Assembly (NCBI GenBank): GCA_025174535.1
Contig: JALBUN010000045.1
Span: 3,038,001 to 3,102,000 of the forward strand
Origin: Cantharellus purpuraceus
Taxonomy: Eukaryota > Basidiomycota > Agaricomycetes > Cantharellales > Hydnaceae
DNA length: 64,000 nucleotides
Direction: 5' to 3'
Part shown: one piece after another, positions 1 through 64,000 of the stretch
How the letters are laid out: each line of letters opens with the position of its first letter
Position numbering within the stretch: position 1 is the stretch's first letter
Notes under the pieces: generated by a model
Seen by the model: the letters and a program-made list of their open reading frames with translations, nothing else
What the model was told of the DNA's origin: nothing
Database searches by the model: none
Made by a program: the position numbers and the translations under genes

Positions 1-1138
1 TCAGATCGCCGGAGGTCACTTGCCCAGACCCTGTTGACTGAAGCTACACCTGACCGTCGTCGGAGCTCTATATGAGTGAAACACTCTCATTCTTGTGGTT
101 GGGACTGCGATGACGAGAGAAGTCAGACTGTGCGACATGTATCACTGTGTGATGCTGTAGTTCCGCGTTGCTGATGATGTGTTGTTTCATCTACAGCCTA
201 CTGAGCCATAACGACCTGTGTGCGGAGCATAGAGACCGACCGACTGCGTACCACGTTCTTCAGAAAATTTGGTGGGTGGCACGCGTCGCAGCAAATCGGG
301 ATTTCTAGATGGTCCGTTAGGGAGCATTACCAAGGACGCTAGGTTGAGCCCGAACGTAGGCAAGGCAATTGTCCCGACGGTGGTTACTCTCTGTGACTCT
401 TGTCTGAAATAGGGGAACGACAAAGTCGTCCAGAACCTTTTGAAATTACACCCTCACTCACAATGTGGAAAGTTTCAGCTTGAACGGGAATGGTATTACT
501 TGGTTACGAGTCAATGGCTAATATTTATGGAACGGCAAGGCATTATTGAGATATCATTGACCAAGGTTGAGCAGCAGCTGGTTAAATGAAGGGCCGATTC
601 AAGGACTCAGATCCTGGTCGGTGCAAGACTTATGCTAAATAATGCTTTCATTTCGAGTTCTCCTGGGTGTGGAAGCATTGATGCTTCAAAGGCGTTCCAG
701 TTTAGCCCCAAACCCTTGGAAAATAATATCAGAGATGTGGTGAAATGGGAGAAGCGTGTACGCTGGGAAACCGGCCATGGCTGGCCATTAGTCATCGATC
801 CAGGCCTCCCTCCCATTCTAAGCTCAAAGACGGCTGCCCAAGAGAGAGCCCTGCTACCTAAGAATCTCAGAAGATCTTTGTCTGCTATGGGGAGAGGAGC
901 ACCCGGCCGGCACGGTGTATCTAACCGGCTTGAGTGCCTCGCGTGCGGGAGGTTAGAGCCGAAGACTCCACCACCCAACTATTCACACAGTGAATGGACA
1001 GTCGAGGCGAAGACTGACTCCCCATAGAAGAGTCAAGTGGATAACATAATCCTATCACGGAATGTAGACCTAGTTGACAAAATAGACAAGCGTGACTCAA
1101 AAGAAAAAGCGATGGAGAGGTAGGATTTCTTTGCACTT
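1..1138. other. Stretch with no supported gene
   Basis: I see no protein that I can support here. The longest open frame (about 130 codons, plus strand, 632-1027) has no recognisable motif and a low-complexity composition. It may be decayed transposon DNA belonging to the recombinase remnant that follows. Confidence 0.4.
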
Positions 1139-1460
1139 TCACCAGTAAGAGAGAAAAACTTGTGAATACCATCTGCCCTGCACCATGACAACCCATGGAT
1201 CAATGCCCATAAGAAGAAGAAAAGTGGTTCCGCCAATTTGAAAACCATGTCCCTGCAGTGAGCTCAATCCTTTGTGAGACCAAACCACATTACAGTGGTC
1301 CATGAACCAACTTTGGCACATGGGAGCCCATCCACCATCAGCAGCTTCAAAGGCAAAAAGAGGGGCAGAAGTGGGAATTGTAGAATTGGTGGTTGGGTGA
1401 TGAGTCAATGTGGAGGTGGCACTGCACAAGCATTGGGAGTTGGTAATTGAGGAAAACTTC
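1139..1460 (-). pseudogene. Tyrosine recombinase (Crypton-like) remnant, C-terminal catalytic part
   Basis: The minus-strand frame encodes the end of a tyrosine recombinase of the kind found in basidiomycete Crypton elements: a SAPLFAFE stretch, GGWAP, the GHGFQIGGTT box, then VQGRW and FLSYW with the nucleophilic Tyr. In active relatives the box normally reads GHxFRIGGT, so the catalytic HxxR arginine is Gln here (a CG-to-CA change). The frame ends at TGA directly after FLSYW where the family continues with Arg-Lys, consistent with CGA to TGA. The N-terminal half is not recognisable. The family assignment comes from the motif pattern only. The copy is almost certainly dead. Confidence 0.75.
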
Positions 1461-1505
1461 TATGTGGTTTCTCTCTTAAAACTTATTATTACATAATCAC
1501 ATTTG

Positions 1506-1668
1506 TATGGGAACCACCTTTTCCCTATCAAATCCTATTTATGCAGCACCAATGTGCTATACTTCACTTTTCCATTCCTAAATATCAGCATATATTTGGT
1601 GCTTGTACTTGGAATGGACTTATTCAAATATTCTCTATTTTTCCATATTTTTTTCAGGAATATTTGGT
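1506..1668 (+). repeat. Partial family-A LTR (5' end only)
   Basis: This segment starts TGTATGGGAACCACC and matches, in inverse orientation, the right-hand 160 bp of the complete family-A LTRs ending at 9925, 29382 and 39668. It is the 5' end of the LTR in coding orientation, truncated after about 163 bp. It is more diverged than the other copies, so it is older. Confidence 0.8.
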
Positions 1669-1870
1669 GAAAACTGAGAAGGAACATATCCTCAGTTATT
1701 ATGGACAAGCATAGTCACCATCCAGGTGCTAGACACTATGTGCACAAACTCTGTAATTACACAATGTTTGTAGAGAGATTAGATAATCAAGTGAAGTTTT
1801 ATCAACAATCTACCTGCATCTTCGAGTTCAACATAGATAACTGCCCTCTTACACTGCCTGAACCTTGTTA

Positions 1871-1882
1871 GGTTATGGGCCC
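1871..1882 (+). promoter_or_regulatory. Copia primer-binding site
   Basis: The 12 bases GGTTATGGGCCC are complementary to the anticodon arm of initiator tRNA-Met, the half-tRNA primer used by copia-type elements. The position just upstream of a copia Gag fits. The 3' end of the element's LTR should lie at or just before 1870, but I cannot define the LTR start. Confidence 0.6.
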
Positions 1883-1942
1883 CAGCAGCACTTAGAAGAT
1901 ACAAAAAAGATCCTCAAACCAGGTGGCGCACTCTCACAAGCC

Positions 1943-3107
1943 ATGACGATGCCCGAATCCATCTCTATGAACTGCCCAGTCCTACTAGGCCTGGAGAACT
2001 ATCAAATATGGAAGCTGCAAATAAAAGCGAAACTGAGGAAGGAAAAGGTCTATAGTGTGGCAGATGGAACCAAGCCAAAGCCGACAGCAGTACCAGCCAC
2101 TGCTATGTTTCACACAACAGCTGGGAATTGCATGATGCAAAGGCACACAGCATCATCACTGAACACATCTGCGATTGAATACTCCTTGAAGTCTATAGCC
2201 AAGACACATCAAAAAAACTCCTTGATTGCATCATTGAACTCCATGAAAAAACCAATGTCAGAATAAATGCCTTCTATACCTATGTAGAGCTAATGAACAT
2301 GTGATGGGACAGAACCTCACAAACAGATGCACACATAGCTACTATTAAGGCAGCAAACTACCAACTCATCACAATGAAGAAGGGAATAGACAATGAATTC
2401 CTAGCATTCCTCCTCCTGCACTCCCTTCCATCCAACACGATATGGGAAACCTTCAAATCATCAGTGCTGAACTCATTGACATCCAACATGGCATTGTCAT
2501 TCACCACAGTAGAAGCACACCTCACAGCCAAGGTAACCCATCTGGGCAGCAACTCCACATTGGTGAATTCTGAATCTGCCCTCAAGGCTCAAAAGTCTGA
2601 CAGGAGCAAGCACTGCACCCTGCATGGAGACTGCTCACACAAAACAAGTGAATGCAGAACCTTGAAGGGCCATGAGAAGAAAAAGAAGAGCAAAAAAGGG
2701 AAGCTGAAGAAGGAGAGGTGAAACAAGCATGAGAGGGCAAACAAGGCAGAAGAGACCACTGACAACAGTGACAGCTCTCAATCCTCATCTTCTTCAGAGA
2801 GTTCAGATGACAAGCTTGTGCAACTTGCAAATGTACACTCCTCTAAGAACCAAAAGAAATGCCTTTTCGCTTATTTTGTGTCTGAACCTGCATGCACTAA
2901 GCATGACATCTTAATAGATTCAGGAGCATCTACACACATGGTACCTCATCAAGAATGGTTCATTCTAGGGAGCTACAAACCGATACAACCACCATGCATG
3001 GTGTGTTTTGGTGATGACTCCTCAGCCAAGGCCATCAGAATGGGCAAGGTGCACCTCATGAGCAAGGTTCAAGGGAATACATATGACATCTTCCTAACGA
3101 ACATACT
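1943..3107 (+). pseudogene. Ty1/copia Gag-protease remnant (element D)
   Basis: From ATG 1943 the frame reads a copia Gag N-terminus (MTMPES, then LLGLENYQIWKLQIKAKL). It continues, after frame breaks near 2100 and 2300, through the Gag core (about 2374-2700) with a degenerate zinc knuckle CTLHGDCSHKTSEC followed by a Lys-rich tail. An in-frame TGA at about 2719 sits where Arg is expected. The aspartic protease follows with ILIDSGASTHMV at about 2908. The element stops at 3107 where the LTR of element B begins, so integrase, RT and RNase H are absent on this side. It would have encoded the capsid and protease of a copia retrotransposon. Confidence 0.8.
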
Positions 3108-3390
3108 TGTCAGGGTTCATATGACTCAGTTTCTATTTTTAGTCCCTTTCTTATTGCCCCTATCAGCACAGCCTATTAGGGTGCGCTCTCCTATCTCTCC
3201 CCTATTGTTCCCCTATCTTGGTTCCCCTATTCCTTGTGTCATCTAGTATAAAGAACTTGCCTGGTGCAGCACAGTTTCCTCAGCTTGATCTCTGAGGATA
3301 TCCACTGTACCAGCTGGCATTATCTCTTATTGGCTCTCACTTATTGAGTATCTTGTTGTTGTGGCCTCATCATTCAGCATAGCCCTCACA
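3108..3390 (+). repeat. Element B 5' LTR
   Basis: The 283-bp LTR begins TGTCAGGGTTCA and ends AGCCCTCACA. A related copy in the same orientation lies at 39858-40219. The two share the CCCCTATCAGCACAGCCT block, the CTCAGCTTGATCTCTGAGGATATC block and the final TTGTTGTTGTGGCCTCATCA block. The flanks are ATACT on the left and ATAAC after the right copy, a 4-of-5 match that is plausible as an aged TSD. Confidence 0.75.
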
Positions 3391-3457
3391 GAAGATCAAG
3401 CTCATAAGACGACCCCACACTTTATAAACACTTTCCCTATTACCCTCTACACCAATC

Positions 3458-4576
3458 ATGACCGATCAACTTCCTGAGGGGCACTCTGGGTGAAAGTGGT
3501 GCCTTCTTGTGAGCCTTGCTCAACAGCCAAGTGCAGCAGCTCCAACAGCTGCAACTCCAGAACCAGCACCTCCAGGGCCAGTTTGCCAATGTCTAGGACA
3601 ACCTAGCTGAGGCTGCCACAGCTGCTGCTGTCACTGCAGCACAAACCATCTCCCCTCCAACATCTCCTGCATCATCATCTGCTCATCCCATAAAGGCAGC
3701 TGAACTGGAGAAATTTAGTGGAGACCATACAGAGACAGATGGGTTCATTTGTGCTATCAGGCTTGCCATTGCAATCCAGCCTGCATCTTTCCCAGATGAG
3801 CGGACCAAGATCCTGTATGCCCTCTCTTTCATGACAGCAGGTTCCGCTGAAGTATGGGCCCACAATGAGACCCAAGCAGTCATTGATGGGACTTCATCAC
3901 TCTCCACTCTTGAAGAGTTCATTAGACAAGTGGAGAATGCCTTTGGAGACCCTGATCGCTCTCGAACAGCATGAACAAGGTTACATGATCTCAAGATGAC
4001 AGCTGGCACATCAGCAGATGAATACACAACACGGTTTGAGACACTGGCAGGAAGAACAGGGTTTAACAATGCGGCACTTGAGGATGCCTACACACAAGGG
4101 CTCCCTGCAATGATTCTTGAAAAGATCTATGCACAGCCAGTACTCCCATTAGGTCTCAAGGCCTGGAAGGAAGCAGCCCATCAAATTGACTGCAACTACC
4201 ATCGCCTCATAGAAGTGAAACAGGCACAGGCTCCCCACACCTCCTCTTGCTCTACTCCATCTCGAGCTCCCAACACTCCTGCCATCTCTGCACCCACCAC
4301 TCCTGCACCATTTAGTGGTGCTGTACCCATGGACATTGACTCCAGCCATTGTCGTATTGAAACTTGAATGTGCTATAATTGTGGCAAGCATGGCCATATC
4401 TCCCCAGCATGCACTGAACCACGCAGAGAATGTATTCGAGCTGAGTTGACAAAAGCAGCCATTGACAGTATGGTCTTTGAATCAGTTGCAGCTGCAAAGG
4501 ATGCCAAAGAAACAGCACAGAAGGCATCCACTCCAGCACAAGAGGAAAAGCAGGGTTTTCAGGCCAGTCAGTGGTG
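3458..4576 (+). pseudogene. Element B Gag (gypsy type), interrupted
   Basis: ATG 3458 opens a short frame (MTDQLPEGHSG) that ends early. The Gag core is read in another frame from about 3680 (EKFSGDHTETDGFI, LSFMTAGSAEVWA) to 4367, and the knuckle CYNCGKHGHISPAC follows at about 4368. In-frame TGA codons sit after RSRTA (3972) and before MCYNC (4365). Both are positions where related Gags have Arg, suggesting CGA to TGA. The product would be the nucleocapsid/capsid precursor. It is not translatable as it stands. Confidence 0.8.
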
Positions 4577-4776
4577 AAGAGCATGCCCCGCTTGACAAAT
4601 CGGTTTTCAGTTCTTGAATCATGTACAATAGGGCTCACAAGTGATATGCTACACTCATATCCCCCCCGTGATCAGACTGAAACCAAAACAGCCATGCCTA
4701 AAACTTCTTCTTAACTCCTAACTGAACATGATGACTCTCCCTGCATTTATGTTCGATCTGCAGACATCCGTCGATG

Positions 4777-6040
4777 TACAAGAATTCCTCTGAAAATCCA
4801 CTCTGTAGACACTGGATACCCTCTAGCAGTGGACGTGCTTCTTGACAGTGGAGCAACAGGGATGTTCATTGGTGTAAAATATGTCAAGGCAGAAAAACTT
4901 TGAACATGTCCCCTGCAATGTGCCATACCTGTTTATAACATTGATGGGACCCCCAACGAAGCTGGTTCAATCAAGAAGTTGACCTCATCTGCACATATGG
5001 GACCCATATGGAACATGCCACATTCTCTGTTACAAGCTTGGGAAGCCTAGGTATCACCATTGGTTACACTTGGCTCATAAAACACAATCCAGAGGTGAAC
5101 TGGCGCACAGGGGAGATAAAGATGACTCATTGCCCTGATTCATGTGGAGAAGTACCGGAAAACAGAGAGCCCTTAACTGGAACCACTCTGTTGAATGGCA
5201 AGAACCCACACAGGCAACCCCTACTTGAGGAGGGAGACCAAACCTTTGTCATCTTTTTGGAAGAAGACTTGGAGAAGATCTGTGCAGGCTCAACAGTCTC
5301 ACAACAGCTCGCACAGAAGGCTGCAGAATCTGCTCCTGTCAAACTTCTTGAAGATATCATCCCAAAGGCATATTGGGAATTTAAGGATGTTTTCTCAAAG
5401 GAGTCATTTGAGCTTCCACCTTGGAAACCATGGGACCATGCCATTGAACTCACTCCAGGAGCCCAACCTTTCAGCATGAAGATCTATCCAATGTCCCCAA
5501 ATGAGCAGAAGGAGTTAGATGCCTTCCTTGAAGAGAACCTGTGGAATCACCATGTATGCCCTTCCAAGTCACCAATGGCATCCCCTGTTTTCTTCATGAA
5601 GAAGAAGGATGGCAACCTTTGGTTTGTGCAGGACTACCGCAAACTGAATGACATCACAATTAAGAATGCCTATCCTCTACCCCTGGTACCCGATATCATG
5701 AACAAAATTGCTGCCACCAATGCCAAGTACTTCACCAAGCTTGACATCTGATGGGGATATAACAACCCAGTCAAGGTAGCTGGAGTTTGAGACTGGCTAC
5801 ACCCCACAATGTCACTAAAGTCATCCTTCCTGGGCTTCATCAACTTCTACTGTTGTTTCATTGAGGACTTCTCACACATTGCAAAACCCCTGAACCTATT
5901 AACAAAGGCAAATTCACAATGGTCCTGGACGTCCAATGGCCCAGAACAAGAAGCCTTTGAGGAACTCAAGCGACTTGTCACATCAACTCCAATCCTTGTC
6001 CTCCCTGATCAAACCAAGCGATTCCAACTTGAGACAGATG
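4777..6040 (+). pseudogene. Element B Pol, first part: protease and broken RT
   Basis: The aspartic protease motif VLLDSGATGMFIG lies at about 4828-4866. The linker and RT N-terminus follow in one open frame from 5008: FSKESFELPPWKPWDHAIEL, then the SPMASPVFFMKKKDG block, VQDYRKLN and NAYPLPLVPDIM. After KLDI a TGA stands where LDxRWGYNN has Arg. The next 50 bases jump to the post-catalytic region (SSFLGFINFYCCFIEDFSHI), so the RT palm with its YxDD motif is deleted. RNase H begins (FQLETD) and is cut at 6040 by the LTR of element C. It continues at 26487. Confidence 0.85.
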
Positions 6041-6556
6041 TGTTATGACTATATTCATTAACGCCCAGATCCCCGTCCGATCCCCTCAGATCCCCATGCA
6101 TATGAAATCTATACTCCATTTGGAAACCGCTACGTCTCCATTTTCCTGTCCAATTGTCACCGCCGATTCCGCCCATCCGTCTCCGGTTCTGATTGATGCA
6201 TCAGCATCACCATGGGAACCCGGACATCCATCCCCATCAGACTCGGACATACTCATGTAAGGCCATCGGCCTCAGAGACCCATCACCGGAGTAATTATTA
6301 TTAGATTTCAAATATGTATTTAAGTTGCCCGACTGGGGACTTCATTCCCCAGTTTGAATATCGAATCACGCCTAGCTCCTAAGTCCGATCCTAACTCTCT
6401 AAGTCGTACTCCATCTCCGAAATCTCGGACACCGGTATTAGTGAGGGCGCAGCACATAAGCTGAAGCCAAGTCCGTTCTGACCCCCACAATGTACTCTGA
6501 CTCCGACCCAACCTCCGACCCAATCTCCGACCCCCAATCAGACCCAGTGCGTAACA
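6041..6556 (+). repeat. Element C 5' LTR
   Basis: It runs from TGTTATGACTAT to CAGTGCGTAACA and matches 25971-26486 with a scatter of transitions, several of them at CpG (for example GCGTAACA against GCATAACA). Equal length and scattered substitutions indicate an old insertion without recombination. Confidence 0.95.
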
Positions 6557-6588
6557 GTATATTTGAACTGCCGTACTCACTCCTACCA

Positions 6589-7707
6589 ATGCCATGATCC
6601 ACCGCCAATTCCGAACGCGCACAAATCGTCAAGGGACCCACCCTCAGCATCGACACCATCCCCGAGGTTGTCAAAGAACTGACGGACCACATAGAGGCCA
6701 TCAATGAAGAAGACGACACCCCGCCCTCTCCAAATCTGGCACAAGCCATCTCCCTGCTCGCTAGCAGCATCCGTAACCCACAAGCCCCTAAGTCCCAGAC
6801 CAAGGTCCGAGAACCCGACCCATTTGATGGCTCCGATCCACGCAAACTCCAGCCGTTCTTGGTGCAATGCCAGTTGAATTTCCGTGATCGCCCCGACACA
6901 TTCACATCCGATCGGGCGAAGGTTACCTTCGCCATGTCCTATCTCAAGGGCACCACACTGGACTACTTCGAGCCAGCACTCATGGACGACTCCGATGACC
7001 TGATATGGTCAGAGGACTATTCCGACTTCATCTCCGAACTTCAGACCAATTTCGGTCCATACAACCCCGAGGCCGATGCCGAGAATGAACTCAATTGACT
7101 TCGGATGAAGGAAAATCACAAAATCGCAAAATACATTGTGAGTTTCCAGCAGCTAGCTCCGAAAGTCCAATGGGGTGACGCTGCACTCCGACACCAATTT
7201 TACGTTGGACTCCCATCTCGCATCAAGGACAAGATATCACGCGTCAGTAAGCCAGATACTTTGGCTACCCTCTGCAAGCTCGCCCAATCCATCGACGCCC
7301 GTTATTGGGAACATCAATCTGAGGTCTCCCGCAAAAATTCGGCCAACAACAAATTGGACAAATCATCGGACAAGACCCCAAAGTCCAACAAGGGGTCCAA
7401 TAAGCAGGCCACCACCAATTCAGGCCAGAAATCAAACATTGGTAACGCTGCCGGTTCCGGTTCCGGTCAGAACAACTCTGGCACCAGCAATAATTCCGGA
7501 GCTCGCAAGAGTACTCTGGACCTCTCCACCAAGCTGGGAAAGGACGGAAAACTTACCCAGCAGGAACGCCAGCGCCGCATGGACAACAACCTCTGTCTGT
7601 TCTGTGGAAAGCCTGGCCACCAAGCCAAGGATTGCAACAAGGCAACCTCATCTGCAGCAAAGGCAAAGGGCCGTGCCGCCAATGCCACGACGGACCAAAA
7701 AAAATAG
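6589..7707 (+). pseudogene. Element C Gag with zinc knuckle
   Basis: ATG 6589 opens the frame (MP, then TGA, then STANSERAQIV). It runs through the chromoviral Gag core (DPFDGSDPRKLQPFL, VTFAMSYLKGTTLDYF, SDFISELQTNFGPYNPEA) and, past a second TGA at 7096, through LRMKENHKIAKY to the CCHC knuckle CLFCGKPGHQAKDC at about 7591-7632. Both stops are TGA in place of an expected Arg. Apart from these two codons the whole Gag is open in a single frame of about 370 codons. A Ser/Asn/Gly-rich linker precedes the knuckle. Confidence 0.88.
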
Positions 7708-7749
7708 TAAGCAGTCCTATAGCCTCCATACGGGCTGAGGGCTGCGTTG

Positions 7750-8493
7750 GTACTCCCCGTACGACAAACGAGGTCCGCCTGAATGCATCCGCTCTTTCCC
7801 ACTCCGACTCCCTTACCCTCCTCGTCCACTCGACTCCATTCCCGATACCACTATTCAAGCGTTAATTGACTCCAGATCTACTCACTGTTTCCTCAATTCC
7901 TCTTTTTCTGATTTACATAAACTCCATACATACACCATAACTCCGATACCACTCCAATTATTTGACGGCACTACTAATGCTGTTATTTCACGAGCTATAG
8001 ATTTGTCTATCCGTTTTTCTGTCGGAGAAATCCAGACCCTTACATTCTATGTTACTCTGCTTGACTGCAGCTGTTCTGTGGTTCTCGGACATAACTGGCT
8101 CACCCGCTACAATCTGTTGATTGACTGGGCATTGGGCCATATCACATTCCGTTCTCCAGTACAAGCTGTGTCATCCCCGACGTCACCAGCAACTTTAGGT
8201 GTGAAATTATCCTCCGCCTCCGCTGACTCCGCTCCGATAGATACTCCATCTACCCCTCCATTCATATCGATGGTGGATGCTATGGTCTTCACCAGACTAA
8301 GCAAGCTGGACGGTTCTCACACATTCCAGGTTCACCTCTCTGATCCGATATTCCTTGCTGCTCGTTCCGCCCGATCCACTCCACTGGACCTCTCTATGGT
8401 TCCCAAGGAGTATCATGAGTTCACTGACGTGTTCAGCAAGTCTAAAGCCAACTCCCTAGCGGAACGCCGACCATACGATCTCAAGATCGAACT
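7750..8493 (+). pseudogene. Element C Pol, part 1: protease region
   Basis: Pol starts in a frame different from Gag (VRLNASALSHSDSLTLLV at about 7770). After one more shift near 7830 it reads TTIQALIDSRSTHCF. The usual active-site triplet is Asp-Ser-Gly; here it is DSR, so the protease is inactivated by a Gly-to-Arg change as well. The frame continues through LGHNWLTRYN and MVPKEYHEFTDVFSK to LKIEL, where the family-A LTR interrupts at 8494. Pol resumes at 9926. Confidence 0.85.
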
Positions 8494-9925
8494 TGTTTTG
8501 GAACCCGCAAAATTATGGTGTTAGGGCAAACTCTAAATCACCACAATTCCGTGAATGAACAGCTGAGAAGAATATCAAACCCTGCTGCAGCACAACTCCA
8601 GAAACAATTTAACGTTTGTACTTTGGTTACAATCCTTTGTATTGGTCAATGCAGACTATACGCAGAAAGGTAATACGTTTCTTAGCAGCAAGAAATGAAT
8701 AAGACTTCCAGAGTCTAGAGTTCACGGACACTTAGGGGTCCAGATATTCCAAAAAGAGGGGAATCCACTTAGAGGCTAAAGGAAGTAGGTGGATGAATCC
8801 AACCGTCCAACCAGTGGCACTCAGAAGCGGGTAACAGTGATGTGTGAAGTAGTCTAGCAACTGCTTCACACAAGTTCAAGCTTCTAATGCTCTGCAAAGG
8901 CAGTACACACTAGTAACTTAAACAAGAGCACTAATGGCAGGACTATCGACAGACAATCTCACCCTGTAGATTCGTAGTCACGTGAGGCAGATACTACACT
9001 CACGCCCAAAGCAGGAATATCACTACTTTGAGTGCAATCAAGTACAGTTACACAACTGTAAAAGATCCTTGAACTGGTAATCAACAGTTACTGAGATAGA
9101 GGATGACACTGTATGTCACTCTAGTCACACTGGTGTGCAGAAGATGGGTAGAATATGATGATATGTTATTCTTTCAGAGGCAGAATGGCCTCCTTATATA
9201 TTGTATTTACAGGGGCTGACTAATGCTTCTGGAATATTCTACCTATTAATAGATGGAAACTACTGGAAGGTTGTGGAAGGTGGAAGAAAGGGGTAGAATA
9301 TTCCAAGCCAATCACAGGATCTGATCACAGCACTAACACTGATCAGGAGCTGAATAATGGTTCTGGAAAGTTCTATCTAATAATAGAAGGAAACAGCTAG
9401 AATGTTATGGAAAGGGGTAGAATATTCCAAGGCAATCACCTGATTTGATCACCCATCAGCTGATCTGATCCCTGAACTAGGCACTGATCAGGCAAAAAGA
9501 AGGGTGTCCACCCTGTTTTCTGCACTGGTTTGGACAGCCATGGATAGCCACATGTCATGTGATGATCTCCACGGAAAATAGTGCCCTGAGAGGCTGTGGT
9601 TGTTAAGTTACAGAATATTTATTGATCAGAGACATCTGAGCTTGAATTCAGGCTAAATGCCTGGTCCAAAAGGGGAGAGGCGGCTGCGCGAAGGTTTGTG
9701 GGCGCCTATGGGTCCACAACTGTAGCACAGCAGAAATAAATGATTCTGAGCCGAGTTCTGCATGGAATATTCCCGAAAAAATATGGAAAAATAGAGAATA
9801 TTTGAATAAGTCCATTCCAGGTACAAGCATCAAATATATGCTGATATTTAGGAATGAAAAAGCAAAGAATAGCACATTGGTGCTGCATAAATGGAATTTG
9901 ATAGGGAAAAGGTGGTTCCCATACA
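8494..9925. repeat. Family-A solo LTR inside element C pol
   Basis: A complete 1432-bp family-A LTR (TGTTTTGGAACC to GGTTCCCATACA on this strand, the reverse of coding orientation) is flanked by the perfect 5-bp duplication GAACT (8489-8493 and 9926-9930). No internal region is present, so it is the product of LTR-LTR recombination. Excising it joins KIEL to [12 protein letters not shown] and restores the C pol frame. Confidence 0.95.
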
Positions 9926-10201
9926 GAACTGGATGACAACTCCACCCCTCCGCTTGGCCCTATCTACTCACTATCACAAAAAGAGCTATTGGCCCTCCAA
10001 ACATTCATAGATGAGAACTTGGCCATGGGCTTCATCCACCCATCCCTATCTCCTCATGGAGCTCCGGTCCTATTTGTCTGCAAAAAGGATGGATCACTCC
10101 ATCTATGCGTCGACTTCCATGGACTCAACAAAATCACCAAGAAAGACCGATACCCGATACCCCACACCGCGGACCTACTCGAGAGTCCTCGAAAGGCTAA
10201 G
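9926..10201 (+). pseudogene. Element C Pol, part 2: RT fingers
   Basis: The frame carries the chromoviral RT N-terminus: [20 protein letters not shown], then [36 protein letters not shown] and [10 protein letters not shown]. It is interrupted at 10202 by element E exactly after the CTAAG duplicated at the far side (18317-18321). The continuation IYSKIDLRHAYHLVRI is found there. Confidence 0.92.
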
Positions 10202-10764
10202 ACGCTTATTCAGAAATACAACAAATACATATGTACAACCTATTTTCCTCAAATTTTATACAATACACTTCAATTCAAACTTATTTTCATATTTCAACAT
10301 GATTCTCAAATTTTACACAATATACTAGATTAAAACATATTGTGATATTTTGGCATAATTCTCAAAAATAATTCTTTTTTCCCCATTTAGTGGTGGCAAC
10401 TCTCTTGAAGGAACATCCAAATATCATTGATTCTTTCTTATACAATACTTGTAACATAATTTGAACTATCTTTAGTCCCCACCTGGTATTTGTATATCTA
10501 AATACCCTATATAATACCAATTATATTAATACATACATTCCTATTATATCCATGTAAATGATTATGTTCATCTCAACCAAATATCTCATCTTTTAAAGTT
10601 TATTAAAATATAGAATATATGTTTATATTTATGAAAATTTCACACATCCGAAATCTTTTAAGATATCCAAATTGTAACTCCCTGGCTTTATGTATCATTG
10701 AAATCCTGATGTATATCTCCTATACATCAGAATATTGTATACTGACATGATTCCGAACAAGCGT
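10202..10764 (+). repeat. Element E left terminal repeat R
   Basis: The 563-bp repeat starts ACGCTTATTCAGAA and ends TTCCGAACAAGCGT, so its own ends are an imperfect 14-bp inverted repeat. It is identical by eye to 17755-18316 except for one extra T in a T-run at about 10373. The left flank is CTAAG and the right flank is CTAGG. No coding frame is seen in it. Confidence 0.9.
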
Positions 10765-10844
10765 CTAGGGAGGTCATTTTAAAAACAAAAATCATCACCT
10801 TATATCATCAACAAGCTTCTTTCTCCATAGATTTAGACATGCCA

Positions 10845-11342
10845 TTATGAATTCTTATCTTCATTGGTATGTCTGGACACTGTCCAACACAGCAAAGCCA
10901 ATAGTATACCAATACTAGTTATGTAGATCATGTGCACTGTACGGCCAAGATATAGTTTCTGCCTATTTATATCTGGGCCTGGCTGTCTAACAAACGCCTG
11001 ATTCACATGTGTGGTTATAATGTGTGCATATCCAGAGGTTGGATCAGAACCACTTACAAATCTGTTGGTTTTATTCAGAAAACCTACAAATTCTGCTACA
11101 AAAATAGGATCACTTTCATTATAGCCTATTTTATCAGGTTGTAGACCAAGAAATACATATTTGATATGAGGATACTTTGAAAGCTGGAACACTTCACCTT
11201 CAGCATATGAACGGTCCAGATACTGCCCAAAGGGGTACCAGTCACACGTTGTACAATTAGCTAGCCGGTGTGGATTGCTGTGAAAAGGCTTTTGGTAAAA
11301 CTGTTGATTGAGACGCTGTTTCAGTAATGGATCAGTCTCCAT
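10845..11342 (-). CDS. Element E tail-anchored membrane protein, unknown function
   Basis: Intact 165-residue frame. The first 135 residues are soluble-looking with a CTTCDWYPF motif near residues 31-39 and several aromatic residues. A single hydrophobic segment follows at about residues 136-155 (VHMIYITSIGILLALLCW) with a short charged tail, so it is probably a C-terminally anchored membrane protein with the N-terminal domain on the other side. It lies 55 bp downstream of the transposase stop in the same orientation and may be co-transcribed with it. I do not recognise the family. A membrane protein is unexpected in a DNA transposon. Confidence 0.7.
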   Translation of the reverse strand: METDPLLKQRLNQQFYQKPFHSNPHRLANCTTCDWYPFGQYLDRSYAEGEVFQLSKYPHIKYVFLGLQPDKIGYNESDPIFVAEFVGFLNKTNRFVSGSDPTSGYAHIITTHVNQAFVRQPGPDINRQKLYLGRTVHMIYITSIGILLALLCWTVSRHTNEDKNS

Positions 11343-11397
11343 AGATACCTATAAGTATAAAACATACAAATATTCAATTTTATTCTGGGAAAAAAAT

Positions 11398-12873
11398 TTA
11401 CAGTTGAATGTAGCATAGGTATACAATAATACTATTACTATTGTCTTTCCAATACTCTTTAATACATTCTGTAGATTTAAAGCTTGATGTTGCTTCCCAA
11501 GTTTTCTCTGCATAACATTTCCATTTAACTAAATATTCTACGTACTTTCCTTTTTCTTTGCCTTATTATTTGTTCTACTTCATTTTCAGTCTCATAATGC
11601 ATCTCCACATCATACTCACATCTTTCTAATAGTCGTTGTTGAGATTGAGTCATCTTGTCAACATCTTCTGCTCTTTCCAGTAATGATCTGGGTGGCTCAA
11701 TATCTGGGTCCTCTTCCTCAGGGTAATCAAAATATTGTTCACACCATTTTTCATGATAAGGAGATGGTTTGATCTTACGTAGTTCTACAAATTTCTTAAT
11801 ATTCCATAATAGACATGCTACCTTTAATTCCAGATTAAAGACAGCAGGATTTGTAGTTCTAATAGATCTCTTATTATCAAATTTTTCAAACAATATTGCA
11901 AACCCTCCAAAGAATGCTTCTACTGTTGAACGAAAGGCACCAAACTTCTTATTAAAAATCTTTTCTTCAGGTTTAAGTTCAACATTTTTTGGCTTACGAA
12001 AAGGATAAAAGAAGTTCTTAGGCTTTAATATACTTGCCTTTACTACTTCTGGAATAGCAGATGGATAAGCTCCATCAAAGCCTATCTGATCAATCTTATC
12101 TATTTTATTCCATACAGCCATCTCTACAAACATTTTTGCATCAGGATTTAGTTTACATGCCAATGAAGGTGAGGTGAATAGAACCATTTGATTAATGTCA
12201 ATGCATACTTGAGTACGAAATCCTGCCTTTTTAAATTTATGTGAGTACCCCTCTTCAGATGCCGATCCAATCAAAATTCCTCTTGTATCATGACCATCAA
12301 GAAGTAATGTCACTGATTCCATTTTTGGAGGATTCTTTATAAGAGCTGATAATATCCTTATTATTATATTTGAGAACATTGTACGCAGTGAATCAGTAAC
12401 TTGTTTATCTAGATCAAAGTTAAGATGATGCAGACGACCATAAAATTCCTTATGAACATCATAAAAGCTACTTGATGGCATGAAATTTCCTATTTCTTCA
12501 TAAGTAGGACCTTTGAGTAGATGATATAGTACTAACAAGCCTTTTTCTATCTCTCTATAAGGTGTAGAATGTTCTTCAACTGAAAACAATACCACAAGAA
12601 AGAAAAATACTGGTATTGGTCCAAGCTTGTTATATACTACTTTTTTACATCATCCATGTCATTCATATCTTTTAGTTTTGTTCTATGATATTTTTTGTGT
12701 TCTAAGACAGGCCACTTTGTGTATAGAAAATTCCAATGATTGTCCATCAACTTATTATATGCTCTGTCCCTTTGATCATTCCACATTTTAAGTTGCTGAA
12801 GCTCTTTTTCTTCTTTCTCTTTTTGCTCTTTCTCTTTTTGCTCCTTTGTGCGTTTTTGCTGGTCTGAGGGCAT
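11398..12873 (-). CDS. Element E DDE transposase with C-terminal chromodomain (two frame breaks in A-runs)
   Basis: Three frames on one strand make one protein of about 490 residues. The N-terminal 78 codons (12873-12640) encode a Lys/Glu-rich helix, then KWPVLEHKKYHRTKL. Reading must slip by -1 in a GTAAAAAAG run (12640-12648) to enter VVYNKLGPIPVFFLVVLFS and the catalytic core: LLLDGHDTRG (first Asp), IGFDGAYP (second Asp) and FRSTVEAFFGGF (Glu), the pattern of DDE_Tnp_4/Harbinger-like transposases. Near 11550 another A-run shift leads into VEQIIRQRK, KYVEYLVKWKCY, TWEATSS and IKEYW, a good chromodomain, ending at a stop at 11398. The 5-bp target duplication does not fit Harbinger (3 bp). 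Its neighbour starts divergently 96 bp upstream. The frame breaks may be real, programmed, or sequencing errors. Confidence 0.75.
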
Positions 12874-12969
12874 TTTGACTAAGATACTCTTATATTACAG
12901 TAAAACAAAAATATGTTCATTTTTTTGATAATTGAATTTTAAATTAAATAATATTTATTCTATGAAGCT

Positions 12970-13620
12970 ATGTTGTCTGTCTCTAAGCAAGTTGTTAGTA
13001 AAATATCTACTGTCTTTGTTAAAAAAGAACCAGAGGATGATGAAAATCCTTTGTATATAGACTCTGACACCATCTACATAAAATTCAGATTAAGAAATCC
13101 CCCAAAGGACTTCTTTCCAGCTGGATTGGTTTCTCAGGAAAGAGATAAAACACCAGAAGCACTGTACAATAAGATGATTGAAAAGGGCAATGAAATAAGT
13201 AATTCAACCTGGATTCAACAAAATCATTGTATGTCAAGTCTGCAAACCATGCAACAGGATAATCTGCCTAGTTGTAATATTTCTATTGCTAGAGAAACTG
13301 GCAAGAAGTGTGATATTTCTATTGCTGGGGAAACTTGTAAGAACTGTGATGTGTATAACAATTTGGTTACGTCAATGGTTGTTGCATTGAAACAACAGCA
13401 GAGAGTTTTCAAGAAAAGTAAAATCACAATCTATGGTATGATCATAACTAAGGATGGTAGGTTAAAATTATATGAAACCACCAATAACAATCAGGGTGTT
13501 TCAATTGTTGTATATCCTTCCTCTGGATACAGCATAGAAGCTCAGTTTGAAGAGTGTTCTAATGCTATTGACATTATATTCCAAAGTATAAGAAATCAGA
13601 TGTTCAAAGAATCCTCATAA
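12970..13620 (+). CDS. Element E 216-residue protein, unknown function
   Basis: Intact plus-strand frame from ATG 12970, divergent from the transposase across 96 bp that must hold both promoters. The N-terminus is Lys/Glu-rich (FVKKEPEDDENP), followed by IDSDTIYIKFRLRNPPKDFF. The centre has an internal repeat, CNISIARETGKK then CDISIAGETCKN, with regularly placed Cys. The C-terminal third looks like an alpha/beta domain (KITIYGMIITKDGRLKLYET). I recognise no family. It lacks a signal peptide or membrane segment, so a nuclear or cytoplasmic role is likely. Confidence 0.65.
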   Translation: MLSVSKQVVSKISTVFVKKEPEDDENPLYIDSDTIYIKFRLRNPPKDFFPAGLVSQERDKTPEALYNKMIEKGNEISNSTWIQQNHCMSSLQTMQQDNLPSCNISIARETGKKCDISIAGETCKNCDVYNNLVTSMVVALKQQQRVFKKSKITIYGMIITKDGRLKLYETTNNNQGVSIVVYPSSGYSIEAQFEECSNAIDIIFQSIRNQMFKESS

Positions 13621-13638
13621 GGAGTTGATTTAAAAGTC

Positions 13639-13861
13639 TTAGTTTCTACACTCACAACATTTTTCATCTATTTTCACTTGGATAATTTCAAGATTTGAAC
13701 TTTTGTTCACACAACAATAAGTACCATTAGTATCATGATGAGTATTTTTGAATGTTCAGAGCTCTTAGGACATTTAATATCCTTACAATCTGTAACTACA
13801 GATGTAGTAGTTATATGATTGCACTTCCAAGTAATTTGAATTTTTCACTATCACCACACAT
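13639..13861 (-). pseudogene. Element E small cysteine-rich ORF broken at two A-runs
   Basis: Three minus-strand frames follow one another: MCGDSEKFK, then ITWKCNHITTTSVVTDCKD and IKCPKSSEHS, then HHDTNGTYCCVNKSS and VKIDEKCCECRN with a stop at 13639. Each change is a -1 step inside an AAAAA run. Together they give a peptide of about 73 residues with at least eight Cys, including two CC pairs. No signal sequence is visible, and the start is uncertain because the region upstream is AT-rich. It is either decayed or has two one-base errors. Confidence 0.45.
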
Positions 13862-13912
13862 GCCTTCATTTGAGTGAATAAAAATATTGCATATTCACTT
13901 ATCTGATTTATC

Positions 13913-14092
13913 TTATACTTGTTGTAGTGAACGTAGTGGTAGCTGAATCTCATTGTCATCATAAGTAACAGTTATTAGCAAAGTGTCATCTGACAAAGTG
14001 CCAGTTACTAATGTAACAATACCTGTCACTGTCATTTGTGTTCTTGCATTGATAAATGATACCTTATCACCAATCTCAGGTATATTCAACAT
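13913..14092 (-). CDS. Element E 59-residue small protein
   Basis: ATG at 14092 starts an uninterrupted 59-codon frame ending with TAA at 13913. It begins MLNIPEIGDKVSFINART and continues with alternating hydrophobic beta-strand-like segments (TGIVTLVTGT, DTLLITVTYDD, EIQLPLRSL). The GDKVSF start and strand pattern suggest a small five-stranded barrel of KOW/Tudor/SH3 type; this is inference from pattern only. It is encoded on the same strand as its neighbours on both sides with gaps of about 40-50 bp, the tight packing seen across this element. Confidence 0.55.
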   Translation of the reverse strand: MLNIPEIGDKVSFINARTQMTVTGIVTLVTGTLSDDTLLITVTYDDNEIQLPLRSLQQV

Positions 14093-14130
14093 GGTGTCTC
14101 TGGTTATTATATATTAATTTTAAAAACTCA

Positions 14131-14840
14131 TTATTTCTCATCTAATTTCCTATCAAGTATATCTACAAACTTCTTAAATGCTTCAAAACACTGTAGAACA
14201 TTCTTTCTACTATTAATATGTTTCATACCTGTTACTGTTACAGGGAAACAACACCATACATTTGTTATCACTTCTGAAAACAACCCTTCTGTGATAGCAT
14301 GATCAAGCTCTCTTGTAACAGTTACTAGGTAAAACTGGGGGACTTTTCTCGATGTTTGAATGCAAGGTATTGTCATTTCCTCTAAAGCACTTTTTCCCTT
14401 ATTCTTCCTAATCTTGTTATTCAATTGAAAAACTGCTATAGCTCTTGCTATAATCTGCGGTTCTGGATTTATCTGATTTGTGTTCTCATGTGTAAAAAAC
14501 AGTATCTCATTATCATTTTTTATAACACACATCTCTATAACATTTCTTGTTATATTTCCCCTCACATTCATAGGGATTTTATTATGAGTGATGATTAATC
14601 TTTCATCCTTGTCATATTTCATAAGAAAGAGCACTTCTCTGGTAAAATCATTAACCAATGTAGATCCTTCCCTGACTCTAGTAGATCTATCTAAGTATGT
14701 AAAAAATTTTCTTGAAGACTCCTTTAAACATTTCACATCATCTTTTTGTAATCAAAACTGAGGATCTCATCATCAATATCTAAAGTAATATCTCTAAAAT
14801 CTGTCTCAAAAAACTGTTTAGTCCATTGTGTGTCAACCAT
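14131..14840 (-). CDS. Element E protein of about 236 residues, unknown function
   Basis: The main frame (14131-14736) encodes about 200 residues of mixed alpha/beta type (DFTREVLFLMKYDKDERLII, NVIEMCVIKNDNEILFF, PQFYLVTVTRELDHAI, CFEAFKKFVDILDRKLDEK). It has no good ATG at its head. An ATG at 14840 opens a 34-codon frame (MVDTQWTKQFFETDF) that meets it with a -1 step in an AAAAA run just before GATGATGTG (about 14741-14746). The step could be a missing A. A roughly 50-bp GTGAAA..TAG intron starting at 14736 is an alternative. No membrane segment or known motif is seen. Confidence 0.55.
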
Positions 14841-15019
14841 TATACCATAATCCCAAAGATCACGAGAACTCCAATCATTGCACTTCTTATCTTTACCCAT
14901 GATGTCAATAAAGAAGGATATATAAAATTTATTTCATTTTTTACTAGATATGTGCATAGTTCTGAAGAGCAGAATGGTGAATCAAATCAGAATGTTGTAG
15001 TAAACATCCATATTTTTAT

Positions 15020-15202
15020 CTAATATTTATAAATTGAATTATATATATTTTCTAAAGTTGTCAATAGCCAGATGCATGCACTCGTTCTGAATACTACAAC
15101 AAAGTCCCATACAGAATTCCCTGTCCTTTCATCTATCATTCTTCTACCAGTTCCTTGTTTCCTATCTTGCCAGTCTTTCATTCCAAATTCTTTGCTGCAT
15201 AG
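15020..15202 (-). pseudogene. Element E ORF, C-terminal fragment truncated by an insertion
   Basis: About 60 codons read openly to a stop at 15020: CSKEFGMKDWQDRKQGTGRR, then ERTGNSVWDFVVVF and SACIWLLTTLENIYN. The composition is that of real coding sequence and it ends in a hydrophobic stretch. Its beginning is cut at about 15205, where unrelated sequence starts. On the far side of that sequence (16063) the coiled-coil gene ends abruptly, so this may be the original C-terminus of the coiled-coil protein. The join is inference. Confidence 0.5.
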
Positions 15203-15205
15203 CTA

Positions 15206-16060
15206 AATAGGTGTACCAGCCGATTGGATATTATCATATCATGGTAATGACGTCGGATGGAAGGTCACCTTGTCAGGAGCAGTTTGATCACATTATCAAA
15301 GGACAGCCTTTTGGCTGTGAGGGTTGATAATGATGCACTTACTGAGCAGACAGTAGGTGAGACTTTGCAGCGGCATGGTGTACCAGATAATTGAATCGTT
15401 GTCCTTGAGCAGCCCGATGATGTTACTCAGTGTCGGTTCGCTTAAGGAATAGATCCTAGCAAACAGACGGTGTGTAACGCAGTTGTTCAGCACTCCAAAG
15501 ATCAATCAGGGTGAGGGGTAAGTAACAGGGAAGTGGGATAGTGCTCTGTGGTTGGATGGGGATGGGAGCTAAAGGTCGGTCCCAATGGCTGATCGTGCTC
15601 TGTGACTGGATGACAATGTGGAGCCCAGTTGGAAGGTACGCGAAAGCTGGTTTCAGGAGAAGCAACCTCTCGGTGGCGGAGGGAAATCTGATCGTTGAAC
15701 CAAGGTGTTTTACCTCAGTGTAGAGATGATGGATTGTGATGTAGAGTGTAGACTTAGAGCTTGGACTTTGACTTTAGAGCGTTGGCTGAAAACTTGTTTT
15801 TTGATTCCAAAGGCGAAAACTAGCGCCCTTTATATACAAATTCCCAGGGCACAACGACACAATATGAGGAGCAAATGATGCAAGAAATGCTGATCAAGCC
15901 AGCTGATGAAGCGTGTGAAGTTGAGCTACTAAAGGGGAAATCATGGAGAAATGAAACGACAGATAGGGACATCATTAGACTGCTCATGGACAGCCATTCA
16001 CTCCAAGGTGACCTTGTCAGAAGCATGGAATGCCTTGTATCCTACGTCTTCGGAGGCTTA
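15206..16060. mobile_element. Foreign segment inside element E containing a partial U element
   Basis: Positions 15431 to about 15975 match element U: TGTCGGTTCGCTTAAGG, then the CACTCCAAAGATCAATCAGG and TTTCAGGAGAAGCAACCTCT blocks, but only the first 40 percent of it. Outside it, 15206-15430 and 15976-16060 match nothing else that I see in the window. Both contain AAGGTSACCTTGTCAGRAGCA-like words (15254 and 16008). The ends TGTACCAGCC and GGCTTACA could be LTR-like termini, but I find no target duplication. It separates the C-terminal fragment at 15020-15202 from the coiled-coil gene. Confidence 0.5.
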
Positions 16061-16062
16061 CA

Positions 16063-17220
16063 TTACTGGGTTCTCCCTCTACATCTTTTTCTTGAACTAG
16101 GAATTTGAGATTGATCAGAGTCTGAATCAGATTGATCAGAGTCTGAATCAGATTGATCAGAGTCTGAATCAGATTGATCAGAGTCTGAATCAGATTGATC
16201 AGAGTCTGAATCAGATCGTTCCTTAGACCTTTTTTCTTGATGCCTTGAACTAGGAGTTTGAGATCGTTCGTTAGACCTTTTTTCTTGATGCCTTGAACCT
16301 TGAGTCATTCCTTGCTTCCATGTTTGAAAATTAATCCTATTACCATCTACATCATATGATGACATTTCATTCTTCCTAGTATATATTGTAGATAGTTTTC
16401 TAGGCTCACCATTTATGAATAATTCCATTCTATTTAGTCTACAAGACTGATCTGAGTCTATAAGTATATAGTCTACACCTCTTTTCACTATCTTAAATGT
16501 CACCTTTCTGGTACCATTTTCCTGTAACCTTGTTACCTCCTGTTCTTGTTTTCCAGCCCAGTGATTCATATCAGATTTCCAGTCAACAATCTCAGATATT
16601 ATTGCTTTATATTTATCACCCTGTTTCTGAAGTTTATTAATGTCTGTTCCAAGTTCCACTACAGTATCATCTGTTTCTACAATCCACTCATGCACTTCAG
16701 ATTTCCATTCCACAATGTCTGATATTGTTGCAATACATCTATTAACCTGTTTCTGAAGTTTATGAATATCTGTTCTATGGTCCAATATACGATTCTCTGC
16801 ATTATGTGTATTGACCTGTTGATGAATATCTGTTCCATGGTCTGATATTGTGGCAACACACCTATTAACCTGTCTCTGAAGTTTATGAATAACTGTTCCA
16901 AATCCTGATACAACATCATTCATTTCACTCACCCGTTTATCTAAATTCTCTTTCCTGTATGTCAAAGTAGTTATAATTGTATTTTTTTCCTCAACCTGTT
17001 TCTTAAGCACCTGAATTTCCTGACTCTGGGAATTAACCTGTTGTTCAAGTATAGTGATCTGCCTATCCTTTTCACTCATCCAAGACTTGACATTTATAAG
17101 ATCAGATATTAATTCATCTTTTACTTCCATTTGACTTGCCATAGCTTTTATCAGTGCATCATTGTCACTTATCCAGCCTTTGATTGCTTTTATATCTTCA
17201 AAGATTTGTGGCATTTTCAA
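16063..17220 (-). CDS. Element E coiled-coil protein with Ser/Asp repeat tail
   Basis: Intact 385-residue frame from ATG 17220. Residues 1-230 are long heptad-type coiled coil with near repeats of IHKLQRQVNRCVATISD and WKSEVHEWIVETDD (each about 40 residues, at least three copies). A compact segment follows (RKVTFKIVKRGVDYILIDSD, MELFINGEPRKLSTIY). The tail has RHQEKRS repeats and five copies of a seven-residue SDSDSDQ unit, then a basic end. The stop at 16063 is at the border of inserted DNA, so the natural C-terminus may be missing. It resembles a structural or fibre-like protein; that is inference. The gene is divergent from the two-exon gene 140 bp upstream. Confidence 0.65.
   Translation of the reverse strand: MKMPQIFEDIKAIKGWISDNDALIKAMASQMEVKDELISDLINVKSWMSEKDRQITILEQQVNSQSQEIQVLKKQVEEKNTIITTLTYRKENLDKRVSEMNDVVSGFGTVIHKLQRQVNRCVATISDHGTDIHQQVNTHNAENRILDHRTDIHKLQKQVNRCIATISDIVEWKSEVHEWIVETDDTVVELGTDINKLQKQGDKYKAIISEIVDWKSDMNHWAGKQEQEVTRLQENGTRKVTFKIVKRGVDYILIDSDQSCRLNRMELFINGEPRKLSTIYTRKNEMSSYDVDGNRINFQTWKQGMTQGSRHQEKRSNERSQTPSSRHQEKRSKERSDSDSDQSDSDSDQSDSDSDQSDSDSDQSDSDSDQSQIPSSRKRCRGRTQ
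16109..16215. repeat. 21-bp tandem repeat in the coiled-coil gene
   Basis: Five near-perfect copies of a 21-bp unit (GATTGATCAGAGTCTGAATCA) encode the acidic Ser/Asp/Gln repeat on the minus strand. The perfect array implies recent expansion. Confidence 0.9.
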
Positions 17221-17360
17221 ATCCCTCTCTGCTTATAAAACAGAAATGAAAAAACATAATAATCATTTTTTCTGAACATTTGATATTTTGTATAGGCAGT
17301 AGATATATACATCTTGCTTTCTTAATAAAATGATTATTATGTTTTTATGTTATAAGCATT

Positions 17361-17687
17361 ATGAAGATGCTCTCTTTTATGCTTCAATGCAAGATAGAGT
17401 TTGATAGAAGAGTTAATGATTGGTATATATCTCGGATAGGATCCCTCCATGATTTGTTTCTGAGGTAAGTTCCTTTATAAATATCAAGGTTCCAATCACT
17501 GACTTTATACAGATGTACTGATGGCACACTTCTGGAACAGAAATTAACAGAGTTATATACTAGTATGGAGCAGGATCATTATTTTCCACCACTTTGGATG
17601 GAAAATCTGATGGTATTGCACCCTAAAGTACGAGGGATAGTCATACAGTCTTATGTTAGAACAAGATTATCTACCACTATGCCCTAA
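17361..17687 (+). CDS. Element E two-exon gene, 92-residue protein
   Basis: Exon 1 is 17361-17464 (MKMLSFMLQCKIEFDRRVND). The intron 17465-17512 is 48 bp with GTAAGT donor, CACTGAC branch-like site and TACAG acceptor. Exon 2 is 17513-17687 (CTDGTLLEQKLTELYTS, then FPPLWMENLMVLHPKVRGIV, TMP, stop). Splicing joins the exons in frame; without it the frame stops early. The protein has no known motif or membrane span and looks like a small helical domain. It is the last gene before the right repeat and is divergent from the coiled-coil gene. It shows that element E genes use spliceosomal introns of fungal size. Confidence 0.65.
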
Positions 17688-17754
17688 CTAAGTTACTTTG
17701 TTTTAAAAATAGCTTCACTGCATTAAAGGTGTTTGTTTCCAAGACTTTCCTAAG

Positions 17755-18316
17755 ACGCTTATTCAGAAATACAACAAATACATATGTACAACCTATTTTC
17801 CTCAAATTTTATACAATACACTTCAATTCAAACTTATTTTCATATTTCAACATGATTCTCAAATTTTACACAATATACTAGATTAAAACATATTGTGATA
17901 TTTTGGCATAATTCTCAAAAATAATTCTTTTTCCCCATTTAGTGGTGGCAACTCTCTTGAAGGAACATCCAAATATCATTGATTCTTTCTTATACAATAC
18001 TTGTAACATAATTTGAACTATCTTTAGTCCCCACCTGGTATTTGTATATCTAAATACCCTATATAATACCAATTATATTAATACATACATTCCTATTATA
18101 TCCATGTAAATGATTATGTTCATCTCAACCAAATATCTCATCTTTTAAAGTTTATTAAAATATAGAATATATGTTTATATTTATGAAAATTTCACACATC
18201 CGAAATCTTTTAAGATATCCAAATTGTAACTCCCTGGCTTTATGTATCATTGAAATCCTGATGTATATCTCCTATACATCAGAATATTGTATACTGACAT
18301 GATTCCGAACAAGCGT
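17755..18316 (+). repeat. Element E right terminal repeat R
   Basis: The 562-bp copy of R, same orientation as 10202-10764, differs from it by one T in a homopolymer. It is flanked on both sides by CTAAG (17750-17754 and 18317-18321). Near-identity means that the two copies were duplicated very recently or kept identical by recombination, unlike the decayed element around them. Confidence 0.9.
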
Positions 18317-18321
18317 CTAAG

Positions 18322-20944
18322 ATTTACTCCAAAATAGATCTCCGACATGCCTACCATCTAGTCCGTATCTGAGAAGGTGACGAATGGAAAATGACCTTCC
18401 ACACACGATATGGATCTTTCGAGTGGTGCGTCATGCCCTTCAGTCTAACCAATGCTCCGGCTGCCTTCCAGAGGTTCATGAATGATACCTTCACCGACCT
18501 CCTCGATGTGACCGTCCTCGTTTACTTAGACGACATTCTGGTATATTCAGACAATGAAGAAGAACATCGGACACATGTCCGAGAGGTACTCTGACATCTC
18601 CAAAAACATGGCCTCTTTGCCCGCGCTGACAAATGCAAATTCCACTCCGATTCGGTTGAATACCTAGGCTATATCCTCTCCCCGGCAGGATTAACAATGT
18701 CCAATGACAAAATCAAAGCCATACAGGAATGGCCAGAACCCCGGAAAGTCAAGGACATACAGTCCTTCCTCGGGTTTGCCAACTTCTACCGCCGCTTTAT
18801 TCACGGCTACTCCGATATCACTGTTCTGCTCACCTGACTCACTAGGAAGGGTATCCAATGGAATTTCACTGATGAATGTAGACAGAGTTTTGAGACCTTG
18901 AAAAAGGTCTTTACTTCCGCTCCGATACTGACTCATTGGGTTCCAGACGTTCCCATCCTATTAGAGACCGACACCTCCGACTATGCACTTGCCACGATCC
19001 TGTCCATCATCTCTCCGGACGACGGACAAGTCCACCCGATCGCTTTTCACTCGCGTACATTCACGCCCCCCAAACTGAACTATGACGTCCATGACAAAGA
19101 GCTCCTTGCCATATATGAAGCCTTCCGGATATGGAGACACTACCTTGAGGGTCCCTCTGATCCGGTGGACATCATAACGGACCACAAGAACTTGGAATAC
19201 TTCTCCACAACGAAACTGCTCACCCAGAGACAGGTCCGATGGTTCAAGTACCTATCTCAGTTCAACCTCATTATCTGTTTCCGTCCTGGTCGACTCGGAG
19301 CAAAGCCCGACGCGTTAACTAGACGATGGGACGTCTACCCTAAAGAGGGGAATAGCGACTATGCCACTGTAAACCCCCACAACTTTTGTCCTGTGTTTAC
19401 TAATGAGCAGCTGGCATTGTCCCTACGAGCATCCACCCTCATGACTCCCACTCTCCAAGCTGTCACCATTATGGACATTGACCAACTCTGCTCCGACATC
19501 CGCTCATCACTCCGATCTGATCCCATTGTGGTTAAACACTTGGACAACCCTTCCAATCCAAAATGGTCACTTGACCCTGAAGGACACCTCCGACACAACA
19601 ACCGGATATACGTCCCTGACACCAACAGCCTCCGACTCCGAGTTTTTGCAGTATTATCATGATCACCCGATCTCTGGCCACTTCAGGCAAAATCACACAC
19701 AAGGATTAATCTGACGAGACTATGTATGGCCAAAAATGTGGGAATACATTCAACACTACTGTAACTCCTGCACCACGTGTATGCGCTCAAAATCGCAAAG
19801 GCACAAACCCTACGAAATGCTCAAACAACTTCCGATCCCAGAGCAACCATGGAACTCCATCTCCATGGATTTCATAGAGAAGCTCCCCCCATCACTCGGA
19901 TATGACACCATACTTGTGATTGTCGACAGGTTCACCAAACAGTCACTATTCATTCCGATGCATGACACCATCACCTCTGCCTCGCTAGCTAAATTGTTTG
20001 TTCTCCATGTATTCTCTAAACACAGAGTCCCGTCGCATGTCACGTCCGATCGGGGTTTGGAGTTCGTGTCCTCCTTCTTCTGCACATTAGGAAAGGCTCT
20101 CGACATGAAGCTCCATTTCACCTCCAGATACCATCCTGAAGGAGACAGACAAACGGAACGAATGAATCAGTCACTGGAACAATATCTCCGAATCTATTGT
20201 AACTATCAACAAGACAACTGGGCTGATCTACTTCCGATCACAGAGTTTGCCTACAACAACACTCCAAATGCGACTACCGGCATCTCTCTGTTCTTTGCTA
20301 ATAAAGGCTACCATCTGAACATCTCTGTCCACCCTTAGAAAGAACTTGCCTCCACCAAAGCCCGCCAATTCGTAACCGACCTTGATCAACTACACCAACA
20401 TCTCCAAGAGGCCATCTCCGATGCCCAGAAACAATATCAAGTCTCTGCAGACTGATGCTGCATTCTGGCTCCGGACCTGCAAATCGGAGACAAAGTATTC
20501 GTTAAGGCCGAACACTTCCAGACCACCCGTCCATTGAAGAAACTCTCTGAGAAATACTTAGGTCCTTATGAGGTCATTGCTCGCGTGGGCAGCAGGTCTT
20601 TCACCCTCCGCCTCCCGGACCACTTCCGAGCAGTTCATCCGGTCTTCCATATATCAATGCTCGAACCCGCTACTACGAACGAGATCTCCGGTCGCACGCA
20701 ACCTCCACCTCCCCCAATCATCATTGAAGGAGACAATGAATATGAGATCTCAGAGATCCTGGACTTGAAGATTGACCGTTGATACAAGTGCAAGCTCCAG
20801 TACTTAGTCAAATGGACTGGATACGAAGGCACCGATGAAGAGTCTTCATGGATCTCCGCATCTGAACTCGATCACGCATCCGAATCCGTCTCCGATTTTC
20901 ACTCCACTTATCCAGACAAACCTGGCCCTCTTATGAATCTTTAA
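18322..20944 (+). pseudogene. Element C Pol, part 3: RT palm, RNase H, integrase, chromodomain
   Basis: It resumes with IYSKIDLRHAYHLVRI and carries RT (FGSxEW-type block, [12 protein letters not shown], catalytic [10 protein letters not shown] at about 18518), connection, RNase H (PILLETDTSDYALATILS; DKELLAIYEAFRIWRHYLEG; ITDHKNLEYFS), integrase zinc finger region, and core (SMDFIEKLPPSLGYDTILVI; TSDRGLEFVSSFF; HPEGDRQTERMNQ: D, D, E present). At the end, EISEILDLKI and LQYLVKWTGYEGTDEESSW form a chromodomain. In-frame TGA codons follow HLVRI, REVL, VLLT, GLI, SAD and KIDR, all positions where Arg is expected; a TAG interrupts after VHP at about 20337. The last TAA is at 20942. Confidence 0.93.
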
Positions 20945-21111
20945 GTTTGATTACTAATGCTAATTCTATTATTTCACATCACCATTTTATTACAAGTCAA
21001 GGGAAATTACCAGCCTGCTCAAAAAAAAAAAAAAAAAGAAATCTCCGAAGGAATATCACTCCGCCTCATTCTTTCTCCGTTCCAAAATTTATAATCATTT
21101 TCATCTTTATT

Positions 21112-21849
21112 TTATACATCACGTTTCCTTTTCCCCTTTCCCTTATCTACCTCAGGCTCCGTCTCCAACCCCTCATCACTCTCTACATCCGACACCCAAT
21201 CCTTCTCATCTCCCATGTCTGAATCCTCATCCAACGGGGCCATGAACTTCCACAACCAACGTAACTCGGCTGTCCGACGACCCTCCAGAACCTCCTTCCG
21301 TTTCATTGTCCTCACCAAGTCTACTAACAACCCCTCCGTCCGCCGAAGGTGCTCCGACTGCAGGTTAACCAGCCTGATAAGCTGGCCCACGGTGCTATTG
21401 GGCGCAGAGACGTGCCCCGTACCTGCACCGGTCGTTGCCCCTTCTGATCCAACACCGCTACCCCCAGCTGCTACAGCACCTGTCTCAGTCTGCCTCTTTT
21501 TGGTCAGATGACCCTCCAATTCCTTCTCTGCCCCTCCTTGTACCACTAGTCAGGGCTTGACGCTCCAACTCTGGGGATCAAACTTTCCATCGATCCTACA
21601 CCCTCCTTTCCGACCCTGACAACGATCGCAGGACTGAAGGCGGCGAGTTGGGCCGGTAGGCCACACACACTCCACACCCGCATCATGACATAAGTCGCAA
21701 GTTACGCTGGGTCCGCCAAATGGCTCCGTTGGAGCCAGAGCCTTGGGTGGTCCACCCCTCCTCGCTGTGGCCTCCAAGCGTTCCCTCTCCTCCTCCTTGT
21801 GCTGTTCTGTGGCCGCCTTCTCCATCTCACGCTTGCGAAGCTGGATCGC
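21112..21849 (-). pseudogene. Element C antisense accessory ORF, C-terminal part (zinc cluster)
   Basis: This is the 3' half of an ORF running against gag-pol. It reads IQLRKREMEKAATEQHKEEE, then a Cys cluster CDLCHDAGVECVW, then LQSCDRCQGRKGGCRIDG (seven Cys; CxxC spacing), a TGA after QSWSVKP (expected Arg), then a helical segment (LIRLVNLQSEHLRRTEGLL) and an acidic-basic tail ending KGKGKRKRDV. The N-terminal half lies at 24683-25829, separated by the U/U insertion with a TCGC duplication. The Cys pattern resembles fungal Zn2Cys6-type DNA-binding modules. The role is unknown; control of the element's transcription is a guess. Confidence 0.7.
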
Positions 21850-22276
21850 TGTCGGTTCACTTAAGGAATAGATCCTATAAGCCTGTGCGCAACGGTCCTA
21901 GCAAACAGACGGTGTGTAACGCAGTTGTTCAGCACTCCAAAGATCAATCAGGGCGAGGGGTAAGTAACAGGGAAGTGGGATAGTGCTCTGTGGTTGGATG
22001 GGGATGGGAGCTAAAGGTTGGTCCCGATGGCTGATCGTGCTCTGTGACTGGATGACAATGCGGAGCCCGGTGACGAGCCAGGACGCATCAAGGACGCATA
22101 TCGAACCACTCTGACAGTCCAACTCCACCAGCGTCTTTTCGTATCAACTTTTAAATAGCGCCGCAACTCCCTATCCACCTCAGTCTCTAATTCGAGCCAT
22201 CGATCGTCACTCGTGTTTCATCGCCATCGATCATTATCAGCCTTCTATTCACACCGATCCTTTCATCATCATTCAC

Positions 22277-22711
22277 ATGGCTTCCCATTCTATTCCCCTC
22301 TCCAACATCACTTCTAATAATACGTCACACTGGTCTCTGGACACAGAGGACTATCAAAAATACGCCGAGCTCCACGGGCATGTTAAGCCACCTCCACGTG
22401 TCAAAATACTTCCAAAACTCTTTCAACGTCCAAGATCCCCACCATGTCTCTCTTATGCCATTGGCGATCCCATATTCTTTCACAATTCCATTGAACCATA
22501 TACATTCCTCGACATTTCACCTCTATATCGTAACACGGATAGAAGAGTCGAACGTGAGGTAGAATTTCAGTCACCATCGCTGACCTATCCTCCCACTTCA
22601 ATCCGACTCAGGTTACATCGTGTCAGGCAAAGGGACCGAATACTCTTGGAACGGGATACCATATGGAGACGGATCACTAAGACAATAAGGAGTATTTGTT
22701 GTGGATGCTGA
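22277..22711 (+). CDS. ORF in inner U copy, 144 residues, unknown function
   Basis: MASHSIPLSNITSNNTSHWS opens an intact frame rich in Pro, Arg and Ser with no known motif, ending TIRSICCGC. A TATA-like TTTTAAATAGC lies about 120 bp upstream. The inverted copy at 24042-24476 encodes the same protein with only a few substitutions, and both are open. Coding status is uncertain; identity may just reflect the youth of the copies. Confidence 0.4.
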   Translation: MASHSIPLSNITSNNTSHWSLDTEDYQKYAELHGHVKPPPRVKILPKLFQRPRSPPCLSYAIGDPIFFHNSIEPYTFLDISPLYRNTDRRVEREVEFQSPSLTYPPTSIRLRLHRVRQRDRILLERDTIWRRITKTIRSICCGC

Positions 22712-24041
22712 CTGAAGTCCTCATGTGACTCAGGGTCAATTAACCTTCGGAGCCATAGGGAAGATGGTATTGGTGGACATTTCTATTGTTCTTTTATATG
22801 ACTCACCCCTGTTTCATCTTTTAATTCATTCATACACGACTTACTCATCCTTGTTCTATTTTTGGTTCTTTTATTACTCATCACCCCCTATTCTTACAAA
22901 GATTACCCCTATCTGTCGTTTCATTTCTCCATGATTACTCCCTTTAGTAGTTCAACTTCACATGCTTCGTCAGCTGGCTTGATCAGCATTTCTTGCATCA
23001 TATCGCATCATTTGCTCCTCATATTGTGTCGTTGTGCCCTGGGGATTTGTATATAAAAAGGGCGCTAGTTTTCGCCTTTGGAGGAAATCAACAAGTTTTC
23101 AGCCCACGCTCTAAAGTCAAAGTCCACGCTCTAAGTCTACGCTCTACGCTCTACATCACAATCCATCATCTCTACACTGAGGTAAAACACCTTAATTCAA
23201 CAATCAGATTTCCCTCCGCCACCGAGAGGTTGATTCTCCTGAAACCAGCTTTCGCGTACCTCCCAACCGGGCTCCGCATTGTCATCCAGTCACAGAGCAC
23301 GATCAGCCATCGGGACCGACCTTTTGCTCCCATCCTCATCCAACCACAGAGCACTATCCCACTTCCCTGTTACGTACCCCTCGCCCTGATTGATCTTTGG
23401 AGTGCTGAACAACTGCGTTACACACCGTCTGCTTGCTAGGACCGTTGCGCACAGGCTTATAGGATCTATTCCTTAAGCGAACCGACACCGGTTAGGAGGT
23501 ACGTGAAAGCTGGTTTCAGGAGAAGCAACCTCTTGGTGGCGGAGGGAAATCTGATCGTTGAACCAAGGTGTTTTACCTCAGTGTAGAGATGATGGATTGT
23601 GATGTAGAGCGTAGAGCGTAGACTTAGAGCTTGGACTTTGACTTTAGAGCGTTGGCTGAAAACTTGTTGATTGATTCCAAAGGCAAAAACTAGCACCCTT
23701 TTATATACAAATCCCCAGGGCACAACACAATATGAGGAGCAAATGATGCGATATGATGCAAGAAATGCTGATCAAGCCAGCTGACGAAGCATGTGAAGTT
23801 GAACTACTAATGGGGAAATCAGGGAGAAATGAAATGACAGATAGGGGTAATCTTTGTAAGAATAGGGGGTGATGAGTAATAAAAGAACCAAAAATAGAAC
23901 AAGGATGAGTAAGTCGTGTATGAATGAATTAAAAGATGAAACAGGGGTGAGTCATATAAAAGAACAATAGAAACGTCCACCAATACCATCTTCCCTACGG
24001 CTCTGAAGGTTAATTGACCCTGAGTCACATGAGGACTTCAG

Positions 24042-24476
24042 TCAGCATCCACAACAAATACTCCTTATTGTCTTAGTGATCCGTCTCCATATGGTATCCC
24101 ATTCCAAGAGTATTCGGTCCCTTTGCCTGACATGATGTAACCTGAGTCGGATTGAAGTGGGAGAATAGGTCAGCGATGGCAACTGAAATTCTACCTCACG
24201 TTCGACTCTTCTATCCGTGTTACGATATAGAGGTGAAATGTCGAGGAATGTATATGGTTCAACAGAATTGTGAAAGAATATGGGATCGCCAATGGCATAA
24301 GAGAGACATGGTGGGGATCTTGGACGTTGAAAGAGTTTTGGAAGTATTTTGACACGTGGAGGTGGCTTAACATGCCCGTGGAGCTCGGCATATTTTTGAT
24401 AGTCCTCTGTGTCCAGAGACCAGTGTGACGTATTATTAGAAGTGATGTTGGAGAGGGGAATAGAATGGGAAGCCAT
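24042..24476 (-). CDS. ORF in outer U copy, 144 residues, unknown function
   Basis: Same length and frame as 22277-22711 on the opposite strand. I count about seven residue differences, including Ile/Val at IEPY, Ser/Leu in EFQSPS, Pro/Ser in TYPP and Arg/Trp in LLERD. The pair forms the arms of the U/U palindrome. There are no recognisable domains. Confidence 0.4.
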   Translation of the reverse strand: MASHSIPLSNITSNNTSHWSLDTEDYQKYAELHGHVKPPPRVKILPKLFQRPRSPPCLSYAIGDPIFFHNSVEPYTFLDISPLYRNTDRRVEREVEFQLPSLTYSPTSIRLRLHHVRQRDRILLEWDTIWRRITKTIRSICCGC

Positions 24477-24682
24477 GTGAATGATGATGAAAGGATCGGT
24501 GTGAATAGAAGGCTGATAATGATCGATGGCGATGAAACACGAGTGACGATCGATGGCTTGAATTAGAGACTGAGGTGGATAGGGAGTTGCAGCGCTATTT
24601 AAAAGTTGATACGAAAAGACGCTGGTGGAGTTGGACTGTCAGAGTGGTTCAATATGCGTCCTTGATGCATCCTGGCTCGTCA

Positions 24683-25829
24683 TCGCCGACCTCGCGACAT
24701 GCAGCTCCTTCTTACGGGTCGCCAACACGCGACTCTCCGCCTTGCACCATATGACCCTCCGGTCCACCTCTCGCTTCTCCGTATCAGCACTTGGGTAGGC
24801 CTTCAGTGAAAAGACTGCGGCGTCGAGGTTCTTCTTGGTGGTAGCGGCATAGAGCTCTGCTCTTTTGCGAGCCTCGACCGCAGCTACCCAAGCCATCTCC
24901 TCGTAAGAATTTGAAGTAGGATCCGGCTCTGCATCCATCCCAACATCCACGCCCGCCTCGGGCTCTGCATTTGCATCGAGCTCCATATTGGCATCAGGAT
25001 CCACTTCCACCTCCACCCTCTCCGTCTCTGCCACATCATCTTCCTCAGCTGCCCCCAACTCAAATAAGGGCCGTGCCCGTGGACGTAACGGCGAGTCCTC
25101 CGCAGTGACAGTCCTCGAACGAGTCGCCTCCGTCCATGTAACGGAGATGATGGCGACTTCCAGGGTCCCTGGCCATATGGGCACGCTCGGACTTCCTGGG
25201 TGGCTGGTTTTCCCTGCCCCAGTCACCTCCTCCTCTACCTCCATGGCCGCCTCTAACTTGTGCGCCTGCTCCTCCACTTCCTTCAGTCTTGCGGCCTCCA
25301 TTGCTGCTGCAAGTTCCTTCACCTTGCGGGCCCTCTCTGCCTTCGCTTCCTCCTCTTTCCTTCTCCATTCCGTTTTCGCTGCCTCTTTCCGTCGTTCCTC
25401 CTCCTCCTCCTTCCGTCTCCGTTCTGCCTCCTCCTCCTCCTTCCATCTCCATTCCGCCTCCTCCTCCTCCTTCCGTCTCCGTTCTGCCTCCTCCTCCTCC
25501 TTCCGTCTCCGTTCTGCCTCCTCCTCCTCCTTCCGTCTCCGTTCTGCCTCCTCCTCCTCCTTCCGTCTCCGTTCTGCCTCCTCCTCCTCCTTCCGTCTCC
25601 ATTCCGCCTCCTCCTCCTTCCATCTCCGTTCCACCTCCTCCTCCTCCTTCCGTCTCCATTCCACCTCCTCCTCCTCCTTCCGTTTCCGTTCTGCCTCCTC
25701 CTCCTCCTTCTGTCTCCGTTCTGCTTCCTCCTCCTCTTTCCGTTTCCGCTCCTCTTCCTCTTCCTTCCATCAGGCCAAGAGCAACTGCTCCAGCTCGGCC
25801 ACGCTCATGCTTGCCAAAGGGTTTGACAT
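24683..25829 (-). pseudogene. Element C antisense accessory ORF, N-terminal part (charged coiled coil)
   Basis: ATG 25829 starts MSNPLASMSVAELEQLLLA, then an in-frame TGA where Arg is expected (LLA-R-WKEEE). About a dozen copies of a ten-residue EEEEAERRRK repeat follow (helical, highly charged), then EARKRAELYAATTKKNLDAA and a helical stretch up to LHVARSAM, where U interrupts at 24683. The ORF continues in 21849-21112. The start lies about 140 bp inside the 3' LTR, so the LTR or its neighbourhood would have to drive antisense transcription. Confidence 0.65.
25388..25760. repeat. 30-bp minisatellite in the antisense ORF
   Basis: About 12 tandem copies of a 30-bp unit of the form CTCCTCCTCCTCCTTCCGTCTCCGTTCTGC, in frame with a Glu/Ala/Arg/Lys repeat on the minus strand. 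Gly-rich and Pro-rich frames on the other readings are shadows of this array. Confidence 0.9.
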
Positions 25830-25970
25830 TGTTGAGGATAAGACCTCAATCATGCCCCTCCTTTTATATGTCTCCAGACCCCCAGTATAACTCCGATGGT
25901 GCCCAATCGTCTCACCTATTCAATCCACGGACATGAGGCCTCAGGGGCTCAGCCTTAAATGGAGAGATAC

Positions 25971-26486
25971 TGTTATGACTATATTCATTAACACCCAGAT
26001 CCCCGTCCGATCCCCTCAGATCCCCACGCATATGAAATCTATACTCCATTTGGAAACCGCTACATCTCCATTTTCCTGTCCAATTGTCACCGCCGATTCC
26101 ACCCATCCGTCTCCGGTTCTGATTGATGCATCAGCATCACCATGGGAACCCGGACATCCGTTCCCATCAGACTCAGACATACTTATGTAAGGCCATCGGC
26201 CTCAGAGACCCATCACCGGAGTAATTATTATTAGATTTCAAATATGTATTTAAGTTGCCTGACTGGGGACTTCATTCCCCAGTTTGAATATCGAATCACG
26301 CCTAGCTCCTAAGTCCGATCCTAACTCTCTAAGTCATACTCCGTCTCCAAAATCTCGGACACCGGTATTAGTGAGGGTGCAGCACATAAGCTGAAGCCAA
26401 GTCCGTTCCGACCCCCACGACGTACTCTGACTCCGACCCAACCTCCGACCCAATCTCCGACTCCCAATCAGACCCAGTGCATAACA
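25971..26486 (+). repeat. Element C 3' LTR
   Basis: 516 bp from TGTTATGACTAT to CAGTGCATAACA, followed by the AGATG duplication (26487-26491). A purine-rich AAATGGAGAGATAC precedes it as a possible polypurine tract. Confidence 0.95.
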
Positions 26487-27312
26487 AGATGCTTCAGCAT
26501 ATGCAACAGGTGCCATTCTATCTCAGCTCTGTGATGATGGGAAATGGAGACCCATAGGATTCGTATCCAAGAGTCTTTCAGATGCAGAGCACAACTATGC
26601 CATCCATGATAAGGAATTGCTCTCTGTCATACGTGGATTAGAGCAATGGCACCACATCCTGGAAGGAACCAAACACAAGATCGAGATCCTCAATGACCAT
26701 CAAAACCTCACGTATTTCCGTACAGCTCAGAACCTTAATTGCCGACAAGCTCACTGGTCACTCTACCTCTCTCACTTTGATTTTGAACCAATCCATCATC
26801 CTGGATGCCATTCAGCTAAACCTGATGCCCTCTCACAATGTGTAGATCATGAATGGGGGGAGGAAGATAATCAAAATCAGATTCTCCTTGGCCCTGAGCT
26901 GTTTCACATTAACACAACATCCACCTATTCAGGACCAGGAGCTCAAATGGTCACAGGAGAAGGGGACATATTTCTGGATTGTGTGTGGAACTGCAACAAC
27001 AGAGATGAAAAGGTTGTGAAAGCTCTCAAGGAACTCAGTTCTGGAAACCTATGAGGACAGGAATGGACTGAGGAGAATGGACTTGTTCTCTATCATGGCA
27101 AGGTGTATGTTCCTTGACTCAAAACTGCACCATGATATTGTAAGGGCACACCATGATACTTGCATCACAGGTCACCCTGGTCACTGGAGGACAACAGAGC
27201 TTGTATCACGCAGCTACTGGTGGCCTGGAATTGGACGATATATTGCAAAGTATGTAAAGGGCTGTGATCTTTGCAATTGGACCAAAACCTTCCCAGCTGC
27301 TCCTATGGGTAA
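26487..27312 (+). pseudogene. Element B Pol, second part: RNase H and integrase zinc finger
   Basis: After the AGATG duplication the frame resumes as DASAYATGAILSQLCDD, with KELLSVIRGLEQWHHILEG and LNDHQNLTYFRTAQN (RNase H) and, after a TGA near 27051, the integrase HHCC finger (VRAHHDTCITGHPGHWRTTE; YVKGCDLCNWTKT). The family-A LTR begins at 27313 inside the finger region (AAPMG), and no integrase core of B is found beyond it, so the rest is deleted. Confidence 0.85.
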
Positions 27313-27951
27313 TGTTTTGGAACCCGCAAAATTATGGTGTTAGGGCAAACTCTAAATCACCACAATTCCATGAATGAACAGCTGAGAAGAATATCAAACC
27401 CTGCTGCAGCACAACTCCAGAAACAATTTAATGTTTGTACTTTGGTTACAATCCTTTGTATTGGTCAATGCAGACTATATGCAGAAAAGTAATACGTTTC
27501 TTAGCAGCAAGAAATGAATAAGACTTCCAGAGTCTAGAGTTCACGGACACTTAGGGGTCCAGATATTCCAAAAAGAGGGGAATCCACTTAGAGGCTAAAG
27601 GAAGTAGGTGGATGAATCCAACCGTCCAACCAGTGGCACTCAGAAGCGGGTAACAGTGATGTGTGAAGTAGTCTAGCAACTGCTTCACACAAGTTCAAGC
27701 TTCTAATGCTCTGCAAAGGCAGTACACACTAGTAACTTAAACAAGAGCACTAATGGCAAGACTATCGACAGACAATCTCACCCTGTAGATTCATAGTCAT
27801 GTGAGGCAGATACTACACTCACGCCCAAAGCAGGAATATCACTACTTTGAGTGCAATCAAGTACAGTTACACAACTGTAAAAGATCCTTGAACTGGTAAT
27901 CAACAGTTACTGAGATATAGAGGATGACACTGTATGTCACTCTAGTCACAC
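27313..27951. repeat. Older family-A LTR, left part, split by element A
   Basis: It begins TGTTTTGGAACC like the other family-A LTRs and runs 639 bp to TAGTCACAC, where element A inserts. It continues at 39674 with TGGTGTGCAGAAGATGGG up to 39857, beyond which the remaining part is missing. It carries more substitutions than the two LTRs of element A. It interrupts the integrase of element B. Confidence 0.92.
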
Positions 27952-29382
27952 TGTTTTGGAACCCGCAAAATTATGGTGTTAGGGCAAACTCTAAATCACC
28001 ACAATTCCGTGAATGAACAGCTGAGAAGAATATCAAACCCTGCTGCAGCACAACTCCAGAAACGATTTAACGTTTGTACTTTGGTTACAATCCTTTGTAT
28101 TGGTCAATGCAGACTATACGCAGAAAGGTAATACGTTTCTTAGCAGCAAGAAATGAATAAGACTTCCAGAGTCTAGAGTTCACGGACGCTTAGGGGTCCA
28201 GATATTCCAAAAAGAGGGGAATGCACTTAGAGGCTAAAGGAAGTAGGTGGATGAATCCAACCGTCCAACCAGTGGCACTCAGAAGCGGGTAACAGCGATG
28301 TGTGAAGTAGTCTAGCAACTGCTTCACACGAGTTCAAGCTTCTAATGCTCTGCAAAGGCAGTACACACTAGTTACTTAAACAAGAGCACTAATGGCAGGA
28401 CTATCGACAGACAATCTCACCCTGTAGATTCGTAGTCACGTGAGGCAGATACTACACTCACGCCCAAAGCAGGAATATCACTACCTTGAGTGCAATCAAG
28501 TACAGTTACACAACTGTAAAAGATCCTTGAACTGGTAATCAACAGTTACTGAGATAGAGGATGACACTGTATGTCACTCTAGTCACACTGGTGTGCAGAA
28601 GATGGGTAGAATATGATGATATGTTATTCTTTCAGAGGCAGAATGGCCTCCTTATATATTGTATTTACAGGGGCTGACTAATGGTTCTGGAATATTCTAC
28701 CTATTAATAGATGGAAACTACTGGAAGGTTGTGGAAGGTGGAAGAAAGGGGTAGAATATTCCAAGCCAATCACAGGATCTGATCACAGCACTAACACTGA
28801 TCAGGAGCTGAATAATGGTTCTGGAAAGTTCTATCTAATAATAGAAGGAAACAGCTAGAATGTTATGGAAAGGGGTAGAATATTCCAAGGCAATCACCTG
28901 ATTTGATCACCCATCAGCTGATCTGATCCCTGAGCTAGGCACTGATCAGGCAAAAAGAAGGGTGTCCACCCTGTTTTCTGCACTGGTTTGCACAGCCATG
29001 GATAGCCACATGTCATGTGATGATCTCCACGGAAAATAGTGCCCTGAGAGGCTGTGGTTGTTAAGTTACAGAATATTTATTGATCAGAGACATCTGAGCT
29101 TGAATTCAGGCCAAATGCCTGGTCCAAAAGGGGAGAGCCGGCTGTGCGAAGGTTTGTGGGCGCCTATGGGTCCACAACTGTAGCACAGCAGAAATAAATG
29201 ATTCTGAGCTGAGTTCTGCATGGAATATTCCCGAAAAATATGGAAAAATAGAGAATATTTGAATAAGTCCATTCCAGGTACAAGCATCAAATATATGCTG
29301 ATATTTAGGAATGGAAAAGCAAAGAATAGCACATTGGTGCTGCATAAATGGAATTTGATAGGGAAAAGGTGGTTCCCATACA
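27952..29382 (-). repeat. Element A 3' LTR
   Basis: 1431 bp; on the coding strand it runs from TGTATGGGAACC to GGTTCCAAAACA. Differences seen against the other LTR include one A in a homopolymer (near 29237), C/T in GCTGYGCGAAGG and A/G in CAGAARCGATTTAA. The rarity of changes indicates very recent insertion. Confidence 0.95.
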
Positions 29383-29396
29383 TTCATCCCCCCTTC
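29383..29396 (-). promoter_or_regulatory. Element A polypurine tract
   Basis: On the coding strand the 14 bases GAAGGGGGGATGAA abut the 3' LTR start TGTATGGG, the usual position of the plus-strand primer. Confidence 0.7.
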
Positions 29397-29414
29397 AAAT
29401 ATTCTTTCCCTGAC

Positions 29415-30443
29415 CTAGTCACGCACATCTTTCCTCACTTCCGTCCTCTCATATCCTCCAGAGTTACCCGTGGCATAAGGATTTTTGAACACACGAGTCG
29501 TGAGTCGAGTCCGACGAGTCAATATAGGTTTAGAAACTCGAGGATCATAGGAGTGAGTTGAGTTTTTGTGATAGGGAGGAGGAGCTGGTGAGTTGGGAGG
29601 AGTGGTGATAGAAGATGTGGGAGCAGAGTACGAGCTAACATATCCACGTGAAAGGGAAAGGTACATCTCTCGAAGTTGGGTTGCTGAAGGTTGCCACAAC
29701 ACAAGTTGTTTCTTGTTGGCATCGTCACCATCACGATTGGCCTCGAAAGGGGGCGACCAGCGGGGTCTTTTGAGACCATCAGGTTCAGCATGGGCTCTGA
29801 AAGCATGAACGACTGGGAGAGAGGGGAGAGAGGACTCGGATATAGTGGAGTTCACCTCAGTGGCTTGGGAGATTCCGTCATCAAATTCTGACACGTCATC
29901 CAAAGGATGGGAGTAGAGTGGTGAAGTTGGCCACCTCCAGGAGCAACCTGGGATGCGTGCACTATTGATTTTGGATTTGCAGATCCAAGCCGAGAGCTGG
30001 CGAGACTGATTCTGCCAAGCACGGATCCATTCACGTATGACAGAGGGTTTCTCTGGGAGGAGGAAGAAGTTGAATGAGAGTTGGTTACGAGCTGGAAAAG
30101 GAGGGGGAATCATATCTATCTCCTGGAGCTTTCCAAGAGGAATCTCAGAAGGGAGAGGTTCAAGGGCTGACTCGCCGTCCCATCCGTGAGCGGCTGCGAG
30201 AATGTATCGAGTTTTCATCTTCAATGTCTCCCAGAAGCTGCTGGCAAGGTCATTGCGTAGTATGGCATACTCACTTGCTGGTGCTTCAAGATAGATGAAG
30301 TCAAAACGATTGGGTTGGTAGAAGTCGAAGTTGGAAGTGAATTGGAGTCCGTAGTTAGGTACAGGAACTCCACCTTGTATATATGTATCGTTTTCTTTAT
30401 GAACCACGAAGTCAATGACAGACACATCAGGGTAGTTAGCCAT
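29415..30443 (-). CDS. Element A downstream accessory ORF, 342 residues
   Basis: Intact frame between Gag-Pol and the 3' LTR, in the place where errantiviruses and retroviruses carry env. It starts MANYPDVSVIDFVVHKENDT. It contains no signal peptide and no transmembrane segment, so it is not an envelope protein. Residues 1-135 look like a folded domain (YGLQFTSNFDFYQPNRFDFI; SSFWETLKMKTRYILAAAHG). The rest is Pro/Ser-rich and basic. I do not recognise it. Confidence 0.65.
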   Translation of the reverse strand: MANYPDVSVIDFVVHKENDTYIQGGVPVPNYGLQFTSNFDFYQPNRFDFIYLEAPASEYAILRNDLASSFWETLKMKTRYILAAAHGWDGESALEPLPSEIPLGKLQEIDMIPPPFPARNQLSFNFFLLPEKPSVIREWIRAWQNQSRQLSAWICKSKINSARIPGCSWRWPTSPLYSHPLDDVSEFDDGISQATEVNSTISESSLPSLPVVHAFRAHAEPDGLKRPRWSPPFEANRDGDDANKKQLVLWQPSATQLREMYLSLSRGYVSSYSAPTSSITTPPNSPAPPPYHKNSTHSYDPRVSKPILTRRTRLTTRVFKNPYATGNSGGYERTEVRKDVRD

Positions 30444-30640
30444 AGTGGAAAGAAGTAGATAGGTGGAAAGACTAAATATTTGCTGAGGTTTTTCAAAAGT
30501 TAGATGCGGTTGGGATTGAGTAAAATGAAGACATCATGATATTGGGTTTATAGAACAGTAGGGAAAGGATCTGGAATAGCTAGGAAGGGGAAGGAATAGG
30601 GTAGAAGGCCGAGATAAGAGAGTCATAGATAGAGGAAGCC

Positions 30641-33600
30641 CTAGTGGCGAGAGATACCCCGATCGCGTCGATCCCAATCGCGAAGGAGGTCGGGAGCGTT
30701 GCGAAGGTTCTTTCGCGGGAGCCACTCGTCATATGATGAGTCGTATCCGATGAAACGCGTGAGGAGCTCCTGGACACGCCGGCCATTACGGGCCTTTCGC
30801 CATCGTTCACCGATGATGGACTCGACCTCGAATTCTGGGAGTTGCGTGAAATCAGCGCGTTCGAGAGATCTGAGAGGTCGTGAACCGAAGGAAGGGGGTG
30901 AGGAGGAGTAGAGCTCGAGGTGAGCGATGTTAAGGACAGGGTGGAGCCCGTATGACGCAGGCATGCGAAGGCGATAGGTAGCCGGCCCTAATTTTTGTAT
31001 GATATCAAAGGGGCCATCGTATTTCATTTGGAGCTTCTTACCTAGGCCTTTCTGAGCATGCAATAGACTGAGGGAATGGGGATTGATGAGAACGCGATCG
31101 CCAACGTCGAATTCTTGAGCCAGACGACCGGTGTTGAAATTCTTTTGCTGAGCAACCTGCGCAAATTGCAGGGCTTCTCTAGCCTGAGATCGGTAAGTAG
31201 CTAATTCACTTAGGAAGTCCATAGCTTTCGTACTTTCAACTTCATTGGCAGGGGACTTGATTAAATCAACGTGATCGACCGATCCAACTGGTCGCGGGGC
31301 CGGCGGGCTGGAAGGCCGGTGAACGCCGTGAGTAGATGAATGAATGTAGGAAGATGGAGTGCGTGGATGGTAGCCATACAGTAGAAATGCCGGCGCGAAT
31401 CCAGTCGCGGAGTGTGGGAGGTTATTGTAGGATAGAGCAAATGGAGAGAGGAGAGCCGCCCAGTTGTCGCGCGTCGGGCTTACGTAAGAACGTAGCGCGG
31501 TTTCAAGCGTCTGGTTCAACACCTCAGTTTGACCATCTGCTTGAGGGTGATAGGCTGTAGTTAGAGCTCTTCTAGTATTTATTTGCTTGCATATCTCTTT
31601 CCAGAAGGTGCTGGTCCATCTGGGATCTCTGTCGGATATAATTTGTTTGGGAATTCCATATTTGGATAGCACATGTTCAAACAGTATCCGAGCAGTTCCC
31701 TCCTCATTAATAGTGCTTTGAGTAGGGACAAAGATGCCAAACTTTGTAAGTTTATCCACTATCACCAGGATGGAATCGTACCCATTGCTCTCGGGTAATT
31801 CCATAATGAAGTCCATGGTGATAACTTCAAAAGGATTTTCTGGAATAGGTATGGGCTGCAACAGTCCAATAGGTGCGTGTCGCCTTGGTTTGGCTTTCTG
31901 GCAAATATCACAGCTTACAACAAACTTCTTGACATCTCTACTCATTCTAGGCCAATAGAAGGTAGAAGCCAGTTTGTTGTACGTTTTATGATAACCCGCA
32001 TGAGCTCCTTCAGTGATTTCATCATGAATTTCACTTAGAAGATTAGATTGCTCAGCCTTGGGTACACATAGCCTGTAATTGCCATTCCAATCTTCAAAGT
32101 AAAGCAATCCATCCTCATTTTCAAAAAAGAGTGGATGCTTCGGACTGATCAAATTAGACTCCTGTCGTAATTCAGATCTGACCCTTTTGAAGTAAGGATC
32201 TTTGGCATACGCATCAACTATTTTCTGAATCTCTTCCTGAGCAAGGCTAGAGACTAGATTATAGCCTTTGGCTGTCACGTATGGAATGGTGAAATCTTCT
32301 TCCAGGCTGGTATTGACTTGGATGGAAGAAGCATGCACGTTCAGTGGAATTCTCTGGTTCTCTTCTTCATATGCAGCCATTAACATTAAAGTTCTGGCCT
32401 CAAAGTGAGGAGAGATATCAGAATAAAAATCCACAAGTGGATCCTGTTCCGAGTCCAGGATAGTAGGAATGGAGTCATCAGAAGAAGGCCCATCTTGATA
32501 TGGAACATTCCTTCTGAGTCTGGAAATAGGATCTACATTAGAGTGAACCCGTCCTGCTCGGTGTACGATTTTTAATTCAGGGTATGCAGCAAATACAGTT
32601 CCCCAAGTTAATAACCGCCGATTAACATTTTGGTAGGTCCGACTCCAGATGAGGGCTGCATGGTCTGTGATGGCTACTACTTTCTCCCCTTCAATGTAGG
32701 GTTGAAATTTGATAAGACCGTCTCGTAATGCAAGCGCCTCCCTTTCTGTAGGAGAGTAATTCCTTTCAGCTGGTTTCAAGGTGCGAGACCAGTAAGCAAT
32801 GACTCGTTCTACTGAAACCGTAGTGTTTTCAAAGTCTTTATCCCAAGTACCTGGCTTAGGGAGAGTTTCATCTTTTAACACAGGAATCACCAATTGTGGT
32901 ACAGGTAATCCTTTGTCATAAGCTGATTTGAGTTTCTCATACCCTTTGGTACCTTTGAGATCTCTGATTTTGAGAGGTTGAATCTGCTGAAGTATAGCAG
33001 CGATTCCGACATCACATGCATCAGAGTAGACTCTATATCCGAGACCAGGAATGGCATACGCTCTGACTGGCGCACTGACAAGGGCATTTTTAGCCAAATC
33101 AAAGGCTTCTTGTTGAGTATTGCCCCATTCCCAAGTTGAATTCTTTTTGAGCAATTCAAACAAGGGAGCTACAATCCATGCATAGAATGGTATATATGAG
33201 GAGAAGTATACCACCATTCCGAGGAAGATTTGTAGGTCATGCACATTCTTTGGTTCTGCCAATTCCAGTATAGCATCTATCTTCTCCTTGTGAGTTGATA
33301 GACCTAACCGTGATACCTTTTGTCCTAACAGTAGTAATGACTGGTAGGCCAAATGGCACTTAGCAGGAGATAAGGTGATTCCAGACTTTTCTATAGCTCC
33401 GAACACTTTGTCTAGATGATCCAAGTGTTCTTTGAATGTCTTGGAATATATGACAATATCATCAATATAGACCAGGGCAAACACCCATAGAAAAGGTGCT
33501 AGGACACCTTGCATCACTCTTTGAAAGACTGCAGGTCCATTCCGATACCCAAAGGGCATCCGTTTGAACTGATACAGTCCTCTATGAGTTCTGAATGCAG

Positions 33601-36600
33601 TTTTTTCTTTGGCACTGTCCGACATTTGCAGCTGTGTGAAACCCGCTAATGCATCCAAGGTGGATAACCAACGAGATCCAGTGAGTGCCTGCAAAATGGA
33701 ATCTTGTCTTGGCAAGGGAAATTCATCCGGGACAGCAATCTCATTGAGTTTCCTATAGTCTATACACATTCTTGGTTTCCCATTACGATAGGCTATAAGT
33801 GCTGGAAAACCCCAAGGACTTTTGGATGGTTCAATGACTCCAAGACTGAGCCAAGCATCCATTTGCTTGTCAATGACTTCCCTTTTGGCAGGTGAGGCAT
33901 TATAAGGAGGTAGTGAAATTTCTTTGGCCTCAGGCCTGAGATTGATTTCAACTTTTGCATCATAATTGCCAAGTCTGCCATCAAGACCAAATGCGTCTTT
34001 ATGTGCCAGAACTGTATCTTGGAGAGCCTTCCTATTGGCATCATTGAGCTCTGGTGAGAAGTCAATTTCATCCAACAGTTGGTTTTCAGGAACATCCTCA
34101 GGGGGAATTTCCTGAGCCTTAGGTCCTCCTTGTACCACCTCTCCATCTGATTCAAGAGAGGCAACAGTAGGTACCGCACCAGTCTCAAAGTTCTGTTGAG
34201 CAAGAGCTTTTATGAGTCTGGCGTGAGAGAGACAAGTCTCTAATTGAGTCTGGTTCAAATTAGAAGTCCGATCCAGCCAATTGGAAGGATTTCTAGCATG
34301 ACCCAGAAGTTGTCCTTGATGTATAGTAACTGGTTGTGATGAAAAATTGCTAACATGTAGGCACGGGTTATTCCGAGATACAATTGCATCTGAGATGCCA
34401 TAGAAATCTTCAGGCCCATGATTGGAGTGAAGCACTTTTTCCACATAAACTTCATTACTATTCCCAGGGAAATAGATAGAAGCAGGAATTAGAGAAGCAG
34501 TTTCAGGAGGAATTGTGACGGGATGTAAGGCCCTAACACTTGAATCAGAAATGCGTGCTCTAATCCGTTTCAGAGATTTCTTAATACGTCTATGAGCCTT
34601 GAACTTTGCAGTTAGAGATGCAAGGTCAGGAAGGGCTCTTATTTTAAAGGTGTGACCATTCTCATCCAATAAGGGTGAGCTTACTGAGTTCTCAATCTTG
34701 GCTTTCCGTCCAGTATTACCAAACATAAGATAGCTATCTGAGCCTTCTCTTATAAGTGAGATAGAGTACTGATCAGCAAAATCATTCCCAAGAATGACAG
34801 GGGTAGTCATGCCTTTGACCACATAAGCTTCAACTTCAATCTGAACTGGTCCAGAGTCAGAGTCAAAGTAAATGGGCACCGTAACGTATCCAGAAATTTT
34901 GGATGTGCCAGTAACTTGTATCAAGTTAATTTTCTGACCTGTTTTGATCTTAGGAGGATTCTCCATAGAGCAAAGAGCTTTCTGAGAGATAAGGGTTATG
35001 TCTGAACCAGAATCAGCTACAAGGGTAGTTTGATTCTTTCCATATTCTCCCAGCCAAACATTAGTAGTGGTTGCAGAAGATCCAAGGAAGGCACAGCCTG
35101 CTGGTCTGGACATGGAACGCTTGAGTTTAATCAAGGAGTTAGGAGCCCAACTAGTAAGCTTAGAATTCCTTAGGAAAGCAGCTACATGTTTGGAATCTTT
35201 CATTAACCTTCTCCTCTCTTGACGAGATTTAGGAGTGAATGTCTCAGAAAAAGAGTTTTCCAGAGACAAAGGCTCAGAAGATTTTTCTCTATTAGGTATG
35301 GATCCCCCCAGTCGGGACATACTTTCCAGCAAGCTCATGGCTGGTTTAGCAAGTTGACAATGTGCCTCTGTATCCTGAGCAGATTCCTGTTGATCCGATG
35401 AAGGTTCTTCAGGGATATTCTCAGTTGCAACATTATTAACATGAGCATTGTCTGAACTTAAATCCACTTCTGATTCATGAAGTGATTCAAGGTACATATC
35501 CTCATAGGCAAGGTCTGCATTAGCTTCTTCATTAGAAACCGTGTAACGTGTATGGGCAGAGCGAGATGCTGAACTGGCATGTTTGCACTCATTATCCCAA
35601 TGCTTGTTACTGCCACAATGCCTGCAAGGTCTAGCTCCTTTGGATTCAGGTGTGGAATTTTTAGACACATTAGAATCATCCCGAGGGAATTTTGGAGGAT
35701 TCAATTTGGATGACCATCCAACCAGATGAGCTCTAGCATCTCTAAAAGATCTGTTTGAGTCAAACCTAGGTTTGGTTTGATGCAAAGAATTTTCCAAATT
35801 TCTAATACGTCTTTCCAGGTTGTCTCCTGAAGAGAAAGGAGCATGTGACAATGATTCCTCGTGATACTTGATAGCAGTTTGGAATTCCACTGCAGATGAA
35901 CACCTGTGAGCATCAATGACTGTGTGCCAATATGGTGGAGCACCATTCATGATTTCCAATATAAGCTCTGAGTCTGACAGCTTGCTGACCAGTCTCAATA
36001 GCTCTGACTTTCTAACGTAATACTCACTAGGAGTCTCATTAGTAAAGCCAGGCTCTCTGAAAGTAGCACGAGTTGCTCTAGCTTTCTGCCTATCCAACCA
36101 GGCTCTGTTCATATAGTATGAACCAATGACTTCTCTGATGGACTTCCAGTCCTCAGTTGCTTCTTGGCGATATGACAATGGTAAGGAGAAAAACCATCTC
36201 TCAGCTCCTTTACGCAACCTCAAAGGGATAATTTGTCCCAATTGCTTGAAGACCATAGGAGATCGCTGAGCCAAATGATTTACTTTCAATATCCATTGAG
36301 CCAAACTGTCAGGGTTTCCATCCCACTCAGGGACTAAGTCCTGACGCAACTTGTTATCAAAGTAAGCTTCCAGCTTGCTCTGAGTCACTGGAGCGTCTAA
36401 TCCGAGATTAGGATTTCTCTGATCAAGATCCCCCCAGTCTGGACTATGACCGTAACCTCCACCATCACCTCCATCAGGAGGACCTGAGCCTCCATGCCTA
36501 CCCAGAGGGGGAGGATTACTCCTTCCACTTCTATGTGGCAATGATGGTCTAGGCAAAAATGGATTAGGTGTATGAGGGGGACCAGATGATCCGTCATCAT

Positions 36601-36736
36601 CAGGAGGTTCTCCTCCAGGAGGTGGAGCACCTCCTCCAGAAGCTCCATAAGTTCCGTGAGGAACCCTAATGGATTCTGGAATGCCTAAAGTACCCCTGCT
36701 CTGAACTTGAGGAGGAGTATAGAACATTTCTTCCAA
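30641..36736 (-). CDS. Element A Gag-Pol polyprotein with chromodomain
   Basis: 2031 residues in one frame. Pro/Gly-rich N-terminus; Gag capsid about 120-310 (LVPEWDGNPDSLAQWI; GAERWFFSLPLSYRQEA); zinc knuckle CRHCGSNKHWDNEC at about 369; aspartic protease LVADSGSDITLIS at about 571; RT about 970-1150 with FRTHRGLYQFKRMPFGYRNG and catalytic VYIDDIVIYS at about 1088; RNase H about 1230-1375 (VYSDACDVGIAAIL; TDHAALIWSRTYQ); integrase HHCC about 1570-1620 and core D, D, E in TMDFIMELP, SDRDPRWTS and ADGQTEVLNQ; chromodomain about 1965-2020 (FEVESIIGERWRK; RFIGYDSSYDEWLP). All catalytic residues are present. The frame is open upstream of the first ATG and overlaps the preceding ORF in the -1 direction. 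Confidence 0.95.
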   Translation of the reverse strand: MEEMFYTPPQVQSRGTLGIPESIRVPHGTYGASGGGAPPPGGEPPDDDGSSGPPHTPNPFLPRPSLPHRSGRSNPPPLGRHGGSGPPDGGDGGGYGHSPDWGDLDQRNPNLGLDAPVTQSKLEAYFDNKLRQDLVPEWDGNPDSLAQWILKVNHLAQRSPMVFKQLGQIIPLRLRKGAERWFFSLPLSYRQEATEDWKSIREVIGSYYMNRAWLDRQKARATRATFREPGFTNETPSEYYVRKSELLRLVSKLSDSELILEIMNGAPPYWHTVIDAHRCSSAVEFQTAIKYHEESLSHAPFSSGDNLERRIRNLENSLHQTKPRFDSNRSFRDARAHLVGWSSKLNPPKFPRDDSNVSKNSTPESKGARPCRHCGSNKHWDNECKHASSASRSAHTRYTVSNEEANADLAYEDMYLESLHESEVDLSSDNAHVNNVATENIPEEPSSDQQESAQDTEAHCQLAKPAMSLLESMSRLGGSIPNREKSSEPLSLENSFSETFTPKSRQERRRLMKDSKHVAAFLRNSKLTSWAPNSLIKLKRSMSRPAGCAFLGSSATTTNVWLGEYGKNQTTLVADSGSDITLISQKALCSMENPPKIKTGQKINLIQVTGTSKISGYVTVPIYFDSDSGPVQIEVEAYVVKGMTTPVILGNDFADQYSISLIREGSDSYLMFGNTGRKAKIENSVSSPLLDENGHTFKIRALPDLASLTAKFKAHRRIKKSLKRIRARISDSSVRALHPVTIPPETASLIPASIYFPGNSNEVYVEKVLHSNHGPEDFYGISDAIVSRNNPCLHVSNFSSQPVTIHQGQLLGHARNPSNWLDRTSNLNQTQLETCLSHARLIKALAQQNFETGAVPTVASLESDGEVVQGGPKAQEIPPEDVPENQLLDEIDFSPELNDANRKALQDTVLAHKDAFGLDGRLGNYDAKVEINLRPEAKEISLPPYNASPAKREVIDKQMDAWLSLGVIEPSKSPWGFPALIAYRNGKPRMCIDYRKLNEIAVPDEFPLPRQDSILQALTGSRWLSTLDALAGFTQLQMSDSAKEKTAFRTHRGLYQFKRMPFGYRNGPAVFQRVMQGVLAPFLWVFALVYIDDIVIYSKTFKEHLDHLDKVFGAIEKSGITLSPAKCHLAYQSLLLLGQKVSRLGLSTHKEKIDAILELAEPKNVHDLQIFLGMVVYFSSYIPFYAWIVAPLFELLKKNSTWEWGNTQQEAFDLAKNALVSAPVRAYAIPGLGYRVYSDACDVGIAAILQQIQPLKIRDLKGTKGYEKLKSAYDKGLPVPQLVIPVLKDETLPKPGTWDKDFENTTVSVERVIAYWSRTLKPAERNYSPTEREALALRDGLIKFQPYIEGEKVVAITDHAALIWSRTYQNVNRRLLTWGTVFAAYPELKIVHRAGRVHSNVDPISRLRRNVPYQDGPSSDDSIPTILDSEQDPLVDFYSDISPHFEARTLMLMAAYEEENQRIPLNVHASSIQVNTSLEEDFTIPYVTAKGYNLVSSLAQEEIQKIVDAYAKDPYFKRVRSELRQESNLISPKHPLFFENEDGLLYFEDWNGNYRLCVPKAEQSNLLSEIHDEITEGAHAGYHKTYNKLASTFYWPRMSRDVKKFVVSCDICQKAKPRRHAPIGLLQPIPIPENPFEVITMDFIMELPESNGYDSILVIVDKLTKFGIFVPTQSTINEEGTARILFEHVLSKYGIPKQIISDRDPRWTSTFWKEICKQINTRRALTTAYHPQADGQTEVLNQTLETALRSYVSPTRDNWAALLSPFALSYNNLPHSATGFAPAFLLYGYHPRTPSSYIHSSTHGVHRPSSPPAPRPVGSVDHVDLIKSPANEVESTKAMDFLSELATYRSQAREALQFAQVAQQKNFNTGRLAQEFDVGDRVLINPHSLSLLHAQKGLGKKLQMKYDGPFDIIQKLGPATYRLRMPASYGLHPVLNIAHLELYSSSPPSFGSRPLRSLERADFTQLPEFEVESIIGERWRKARNGRRVQELLTRFIGYDSSYDEWLPRKNLRNAPDLLRDWDRRDRGISRH

Positions 36737-38103
36737 ACCTGCAGATCCCGTAAGTTTACTAGGATCCTGATGGTAAGGAGAATTGAAAGAGTAGAGGGTC
36801 TGGGACCACGGTTGTAAACCGCAGACTGTCTCTGTCTAATCCGTTCATGATCAACTGGAAATTTTTCTCCTTGATCCAATCTGGAAATCAAAGGAGCTTC
36901 CTTAACAGTATAGGCAACAGTTGACTGCTGAGCATCCCTGACAGGCATAGCTGCAAGAGTGGGAAGATCATGTCCAAGGACAGGATTCACCGATGCATTA
37001 ATGACTTTAGCTTCATAAAAACTAGTATCCGCAGCAACCTTTCTCTGCAAAGCAGCTTGGGCAGCAGCGAAGCGAATTTTGAAACCATTAATGTCAGAAG
37101 ACATCTCAGAAATGTCTGGGAGAGCAGGAGACAGAAAGTCATCCTTTACTGGTTTCCAAGAACCCTTGTACTTGGATACAGCATCCCAATAAAATGCCAA
37201 AAAGTTTTCTACATCTTCACGTAGTGTAACACAAAGCACTTCCAGGTCTTTGGAACTCCAAAGGGAGTCACTAGGCCATTCTGAAGGCAATATAGGGACA
37301 GTAGGAGGAGGAAGTTTCATCTGCTGCAGAACACTTTCTCTCTCATTTGCAATATGATTAAGAGTGTCTAACAGTTGCTTATACTTCCATGGATCAAGAT
37401 AATACCCCGTACTACCATGCTGACTAACTCGTCCAGGATGTCCGAGCAGTACCACATTGAGTAACGCTAATTCTTTCCTGAAGAGTCCAGTAGCAAGGCG
37501 ATTCAGAGCTCTAGTACCTGGTGCTTCCATACGATTAAAGCTCATCTCTGCAATGCTAAGGAGTGAATCTCTTCTGGAAGAGAGTAGGGGATCAAGTCTG
37601 ACCTCTCTCCGTACTCTTGCTGCACTGAAGCTTTTCAAAGGCTTACCAGGCACTACGAAGACATTTTGTAATGGTCCTGTGATCAGGGGTCCATCAAAAG
37701 TCCAATTGGTAAGTGCATGGTTAGTCTGATCAACTTCCACAGCAAAAGAGGCATCAGCAGCACTAATCTCTTCATCCGTAGTAAATGTCTGGTCAAGATC
37801 ATTCACAGGAGTGAGTGGGGATCTAGTGTGCAAGAAGCCAGGAGTGATAGGGGCAATAGGTCGCTCTGGTTGAGCAGCCAAAGGAGTAGACGGGTTGTCC
37901 TCGAGTTGTTGTTGTTGTCGAATTGTTGAAGTAGACATGTTGCTCAGCTTGAATGAGGTCAACTTGTCACGAGGTCGATACGATTCGAAACGAGTTTTTA
38001 TACGAGTTGGTGTTGGATAAGGGTTTAGATAAAGAGGAGAGTTAGGATTAGAGGAGGAGGGCAGACGAGTGTGACTATAGAACTTGTCTTCTGGAAATTC
38101 CAA
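36685..38103 (-). CDS. Element A upstream ORF, 472 residues, unknown
   Basis: This is the first ORF after the 5' LTR. The N-terminal 100 residues are Pro/Ser/Thr-rich; a second in-frame ATG (MSTSTIRQQQQLEDN) is a credible start. The central part is helical (LFRKELALLNVVLLGHPGR; WKYKQLLDTLNHIANERESV; EDVENFLAFYWDAVSKYKGS). The last 30 codons look less protein-like than the overlapping Gag-Pol frame (QTLYSFNSPYHQDPSKLTGS), which suggests that ribosomes may pass from one frame to the other by -1 slippage near 36780. It could be a matrix-like extension of Gag. I know no family. Confidence 0.65.
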   Translation of the reverse strand: MEFPEDKFYSHTRLPSSSNPNSPLYLNPYPTPTRIKTRFESYRPRDKLTSFKLSNMSTSTIRQQQQLEDNPSTPLAAQPERPIAPITPGFLHTRSPLTPVNDLDQTFTTDEEISAADASFAVEVDQTNHALTNWTFDGPLITGPLQNVFVVPGKPLKSFSAARVRREVRLDPLLSSRRDSLLSIAEMSFNRMEAPGTRALNRLATGLFRKELALLNVVLLGHPGRVSQHGSTGYYLDPWKYKQLLDTLNHIANERESVLQQMKLPPPTVPILPSEWPSDSLWSSKDLEVLCVTLREDVENFLAFYWDAVSKYKGSWKPVKDDFLSPALPDISEMSSDINGFKIRFAAAQAALQRKVAADTSFYEAKVINASVNPVLGHDLPTLAAMPVRDAQQSTVAYTVKEAPLISRLDQGEKFPVDHERIRQRQSAVYNRGPRPSTLSILLTIRILVNLRDLQVWKKCSILLLKFRAGVL

Positions 38104-38236
38104 ATCGGTTTGTTCCAGATTACGAGAAACTATATTGAGTAAAGACTTAGTGATAGAAGGTCGGGTTATATCTGCAATGGTGCTTAGAATCTACACTCTA
38201 GACACTGCTTAAGCAATTCCCAGAGCGTCCACCAAA
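38104..38236 (-). other. Element A leader between 5' LTR and first ORF
   Basis: Right after the LTR the coding strand reads TTTGGTGGACGCTCTGGGAA, the expected place of the primer-binding site. I cannot name the matching tRNA from sequence alone. Confidence 0.5.
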
Positions 38237-39668
38237 TGTTTTGGAACCCGCAAAATTATGGTGTTAGGGCAAACTCTAAATCACCACAATTCCGTGAATG
38301 AACAGCTGAGAAGAATATCAAACCCTGCTGCAGCACAACTCCAGAAGCGATTTAACGTTTGTACTTTGGTTACAATCCTTTGTATTGGTCAATGCAGACT
38401 ATACGCAGAAAGGTAATACGTTTCTTAGCAGCAAGAAATGAATAAGACTTCCAGAGTCTAGAGTTCACGGACGCTTAGGGGTCCAGATATTCCAAAAAGA
38501 GGGGAATGCACTTAGAGGCTAAAGGAAGTAGGTGGATGAATCCAACCGTCCAACCAGTGGCACTCAGAAGCGGGTAACAGCGATGTGTGAAGTAGTCTAG
38601 CAACTGCTTCACACGAGTTCAAGCTTCTAATGCTCTGCAAAGGCAGTACACACTAGTTACTTAAACAAGAGCACTAATGGCAGGACTATCGACAGACAAT
38701 CTCACCCTGTAGATTCGTAGTCACGTGAGGCAGATACTACACTCACGCCCAAAGCAGGAATATCACTACCTTGAGTGCAATCAAGTACAGTTACACAACT
38801 GTAAAAGATCCTTGAACTGGTAATCAACAGTTACTGAGATAGAGGATGACACTGTATGTCACTCTAGTCACACTGGTGTGCAGAAGATGGGTAGAATATG
38901 ATGATATGTTATTCTTTCAGAGGCAGAATGGCCTCCTTATATATTGTATTTACAGGGGCTGACTAATGGTTCTGGAATATTCTACCTATTAATAGATGGA
39001 AACTACTGGAAGGTTGTGGAAGGTGGAAGAAAGGGGTAGAATATTCCAAGCCAATCACAGGATCTGATCACAGCACTAACACTGATCAGGAGCTGAATAA
39101 TGGTTCTGGAAAGTTCTATCTAATAATAGAAGGAAACAGCTAGAATGTTATGGAAAGGGGTAGAATATTCCAAGGCAATCACCTGATTTGATCACCCATC
39201 AGCTGATCTGATCCCTGAGCTAGGCACTGATCAGGCAAAAAGAAGGGTGTCCACCCTGTTTTCTGCACTGGTTTGCACAGCCATGGATAGCCACATGTCA
39301 TGTGATGATCTCCACGGAAAATAGTGCCCTGAGAGGCTGTGGTTGTTAAGTTACAGAATATTTATTGATCAGAGACATCTGAGCTTGAATTCAGGCCAAA
39401 TGCCTGGTCCAAAAGGGGAGAGCCGGCTGCGCGAAGGTTTGTGGGCGCCTATGGGTCCACAACTGTAGCACAGCAGAAATAAATGATTCTGAGCTGAGTT
39501 CTGCATGGAATATTCCCGAAAAAATATGGAAAAATAGAGAATATTTGAATAAGTCCATTCCAGGTACAAGCATCAAATATATGCTGATATTTAGGAATGG
39601 AAAAGCAAAGAATAGCACATTGGTGCTGCATAAATGGAATTTGATAGGGAAAAGGTGGTTCCCATACA
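38237..39668 (-). repeat. Element A 5' LTR
   Basis: 1432 bp, the promoter-bearing LTR for the element (coding on the minus strand). It is followed on the plus strand by the CACAC duplication and then by the continuation of the older LTR. Confidence 0.95.
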
Positions 39669-39673
39669 CACAC

Positions 39674-39857
39674 TGGTGTGCAGAAGATGGGTAGAAGTGG
39701 TAGAATATGTTACTATTTCAGAGGCAGAATGACCTCCTTATATATTGTATTTACAGGAGCTGACTAATGGTTCTGGAATATTCTACCTATTAATAGATGG
39801 AAACTACTGGAAGGTTGTGGAAGGTGGAAGAAAGGGGTAGGATATTCCAAGCCAATC
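39674..39857. repeat. Older family-A LTR, right part
   Basis: It continues 27313-27951 after one copy of CACAC (TGGTGTGCAGAAGATGGGTAG) and shows differences such as GAAGTGGTAGAATATGTTAC. It ends at CCAAGCCAATC, where the LTR of element B starts, so its remaining 600 or so bases were deleted. Confidence 0.9.
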
Positions 39858-40219
39858 TGTCAGGGTTCAAATAAGTCATATTCTATCTTTAGTATTTTCT
39901 CTTGACACCCCTATCAGCACAGCCTGTCAGGGTGCGTCTCCCCTATTTCATTGCCCCTATCACTTCCCCTATCTTTCCTCCCCTATCTTGGTTCTCCTAT
40001 CCGTCTCCATCATTTAGTATAAAGACTCGCCTTGGTACAGTGTGATCCCCTCAGCTTGATCTCTGAGGATATCCGCTGTACCAGGTAAGTCCCATGTATT
40101 TATCAGAAACAGCTGTATAGACTGAGGATATCTGCTGTACCAGCTGGCATTATTTCTTATCGGCTCTCACTTATTGAGTATCTTGTTGTTGTGGCCTCAT
40201 CATCAGCGTCGCCCTCACA
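39858..40219 (+). repeat. Element B 3' LTR (or a separate solo copy)
   Basis: It begins TGTCAGGGTTCA and ends TCGCCCTCACA. It is 362 bp against 283 bp for the 5' copy, mainly because a segment containing TGAGGATATCYGCTGTACCAG is present twice. Divergence from the 5' LTR is considerable. The right flank is ATAAC. Confidence 0.75.
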
Positions 40220-40695
40220 ATAACACATATGCTTGAGAAGTGCTTTAGGCCAGGCAGACCAATGAACAAACAGAAGGATCCAAAGAAGAAACCTGAAAAA
40301 GCCCATGCTACACACAACAATAGCTTGAGTGAGGCTCTACTCATGAGATGGCAGCAGCAGCTTTCCCTAACTCTACCACCAGCTCCTATACCAACCTGGA
40401 CTATTCAATGGTGGTGTGTGTTTACCATAGACTCAGAAAGTCATGTTCTTTCATATCTTGAAATGAAAGCACATTAATTTAATGGGATGGGAAAGGCATG
40501 TTGCCACTGATTGGTCAGCATTTTAGTGCCGCAAGCCTTAATGAAACTTTCGGCCGTTGCCGGAGTCGACCCACTTTGTGCTTGCTCGCTGTTCAAGACG
40601 ACGTGGACCACTGGCTACTGTTTCGAAGAGATCGCTGGTCGCTCCCTAATATCTACACATTCACTGCATTTCTTGCACGTTCTTCCTTATGAACA
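40220..40695 (+). other. Region between the transposon stack and the 5-phosphatase start
   Basis: A plus-strand frame at 40229-40477 (MLEKCFRPGRPMNKQKDPKK..) has no recognised domain. It may be retroelement debris or an old upstream sequence. The remaining 200 bp are the immediate upstream region of the 5-phosphatase gene and must include its promoter and leader. Confidence 0.35.
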
Positions 40696-43600
40696 ATGAC
40701 CTCCTTTGAGTCGAACTCGCCGCCTCAGCCCGTGAGCTCCCTTCGCTCCAGGTTCGAACAAATCGCTGCTGCATCGTCGCCGCCTCCAGTTCGCGCAACA
40801 TCTCCAGCAGGCTATAGAGCTCCAGCTCGACTGCGAGCATCCTCCATCACGAATCTTAAGCAGCATTCACAGCAACTGTTCTTGGACCCCAAGCGCATCG
40901 TGTCAGGTCCCTGTGACGTGTCAAGCATGCCCGTTTTACGTGCATCTCCTTCTTCGCCAGATTTGAAAGATCCAGGGAGACTGAGGCCGGCCCCTCCGCC
41001 ACCCAGAGGCAGCCGTACGCCGTCGCCGCAACCTCCTTCTCCTCCGCCTCCTACACCTCCTCCAGCAAACTCTAGTGTCTCAGTGCAACCCACTCATACA
41101 AAGACAAACTCTCTCACACGAAGACCCCCTCCACCCCCTCGTCCTGTCAAGTCTGCAGCTTTACGTGTAGAACCTAATGGCAATGCTACAACGCTTACGG
41201 ACAGCAAGGTCGATAGCGAGTCCACTCTGCCTTCGGGTGGTGTGGCGTCATTAAGATCCAAATTCATGTGAGTAGTATTACTCGTGTTCACGCATTCTCC
41301 CGATTCGAGTCCAATGTATACAGTGGGGCTGCAATCTCGTCTCCCGAGTATTTTGGATCAGATCGTCCCGTTAGCCCCTCTGCCTCTCGTAACAAGAATT
41401 TGCGTTCCATCTCCACCACCGTCCCACCACCACCACCTGCTCTCCCCGCACGTCCAAGTAACGATCGGATGTCATCTATCAAGGGTCCTCGAGCATCTCT
41501 TCCCAGTATAACCACCCTTCCAAACGGCAATTCACCGACGCGGCCCACTCCGCTGCCTTCTGCATATACCTTATCCCCTTCAAGTGAGACTCTTTCGGAA
41601 GAACCTACCAGCGCAATTTCGAGGCCGCCTCCACCAGTGCCGTCTAGGAATAATACTGATCTATTGGCACGAGCAGCGAATACAGTTGTCCAGCACCGGG
41701 TAAATTGGGCAGCTGATGCTGACCGCCCAGAGCACAGCAGAAACTCCAGCGAAAGTACAAGCAGTGGAAGTGTAGAGAGCGAACATGGCGCAGCTTCTGC
41801 TACCTCATCTTTGCGTCGAGTACCCCCTCGTCCACCTGTCGTGCCACCTGTCGCACCTGTCGCGTCATCTGGTTGCCCACCTCCGCTTCCTCGGCGTCCC
41901 AACGTTAGCGACGAGGTGGAAGAGACTTCGAATGCGCCACCTCCACCTCTGCCAAGTCGGCCATCTTGCGACCCAGTCTCGACACAACTAGTGGCACCAG
42001 TGGCTCCCAAACCTACCGTTCGTATACAGGACGTTATCACACCACCCCCTGCACGAGCTATTGGTCTAAATGGCAAACTTCCTCGTGCACGGCGGCGCTC
42101 GTCTGGAGAATCCGACGACTCGGATGATGAGCCTGTAGGCAACGACCGGACGCAGACAACGTCTCGTCAGAACCGTACGCTGGAGGATCTCCCTGACTCA
42201 ACACATTGTTCGCGCAGATTGCCTATGCTACCCGACTACAAGTATGCAAAGGCTCGCATTCACGTCGCGGCATCTTCGGGTGTTGTCGCCTTTGCAGGGC
42301 AGCACGTTGTTGTCGCGGGGCACCATCATGCCTTCACGGTGTATGATCTTTCCCTGGGCGACGCCCCTGTGTCCACAGTTGATTTGAAGGAACTCGCTAT
42401 TGACTGGCGCTTGAAGGATCCACGTATAACGGCAATGGAGTTTCGTGCTGGTGATGGCGATGAAAGTGGCAGATTCTTGTGGTGTGGGAGCAAGGATGGG
42501 CATGTGTGGGAGTTTGATGTTCAGCATAGGACTCTTGTACGTGCGCGGTCCGCGCATGTGCATCCGGTCGTGCATATCATGCGATACGGACGGTCAATGA
42601 TTACGCTTGACGACTCTGGAAAAGCCTTGATATGGAAGGATTATCAAGACCTGAATGCAGGAGGACAACCGCGCATTGCACGCACAGCTGACAAGCAGGG
42701 CTTTGTGAAGATGTTTGGCGGGTTGTTGTGGACGTCGAATGGTACAGGTAGTGGTACGGGTGGTGGCGCTGCGGGTTCACAAAAAGGGCCCATTATCCGT
42801 GTTTATGATATCCTTTCCTCGAACTGCATGGCCAAGATGATTACACCGCCCGATGTGCTAGGCGCCGTTACTTCCGGGGCAGTCGTTCCGTCGCAGTCAG
42901 AGTTTGTGTACTTGGGACACGAGGGAGGATACGTGACCTGCTGGTCGCTCAACCCGTCTGAAGCCTCATCGAATGGGATCCTAGACACGTTCGACTCTGG
43001 CTCACCGGTGCCAACGTGTGTGCAGGTTATTAGGATCTCAGTTTCAGATGTACTCTCTTTGGAGGGTGTCGTGGACCGACTGTGGATGGGGTCGAGGAAG
43101 GGGACGATCACGGCATATGATGTACAAACGAAGCCGTGGACTATCACGAACGCGTGGCAGGCGCATGACGACCTGCCAGTGCTTAAAGTGGTCGTAGATC
43201 CATTCAGCGTTAGAAAGGTCAGTATTTCATCTATTACTATGCCTATAGGAATGACTCATTATGCGTATGGTGTTAGTCTCAGCGATTGCATGTCGTCAGT
43301 GTTGGTCGGGATGAACAACTACATTTTTGGGATGGACTTTTGGGGACAGACTGGGTCGGTAAGTGCCTTGCCGAAAAACCTGGTTTAAGAACTTGTCACT
43401 CAATGCTCTATTTACTCAGAGGCGGAAGTTCAGAGACGGGAGACGGAATTCAGTACTTTCCGGGACATAAACATCCTCATATGCTCGTGGAACACGGACG
43501 CGCAGAAACCAGAGGCGCTCACGGGGAGTGCCGACAATGTCAACTTGTTGGAGAACGTGCTGCACAGTGTCGATTCTCCGGATATCATTGCGTTTGGCTT

Positions 43601-44778
43601 CCAGGAGCTCATTGATCTTGAAAGTAGGAGTCTAACGGCTAGTGAGTGTGGATGCCTTTCCTTTTGTTTAGATTTCGCGAGCTCAATGACGACCGGTTCG
43701 CAGAATCCGTCTTACTCGGGAATCAAAAGAAGAAAAACGACGGCGTCATCTCGGAGAAGGTGTCGAGATCTTATCGCATGTGGCATGAACGTCTCGTTCA
43801 AGCTGTTCGAATTGCTATGCCAGTGGACGATCCGTATGTTGTTGCACATACAGACAGTCTTGTCGGCCTCTTTTCTTGCATTTTCGTACGACAACGACAG
43901 AGACATTTGCTTCGCGATTCAGCAATGGCAGCTATCAAACGTGGTATGGGGGGTCGGTACGGGAACAAGGTGAGTTTGGTAGATTCGATGGTTTGAGTGT
44001 CAGCTCACTGGTTTGCGTTTGGTAGGGTGCGATCCTTGCACGATTCGTAATCGACGATTCTTCGTTATGTTTCATCAATTGTCACCTTGCTGCTGGTCAG
44101 TCGCATACCCGGGCTCGCAATCAGGACCTCGCTGCTATCTTGGAGGATGGCACGGCTCTCCCAAGTTCAGACATCAATGAGGCACTTCCATATGTTGGGG
44201 GCGGTGACGGCAGTATGATTTTGGACCATGAAATATGCTTCGTGAGTGGCGAAATACTATTTCAGATGTCGCGCTTTATCTGACTTTTAGCCTAGCTTGG
44301 TGGTGATCTTAATTATCGTATCGACCAACGTCGTGAGGCGGTTATCAATGCAGTTAATTCGAAAGATTTGGATTTTCTTTTGATTCACGACCAGCTACGC
44401 AAGCAGGCGAAGACTAATCCTGGTTTCCGACTACGTACCTTTACGGAAGCGCCCATCACTTTTGCACCGACGTACAAATATGATCCTAGGACATCGGACT
44501 ATGATACTTCGGAGAAGCGGCGTGCACCAGCATGGTGTGATCGTATCTTGTACCGATGTCGAGATCCATCACGTGTGCAGGTGTTGCACTATCGACGGTA
44601 TGAGGCCAATGTGTCCGACCATCGACCGATTTCAGCGGCTTTCCGTGCTACGGTGAAGTCTATAGATCAGGAGGCGCGTGCAACGGTAAAATCTCAAGTC
44701 CAAGAGTTATGGCAAGAACGCGAGCTCAGCTTGTTATTCGAGGCACAAGATTTTTATACAACCCATCATATTCTATGA
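40696..44778 (+). CDS. Inositol polyphosphate 5-phosphatase with Pro-rich N-terminus and WD40-like region
   Basis: It starts MTSFESNSPPQPVSSLRSRF. Introns: 41268-41323, 43218-43282, 43359-43419, 43642-43703, 43970-44025 and 44242-44295, each restoring the frame. The first 450 residues are Pro/Ser-rich with many PPPPxxP stretches that could bind SH3 domains. A beta-propeller-like segment follows (VWEFDVQHRTLVRARSAHVH; FVYLGHEGGYVTCW; VSVGRDEQLHFWDGLLG). The catalytic domain starts at INILICSWNTDAQKPEAL, has LTAKSVLLGNQKKKNDG, NCHLAAGQ, the GGDLNYRI box, APAWCDRILYRC and SDHRPISAAF, the signature of Mg-dependent 5-phosphatases acting on phosphoinositides. It has no Sac1 domain, so it is unlike yeast Inp51-53 and more like WD40-type 5-phosphatases. 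It probably acts in membrane traffic and phosphoinositide turnover. Confidence 0.93.
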
Positions 44779-44981
44779 ATTCCGACCTAATATTTTCCTT
44801 GTTTTGTGGTATTCCATACTGGCACAACTTTCTCATCATCATTATTCCCGCATTGGACTGTCTGTACTTGCATGTAGCTCATTTCAAATTCTCATGACCT
44901 TTGTGTAGTCCGTCGCGTAATCAAGGGTCCACAAGGCTAATGTGTTGATAAATAAAAAGGTCCTTCAATTTGTCCTATGGC

Positions 44982-46742
44982 ATGACCAAATGGAACCTCT
45001 CCGCTATTGCAAGGATTTTCGCGACACCTCGAATTTCTTTACAGATTCATTGGCCCCGCAGGTGGGCTTCTTCAACCAGGCTGCCTCGTACCCGAAGTTC
45101 GCAGCGTTCGCAACTTCGGTTCACCCCTATTGCTGCAGGAAAAATCGAGGCATGGATAGTTCGACTTCTCATGAACGTGCAAGACATGCTGGCGAAGGGT
45201 TGTAATGAAGATGCACTTGCCCTTTGTCACGAAGAGCTGTCGTTTGCATCTATGAACTGCAATGGCTACCATGACTGCTACCACAGGCTCATCTCTCTGT
45301 TCACGAGACATGGCGACTTTGAAGCGGCGACGTCTCTATGTAACCGTATGATCAAGGAAGGGTTCGTTGTACCCACTAGGATACTCATGGTGCTGTTGAG
45401 GAATATGCACACGCATGACGCGAAACACCTCGAGCAGATCCAAGTAATGCTCACCAGTGGCGCTGTCAAATTGGATGACTTGGCGTTCAAAGCTATCCTT
45501 GACTCGATGGTACTTCATAATTCGTCCCCAGAGGATCTCGAAACCGCACTTGGCGCCTATTCTGCGATCCGTGGCGAAGGTTGGGTAGCATCCCGCTCCA
45601 CATTTGGGACTATCATAAAAGCACACGCGCTCGCTGGACAATGGGATCATGCAGAAGAGTGGCTGGAGAGGTTTCGTCAGACCATTCCTCGTCAAAATCA
45701 AAGTCAGGAGGTTGATTCACCAGTTATGCTCCCGGAGGAGTCGGCGACAGGCCCTTCTGATGCTCCTGAGCGGCTGCCACAACGCCCACAGAACAAAATG
45801 CGCCCATCGGCGGAAGATCCTAATACTCCATATGTAGCCGTTCTCATGGGGTATGTGAGATCCCACGAACCCCCTGGACAGCGCATAGAATCGCTCCTGG
45901 AACGCATGCAGCTAGATGGAATTCAACCGGACATCAATATGTGTAACATGCTCATTTCTGCATTTGTCCGTTGGGGCTGGGGTCATCGTGCTTGTGGCAT
46001 TTACCGGTCTATGCTATCACAAAAGTCTGTCGCATTACCGGATGCGTATACTTTTCGACATCTCTTTATTATGCTTAACCCAAGGCGACATGTCCTTCAT
46101 GGAAACGAACTATGTGAAGATATGACAGCGCGACAACTGTTCAAAGAGATGATTGCCTTGGATCGCTTGCGACTTCATCCACGCAAGCCACAGCCTCACA
46201 GAAACCTGATCTCTACAGCTACCTTCAATTGTGCCTTGCGTACTTTCGTTGCGCAAGAAGACTATGCCGCCGCTTGGACTGTTATGTCTTGCTTTACTCG
46301 CCATCATATATGCCCAGATACGGACACGATGCAAAATGTGATCCTTGGTCTCTTACGGCGGTTGCGAACGGAAATCACACTGAAGAGCACGATCGATGAT
46401 GTGATGTGGTCGGATCGCTTGCTTGGGGAAAGACGCTCAATGATGATATATACACCAACCAAAAGGATGCTCGCTGATCGCCTATATGACATTGGCCAAG
46501 ACGCCATGACAGAACTAGAGGAATCGCGTTACGAGACGTACCTCAAACCCTCATCGGCAATTGAAGGCGCGGCCGAGCACGCGATCAACTTCTTAGTATC
46601 ACTCCTTCGAGTTTCGCTGCAAGCCTCTCTTGGATTTTCCCATCCCACTCAACATAAGCTCGATGCCGACAAGGCAATAAAGATGGCTATGTTACAGGCT
46701 CGGAGTGACATGATTCCTCGTGGGCGTTTGCACCGTAATTGA
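44982..46742 (+). CDS. Pentatricopeptide-type mitochondrial protein
   Basis: An intronless frame of about 586 residues from ATG 44982 (MTKWNLSAIARIFATPRI). The first 55 residues are rich in Arg and Ser and lack acidic residues, as in a mitochondrial presequence. Helical-hairpin repeats follow: YHRLISLFTRHGDFEAATSL, FGTIIKAHALAGQWDHAEEW, ERMQLDGIQPDINMCNMLIS and FNCALRTFVAQEDYAAAWTV, with 35-residue spacing typical of PPR proteins, which bind organellar RNA. It starts 203 bp after the stop of the 5-phosphatase, on the same strand, and is convergent with PNGase A. The exact role is unknown. Confidence 0.85.
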   Translation: MTKWNLSAIARIFATPRISLQIHWPRRWASSTRLPRTRSSQRSQLRFTPIAAGKIEAWIVRLLMNVQDMLAKGCNEDALALCHEELSFASMNCNGYHDCYHRLISLFTRHGDFEAATSLCNRMIKEGFVVPTRILMVLLRNMHTHDAKHLEQIQVMLTSGAVKLDDLAFKAILDSMVLHNSSPEDLETALGAYSAIRGEGWVASRSTFGTIIKAHALAGQWDHAEEWLERFRQTIPRQNQSQEVDSPVMLPEESATGPSDAPERLPQRPQNKMRPSAEDPNTPYVAVLMGYVRSHEPPGQRIESLLERMQLDGIQPDINMCNMLISAFVRWGWGHRACGIYRSMLSQKSVALPDAYTFRHLFIMLNPRRHVLHGNELCEDMTARQLFKEMIALDRLRLHPRKPQPHRNLISTATFNCALRTFVAQEDYAAAWTVMSCFTRHHICPDTDTMQNVILGLLRRLRTEITLKSTIDDVMWSDRLLGERRSMMIYTPTKRMLADRLYDIGQDAMTELEESRYETYLKPSSAIEGAAEHAINFLVSLLRVSLQASLGFSHPTQHKLDADKAIKMAMLQARSDMIPRGRLHRN

Positions 46743-47128
46743 TGCGATGCCGATGTGGGGACTTTGTGGCAGTCTTATATATATCCTACGTTGTCTTTGG
46801 GGACTCAGCCTAATGTAAAGCGAGGCATCACAAGTATTCCCCTGTTTCGTCTCTGGTGGTCCTTTCTATCTCGTGTTTAGAGCACATGACAAGTGGCGCT
46901 GAGCAAAGATGAACAAGGGACACGGCAGCATTCCAACTGACGCGAGTATCAAGCCAAGACGGTGGTGGTGGGTATGATTTGAAAGCTGTGTCAATTATTG
47001 CTTATATCTTTCTAGCAGGCCCTCGAGAGCAGTGGAATAAATGACTACTGGCGTATCTTTGTTGATTCAGAAATGATATATTTGGTGGCACCATTACATC
47101 AGTGGGATGCATACGTTTCAGCAGCAGT
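46743..47128. other. Convergent intergenic region
   Basis: 386 bp between the stop codons of the PPR gene (plus) and the PNGase A gene (minus). No gene is seen. It should hold both polyadenylation regions. Confidence 0.6.
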
Positions 47129-49663
47129 TCAGGCTGGCGGTATATTCGAAGCCTTCTTTCCGCCTGGCAACCTTGCTGCCCATGGGAATAACGCTTGGGA
47201 ATTGTCAGGCACCGAGGACTGTCCCGTTGAATCAGACACTGGTGCTAGATTTCCACCCTGTTCATCAAAAGTGATGACATTGCTCGCGGCCGAAACTTTG
47301 CGCGTATAGGTGTTGCCGGCGAGGTCACTGTAGCTGAATGTATTGTTGTTCATCCCGACGCCAGTTGTACCGTTAGGGAGGAATAAGAGAGATCCGTCTG
47401 CGTATGAAAGAAAATGTTAATAATCTGTTCCAACCAATTTAGAACCAACGCACTTGCGATCTGACGCTCTTGGATAGTAGACCCCGTGATGAGAGGACTT
47501 GGGGTCAATACACGGTCGTAGGAATGATCGAAGAACGCAGTGACTAGAAATTTGGTTGATTCAGACTGAAACCCCACTATATATGAAATCATGAGGTTGC
47601 TTACAGCCAGTGTTGTTCGGCAGCACAACCAGATCTATTTCGACCGGGAACGAGAAGTCTTCTGTGACCACTGGCCGACCATTGTGTGTTGAACGCGTGG
47701 AGCCACTACTTGTTTGTTTGACGATCTGTGTTTAGAGTGTTAATTAGTTCCCGTCGGATGATCATTGTAAATAGATCCTACCTGTCTGGTAGTATTCTGG
47801 AGATATAACTGTAGATTGCTATATTGCAGATCCTGGTGCCAGACCACGTGAGTGATCTCGCCCCTTCCGCTAATCACATCGGCCTCGATCGTTAGGTGGC
47901 GGGAGGCTTGTACTGTAACACGGAGGTCGCCGTTTGCTGACGGTACCCCTTGTGCAGAGGCTGTCGCGAAAGGGGGCACATCATAATGTGTGATCTTTCC
48001 GGTGGTGGTCTCGTTTGTGGTGTGGTCGACAAGCACCTAGCAAGAACAAGCAGTAAAGGATACAGCAGAGCGTAAAAAGGAGGAGATACACAGACTTGAA
48101 TGTTTCCACTGACGAACCAATTGTCGTTGATCGTGTGGTTAGCTTCTGCGGAAGCGACGTCTAAGGAGACGTTGTGCGGACTTCCGTCAGCCAAGAGGGG
48201 TACAAAAGGCGTGAGGTCAATGTAATAAGTAGGCAGGTCCAGGGCACCATAAGATGTGATTGGTCTTTGGGACAGGAAAAATCACCGTACTTGGCAATAG
48301 CCTTCAGCATATAAAGATGTGTTTTTCTCACCTCCAAGCCGGGGGTACATCGGCGCCAGTGAAGAACACCGGGTAGGGAAGGGCCACCCCAGCAACCATG
48401 CCGTCCACAAGTAATCGTACTTCACGGAAGGGACCCCTTCCAAACGTAGTTCCATCGGGAAGGTCACCCAGGAATTGATCAGCCACGTTGCCGTACTGAT
48501 GTAATATGAACGATCAGGGATTTGGACAGGTATGGTTGAGGGGACATGAACAAACCCAAAACTCTTCATTGCCGTTGCCAGATGCGTATAGTTCAGCGTA
48601 CGCTTGAATACTATTTCCGGGAAGCGTGAGGTTCAGCTATAACGCATACGCTGTGGTTCAGATTTTCGTGGTACGAAATCGAGTTATGGCATACGGAAAA
48701 ATCCGGGGGAACAGACACATAATTTGCCATGTTTGGATCGAGGTTCGATATGGGTATTATGACGTCGGATTTGGGCGCTGGAGGGTGGATATTGGAAGAG
48801 GCGAAGAAGGTAGCGCTGAGCCTCACTGGCAAAGTAAACAAATGTATAGGTGTGTAATTTAACGATGGTTGCACAATATAAGTAGGCGTACCATCATACT
48901 GGCCAGTTAGATTTTGGGTGAGGAGGTTGTTAAGGTCCAGAATGAGCGTTCCAGGTTTAGCAAAGAGGGGTATGTAGCGAGTGACATCTTTGATATAGGT
49001 CCAAATGATCCCCGTCCGAGTGGGCTCTGGTGTTGATGTGCGCCAAACTGGCAGAAAAAACGAAGCCAATAAGTAAGGCATATTATTGCTTGCCAATGCT
49101 TTTGCATACTTTCCACGTTATGGAATGTTATGGCAGAAAGTCGATCGAATTGTGTCTGTGGAAATGCTCAAAAGATTTAGCAAACAAAAGTTACATATAC
49201 TGACTCCATTTGATGTCGCTGTCCAGTTCAGAGTGACTCCAGCCCAGGTACCTGGAGCACCACAGTCCTGTGGCGGACTAACACACAAATAGGGTTCAAA
49301 CTGGCAAAAGAACATATCCATTAGAATAAACTCACGTGTACTGAATCACTTCAGGGCTATGAGATTCATTTGTTAATAAAGGTCTCGTCAGATTTCGATA
49401 AGACTTACTGTCCAAAAGAGTTGCCAAAAGTACGCCTAATATACATAAATTACAAATTAACACAGTACTGGGCCAAATCCATGACCATCATACCTCAACA
49501 GTTCGACAGTGCACTGCCTAGCATCCCCGGGAAGTGGAGGTGGTTGAGCAACCTGAAAGTCCACCAGCGTCGGCGTGACTTGGGCAGCAACATGTCTCCC
49601 AGAGCTGAATAAAAGCTGGGGAAGGTGAAATATGAGCGCCAATAACCACAAAAAGTCCAACAT
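47129..49663 (-). CDS. Peptide-N4-(N-acetyl-beta-glucosaminyl)asparagine amidase A (PNGase A)
   Basis: ATG 49663 starts MLDFLWLLALIFHLPQLLFS, a clear signal or anchor segment. I therefore prefer it to an in-frame ATG 49 codons upstream. Many short introns separate the exons. Family blocks: VTPTLVDFQVAQPPPLP, CTVELL, RTFGNSFG (after a GTATGA..TTAG intron), YTPPQDCGAPGTWAGVTLNW, FHNVEIWRTSTPEPTRTGII, WTYIKDVTRYIPLF, YPVFFTGADVPPAW-like region, ALDLPTYYIDLTPF, SHVVW-type block, SGSTRSTHNGRPVV and a final SYSDLAGNTYTRKV. The enzyme removes N-glycans from glycopeptides in the secretory route, vacuole or outside the cell. One of its blocks near 48282-48360 contains the amidase-type EV/YP.FFTG.D motif. 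Confidence 0.92.
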
Positions 49664-51518
49664 TGGGAGTCTGGGGGAAAGACGCGAATTAAGTTCGTGT
49701 GCGACCTCGGATAATAACCCACGCACGCGTGACTGACCCAATGTCAGGCCTCCTCGAATATTGGTGCTAGGCGCTGGCTTCCTAAAGACGCGCAATTTAA
49801 CCACCGCCACATGGCAGCGACCAGATAACTCATTAGGAATACTGTTACAGAGATAGTAAACTCTCTGATTATGTTGACCTAATGTCGCCGCTGGCTGGAG
49901 CTGAGAAGTCTTTTCACAGTGGTGGAACTTGATCTACAGAATATCACCAAACATTCGGCTTTGAGGATAGCTAAGGTTGTGAGACCTCAACGCATGTGCT
50001 TCAAGTCTCTCAAAGCGGTCGGTTCGCCCCGAAGGAGCTGAGCCGATCCTGATTTTAGCCGAGCTGCGGCAACACTATGTTCACCAAAGTATACTTTTGT
50101 ATGGTAGCGGCGTCCGACATGTAATATCAGTCGAAATAAGAGAACTTGATTCGATAATCTGTAGCAGCAGAAATCTGCCTGCTTTTATACGTGTAAAACT
50201 ATTCTAATAATAAACCGAGTGGACTCTCAATTTGACGTGTCAAATAAAAAAACGTTTGTCCATCTTCGTATTGTCTGATCCACCTATTTCACTTCTTGTC
50301 CACACTGCTCTCCGTCTCGCTTCCCCTGCATCCCCGATCTGACAACATGTAACCAGCTAATACATCTACCCTTGCAATCAGAGTGATCAGAGTGCCAGTG
50401 AGCCCCACACCTATCAATATTACCACCAAGGTCAAATGACGCAACATGTATCTGCGAGCATGTCACCCGGTTGTTACTAGTTAGTGTTGCCGCCGGCTTG
50501 GCACAGTTCCAGCCGTGTTTTTTTGGAGTCGGCTTGAGATATTTTCATTTCCCGCAAAGGCTGGGGTGGGAAGCAGTAAGCATCTGAACAAGTTCAGGAT
50601 AGTGAAATGGATATAATGCAAATTCCTAGCTGTCCCAATACCTCAAGCCGAGCGGGGTTCTCGGCGCGGGCGAAACTGAACCGGGTCGGCCGCAACACCA
50701 TCCACCGTAGGAATTCAAGCTGCATCGCAAACAGCCATCAACGTCAGAGCACGGTCATTCTTCGTCTTCCATCGCACTTGCAACAGAAGAAGGAATCAAT
50801 AAAGCTTTTAGAATCACTTTTTAGTATATACATGATCTGACGTTGCATCGAGTCTCACGTCAACGCCCCGCGCTGTCAAGGGCTTTATTTTCATCTATGA
50901 TGATCTCTCTGACAAAACTCGAAATTCTGTTCGGATCTCAGGAAGCAAGATCTTTGATCATCGATCTACTCCCTGGTTCTTGCTGTGATATTGGGGCACT
51001 TTTGAAGCCATCAAATGTTGGTATACTGAGTTCTGTGCCTAACAATGACAATCCATCTTTCAAGAATCTCTGGCTTCCAACATACCCCAAGGAGCACACG
51101 ACGTCTACAACACGACCAACACGCATTTTCTGCAGTGCGGAGTTTGAAATCAACATTGTAAACGCTGTTGAGGGTATTTTTATTTCAGCTGGGTATGGAG
51201 ACCACCACCTCCTTCGCATATATCATTCAAGATATGAACGAGCTCTAACACTACATCAGATCTGCGGGGAAAAAAAATCAACAAAAAGGCAAAAATGGTG
51301 AATAAACAATATGACAATGAGAATCCAAATGCAGGGGGTGAAAGGCGGGTGAATGTACATGATGGGATGCAAACGTCAACGTCATGATTACCAACTGAGC
51401 AATGCAAAGCTAAGGCATAGTAGAGACACGGGCATGGCGCTGTCAAGGTTCACGCTGCCCGCCTATCTTCCTTCCTTTATGCGTTGCGCTCCGATGCAAA
51501 ACGCTACAAAGATCTCTA
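49664..51518. other. Intergenic region, no supported gene
   Basis: The upstream region of PNGase A and downstream region of the secreted-protein gene. A GC-poor stretch near 50100-50280 and a frame on either strand at 50840-51300 are visible, but neither has a recognisable motif. The minus-strand frame (CSLGYVGSQRFLKDGLS) could be an exon of an unknown gene. Confidence 0.4.
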
Positions 51519-52971
51519 TCAGCCATAGACAGCAGAAAACGCGATGGCATAACATACGCGGTCCCTGCGACCCTGTTTGTTGCCGCTCTTGTCGTTCATG
51601 TTCATGTTCATGTTCTTGTTGGACCCCTTTCCTTCTTGTGCAGAGTTTGAAGCTTGAGCATCCTTGGCAGCGTCGGTAGCCTTGGCGCCTTTAGCGGTGG
51701 CAGTCTTGTCCGTGGCGGAGTTGCCCTTTCCATTCTGTGCAGACTTGCCGTTCTGTGGGGAGCTGGTAGCCTGTGCCTTTTGGGAGGAAGAAGCGCTGCT
51801 CTTATTTCCCGCGTTGGCAGAGGTATTAGCGTTGCCAGCTTTGCCAGCGTTGGCTCCTGCGGCGGCATTGGCGGCACCATCTTTGCCTGCAGCGGCATTG
51901 GCGGCACCATCTTTGCCTGCAGCAGCATTGGCGGCACCAGCGTTACCTCCTGCAGCGGCATTGGCGGCGCCAGCGTTGCCTCCTGCAGCTGCTTTTCCGT
52001 CCGCAGTCACGGTAAACTAGCGGAATCTCAGTCTTGCGAAAAGGTGACACAATGCCTTACTCACGTAGATAGCGTCGTCAAACGAACCATGTTGAGCGAC
52101 GGGTCCAATCACAGGCTGGTGGTTTGCGGCAGTGTTGATAGAGAAAAGACGGTAAGTACCTGCAGGAAGCCCTTTCTTGACGGTGGCTGTCAACTGCCCA
52201 ACATTTCCTTTATTGACCGCCGCAGCATTCAAGCCTTGGAAAAAGGCAAACACTGTAGGGTCCGCGGGGGCGGTGTCTTGGAGACCCTTGATGGACTGGA
52301 TAACAAAGTGCGAATGGCCAATGATTTGGCCTTGCTTGTTGAGCTGTTGCGGGGCAGCAAAGTAGTTGGTATTCGGGTTGGTAAATGCGCCGGTTTGCAT
52401 GCCCGTGATAGCCATAGTGACGTCAAATGGTGTATTAGCCTTGACCGTTCCAAAGTTGGCTGCGTATAAGGGTCAAGCATCAAATAAGAAGATGAATTAT
52501 GGCTAACGCACGTGGAGTAGTGAATTTGCATGAAGGCGTATTCTTGGAGGACGGTATATCCCCCATAGGAACGGGGTTGCAAGATCCAGTAGGGTTCTGT
52601 AAGCCATTTGTGATCGTCTTTCCCACGCAACTGTTGATAAAGTTGTTCGTGGACGTGATTGAAGGGGCCTGGCCAGCCTCAGTGCCGTTGCCGTTGTTAA
52701 GGCCGTTCTTCGCAAGGTTGGGCCCAATTACCGAAGGGTCGAGCTGAAGCGACGTCTGAGCGTTGTTGTTCTGGGAGCCTTTGGTAAATGAAATCTGAAA
52801 CAATAGAGTCAGACTCACATTTGCATTGCCATTGTTTGCGGCATTGTTGTTGTTGTTCGCGTTTCCCCCCTGCTTTCCGCCATTGTTGTTATTAACTGGC
52901 GAGGCGGTAACGACGGATGCGGCGTGGGTGAACGCCAACAGGATGAACGCGGTCGAGATGGAGAACCTCAT
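51519..52971 (-). CDS. Secreted GEgh16-like protein with low-complexity ends
   Basis: ATG 52971 gives MRFSISTAFILLAFTHAASV, a signal peptide ending near TAS. An Asn/Gly-rich linker follows, then after a 48-bp intron NNNAQTSLQLDPSVIGPNLA and NFINSCVG. The conserved core has TPFDVTMAITGMQTG, NPNTNYFAAPQQLNKQGQII and GHSHFVIQSI, then VKKGLPAGTYRLFSINTAAN and HGSFDDAIYV. This core is shared by secreted basidiomycete proteins of the GEgh16 group, often mislabelled ribosomal protein S17. A tail of about 140 residues is Ala/Gly/Asn-rich with tandem GAANAAAGKD units. It probably acts at or outside the cell wall; the function is not established. Confidence 0.75.
51835..51985. repeat. Tandem repeat encoding Ala/Gly-rich tail
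   Basis: Five units of 30-36 bp of the form GCGGCATTGGCGGCACCAKC with variable ends, inside the minus-strand secreted-protein gene. Copies carry KDGAANAAAG or GNAGAANAAAG. Confidence 0.85.
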
Positions 52972-55900
52972 GTCGAGTTGAAGAAGAGTCGGATGATGTG
53001 GTGAAGAGTAATAGGTCTTGCTGACAGCTAGTGAATGAATGCGGATCTACCGTGAAAATTGCGAGATCGACTGCCAACACGACACCAGGTCTGAAGGTAG
53101 CGATAGAGGTGGAAGAATGAAGGCGTGAACTGCGAAAAAAACCAGTGAGAAAAAGTGCAGCGAGCTTTACCTGAAAGCGCAAGGAACTCACAAGAGTGTG
53201 GTGGTGGTTTAAAGGAGAGAGGGGTGAAGAAAACACGCCCTTTCAACCGAGCCTTAATGGCTCGGGGTGAGGCCCCCGGATACTTCCGGAGTTGATGAAA
53301 CTGAATCTGGATAATAGATACTTATTGTTATCAGAGTTGTCATCAACTACCGATTCTTCCCAGGGTTTTCAGGGTCCTTCCTTATACGCTACCTTGTCCG
53401 ACTCAGACTGCTCTACATACTCTTTAGATAGGTTCTCTCCAGTCCAAAGATGGTTCATGAGATGATGAGCTAGGGTTGTGTGCTGTCGTTTGTGAGCGTT
53501 CTATCGCGTCCTATCGCGTTCTCCGCCTTGTTGTTGTCTATTGTCTATATTCAGGAACTAAACTCGAGTGCCTGTCCACATGAACAGCTATTAAAGTCGC
53601 GCTTCCCCACAACCTCCACCAACTCCCCAGTTCTCCTCTTTCCCACAATCCAATGACACAACGGACAAGATTGCCCGTTCCCGCACAGGTCGTCGTCTCA
53701 CCTTACAGATGGTGGTTGCCTCTACCACAAGAGTCTCGTGATTGAAGATGATTCTAGAAGGGATACTGAGAGACCCCGGATGGTGTTGGTGACTATCTGG
53801 CGCTCTCCAGATGGAGGCGAAGGATGCCCGAGCCGCCGTCAGGCGCCTTGACGACTTCATGCAGGCCTGGATGCATTTTGTGCACCGGTACCAATAGTGT
53901 ACTACTCAAGGCTGTTTTTCCCCTATCGATCGGACCGACGTTGACAATATGCTGCATTTTATTTGTCAGTAGATCACTAACCGCTCTATATACCGATAGG
54001 CAGAGTGATGGTTTGTCGGTTCTTCGTTCACAAAATCCGGGTGATTCTGTCTGCCTTTACGCTTAGATTCGAATTTACGCGCAAGGCGTTGCCATGTATC
54101 CACATGATGACTTTCGTCGCTTTCCAGTTCTCACTGAATCACACTGCTACCCTTTATGATGATGAGGAGCAACTTTACCTTCCCAACACCTGGTCGTAGT
54201 AGTGCCCTCTTAAGCGTGGAGTAACGCAAATCAGCATCACCCCGAAACTTTTCTCAGCGTGCTTCTTGCAGTACAGTATACCCCAGCTTCTAGTAAAGCA
54301 TATGGTTCCCTCTTAGAAAATAAAAAAAAACATATCACCATTGCACAACCTATCCTTTCGCTTCCATTCTCACAAAGTATGTTAACTTTCCAACTGTTGA
54401 TCCAACACATGCGGTGCGCGGAGGCGAATAACGGTGTTGACGAGACGTAGTACTCCAACCGCGACGCGTCTCCCTAGATTTTCTTATCATGTTCTGAAAC
54501 AATCTAACTTGATCCGGGCGAAACATCACAGTAATCATGATTTGTTAGTGTCACGAGGAGCGGAGTGTTTTTCTGGCTACCCTGGCCAACAAGCCGTGTT
54601 CGGCACAACTCCACCCTCGCTAATTTTGGCTAGCAACCCCTTGAACTAATATTATAAAAACCCTATGCCGGCCTAATGCTTCCCCATACTTCTTGAAGAC
54701 TTACATTTCTTCCCAATATGCGGTATGGAGGCACTCGATCAGGCACAACCAACAGCATCAGTCGCCGGCCCCTATTCGAATTCAAGGGCCTAACCCTTTT
54801 AACAGTGGGTGGCTTGATTTGTGCACATCCGCGAAAGGTGAATTCACGTACACCAATGCATCGGAATAATCGGCATAAAGTTGATAAATTCGTTTACCCC
54901 AATGGTGGGTTGATCGGCTAGCGATCGAGCTGGCATTGATGGATTATGCCAAACCGGTCACACCTCGTCACAGTCCGACAGGGGTTGCTCTGAGTTGCTC
55001 TGGTATCCTCTGGTATTGTCATCAAGGGACTAGCACTGATCGCGCTCTAAGTTGGCAACCGGAGCGTCTACTTCCTATTATTAAGTTTGCTCCCATTCCT
55101 CAACGAACCAACGCTCATTTCTCCATCCGTCTCTGCCTGCAACCATTGCATGGAGATATATCATCAGCGGTGATCATCTAGATAATACGAGATAATAACG
55201 CGCACACCGTTACTGTCAAACCTCAACACACAAGTAGAATCGAGTCACCATTCAGGACCCAAAATGATGAACAGGGTAAATATTAATAACTGATAGCAGA
55301 CTATCACCAGACTAACCTCCATAAAAATAGCATATAAACACCAGAAGCAATACCAGGGCAAAAAAGCGACAAAATGACGGTAACTTGAAAACACACTTTG
55401 CCCCCATCCTGATTTAGTCCGCACTGGCTGTGGTGAGCGTGTACAAGTGCGAAACTGAGCTATTATTGGAGAGGGCCTGTCACTGTAACTTCAAGAATAA
55501 CCAGGAAGAGATGAAGCGCCACAAGAGGGGGACGACAAGTCTTTTCAAGCGTCCTCAGACTTCAGTCCTGTAATCACATGAATCAATCCTTCGCCGGCGA
55601 TCACTGGATTCTCCAATATGGTAGCCGCGGAACCCAGGCTTAGCGCTTTATCAAGGTCGGAGAACTATATCGTCACATTACATATTGAAGCCGTCGAAGA
55701 GTGTAGGCCAATAGTGCAACAACCCTGCTTTCTTCATACTCCACAGTGCGCCAAAGAGTCTAGTCCCGATATTGCGCAGACATCGGTGAGCCGGTACAGA
55801 GTTGTGTCTTGGGCGTGCGTGACACCTAGAACCACCTCGGGAAATGACAAGACTTCGATCCTCGAAACATGAAGACTGTGATGTAATAGATACCTCACGA

Positions 55901-58900
55901 CATGGCGAACTGGCGTCTCACCGACATTTGGCGTACCATTTCATAAACGAGAATGAAACACACACCTTTCGAAGTTACACTTGTTGTCATTGACGTCTAT
56001 CATACCAAATACCATTCAAGCTGCATCCGAAAGCCGGAAAGGCAGGATGCTGCTCTTATTGCTGAAGGGGAGTGCTCGTTCTATTCTAACAATGCATGAA
56101 CAAGCTGCAGGACATGCAGGCGAGGGTGAGCAAGCACAGTGATTGGTCCAAGGCCCGACTCCTTTGTAGTCCACACACGCGCTTATTGTCACGGCATAAG
56201 CGTGATGAAACATTTACGATGAGTGCCATACAGTTCGTAGATGTGCACGCTGGAGCCGGCCCAGATCCAGTACGTGCTACGCATATAATATAATACGACT
56301 AATCTAAACAAAGGCTGGGACGTTATGTCGAAGGCTGGTAGAATGACTGTTGATTGGTATTAAAACTAATAGGAGAACGATTCCGTTTCAACGGGTTCGC
56401 CTTGCAGCTTGAATTTATATGCAAGTTCCATCACGAAAGGCACAGAATTTATAGGCCCGTTAAAACACGTGATACCTATATCTGCGGCGTTGAAGGGAAT
56501 ACCCAAACCGATGAGTACGCTATCCTTCGGTGTATTTACGGACCGAGGATGCATTGTAGTAAATCACGCGTGTTCCCGTTTATCGATTCAATTCGTTGGA
56601 CGAAAGTCCCGTGACCATCAATGCTTCCAGTTACCACCCGGTGATGAATGTCCATTATATACGCCACCTAGGAGCATGTCAAAAGATGCATGTACTGCAC
56701 CACCGAACTCACCATTGGAATCATGCTAAACTGCATGATGGCCGACTCGAAGCCGGAGCCCGGACGAATTAATTTCAAAAGCAATTGCACCAGGATAATT
56801 GAGCTGCGCATAACGGTCTTGAGTCACTAGTGACGCTGCCACAAAGAGTGCGGCCATTGCTGTTAACGGCGTCGGACTTTCAAAATTCAAATTTGATATG
56901 CCGTGCAGTATCAACGGACAGCTCTTCGCGTCTGCAGGTAGACTCTGTCACGCTCGACTTGCTTTAGAATAATTGTTGAGTAACTGAACAATTTCTTTAA
57001 AACTTAATCCCAGACTCAACTGAATTAATACCAATCAATATCTTCCTTCTTGTGACTGCATCCTATGAATGGTGGATAGGACGGGACTGAAGTTCCGCAT
57101 TGACAGACAAACCCGCTGTGCAATTTTTTCTTTTCAATGAACAGCTCATCAGATGACACCCTCCTCTAGTCACCTCTTAGAGAGAATTCAATTCACTCGA
57201 TTCAAGTGTTGCTATTCTTTCGCCTGTGGCTTGGAGGCGTGTTTTTTCTACAGAACACACTGTCATCTGGCAATTTCAAAATCGCAGCTTGCGCCGCTCC
57301 GGAGCTCTATAGCATGCGAAACGCCCAGTACGTATAAAGCTGAGCCAACTGCATCCTGGTCGAACACAACACCCAAAAGTTTGAACATCACCAAGCAGCA
57401 CAGATAGCCGCCATGATTTTTCGCTGAAGGCATCTACATTATTATCCCAGGGAGGACCACTCGTCAAGGTTTATTGGGATATCTTTGTCATGCTCATCAT
57501 TCCCACCCTTAGTGACCTTTTTTTCGCTTTTTTCAGTGGCACTTCATGCCTGTCAATAGCACCTTTACGTGATCACTGCTGCGGATCGGCCAGAGTCCAA
57601 GCTAATGATCACGGTTGTGCTGATCTGTCAATATATCTTTTTCTTCTGCTTACATCCTGTTTTCAACGATACAAAATAAACCGCTGTCTGCCAGTACCAA
57701 GGATGCTGCTGTCAAATTTGCCATAGAAGCAGCTCAGAAGGGGACAGTGGGGTTCGTTTGATCTCTCTACAGATTCTCAAGTAATGATACCAAGATTTTA
57801 CCTTTATACACAGAATCCGTGTCACTGCCAAAGATGAGTACTGGAAGATGGATATCTCTAATGAGCCGGTCAGTCTCCAACAATCAAGTCTCTCTGCAGC
57901 TGCTAGAACTCGGATTCTAAGTCAGGATTGCGTGTAGAGGCAGCAAAGGCCATGATCTTTGGCTCGTCGTTCCGGTCCCTTAAATTTGGGGGAATAGAAA
58001 TAGCGTCAACTCTCGATGCACTTTCCTTTTCCACAAATGTACTTGGCGATATGCCTGTGTTCTTGTCAATGAATGCAACAGATGGCTCAGCTTTGTGGTG
58101 ATGATGTCATAGATCCCCACTTACACGACGCCCTCGAAATAAATTTAGACTATCTGTGACTGGTGCTATGCTTCCAAACGAATAAAGAATAGTTCGTATA
58201 AAAAGATAAGTGCTGCACAAGGTATTTATTCATAGGTCTAGGAGAAGGAACTCTCCAACTGTTTGTTTCCAGTGCTTTCATTGTACCCTCGTAAATTGTC
58301 TGTGGTGCTTTTATTTCAACAGTGGTCTTGGTCTTACGGCGACCACGATGTCATAATTCTCCATTTACATGACTCCTCGCAATGGTATCTTAGCAACACG
58401 CGATCCTTGATGCCCTTGGGCAAGCAATGCATGGCAGGCACATGACATCCATACTTATAGTTCTTCCGGAAAGAGCTTTACAAAGGGCCCCAAGATGGTT
58501 CCTATCTGTAGCGTCGGCGGCGGTTCACCGTGTGGGATATGGTTACGAGAGACACCTGATTGTAGAGGTCTCCATTATACGTCTGAGGATTCCACGCCGT
58601 CCAATACAATCGGTCGGCATTGTACCTATGTTTTGTGAGCTTGCATTATATTATAAGCCTGCCAAGTTGAGATCAAGGGAAGTTGGGACGCACTCACAAA
58701 TGGCCATGAAGGCGCCCTGTTCCAGGAAAGATCGGCTCCCACGTACATAGTTGTCGATAAAGGGTGAAACGCTAAAATCGATGGACTTTGAGGCCATGAC
58801 CTCAAAGTTGGGCACAACCCTTGTGCTGCCAGCACCGGTCCAGAGTTAAATTCATGATTTACTTCCATAGCGTGCATGCTACACGAGAGATTTCTATCAC

Positions 58901-59537
58901 GAGCTCTAGTCCAACACAAGCCGAGTGATCACAAAGTCAAACCAAGAGCACTGGCAGTGTTGAACCAACGAAGATCGAACGCTTCTTCCACCAATGTCTA
59001 GGAAAACTTGGGAGTCTGCCTTTCACTGGACCACAGCATGAGGATAAAAGTAGCCAAAGTTACACCTGTAAATTCAAGCTAGTTCCGTCGATGCTAGTTG
59101 GTTGACGCCAAGGCTGTCTATTAACATCACAGCATGGTTTGGTGGCATGATACCGTTGGTCGCATCGAACCTCGCAGACGCCGGCGTATGTTCCTTCACG
59201 ACACAGCAGCGACCTTTTCGTGAGTGAACAGAGACCTCCATTGGACGGCTTCATGAGTGATATATATGGAGAATGAGTATAGGGTCCCGCTACTTCGGCT
59301 TCAGTGAACCAATCGAAACCACAGGTGTTCGGTACACATGTTCGATGCAAAAACATGCCGTATTAGATATCTAAATTGCACCCACAAACGCTACTTGGCC
59401 GTCTCACGCTGCACCGGCCATGACTTATTCTTGCCAGCTGTGGTGGAAGGAGACTTGAAATAAATAACGGCGGTTGAGCTAGCTGGGAGTGACAATCAAC
59501 ACCAATTACTAGAGGCAGTGAATTGAACATACTGAGA
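52972..59537. other. Gene-poor region with coding-looking relics
   Basis: I cannot support any complete gene over 6.5 kb. Protein-like fragments without intact frames are present. On the minus strand, at 56700-56940, KSCPLILHGISNLNFESPTP and AMAALFVAASLVTQDRYAQL run into single stops, and at 56366-56530 there is LIGLGIPFNAADIGITCF. On the plus strand, at about 57700, STKDAAVKFAIEAAQKGTVG, and at 57945-58100, AMIFGSSFRSLKFGGIEIAS and STNVLGDMPVFLSMNATDG. They look like decayed genes of unknown family. A possible promoter (TTATAAAAACCC, 54653) precedes a short frame at 54718. Confidence 0.45.
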
Positions 59538-62500
59538 CTAGTCCACGTCGTCTGCTCTTGGCTCCGCTACTCCTGTTCTAACCTCGTCGCCGTGGTCTGA
59601 ATCTGAATTGGAGGCCGCCTCTGTCTCAGTGGTGCGACCCCATATACGACCGAAAAGGTTTTGCACTATGCGCACAGGGAAAAACTAAACATAAACACAA
59701 CATGGAGATGCGCATCGACGGGTATTCAGGTGGATGGCTTACAGGTTCATCTTCATGCTCAGCTTCGTCATTTGCTTGTGGCTCCGTGTGCTCGCCTCCG
59801 CCCTCGTCGTCTTGCCTGTCAACACCATCACGGATGATGTCGAGTTCCCCACCGGGCATTCTTCCTTGTTCAGCAGGAATTCCGGCCACGTTTCCATCAA
59901 GAGCCTCGGCGATTCTGCCTAGTACATCCTCCATGACTTCCTGGGGAAAGTCTCTTGCTAACCGGTCAATGTCGACCCCCTCGCGGAGTCTTGCCAAAAT
60001 CTCCGGATGCATATCTAACAAAGCCTGCATATGGACTATATTAATCATACTACCTGAGGACTTCACACTTTAAATATACTACGTACCTGAAGCTGGTCAG
60101 GAATGTTCATGCCTTGCGGTTGGTTTGCCATCCTGTTTCCTGCGACATTTCTTGCCCCGCCTCTTGTCTTCACATGCGCAGCATCCGAGAAGTATGCCCC
60201 TTCATAAATGCTCACTGCTGTCATAGGTGGAAGTGGATCACCCTCTATGGCTTGCGTTAAGCGCGTGGTCACATCCGACGGGAGAAACGATGTGAGATGT
60301 CGGAAATCGGGTGCGAGAGGCGAAACTACTACAACATGACGATATATTGCTTCAGTAAATTTTGAGTGTCCGGAGAAAAAGTTTCGTAGCCTTGCACGCG
60401 GTTGAGGTAGTTCGGAAGTTGTGAATGAAGAGGCAGCAAGTGTATTAAGTGTCTTGAAAAGCCAGGCAGCTTGTTCAGGAAGCTTCCACAGTGAAAAGGA
60501 CCGCATGGCATAGATATGTGAAAGGAGATGAATCATCGAAGTTGAACAATCGTCCCGATACGAGCTATGTGGAAGCACTGAGTTAGTCAAACTATTTACT
60601 AATCAAGAAGTTCAAGAGCAGACTTGTAATCAATGACGATCTTGAAGGCATCTATCTTCCGTAATTCGGGGGATATCGACAAGTCGATTTTGTCTACAAG
60701 TAACGGCACGATGCTGGGGAATGCGAAAATCGCATCTCTTAAAGCCTGGGTGCTTTCCCGATGTTCCTACTAGGTTATTAGTGCTAGTAAGAAGTCTCAA
60801 GCAGGAGACTCATACATTATCCGCCTCACCCTCCTTCTCGAATAATGCCAATGCCCGGGACCAACACCATCCAGGTAGCATCGTGACATCAAATCGCCTC
60901 TCTCCGCCTTTGAAAAAGACCATCTTTGCATAAGTATCCCACACACTAAGTAGCCAGTCCGCTTGTTTTGCCTTGATTGCAAGATAATCTAGGTGCAAAA
61001 GGGCGCCATGTGGATCGGTATGGGGATCGAGGGAGAAGAGGAGTCTTGCGAATTCAAAGGCTGTCCGAGGAGTGCCACGACGGTTGAGATCTCTATATAT
61101 AACCAGTCAAGTCAAAATAAGGCAAGCAAAGACAATGATGAGGATGTTCACATAACGTTCCGCGCCAGAGCCAGATAGAACACCCGGTTCTCGACGTGAT
61201 TGAAGTCGAGACGATGTGTGCCCGTTGTGAGATTGAACGCGCCTGAAAATGCTCGTTCGTAGGCGAATAATGCACGCGACATAAAGTCGGCAGCAGTAGA
61301 GTACTCTGCCAATATCACGTTAACTCAGCATGTGACATACAAAGGAACAAGAGAATAGAACACATACCCTCTCGATGACGGAATACTTCTGCCATCTGAA
61401 GAAGTGTGTCCGCATGCCATGGCATCTCATACATGAGATTATAGAACATTTCAGGATCTTGATTCGTAGTAGTGAGAGCCAGTATAAGCAGTATGCGGCT
61501 TACCTCCACCCATGACGCACTGTAGGTACTCAAACGTGGCTCCTTTGTACCGAGGACTCGCTTCAAATGTCCACCAGCGTTCTCCATATCCTGGACTGAC
61601 GCCTTCATTTTTGTCTACTTCTTGCGGGGTGAGTGCCCGCATCGACAAACCAGCACGATAATGTGCAGGTGGCCATGTTGATTGTGGACGCACGAGTTGA
61701 GAGCGTACTTTAGCAGGCCGTGATGCTCCAGAGGAGGTTATCTAAAAATAATAAAAAACATAGGGTGTTATCTCCGTACGCGTAGCTGAAGTAATCTGGA
61801 CATACAACTTTGGAGCCAAAAAACCGACGAAGCTCTGTTTCTGGGTCAAGGTGCTTAAATGAAACGCTAAGATGGGAACTAATACGAGTTATGAGATGAG
61901 AAAAATAAGATCGGTAGAGGGAGGTTACTTCAATACGTCTAACGACGAATGTGATTCTGGCGTTGTGTTGGCAGGATCAGAACGATGTAACGCTGAGCGC
62001 CTATAACACGGCTCTCAACGGCTGTGTACAAATGTATAACCAGAGGACACCTACTTCCCCGATAGCTCTGCTAGTGCTTTCTCAAAGTCGTCATCTTTAG
62101 CTTTTTGCTTTGCTTTTGACTTTGAACCTTCCTGGACTCTCAGTCTGCTCTTGTTGGGCTTTGGTGCTACTGCTTCAGGAAAAATAACAGGATTTCCGGC
62201 GCTTTTCTTCTTCTTCCTTGACTGCGATCGAATAAGCGCAAATTGCAAAGAAGGGACAGTCTCATTCTACCTTCTTTGATCTTGCAGTGACGACTGATTC
62301 CACGGCCTCGCTGGATGAACCTACGTCCTTTTCGTCATCATCGTCTTCTACCAGCTGTCTCAAAGTCAGATCACTCTTGACGATACAGTTGACCTGACCC
62401 ACCGCCGCGAAACCAATGGCTCTTCTCGAAGCCCCTTCTCTGCTTGATGCATCCAGTTCATCATCCGACATATTTTCGTTACTTTGGGTGTTTGATGGGC

Positions 62501-62561
62501 CGGCAAGGGCCTCAAGCTCTTCCTGTTCGCGCTGTTGCCTCTTACTCAGACGGGGTGGCAT
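59538..62561 (-). CDS. rqc1: TCF25/Rqc1 family protein (ribosome quality control subunit 1)
   Basis: ATG 62561 gives MPPRLSKRQQREQEELEALA and the stop is at 59538; the gene is cut by many short introns. N-terminal acidic and basic low-complexity region (KKKKSAGNPVIFPEAV), then the TCF25 core: GYGERWWTFEASPRYKGATF, FYNLMYEMPWHADTLLQMAE, FRHREG, MSRALFAYERAFSGAFNLTT, GTHRLDFNHVENRVFYLALA and WLFKTLNTLAASSF. The C-terminus is acidic (FGRIWGRTTETEAASNSDSD). In yeast Rqc1 works with Ltn1 and Rqc2 on stalled 60S subunits to ubiquitinate incomplete chains. The block order matches the family along its whole length. The gene symbol is by homology. Confidence 0.9.
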
Positions 62562-63215
62562 AGAATTAGCTTACAGGCAGTAACGTCACTATTATGTAAT
62601 CAGACGCGCGTAGGCTGAGTTCAAACTTTATGACCCGAACCGTAAAACAAGCCCTACACTGCAAGTTGCTTCGAGAACAACTGGCTGGTGGAATACGTGC
62701 GACAGGCGATGTTGCGATACACTGGGTTAGTGACTTGTGGTTTTTGACTGCGTGAGAACAACTGTCTGCCAAGTCCACCTAATGCTGTCCCCGACGATAC
62801 CCGGAGTTATTGTTGATCCATCACAGTGTGTAGTACTGGGTGTCTTCAAGCTGACTGGATTGTATGCTATCATTATATACTATGCTGCATCCTCACGCCA
62901 ATCTATTTGACCCTTGATCATGAGAGGAGTGACGTGTTGAGATTGCATCCAGAGCCAAAACGGAACTACATCTTGCACACATATAAGCTTCCCTTATTCT
63001 ATACCCCGCGTCAGTCTGCCTCTTCGTAATAATGATTTTGTGCAGCAAATGCTACTTATACGAACCTGAGCGCCTAGCGGAGGCAGGCAATGCAACTCCC
63101 ACTTAATCACGGTAATTTCCAGAGCACGATTGCCCTACTGCAGGGTTGACTGTATCTATTCCAACCCGAACACCTGTAGGCGCAGCTTGTCTCAGAACCT
63201 GTACCATCCTTGCGC
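62562..63215. other. Divergent intergenic region
   Basis: 654 bp between the starts of the TCF25 gene (minus) and the DUF6534 gene (plus). No gene is seen. It should hold both promoters. Confidence 0.6.
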
Positions 63216-64000
63216 ATGACGGCTGCAGACGCCAACGTCGGTGCCAACGTCGGTGCCCTGGAGCTCAGCATACTATTTTCTACCCTTCTTTATGGCGTTG
63301 TAACCTTGCTAGTTTACCTGTACGCTAGAAGTGACTTCAAGGACGCCCTGCTGATCCGAGCGATTGTTTGTAGACGGCTTCACTACTCCTGCTTTATCAA
63401 CCACTCACATTGTTTTTCAGGTTGGCTTCGTTTGGTGAGCAGAAGCTTGTGTGTAGAATTGGGAGCTAAGCTTGTTTACCAATTCTGCCTAGGATTCTTG
63501 AGACCGCTCATATGTCACTCACGTGGGAGATTCTCTACGTCACGACGGTTACGGATCCTGGAGATCCGTTCACGGCCAATAGAGGGATTTTGTCTCTCGC
63601 TGCGGTTATCCCCACTACTGCACTGGTTGGCTCAACCGTACAGGTAGGTTCTGTTAAAATCAAACTTGAGCCACCCTCATCCTCCCCCCTCCTCATTTGC
63701 TTAGTGCTTTTACGCTTATCGAGTGCGGATCCTATCCGACAACCTACTAGCTCCTACGATAGCGTGGATTGTTAGCCTCACTCGATGTGCTTTCGTTGTT
63801 GTTGCCACAGTTCTTTTCATCAAGCAGCAAGCTCTTAGAGATTTCGCCACAACATATGCATGGCTACTGAGTGTGATTTTCGCGTTAGATACATTTGTTG
63901 ATGCGCTGAACACATCATCGATATGCTATTATCTACGACGCCAACGGTCGCATATGAAATCGTGAGCCCTCCCTGTTGCTCTTGTCCTTAAGGATTTGCA
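63216..64000 (+). CDS. DUF6534 seven-helix membrane protein, 5' part
   Basis: ATG 63216 (MTAADANVGANVGALELSIL). Introns join exons as LIRAIV-GFVW, then -ILETAHMSLTWEILYV, and later STVQ-CFYAYRVRILS. The next donor follows YLRRQRSHMK and the gene leaves the window. Hydrophobic helices alternate with short loops (ILFSTLLYGVVTLLVYLY; WEILYVTTV; LAAVIPTTALVGSTV; WIVSLTRCAFVVVATVLFI; WLLSVIFALDTFVDALNTS), and the FxYRV motif after helix 4 is typical of this very large Agaricomycete family. The C-terminal DUF6534 domain would lie beyond the edge. No function is known for the family. Confidence 0.85.

Follow-up and report, generated by a model that had tools for sequence, protein, structure and literature searches.

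The locus described here, in a 64,000-nucleotide stretch of the Cantharellus purpuraceus genome (the window; contig JALBUN010000045.1), raises the question of how an element that encodes a DDE transposase comes to be framed by long direct repeats, a layout that it shares with LTR retrotransposons (and retroviruses). A first-pass annotation proposed either a new class of large DDE element or an element that integrates into the repeat, which we call R. We confirm that the 8.1-kb element is real; approximately 60 copies are found in the 40-Mb genome, each laid out as R-interior-R with fixed inner junctions (Table 1). Genome-wide, the two inner junctions were counted 61 and 62 times, control patterns not once, and the 54 ordered junction pairs are spread over many contigs. 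In line with the proposal of the first-pass annotation, both R ends recur together with the same interior in independent copies (these 54 pairs, and the 22 interiors compared), but with target duplications of 3 bp rather than 5 bp. Tandem forms (R-interior-R-interior-R) are also present, multimers having been seen in the junction searches, and one tandem has TTA at both outer sides. A search for interior-interior junctions lacking R gave only two matches, with three mismatches each, and both are interior-R2 junctions already counted. Several contigs end in or near elements.

Table 1. Features of the window copy of the R element (positions in the window; a dot marks features without strand).
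Feature	Position	Strand	Evidence
Left target duplication, TAA	10198..10200	.	Empty site, 3-mer comparison
R1, 565-bp direct repeat bearing inverted ends of its own, GACGCTTATTC / GAACAAGCGTC	10201..10765	+	
Interior, starting TAGGGAGG and finishing GACTTTCCTAA in the copies examined	10766..17753	.	
165-aa protein, probably C-terminally membrane-anchored (our reading)	10845..11342	-	
Chromodomain remnant (ends approximate), out of the transposase frame in 22 of 22 copies	11430..11561	-	
DDE_Tnp_4 transposase, main piece, frameshifted from the N-terminal part in this copy	11525..12595	-	Pfam, frame comparison
Transposase N-terminal part, in another frame in this copy	12637..12873	-	Frame comparison
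216-aa Cys-containing protein, open in 22 of 22 copies	12970..13620	+	
Protein with homologues outside the element; predicted nuclease-like (PD-(D/E)XK-like) fold	14131..14736	-	
Repeat sequence inside the interior, like window 21896-23846	15454..15968	.	Sequence match
385-aa protein, coiled-coil-like; variable SDSDSDQ repeat close to its C-terminus	16063..17220	-	
R2, 564-bp direct repeat	17754..18317	+	
Right target duplication, TAA	18318..18320	.	Empty site, 3-mer comparison

The window copy interrupts a Gypsy element, to which the adjoining reverse transcriptase belongs, and an uninterrupted Gypsy copy with a single TAA serves as the empty site (92% over 296 ungapped columns). The duplication is therefore the 3-bp TAA and not the 5-bp CTAAG originally described. 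With the ends taken to be GACGC..GCGTC, the flanking 3-mers agree in 24 of 27 complete copies and are of nine kinds. In none of the 27 does the agreement extend to 4 bases, and 10 of those 24 do not have the C required for a CTNAG duplication. There is a target preference for C|TNA|G: among 52 matching sites, C precedes 33, G follows 34, and 31 read TNA, with the strict motif at only 13. The duplications are mismatched in three copies, two of which (C3 and C1d) also have unlike R's, as expected of recombinants. We also considered whether the inner junctions preserve a fossil target duplication (TAA/TAG); an older copy (L082) likewise has TAG. Three weaker inner-junction matches have TAA, and the two inspected are R's beside a host repeat.

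The near-identity of the repeats noted in the first-pass annotation stands, the sole difference between R1 and R2 of the window copy being one T in a homopolymer, although each extends one base further at each end than the 563 and 562 bp first given. R is a MITE-like unit with inverted ends GACGCTTRTTC. A genome-wide count gave 625 occurrences of the R-end pattern and none of its reversed control, so these occurrences are not due to chance. R stands alone at roughly 500 places, and 28 of 32 lone R's examined have matching 3-bp duplications; this set leaves out L003, which nearly duplicates L002, as well as lone R's from L015, L016, and L025. Matches of R shorter than 300 bp were disregarded. 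No coding capacity was seen in the flanking R units; the transposase is encoded in the interior.

The transposase reported by the first-pass annotation is confirmed on the minus strand, where it belongs to Pfam DDE_Tnp_4. The match of the main window piece (E 3.7e-4) is below the curated cut-off, and that of the element's own protein (E 6.5e-5, 23.0 bits) falls just under it (24.8), but each of the 15 family members aligned gives a match, the best at E 1.2e-15. Of 22 other copies examined, 4 have the two frames of the window copy joined in a single open frame of 456 codons. A structure search with the transposase returned nothing at E 0.001, the best matches being Mu transposase and retroviral integrase (E 0.02-0.1). 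The DDE_Tnp_4-type transposase, the 3-bp duplication, and the short inverted ends are features of the PHIS or PIF/Harbinger superfamily, and the C|TNA|G preference is that of the NuwaII group; the element is a DDE transposon of PIF/Harbinger or PHIS type with a NuwaII-like target. Six interior ORFs were scanned with Pfam; they gave no match to a Myb/SANT domain and none to reverse transcriptase at E up to 1, and a His-Me finger endonuclease is absent among their matches.

The ORF list confirms several other ORFs on both strands. For the 165-aa protein, 21 of 22 copies keep the same open frame of 167 codons, and a search for homologues gave none at E 0.001. Four of 22 copies, the window's not among them, encode the whole protein with the predicted nuclease-like fold in a frame of 267 codons. 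The SDSDSDQ units of the coiled-coil-like protein number from 1 to 16 in 12 loci. The AT-richness claimed for the element also holds: GC content is 31-36% in most of its 1-kb bins (43.5% in bin 15001-16000), compared with 42-58% in window bins clear of it. On its own, however, such a composition does not demonstrate the acquisition from another lineage proposed in the first-pass annotation. No relatives were confirmed in viral contigs.

The origin of the two R's can be approached by comparing copies. Within a copy, the median number of substitutions between R1 and R2 is 1 (27 copies, excluding C37, in which R2 is truncated, and C44, a tandem with a truncated R2); between copies, the mean is 10.6. 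The within-copy differences sum to 63, and the lowest sum in 100,000 partner shuffles was 166. At base 8 of the terminal inverted repeat (TIR), the two R's agree in all 20 copies compared, of which nine are not among the 27. R1 is also better correlated with R2, 7 kb away, than with the adjacent interior (Mantel r 0.94 versus 0.40; 19 copies). Interiors diverge by 0.40% and R1's by 1.86% (190 pairs, 20 copies), with a step at the R border. Private substitutions between R1 and R2 number 0.52 per pair, where 0.49 would be expected had the two been identical at insertion, so that, with C3, C1d, C17a, and C24 excluded and on small numbers, their divergence is near that predicted by insertion age alone. 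In these respects the R pair behaves like LTRs, identical at birth. As for older copies that could serve as a clock, L081 and L082 have no clean R pair in the sequence examined, and the R2 of the copy at C45:165377 (L052) lies beyond it.

The pairing is not perfect. For 20 of 27 R1's, the copy's own R2 is the nearest with ties allowed, and for 15 it is uniquely so, in part because one R type is shared by several copies. In a tree, only 8 of 20 pairs form their own supported or identical group, and C3, C23, C36, and C45t are ungrouped; the R's of C23 are unlike despite its matching duplications, and the R1 of C24 is both truncated and divergent (24 differences). Of the R1-R2 differences that remain, about half correspond to variants of other R's, indicating that exchange after insertion also occurs. 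R haplotypes are mosaics of blocks common to lone R's (34 lone R's, found with the window's R as query and hence biased towards it), and site pairs showing all four gametes make up 55% in R and 32% in the interior, which therefore recombines too. A T deletion specific to R2 (alignment column 175) had seemed to prove inheritance of the element as a unit, but it comprises several different homopolymer changes. Such run-length changes affect 7 of 27 R2's, none of 27 R1's, and 3 of 34 lone R's; those in R2 are perhaps unpolished assembly errors far from unique flanking sequence.

Our main reading, to which we give a probability of roughly 0.45, is that these elements are an R-interior-R family of PHIS-type DDE transposons whose new copies arise via a single-R stage, either a circle or a cointegrate. 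Such a stage could be an R-interior circle formed by recombination between the two R's. The interior-encoded transposase would act on the R ends that lie outermost, joining them to a target resembling C|TNA|G, and R would be duplicated on integration, its replicative transposition from the circle leaving the backbone between two direct R's (a cointegrate). Lone R's could stem both from R-R recombination and from R moving by itself, and R's may be more diverse than interiors because they exchange segments with other R's. Neither a circle nor a cointegrate was seen. The PIF/Harbinger superfamily is described as cut and paste, and we know of no case of replicative transposition in the PHIS or PIF/Harbinger superfamily.

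The main rival of a single-R intermediate is gene conversion, in which R1-interior-R2 moves as one cut-and-paste unit while its R's are frequently converted within the copy and occasionally by other R's. This account, which we consider possible if somewhat doubtful, requires no new transposition mechanism and fits the mosaic haplotypes, the four-gamete pairs common in R and present in the interior, and the R1-R2 differences that match variants of other R's. By a rough reckoning, however, the randomization of R between copies together with the scarcity of half-converted pairs would imply very fast local conversion, and private differences should then be rarer than they are; instead they lie near the expectation for identity at insertion, although the numbers are small.

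The integration into R suggested by the first-pass annotation would have a circular R-interior enter resident lone R's, the outer duplications belonging to the older lone R. The many lone R's with 3-bp duplications, the fixed inner junctions, and the multimers would all follow, and integration of a circle into a lone repeat is among the models offered for the animal KolobokP elements (PMC9587614). Nevertheless, a single crossover would leave complementary mosaics in R1 and R2, and because the two are nearly identical in most copies, the proposal is unsupported in its simple form. Nor are the R's of elements a random draw from lone R's: TIR allele A is found in 15 of 20 copies and in 11 of 61 lone R's (p 6e-6; counts from the first 100 of the 625 places listed). 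We therefore regard this route as quite improbable, although a circular form may still take part in the single-R mechanism that we favor. That the element is an LTR retrotransposon or an assembly artefact, as the LTR-like pairing and the contig ends in or near several elements might suggest, is exceedingly improbable given the lack of a reverse transcriptase domain in the six ORFs, the inverted ends of R and its occurrence alone with 3-bp duplications, the 54 junction pairs on many contigs, and the empty site.

The closest parallel in architecture is KolobokP, found in seven animal phyla, with the layout LTDR-INT-LTDR (Kojima and Bao 2022, PMC9587614). As described in the parts of that study covered here, KolobokP resembles the R element in its direct repeats, which are of comparable size (about 450 or 660 bp) and carry short inverted ends of their own, in its lone repeats and multimers with target duplications, and in its interior DDE transposase. 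It differs in belonging to the Kolobok superfamily, in its TTAA-type targets, with 3-5 bp duplications at solo LTDRs, and in encoding a His-Me finger endonuclease (PMC9587614); the R element has neither a Kolobok transposase nor TTAA-type targets, but DDE_Tnp_4 and 3-bp, TNA-like duplications, with no such endonuclease in the six ORFs scanned. The covered parts contain no comparison of repeat identity within and between copies (PMC9587614). The first-pass proposal of a DDE element with direct terminal repeats was thus essentially right, but the layout is not wholly new; what is new is its presence in a second superfamily and the population evidence on copying. Among the open-licence PMC papers listed by literature searches, a scope outside which Repbase lies, we noticed no two-repeat DDE element besides KolobokP.

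In transposase and target, the element resembles the NuwaII group of the PHIS superfamily, which includes two basidiomycetes and, in the parts of its description covered, combines a PHIS-kind DDE transposase and a C|TNA|G target with a Myb/SANT protein and ordinary inverted ends that mostly start with GG, in elements about 4.7 kb long (Han et al. 2015, PMC4482050). The R element has ends that start with GA, a length of 8.1 kb, direct terminal repeats, and no Myb/SANT domain in the six ORFs. In LTR retrotransposons, too, the direct terminal repeats of one copy are alike and those of different copies unlike, and both lone repeats and tandem forms occur, but the R element lacks a reverse transcriptase domain in the ORFs scanned, and its repeats have inverted ends and stand alone with 3-bp duplications. 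In bacterial composite transposons and IS26-type translocatable units, the transposase lies within the flanking units, whereas that of the R element is interior. The resemblance is that two mobile units in the same direction bracket other genes and that a single-unit circle is a possible intermediate, points also discussed for KolobokP (PMC9587614).

KolobokP has been presented as standing apart from all other DNA transposons, and in the parts covered its authors leave open how the two-repeat design is maintained (PMC9587614). A second case in another superfamily suggests that the design is recurrent, and because the present family is young and abundant (54 paired copies; 0.4% divergence among the 20 interiors compared), the birth of its repeats is testable. 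For annotation, it follows that direct repeats found both in pairs and alone need not be LTRs, and that a MITE family can supply the ends of a far larger element. We further suggest, as a speculative and rather unlikely generalization, that a DNA-only cycle mimicking that of LTR retrotransposons (a single-R circle, replicative integration of R, and two newly identical R's with a 3-bp duplication) evolved independently in PHIS and Kolobok. If the single-R circle cycle is true, a DNA-only route would do what LTR retrotransposons do by reverse transcription.

The element in the window consists of a 7.0-kb interior bracketed by two direct copies of R (see table); R starts with GACGCTTATTC and finishes with GAACAAGCGTC, and thus every R bears its own inverted ends. 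It interrupts a Gypsy element within the reverse transcriptase gene, and a copy of that gene without the insertion (L028; 92% identity over 296 ungapped columns) retains the empty site with a single TAA. The genome containing the window (40.15 Mb, 50 contigs; window at C45:3038001-3102000) is probably that of a fungus, perhaps one of the Dikarya, to judge from 15 hydrophobin matches, gene pieces included, and from named protein relatives in Apophysomyces, Thamnidium, Linnemannia, and Ephemerocybe. Within the element, only the interior repeat listed in the table stands out as GC-richer.

Coordinates of features of the element and its surroundings, in window positions (L0xx, other genomic loci)
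Feature	Position	Strand	Remarks
R1	10201-10765		direct repeat
R2	17754-18317		direct repeat, same orientation as R1
Chromodomain remnant	11430-11561		frame differs from that of the transposase in 22/22 copies
Repeat within interior	15454-15968		also at 21896-22071 and 22907-23846, 90-97% identity
21-bp tandem repeat coding SDSDSDQ, coiled-coil gene	16108-16220		unit number varies from 1 to 16 among 12 loci
R2's with homopolymer length change	17754-18317 (window); L010, L011, L039, L037, L084, L036		
Gypsy-type retroelement open frame, 2031 codons	30641-36736	-	reverse transcriptase, RNase H, integrase, C-terminal chromodomain match

Target duplications were scored at sequence level in 27 complete copies and in 32 lone R's. 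The first-pass annotation had read CTAAG on both sides as the duplication; instead, the flanking 3-mers are identical in 24 of the 27 copies (all except C17a, C3, and C1d), and none match over four bases. The matching 3-mers are TAA and TTA (7 each), TGA, TTT, and TAT (2 each), and TTG, ATA, CTA, and AAA (1 each); 28 of the 32 lone R's also have matching 3-mers. An upstream C adjoins the 3-mer at 33 of these 52 sites and a downstream G at 34; the 3-mer itself is TNA at 31. Because some matching sites have no flanking C or G, the duplicated stretch is 3 bp long. Within the PHIS superfamily, NuwaII elements are reported to target C|TNA|G, with the choice between TNA and CTNAG left undecided by the authors (PMC4482050); here this is a preference, strict at 13 of the 52 sites. 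The first bases of the interior (10766-10778) are TAGGGAGGTCATT, and a host repeat struck by R at two other loci has TAAGGAGGTCATT after the TAA target; this likeness, noted with loci L097, L098, and L082, is either chance or a relic of the founding insertion.

Genome-wide pattern counts (at most 2 mismatches) gave 625 occurrences of the R left end (0 for the reversed-pattern control), 61 R1-interior junctions, and 62 interior-R2 junctions; among the five poorest R1-junction matches, at least two represent R adjoining a host repeat rather than an element. Ordered same-strand junction pairs within 14 kb number 54, spaced 6.0-7.3 kb in 53 cases and 12.4 kb in one; 27 of these paired copies were read at sequence level. 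Together, these counts put the element at about 60 copies and lone R ends at roughly 500. Multimers also occur: a tandem R-int-R-int-R (int, interior) at C45:1741965-1758192 has TTA at both outer sides, and contig C44 (19,130 bp) carries three R's in tandem, running to the contig end. C44 ends within its array; the assembly may have collapsed or missed circles or longer arrays. One copy in C23 is nested in another R, and its duplication is ATA. Among the lone R's, six from different sites are identical and form one group, consistent with R moving alone.

The two R's of a copy behave like LTRs. Within a copy, R1 and R2 are a median of 1 substitution apart (mean 2.3; 27 copies), versus a mean of 10.6 differences between an R1 and an R2 from different copies, and 100,000 rounds of partner shuffling gave a lowest sum of 166 against the observed 63. 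A copy's own R2 is nearest or tied in 20/27 copies and uniquely nearest in only 15/27, because several copies have one R type in common. In a tree of 20 of these R pairs, 8 form supported or identical groups of their own and several are of one type; the pairs of copies C3, C23, C36, and C45t are ungrouped. The eighth base of the terminal inverted repeat (TIR) is concordant between R1 and R2 in all 20 copies checked in the junction listings, nine of them beyond the 27 (chance 8e-5). The Mantel correlation is 0.94 between R1 and R2, 7 kb apart, versus 0.40 between R1 and the adjacent quarter of the interior (19 copies).

Between copies, R1 diverges by 1.86% and the first 3640 interior bases by 0.40% (20 copies, 190 pairs), with the step at the R border (the first row of the profile, which mixes flank and R, being excluded). 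Interior diversity is equally uniform in noncoding (0.13-0.44%) and coding (0.28-0.48%) stretches. Within R, about 100 bases of its left part (approximately 10242-10341) have no segregating site among the 20 R1 copies, against about 2% diversity in 100-base stretches further right; the invariant sequence may bind the transposase or serve another function. One T/C homopolymer about 170 bases into R has length changes in 7/27 R2's (see table), 0/27 R1's, and 3/34 lone R's, reflecting either assembly error distant from unique flank or real R2-specific instability. The assembly may carry homopolymer errors in repeats.

If R1 and R2 are identical at insertion and undisturbed thereafter, their differences should be about twice the copy's own private changes. 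The 35 interior singletons in 22 copies predict 0.49 substitutions per pair, and 0.52 private ones are seen (23 pairs), fitting an LTR-like clock. About as many R1-R2 substitutions are common to other R's (mean total 1.13, or 0.95 without C23), and this shared part indicates some exchange after insertion. Continuous conversion could likewise keep R1 and R2 alike, but by a rough estimate, conversion at a rate that leaves hardly any half-converted pair would also wipe out the private differences. Few substitutions were counted and singletons give no more than a bound on age, so we hold this reading with moderate confidence. Simple crossover between a circle and a lone R is disfavoured as the route of integration: the complementary R1/R2 mosaics it would give are rare, and the R's found in elements differ from a random selection of lone R's (15/20 have TIR allele A versus 11/61, the latter from the first 100 of the 625 listed places; p 6e-6).

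The layout with its duplications, the multimers and lone R's, the likeness of the two R's in a copy, and mosaic exchange are shown by the data; for the mechanism, we infer that the transposase works at R ends and that new copies descend from an intermediate with one R, in the simplest case an R-int circle. If the circle's R were joined replicatively to the target, the rest of the circle would end up between two identical R's with a 3-bp duplication; lone R's would arise by R x R recombination and by R moving alone.

The transposase matches DDE_Tnp_4 (E 6.5e-5) at 23.0 bits, just below the curated cut-off of 24.8, a domain also matched by all 14 aligned relatives (38-51% identity to it). It is split in the window copy and a single 456-codon open frame in 4/22 copies; the whole-genome search gave 95 matches, 34 spanning residues 2-356. 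A chromodomain is present in 11 of 15 aligned family members; its out-of-frame position here could reflect loss, an intron, or frameshifting. Two small proteins look maintained, judging from open frames and Ka/Ks against L082, an older, damaged copy. The 165-aa protein is open in 21/22 copies, the remaining one lacking a test motif, with Ka/Ks 0.20 (135 codons; 0.55 over the whole length, where the L082 end differs). The 216-aa protein is open in 22/22 (222 codons in 21, 210 in one), with Ka/Ks 0.45 (124 codons). The transposase value, 0.87, carries little weight given the damage to L082. The 14131-14736 protein is intact in 4/22 copies; its gene is 274 bp short in 16/22. As a guess, the 165-aa and 216-aa proteins have a putative role in regulating or assisting transposition.

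The same layout is described for KolobokP elements of animals; these encode a homing endonuclease and a transposase of the Kolobok type, and their authors consider circles, unequal crossover, and excision of the long repeats (PMC9587614); here the transposase is of DDE_Tnp_4 type. Among the open-licence papers listed by the literature searches, none was noted to describe the two-repeat layout in fungi or in elements of the Harbinger or PHIS type.
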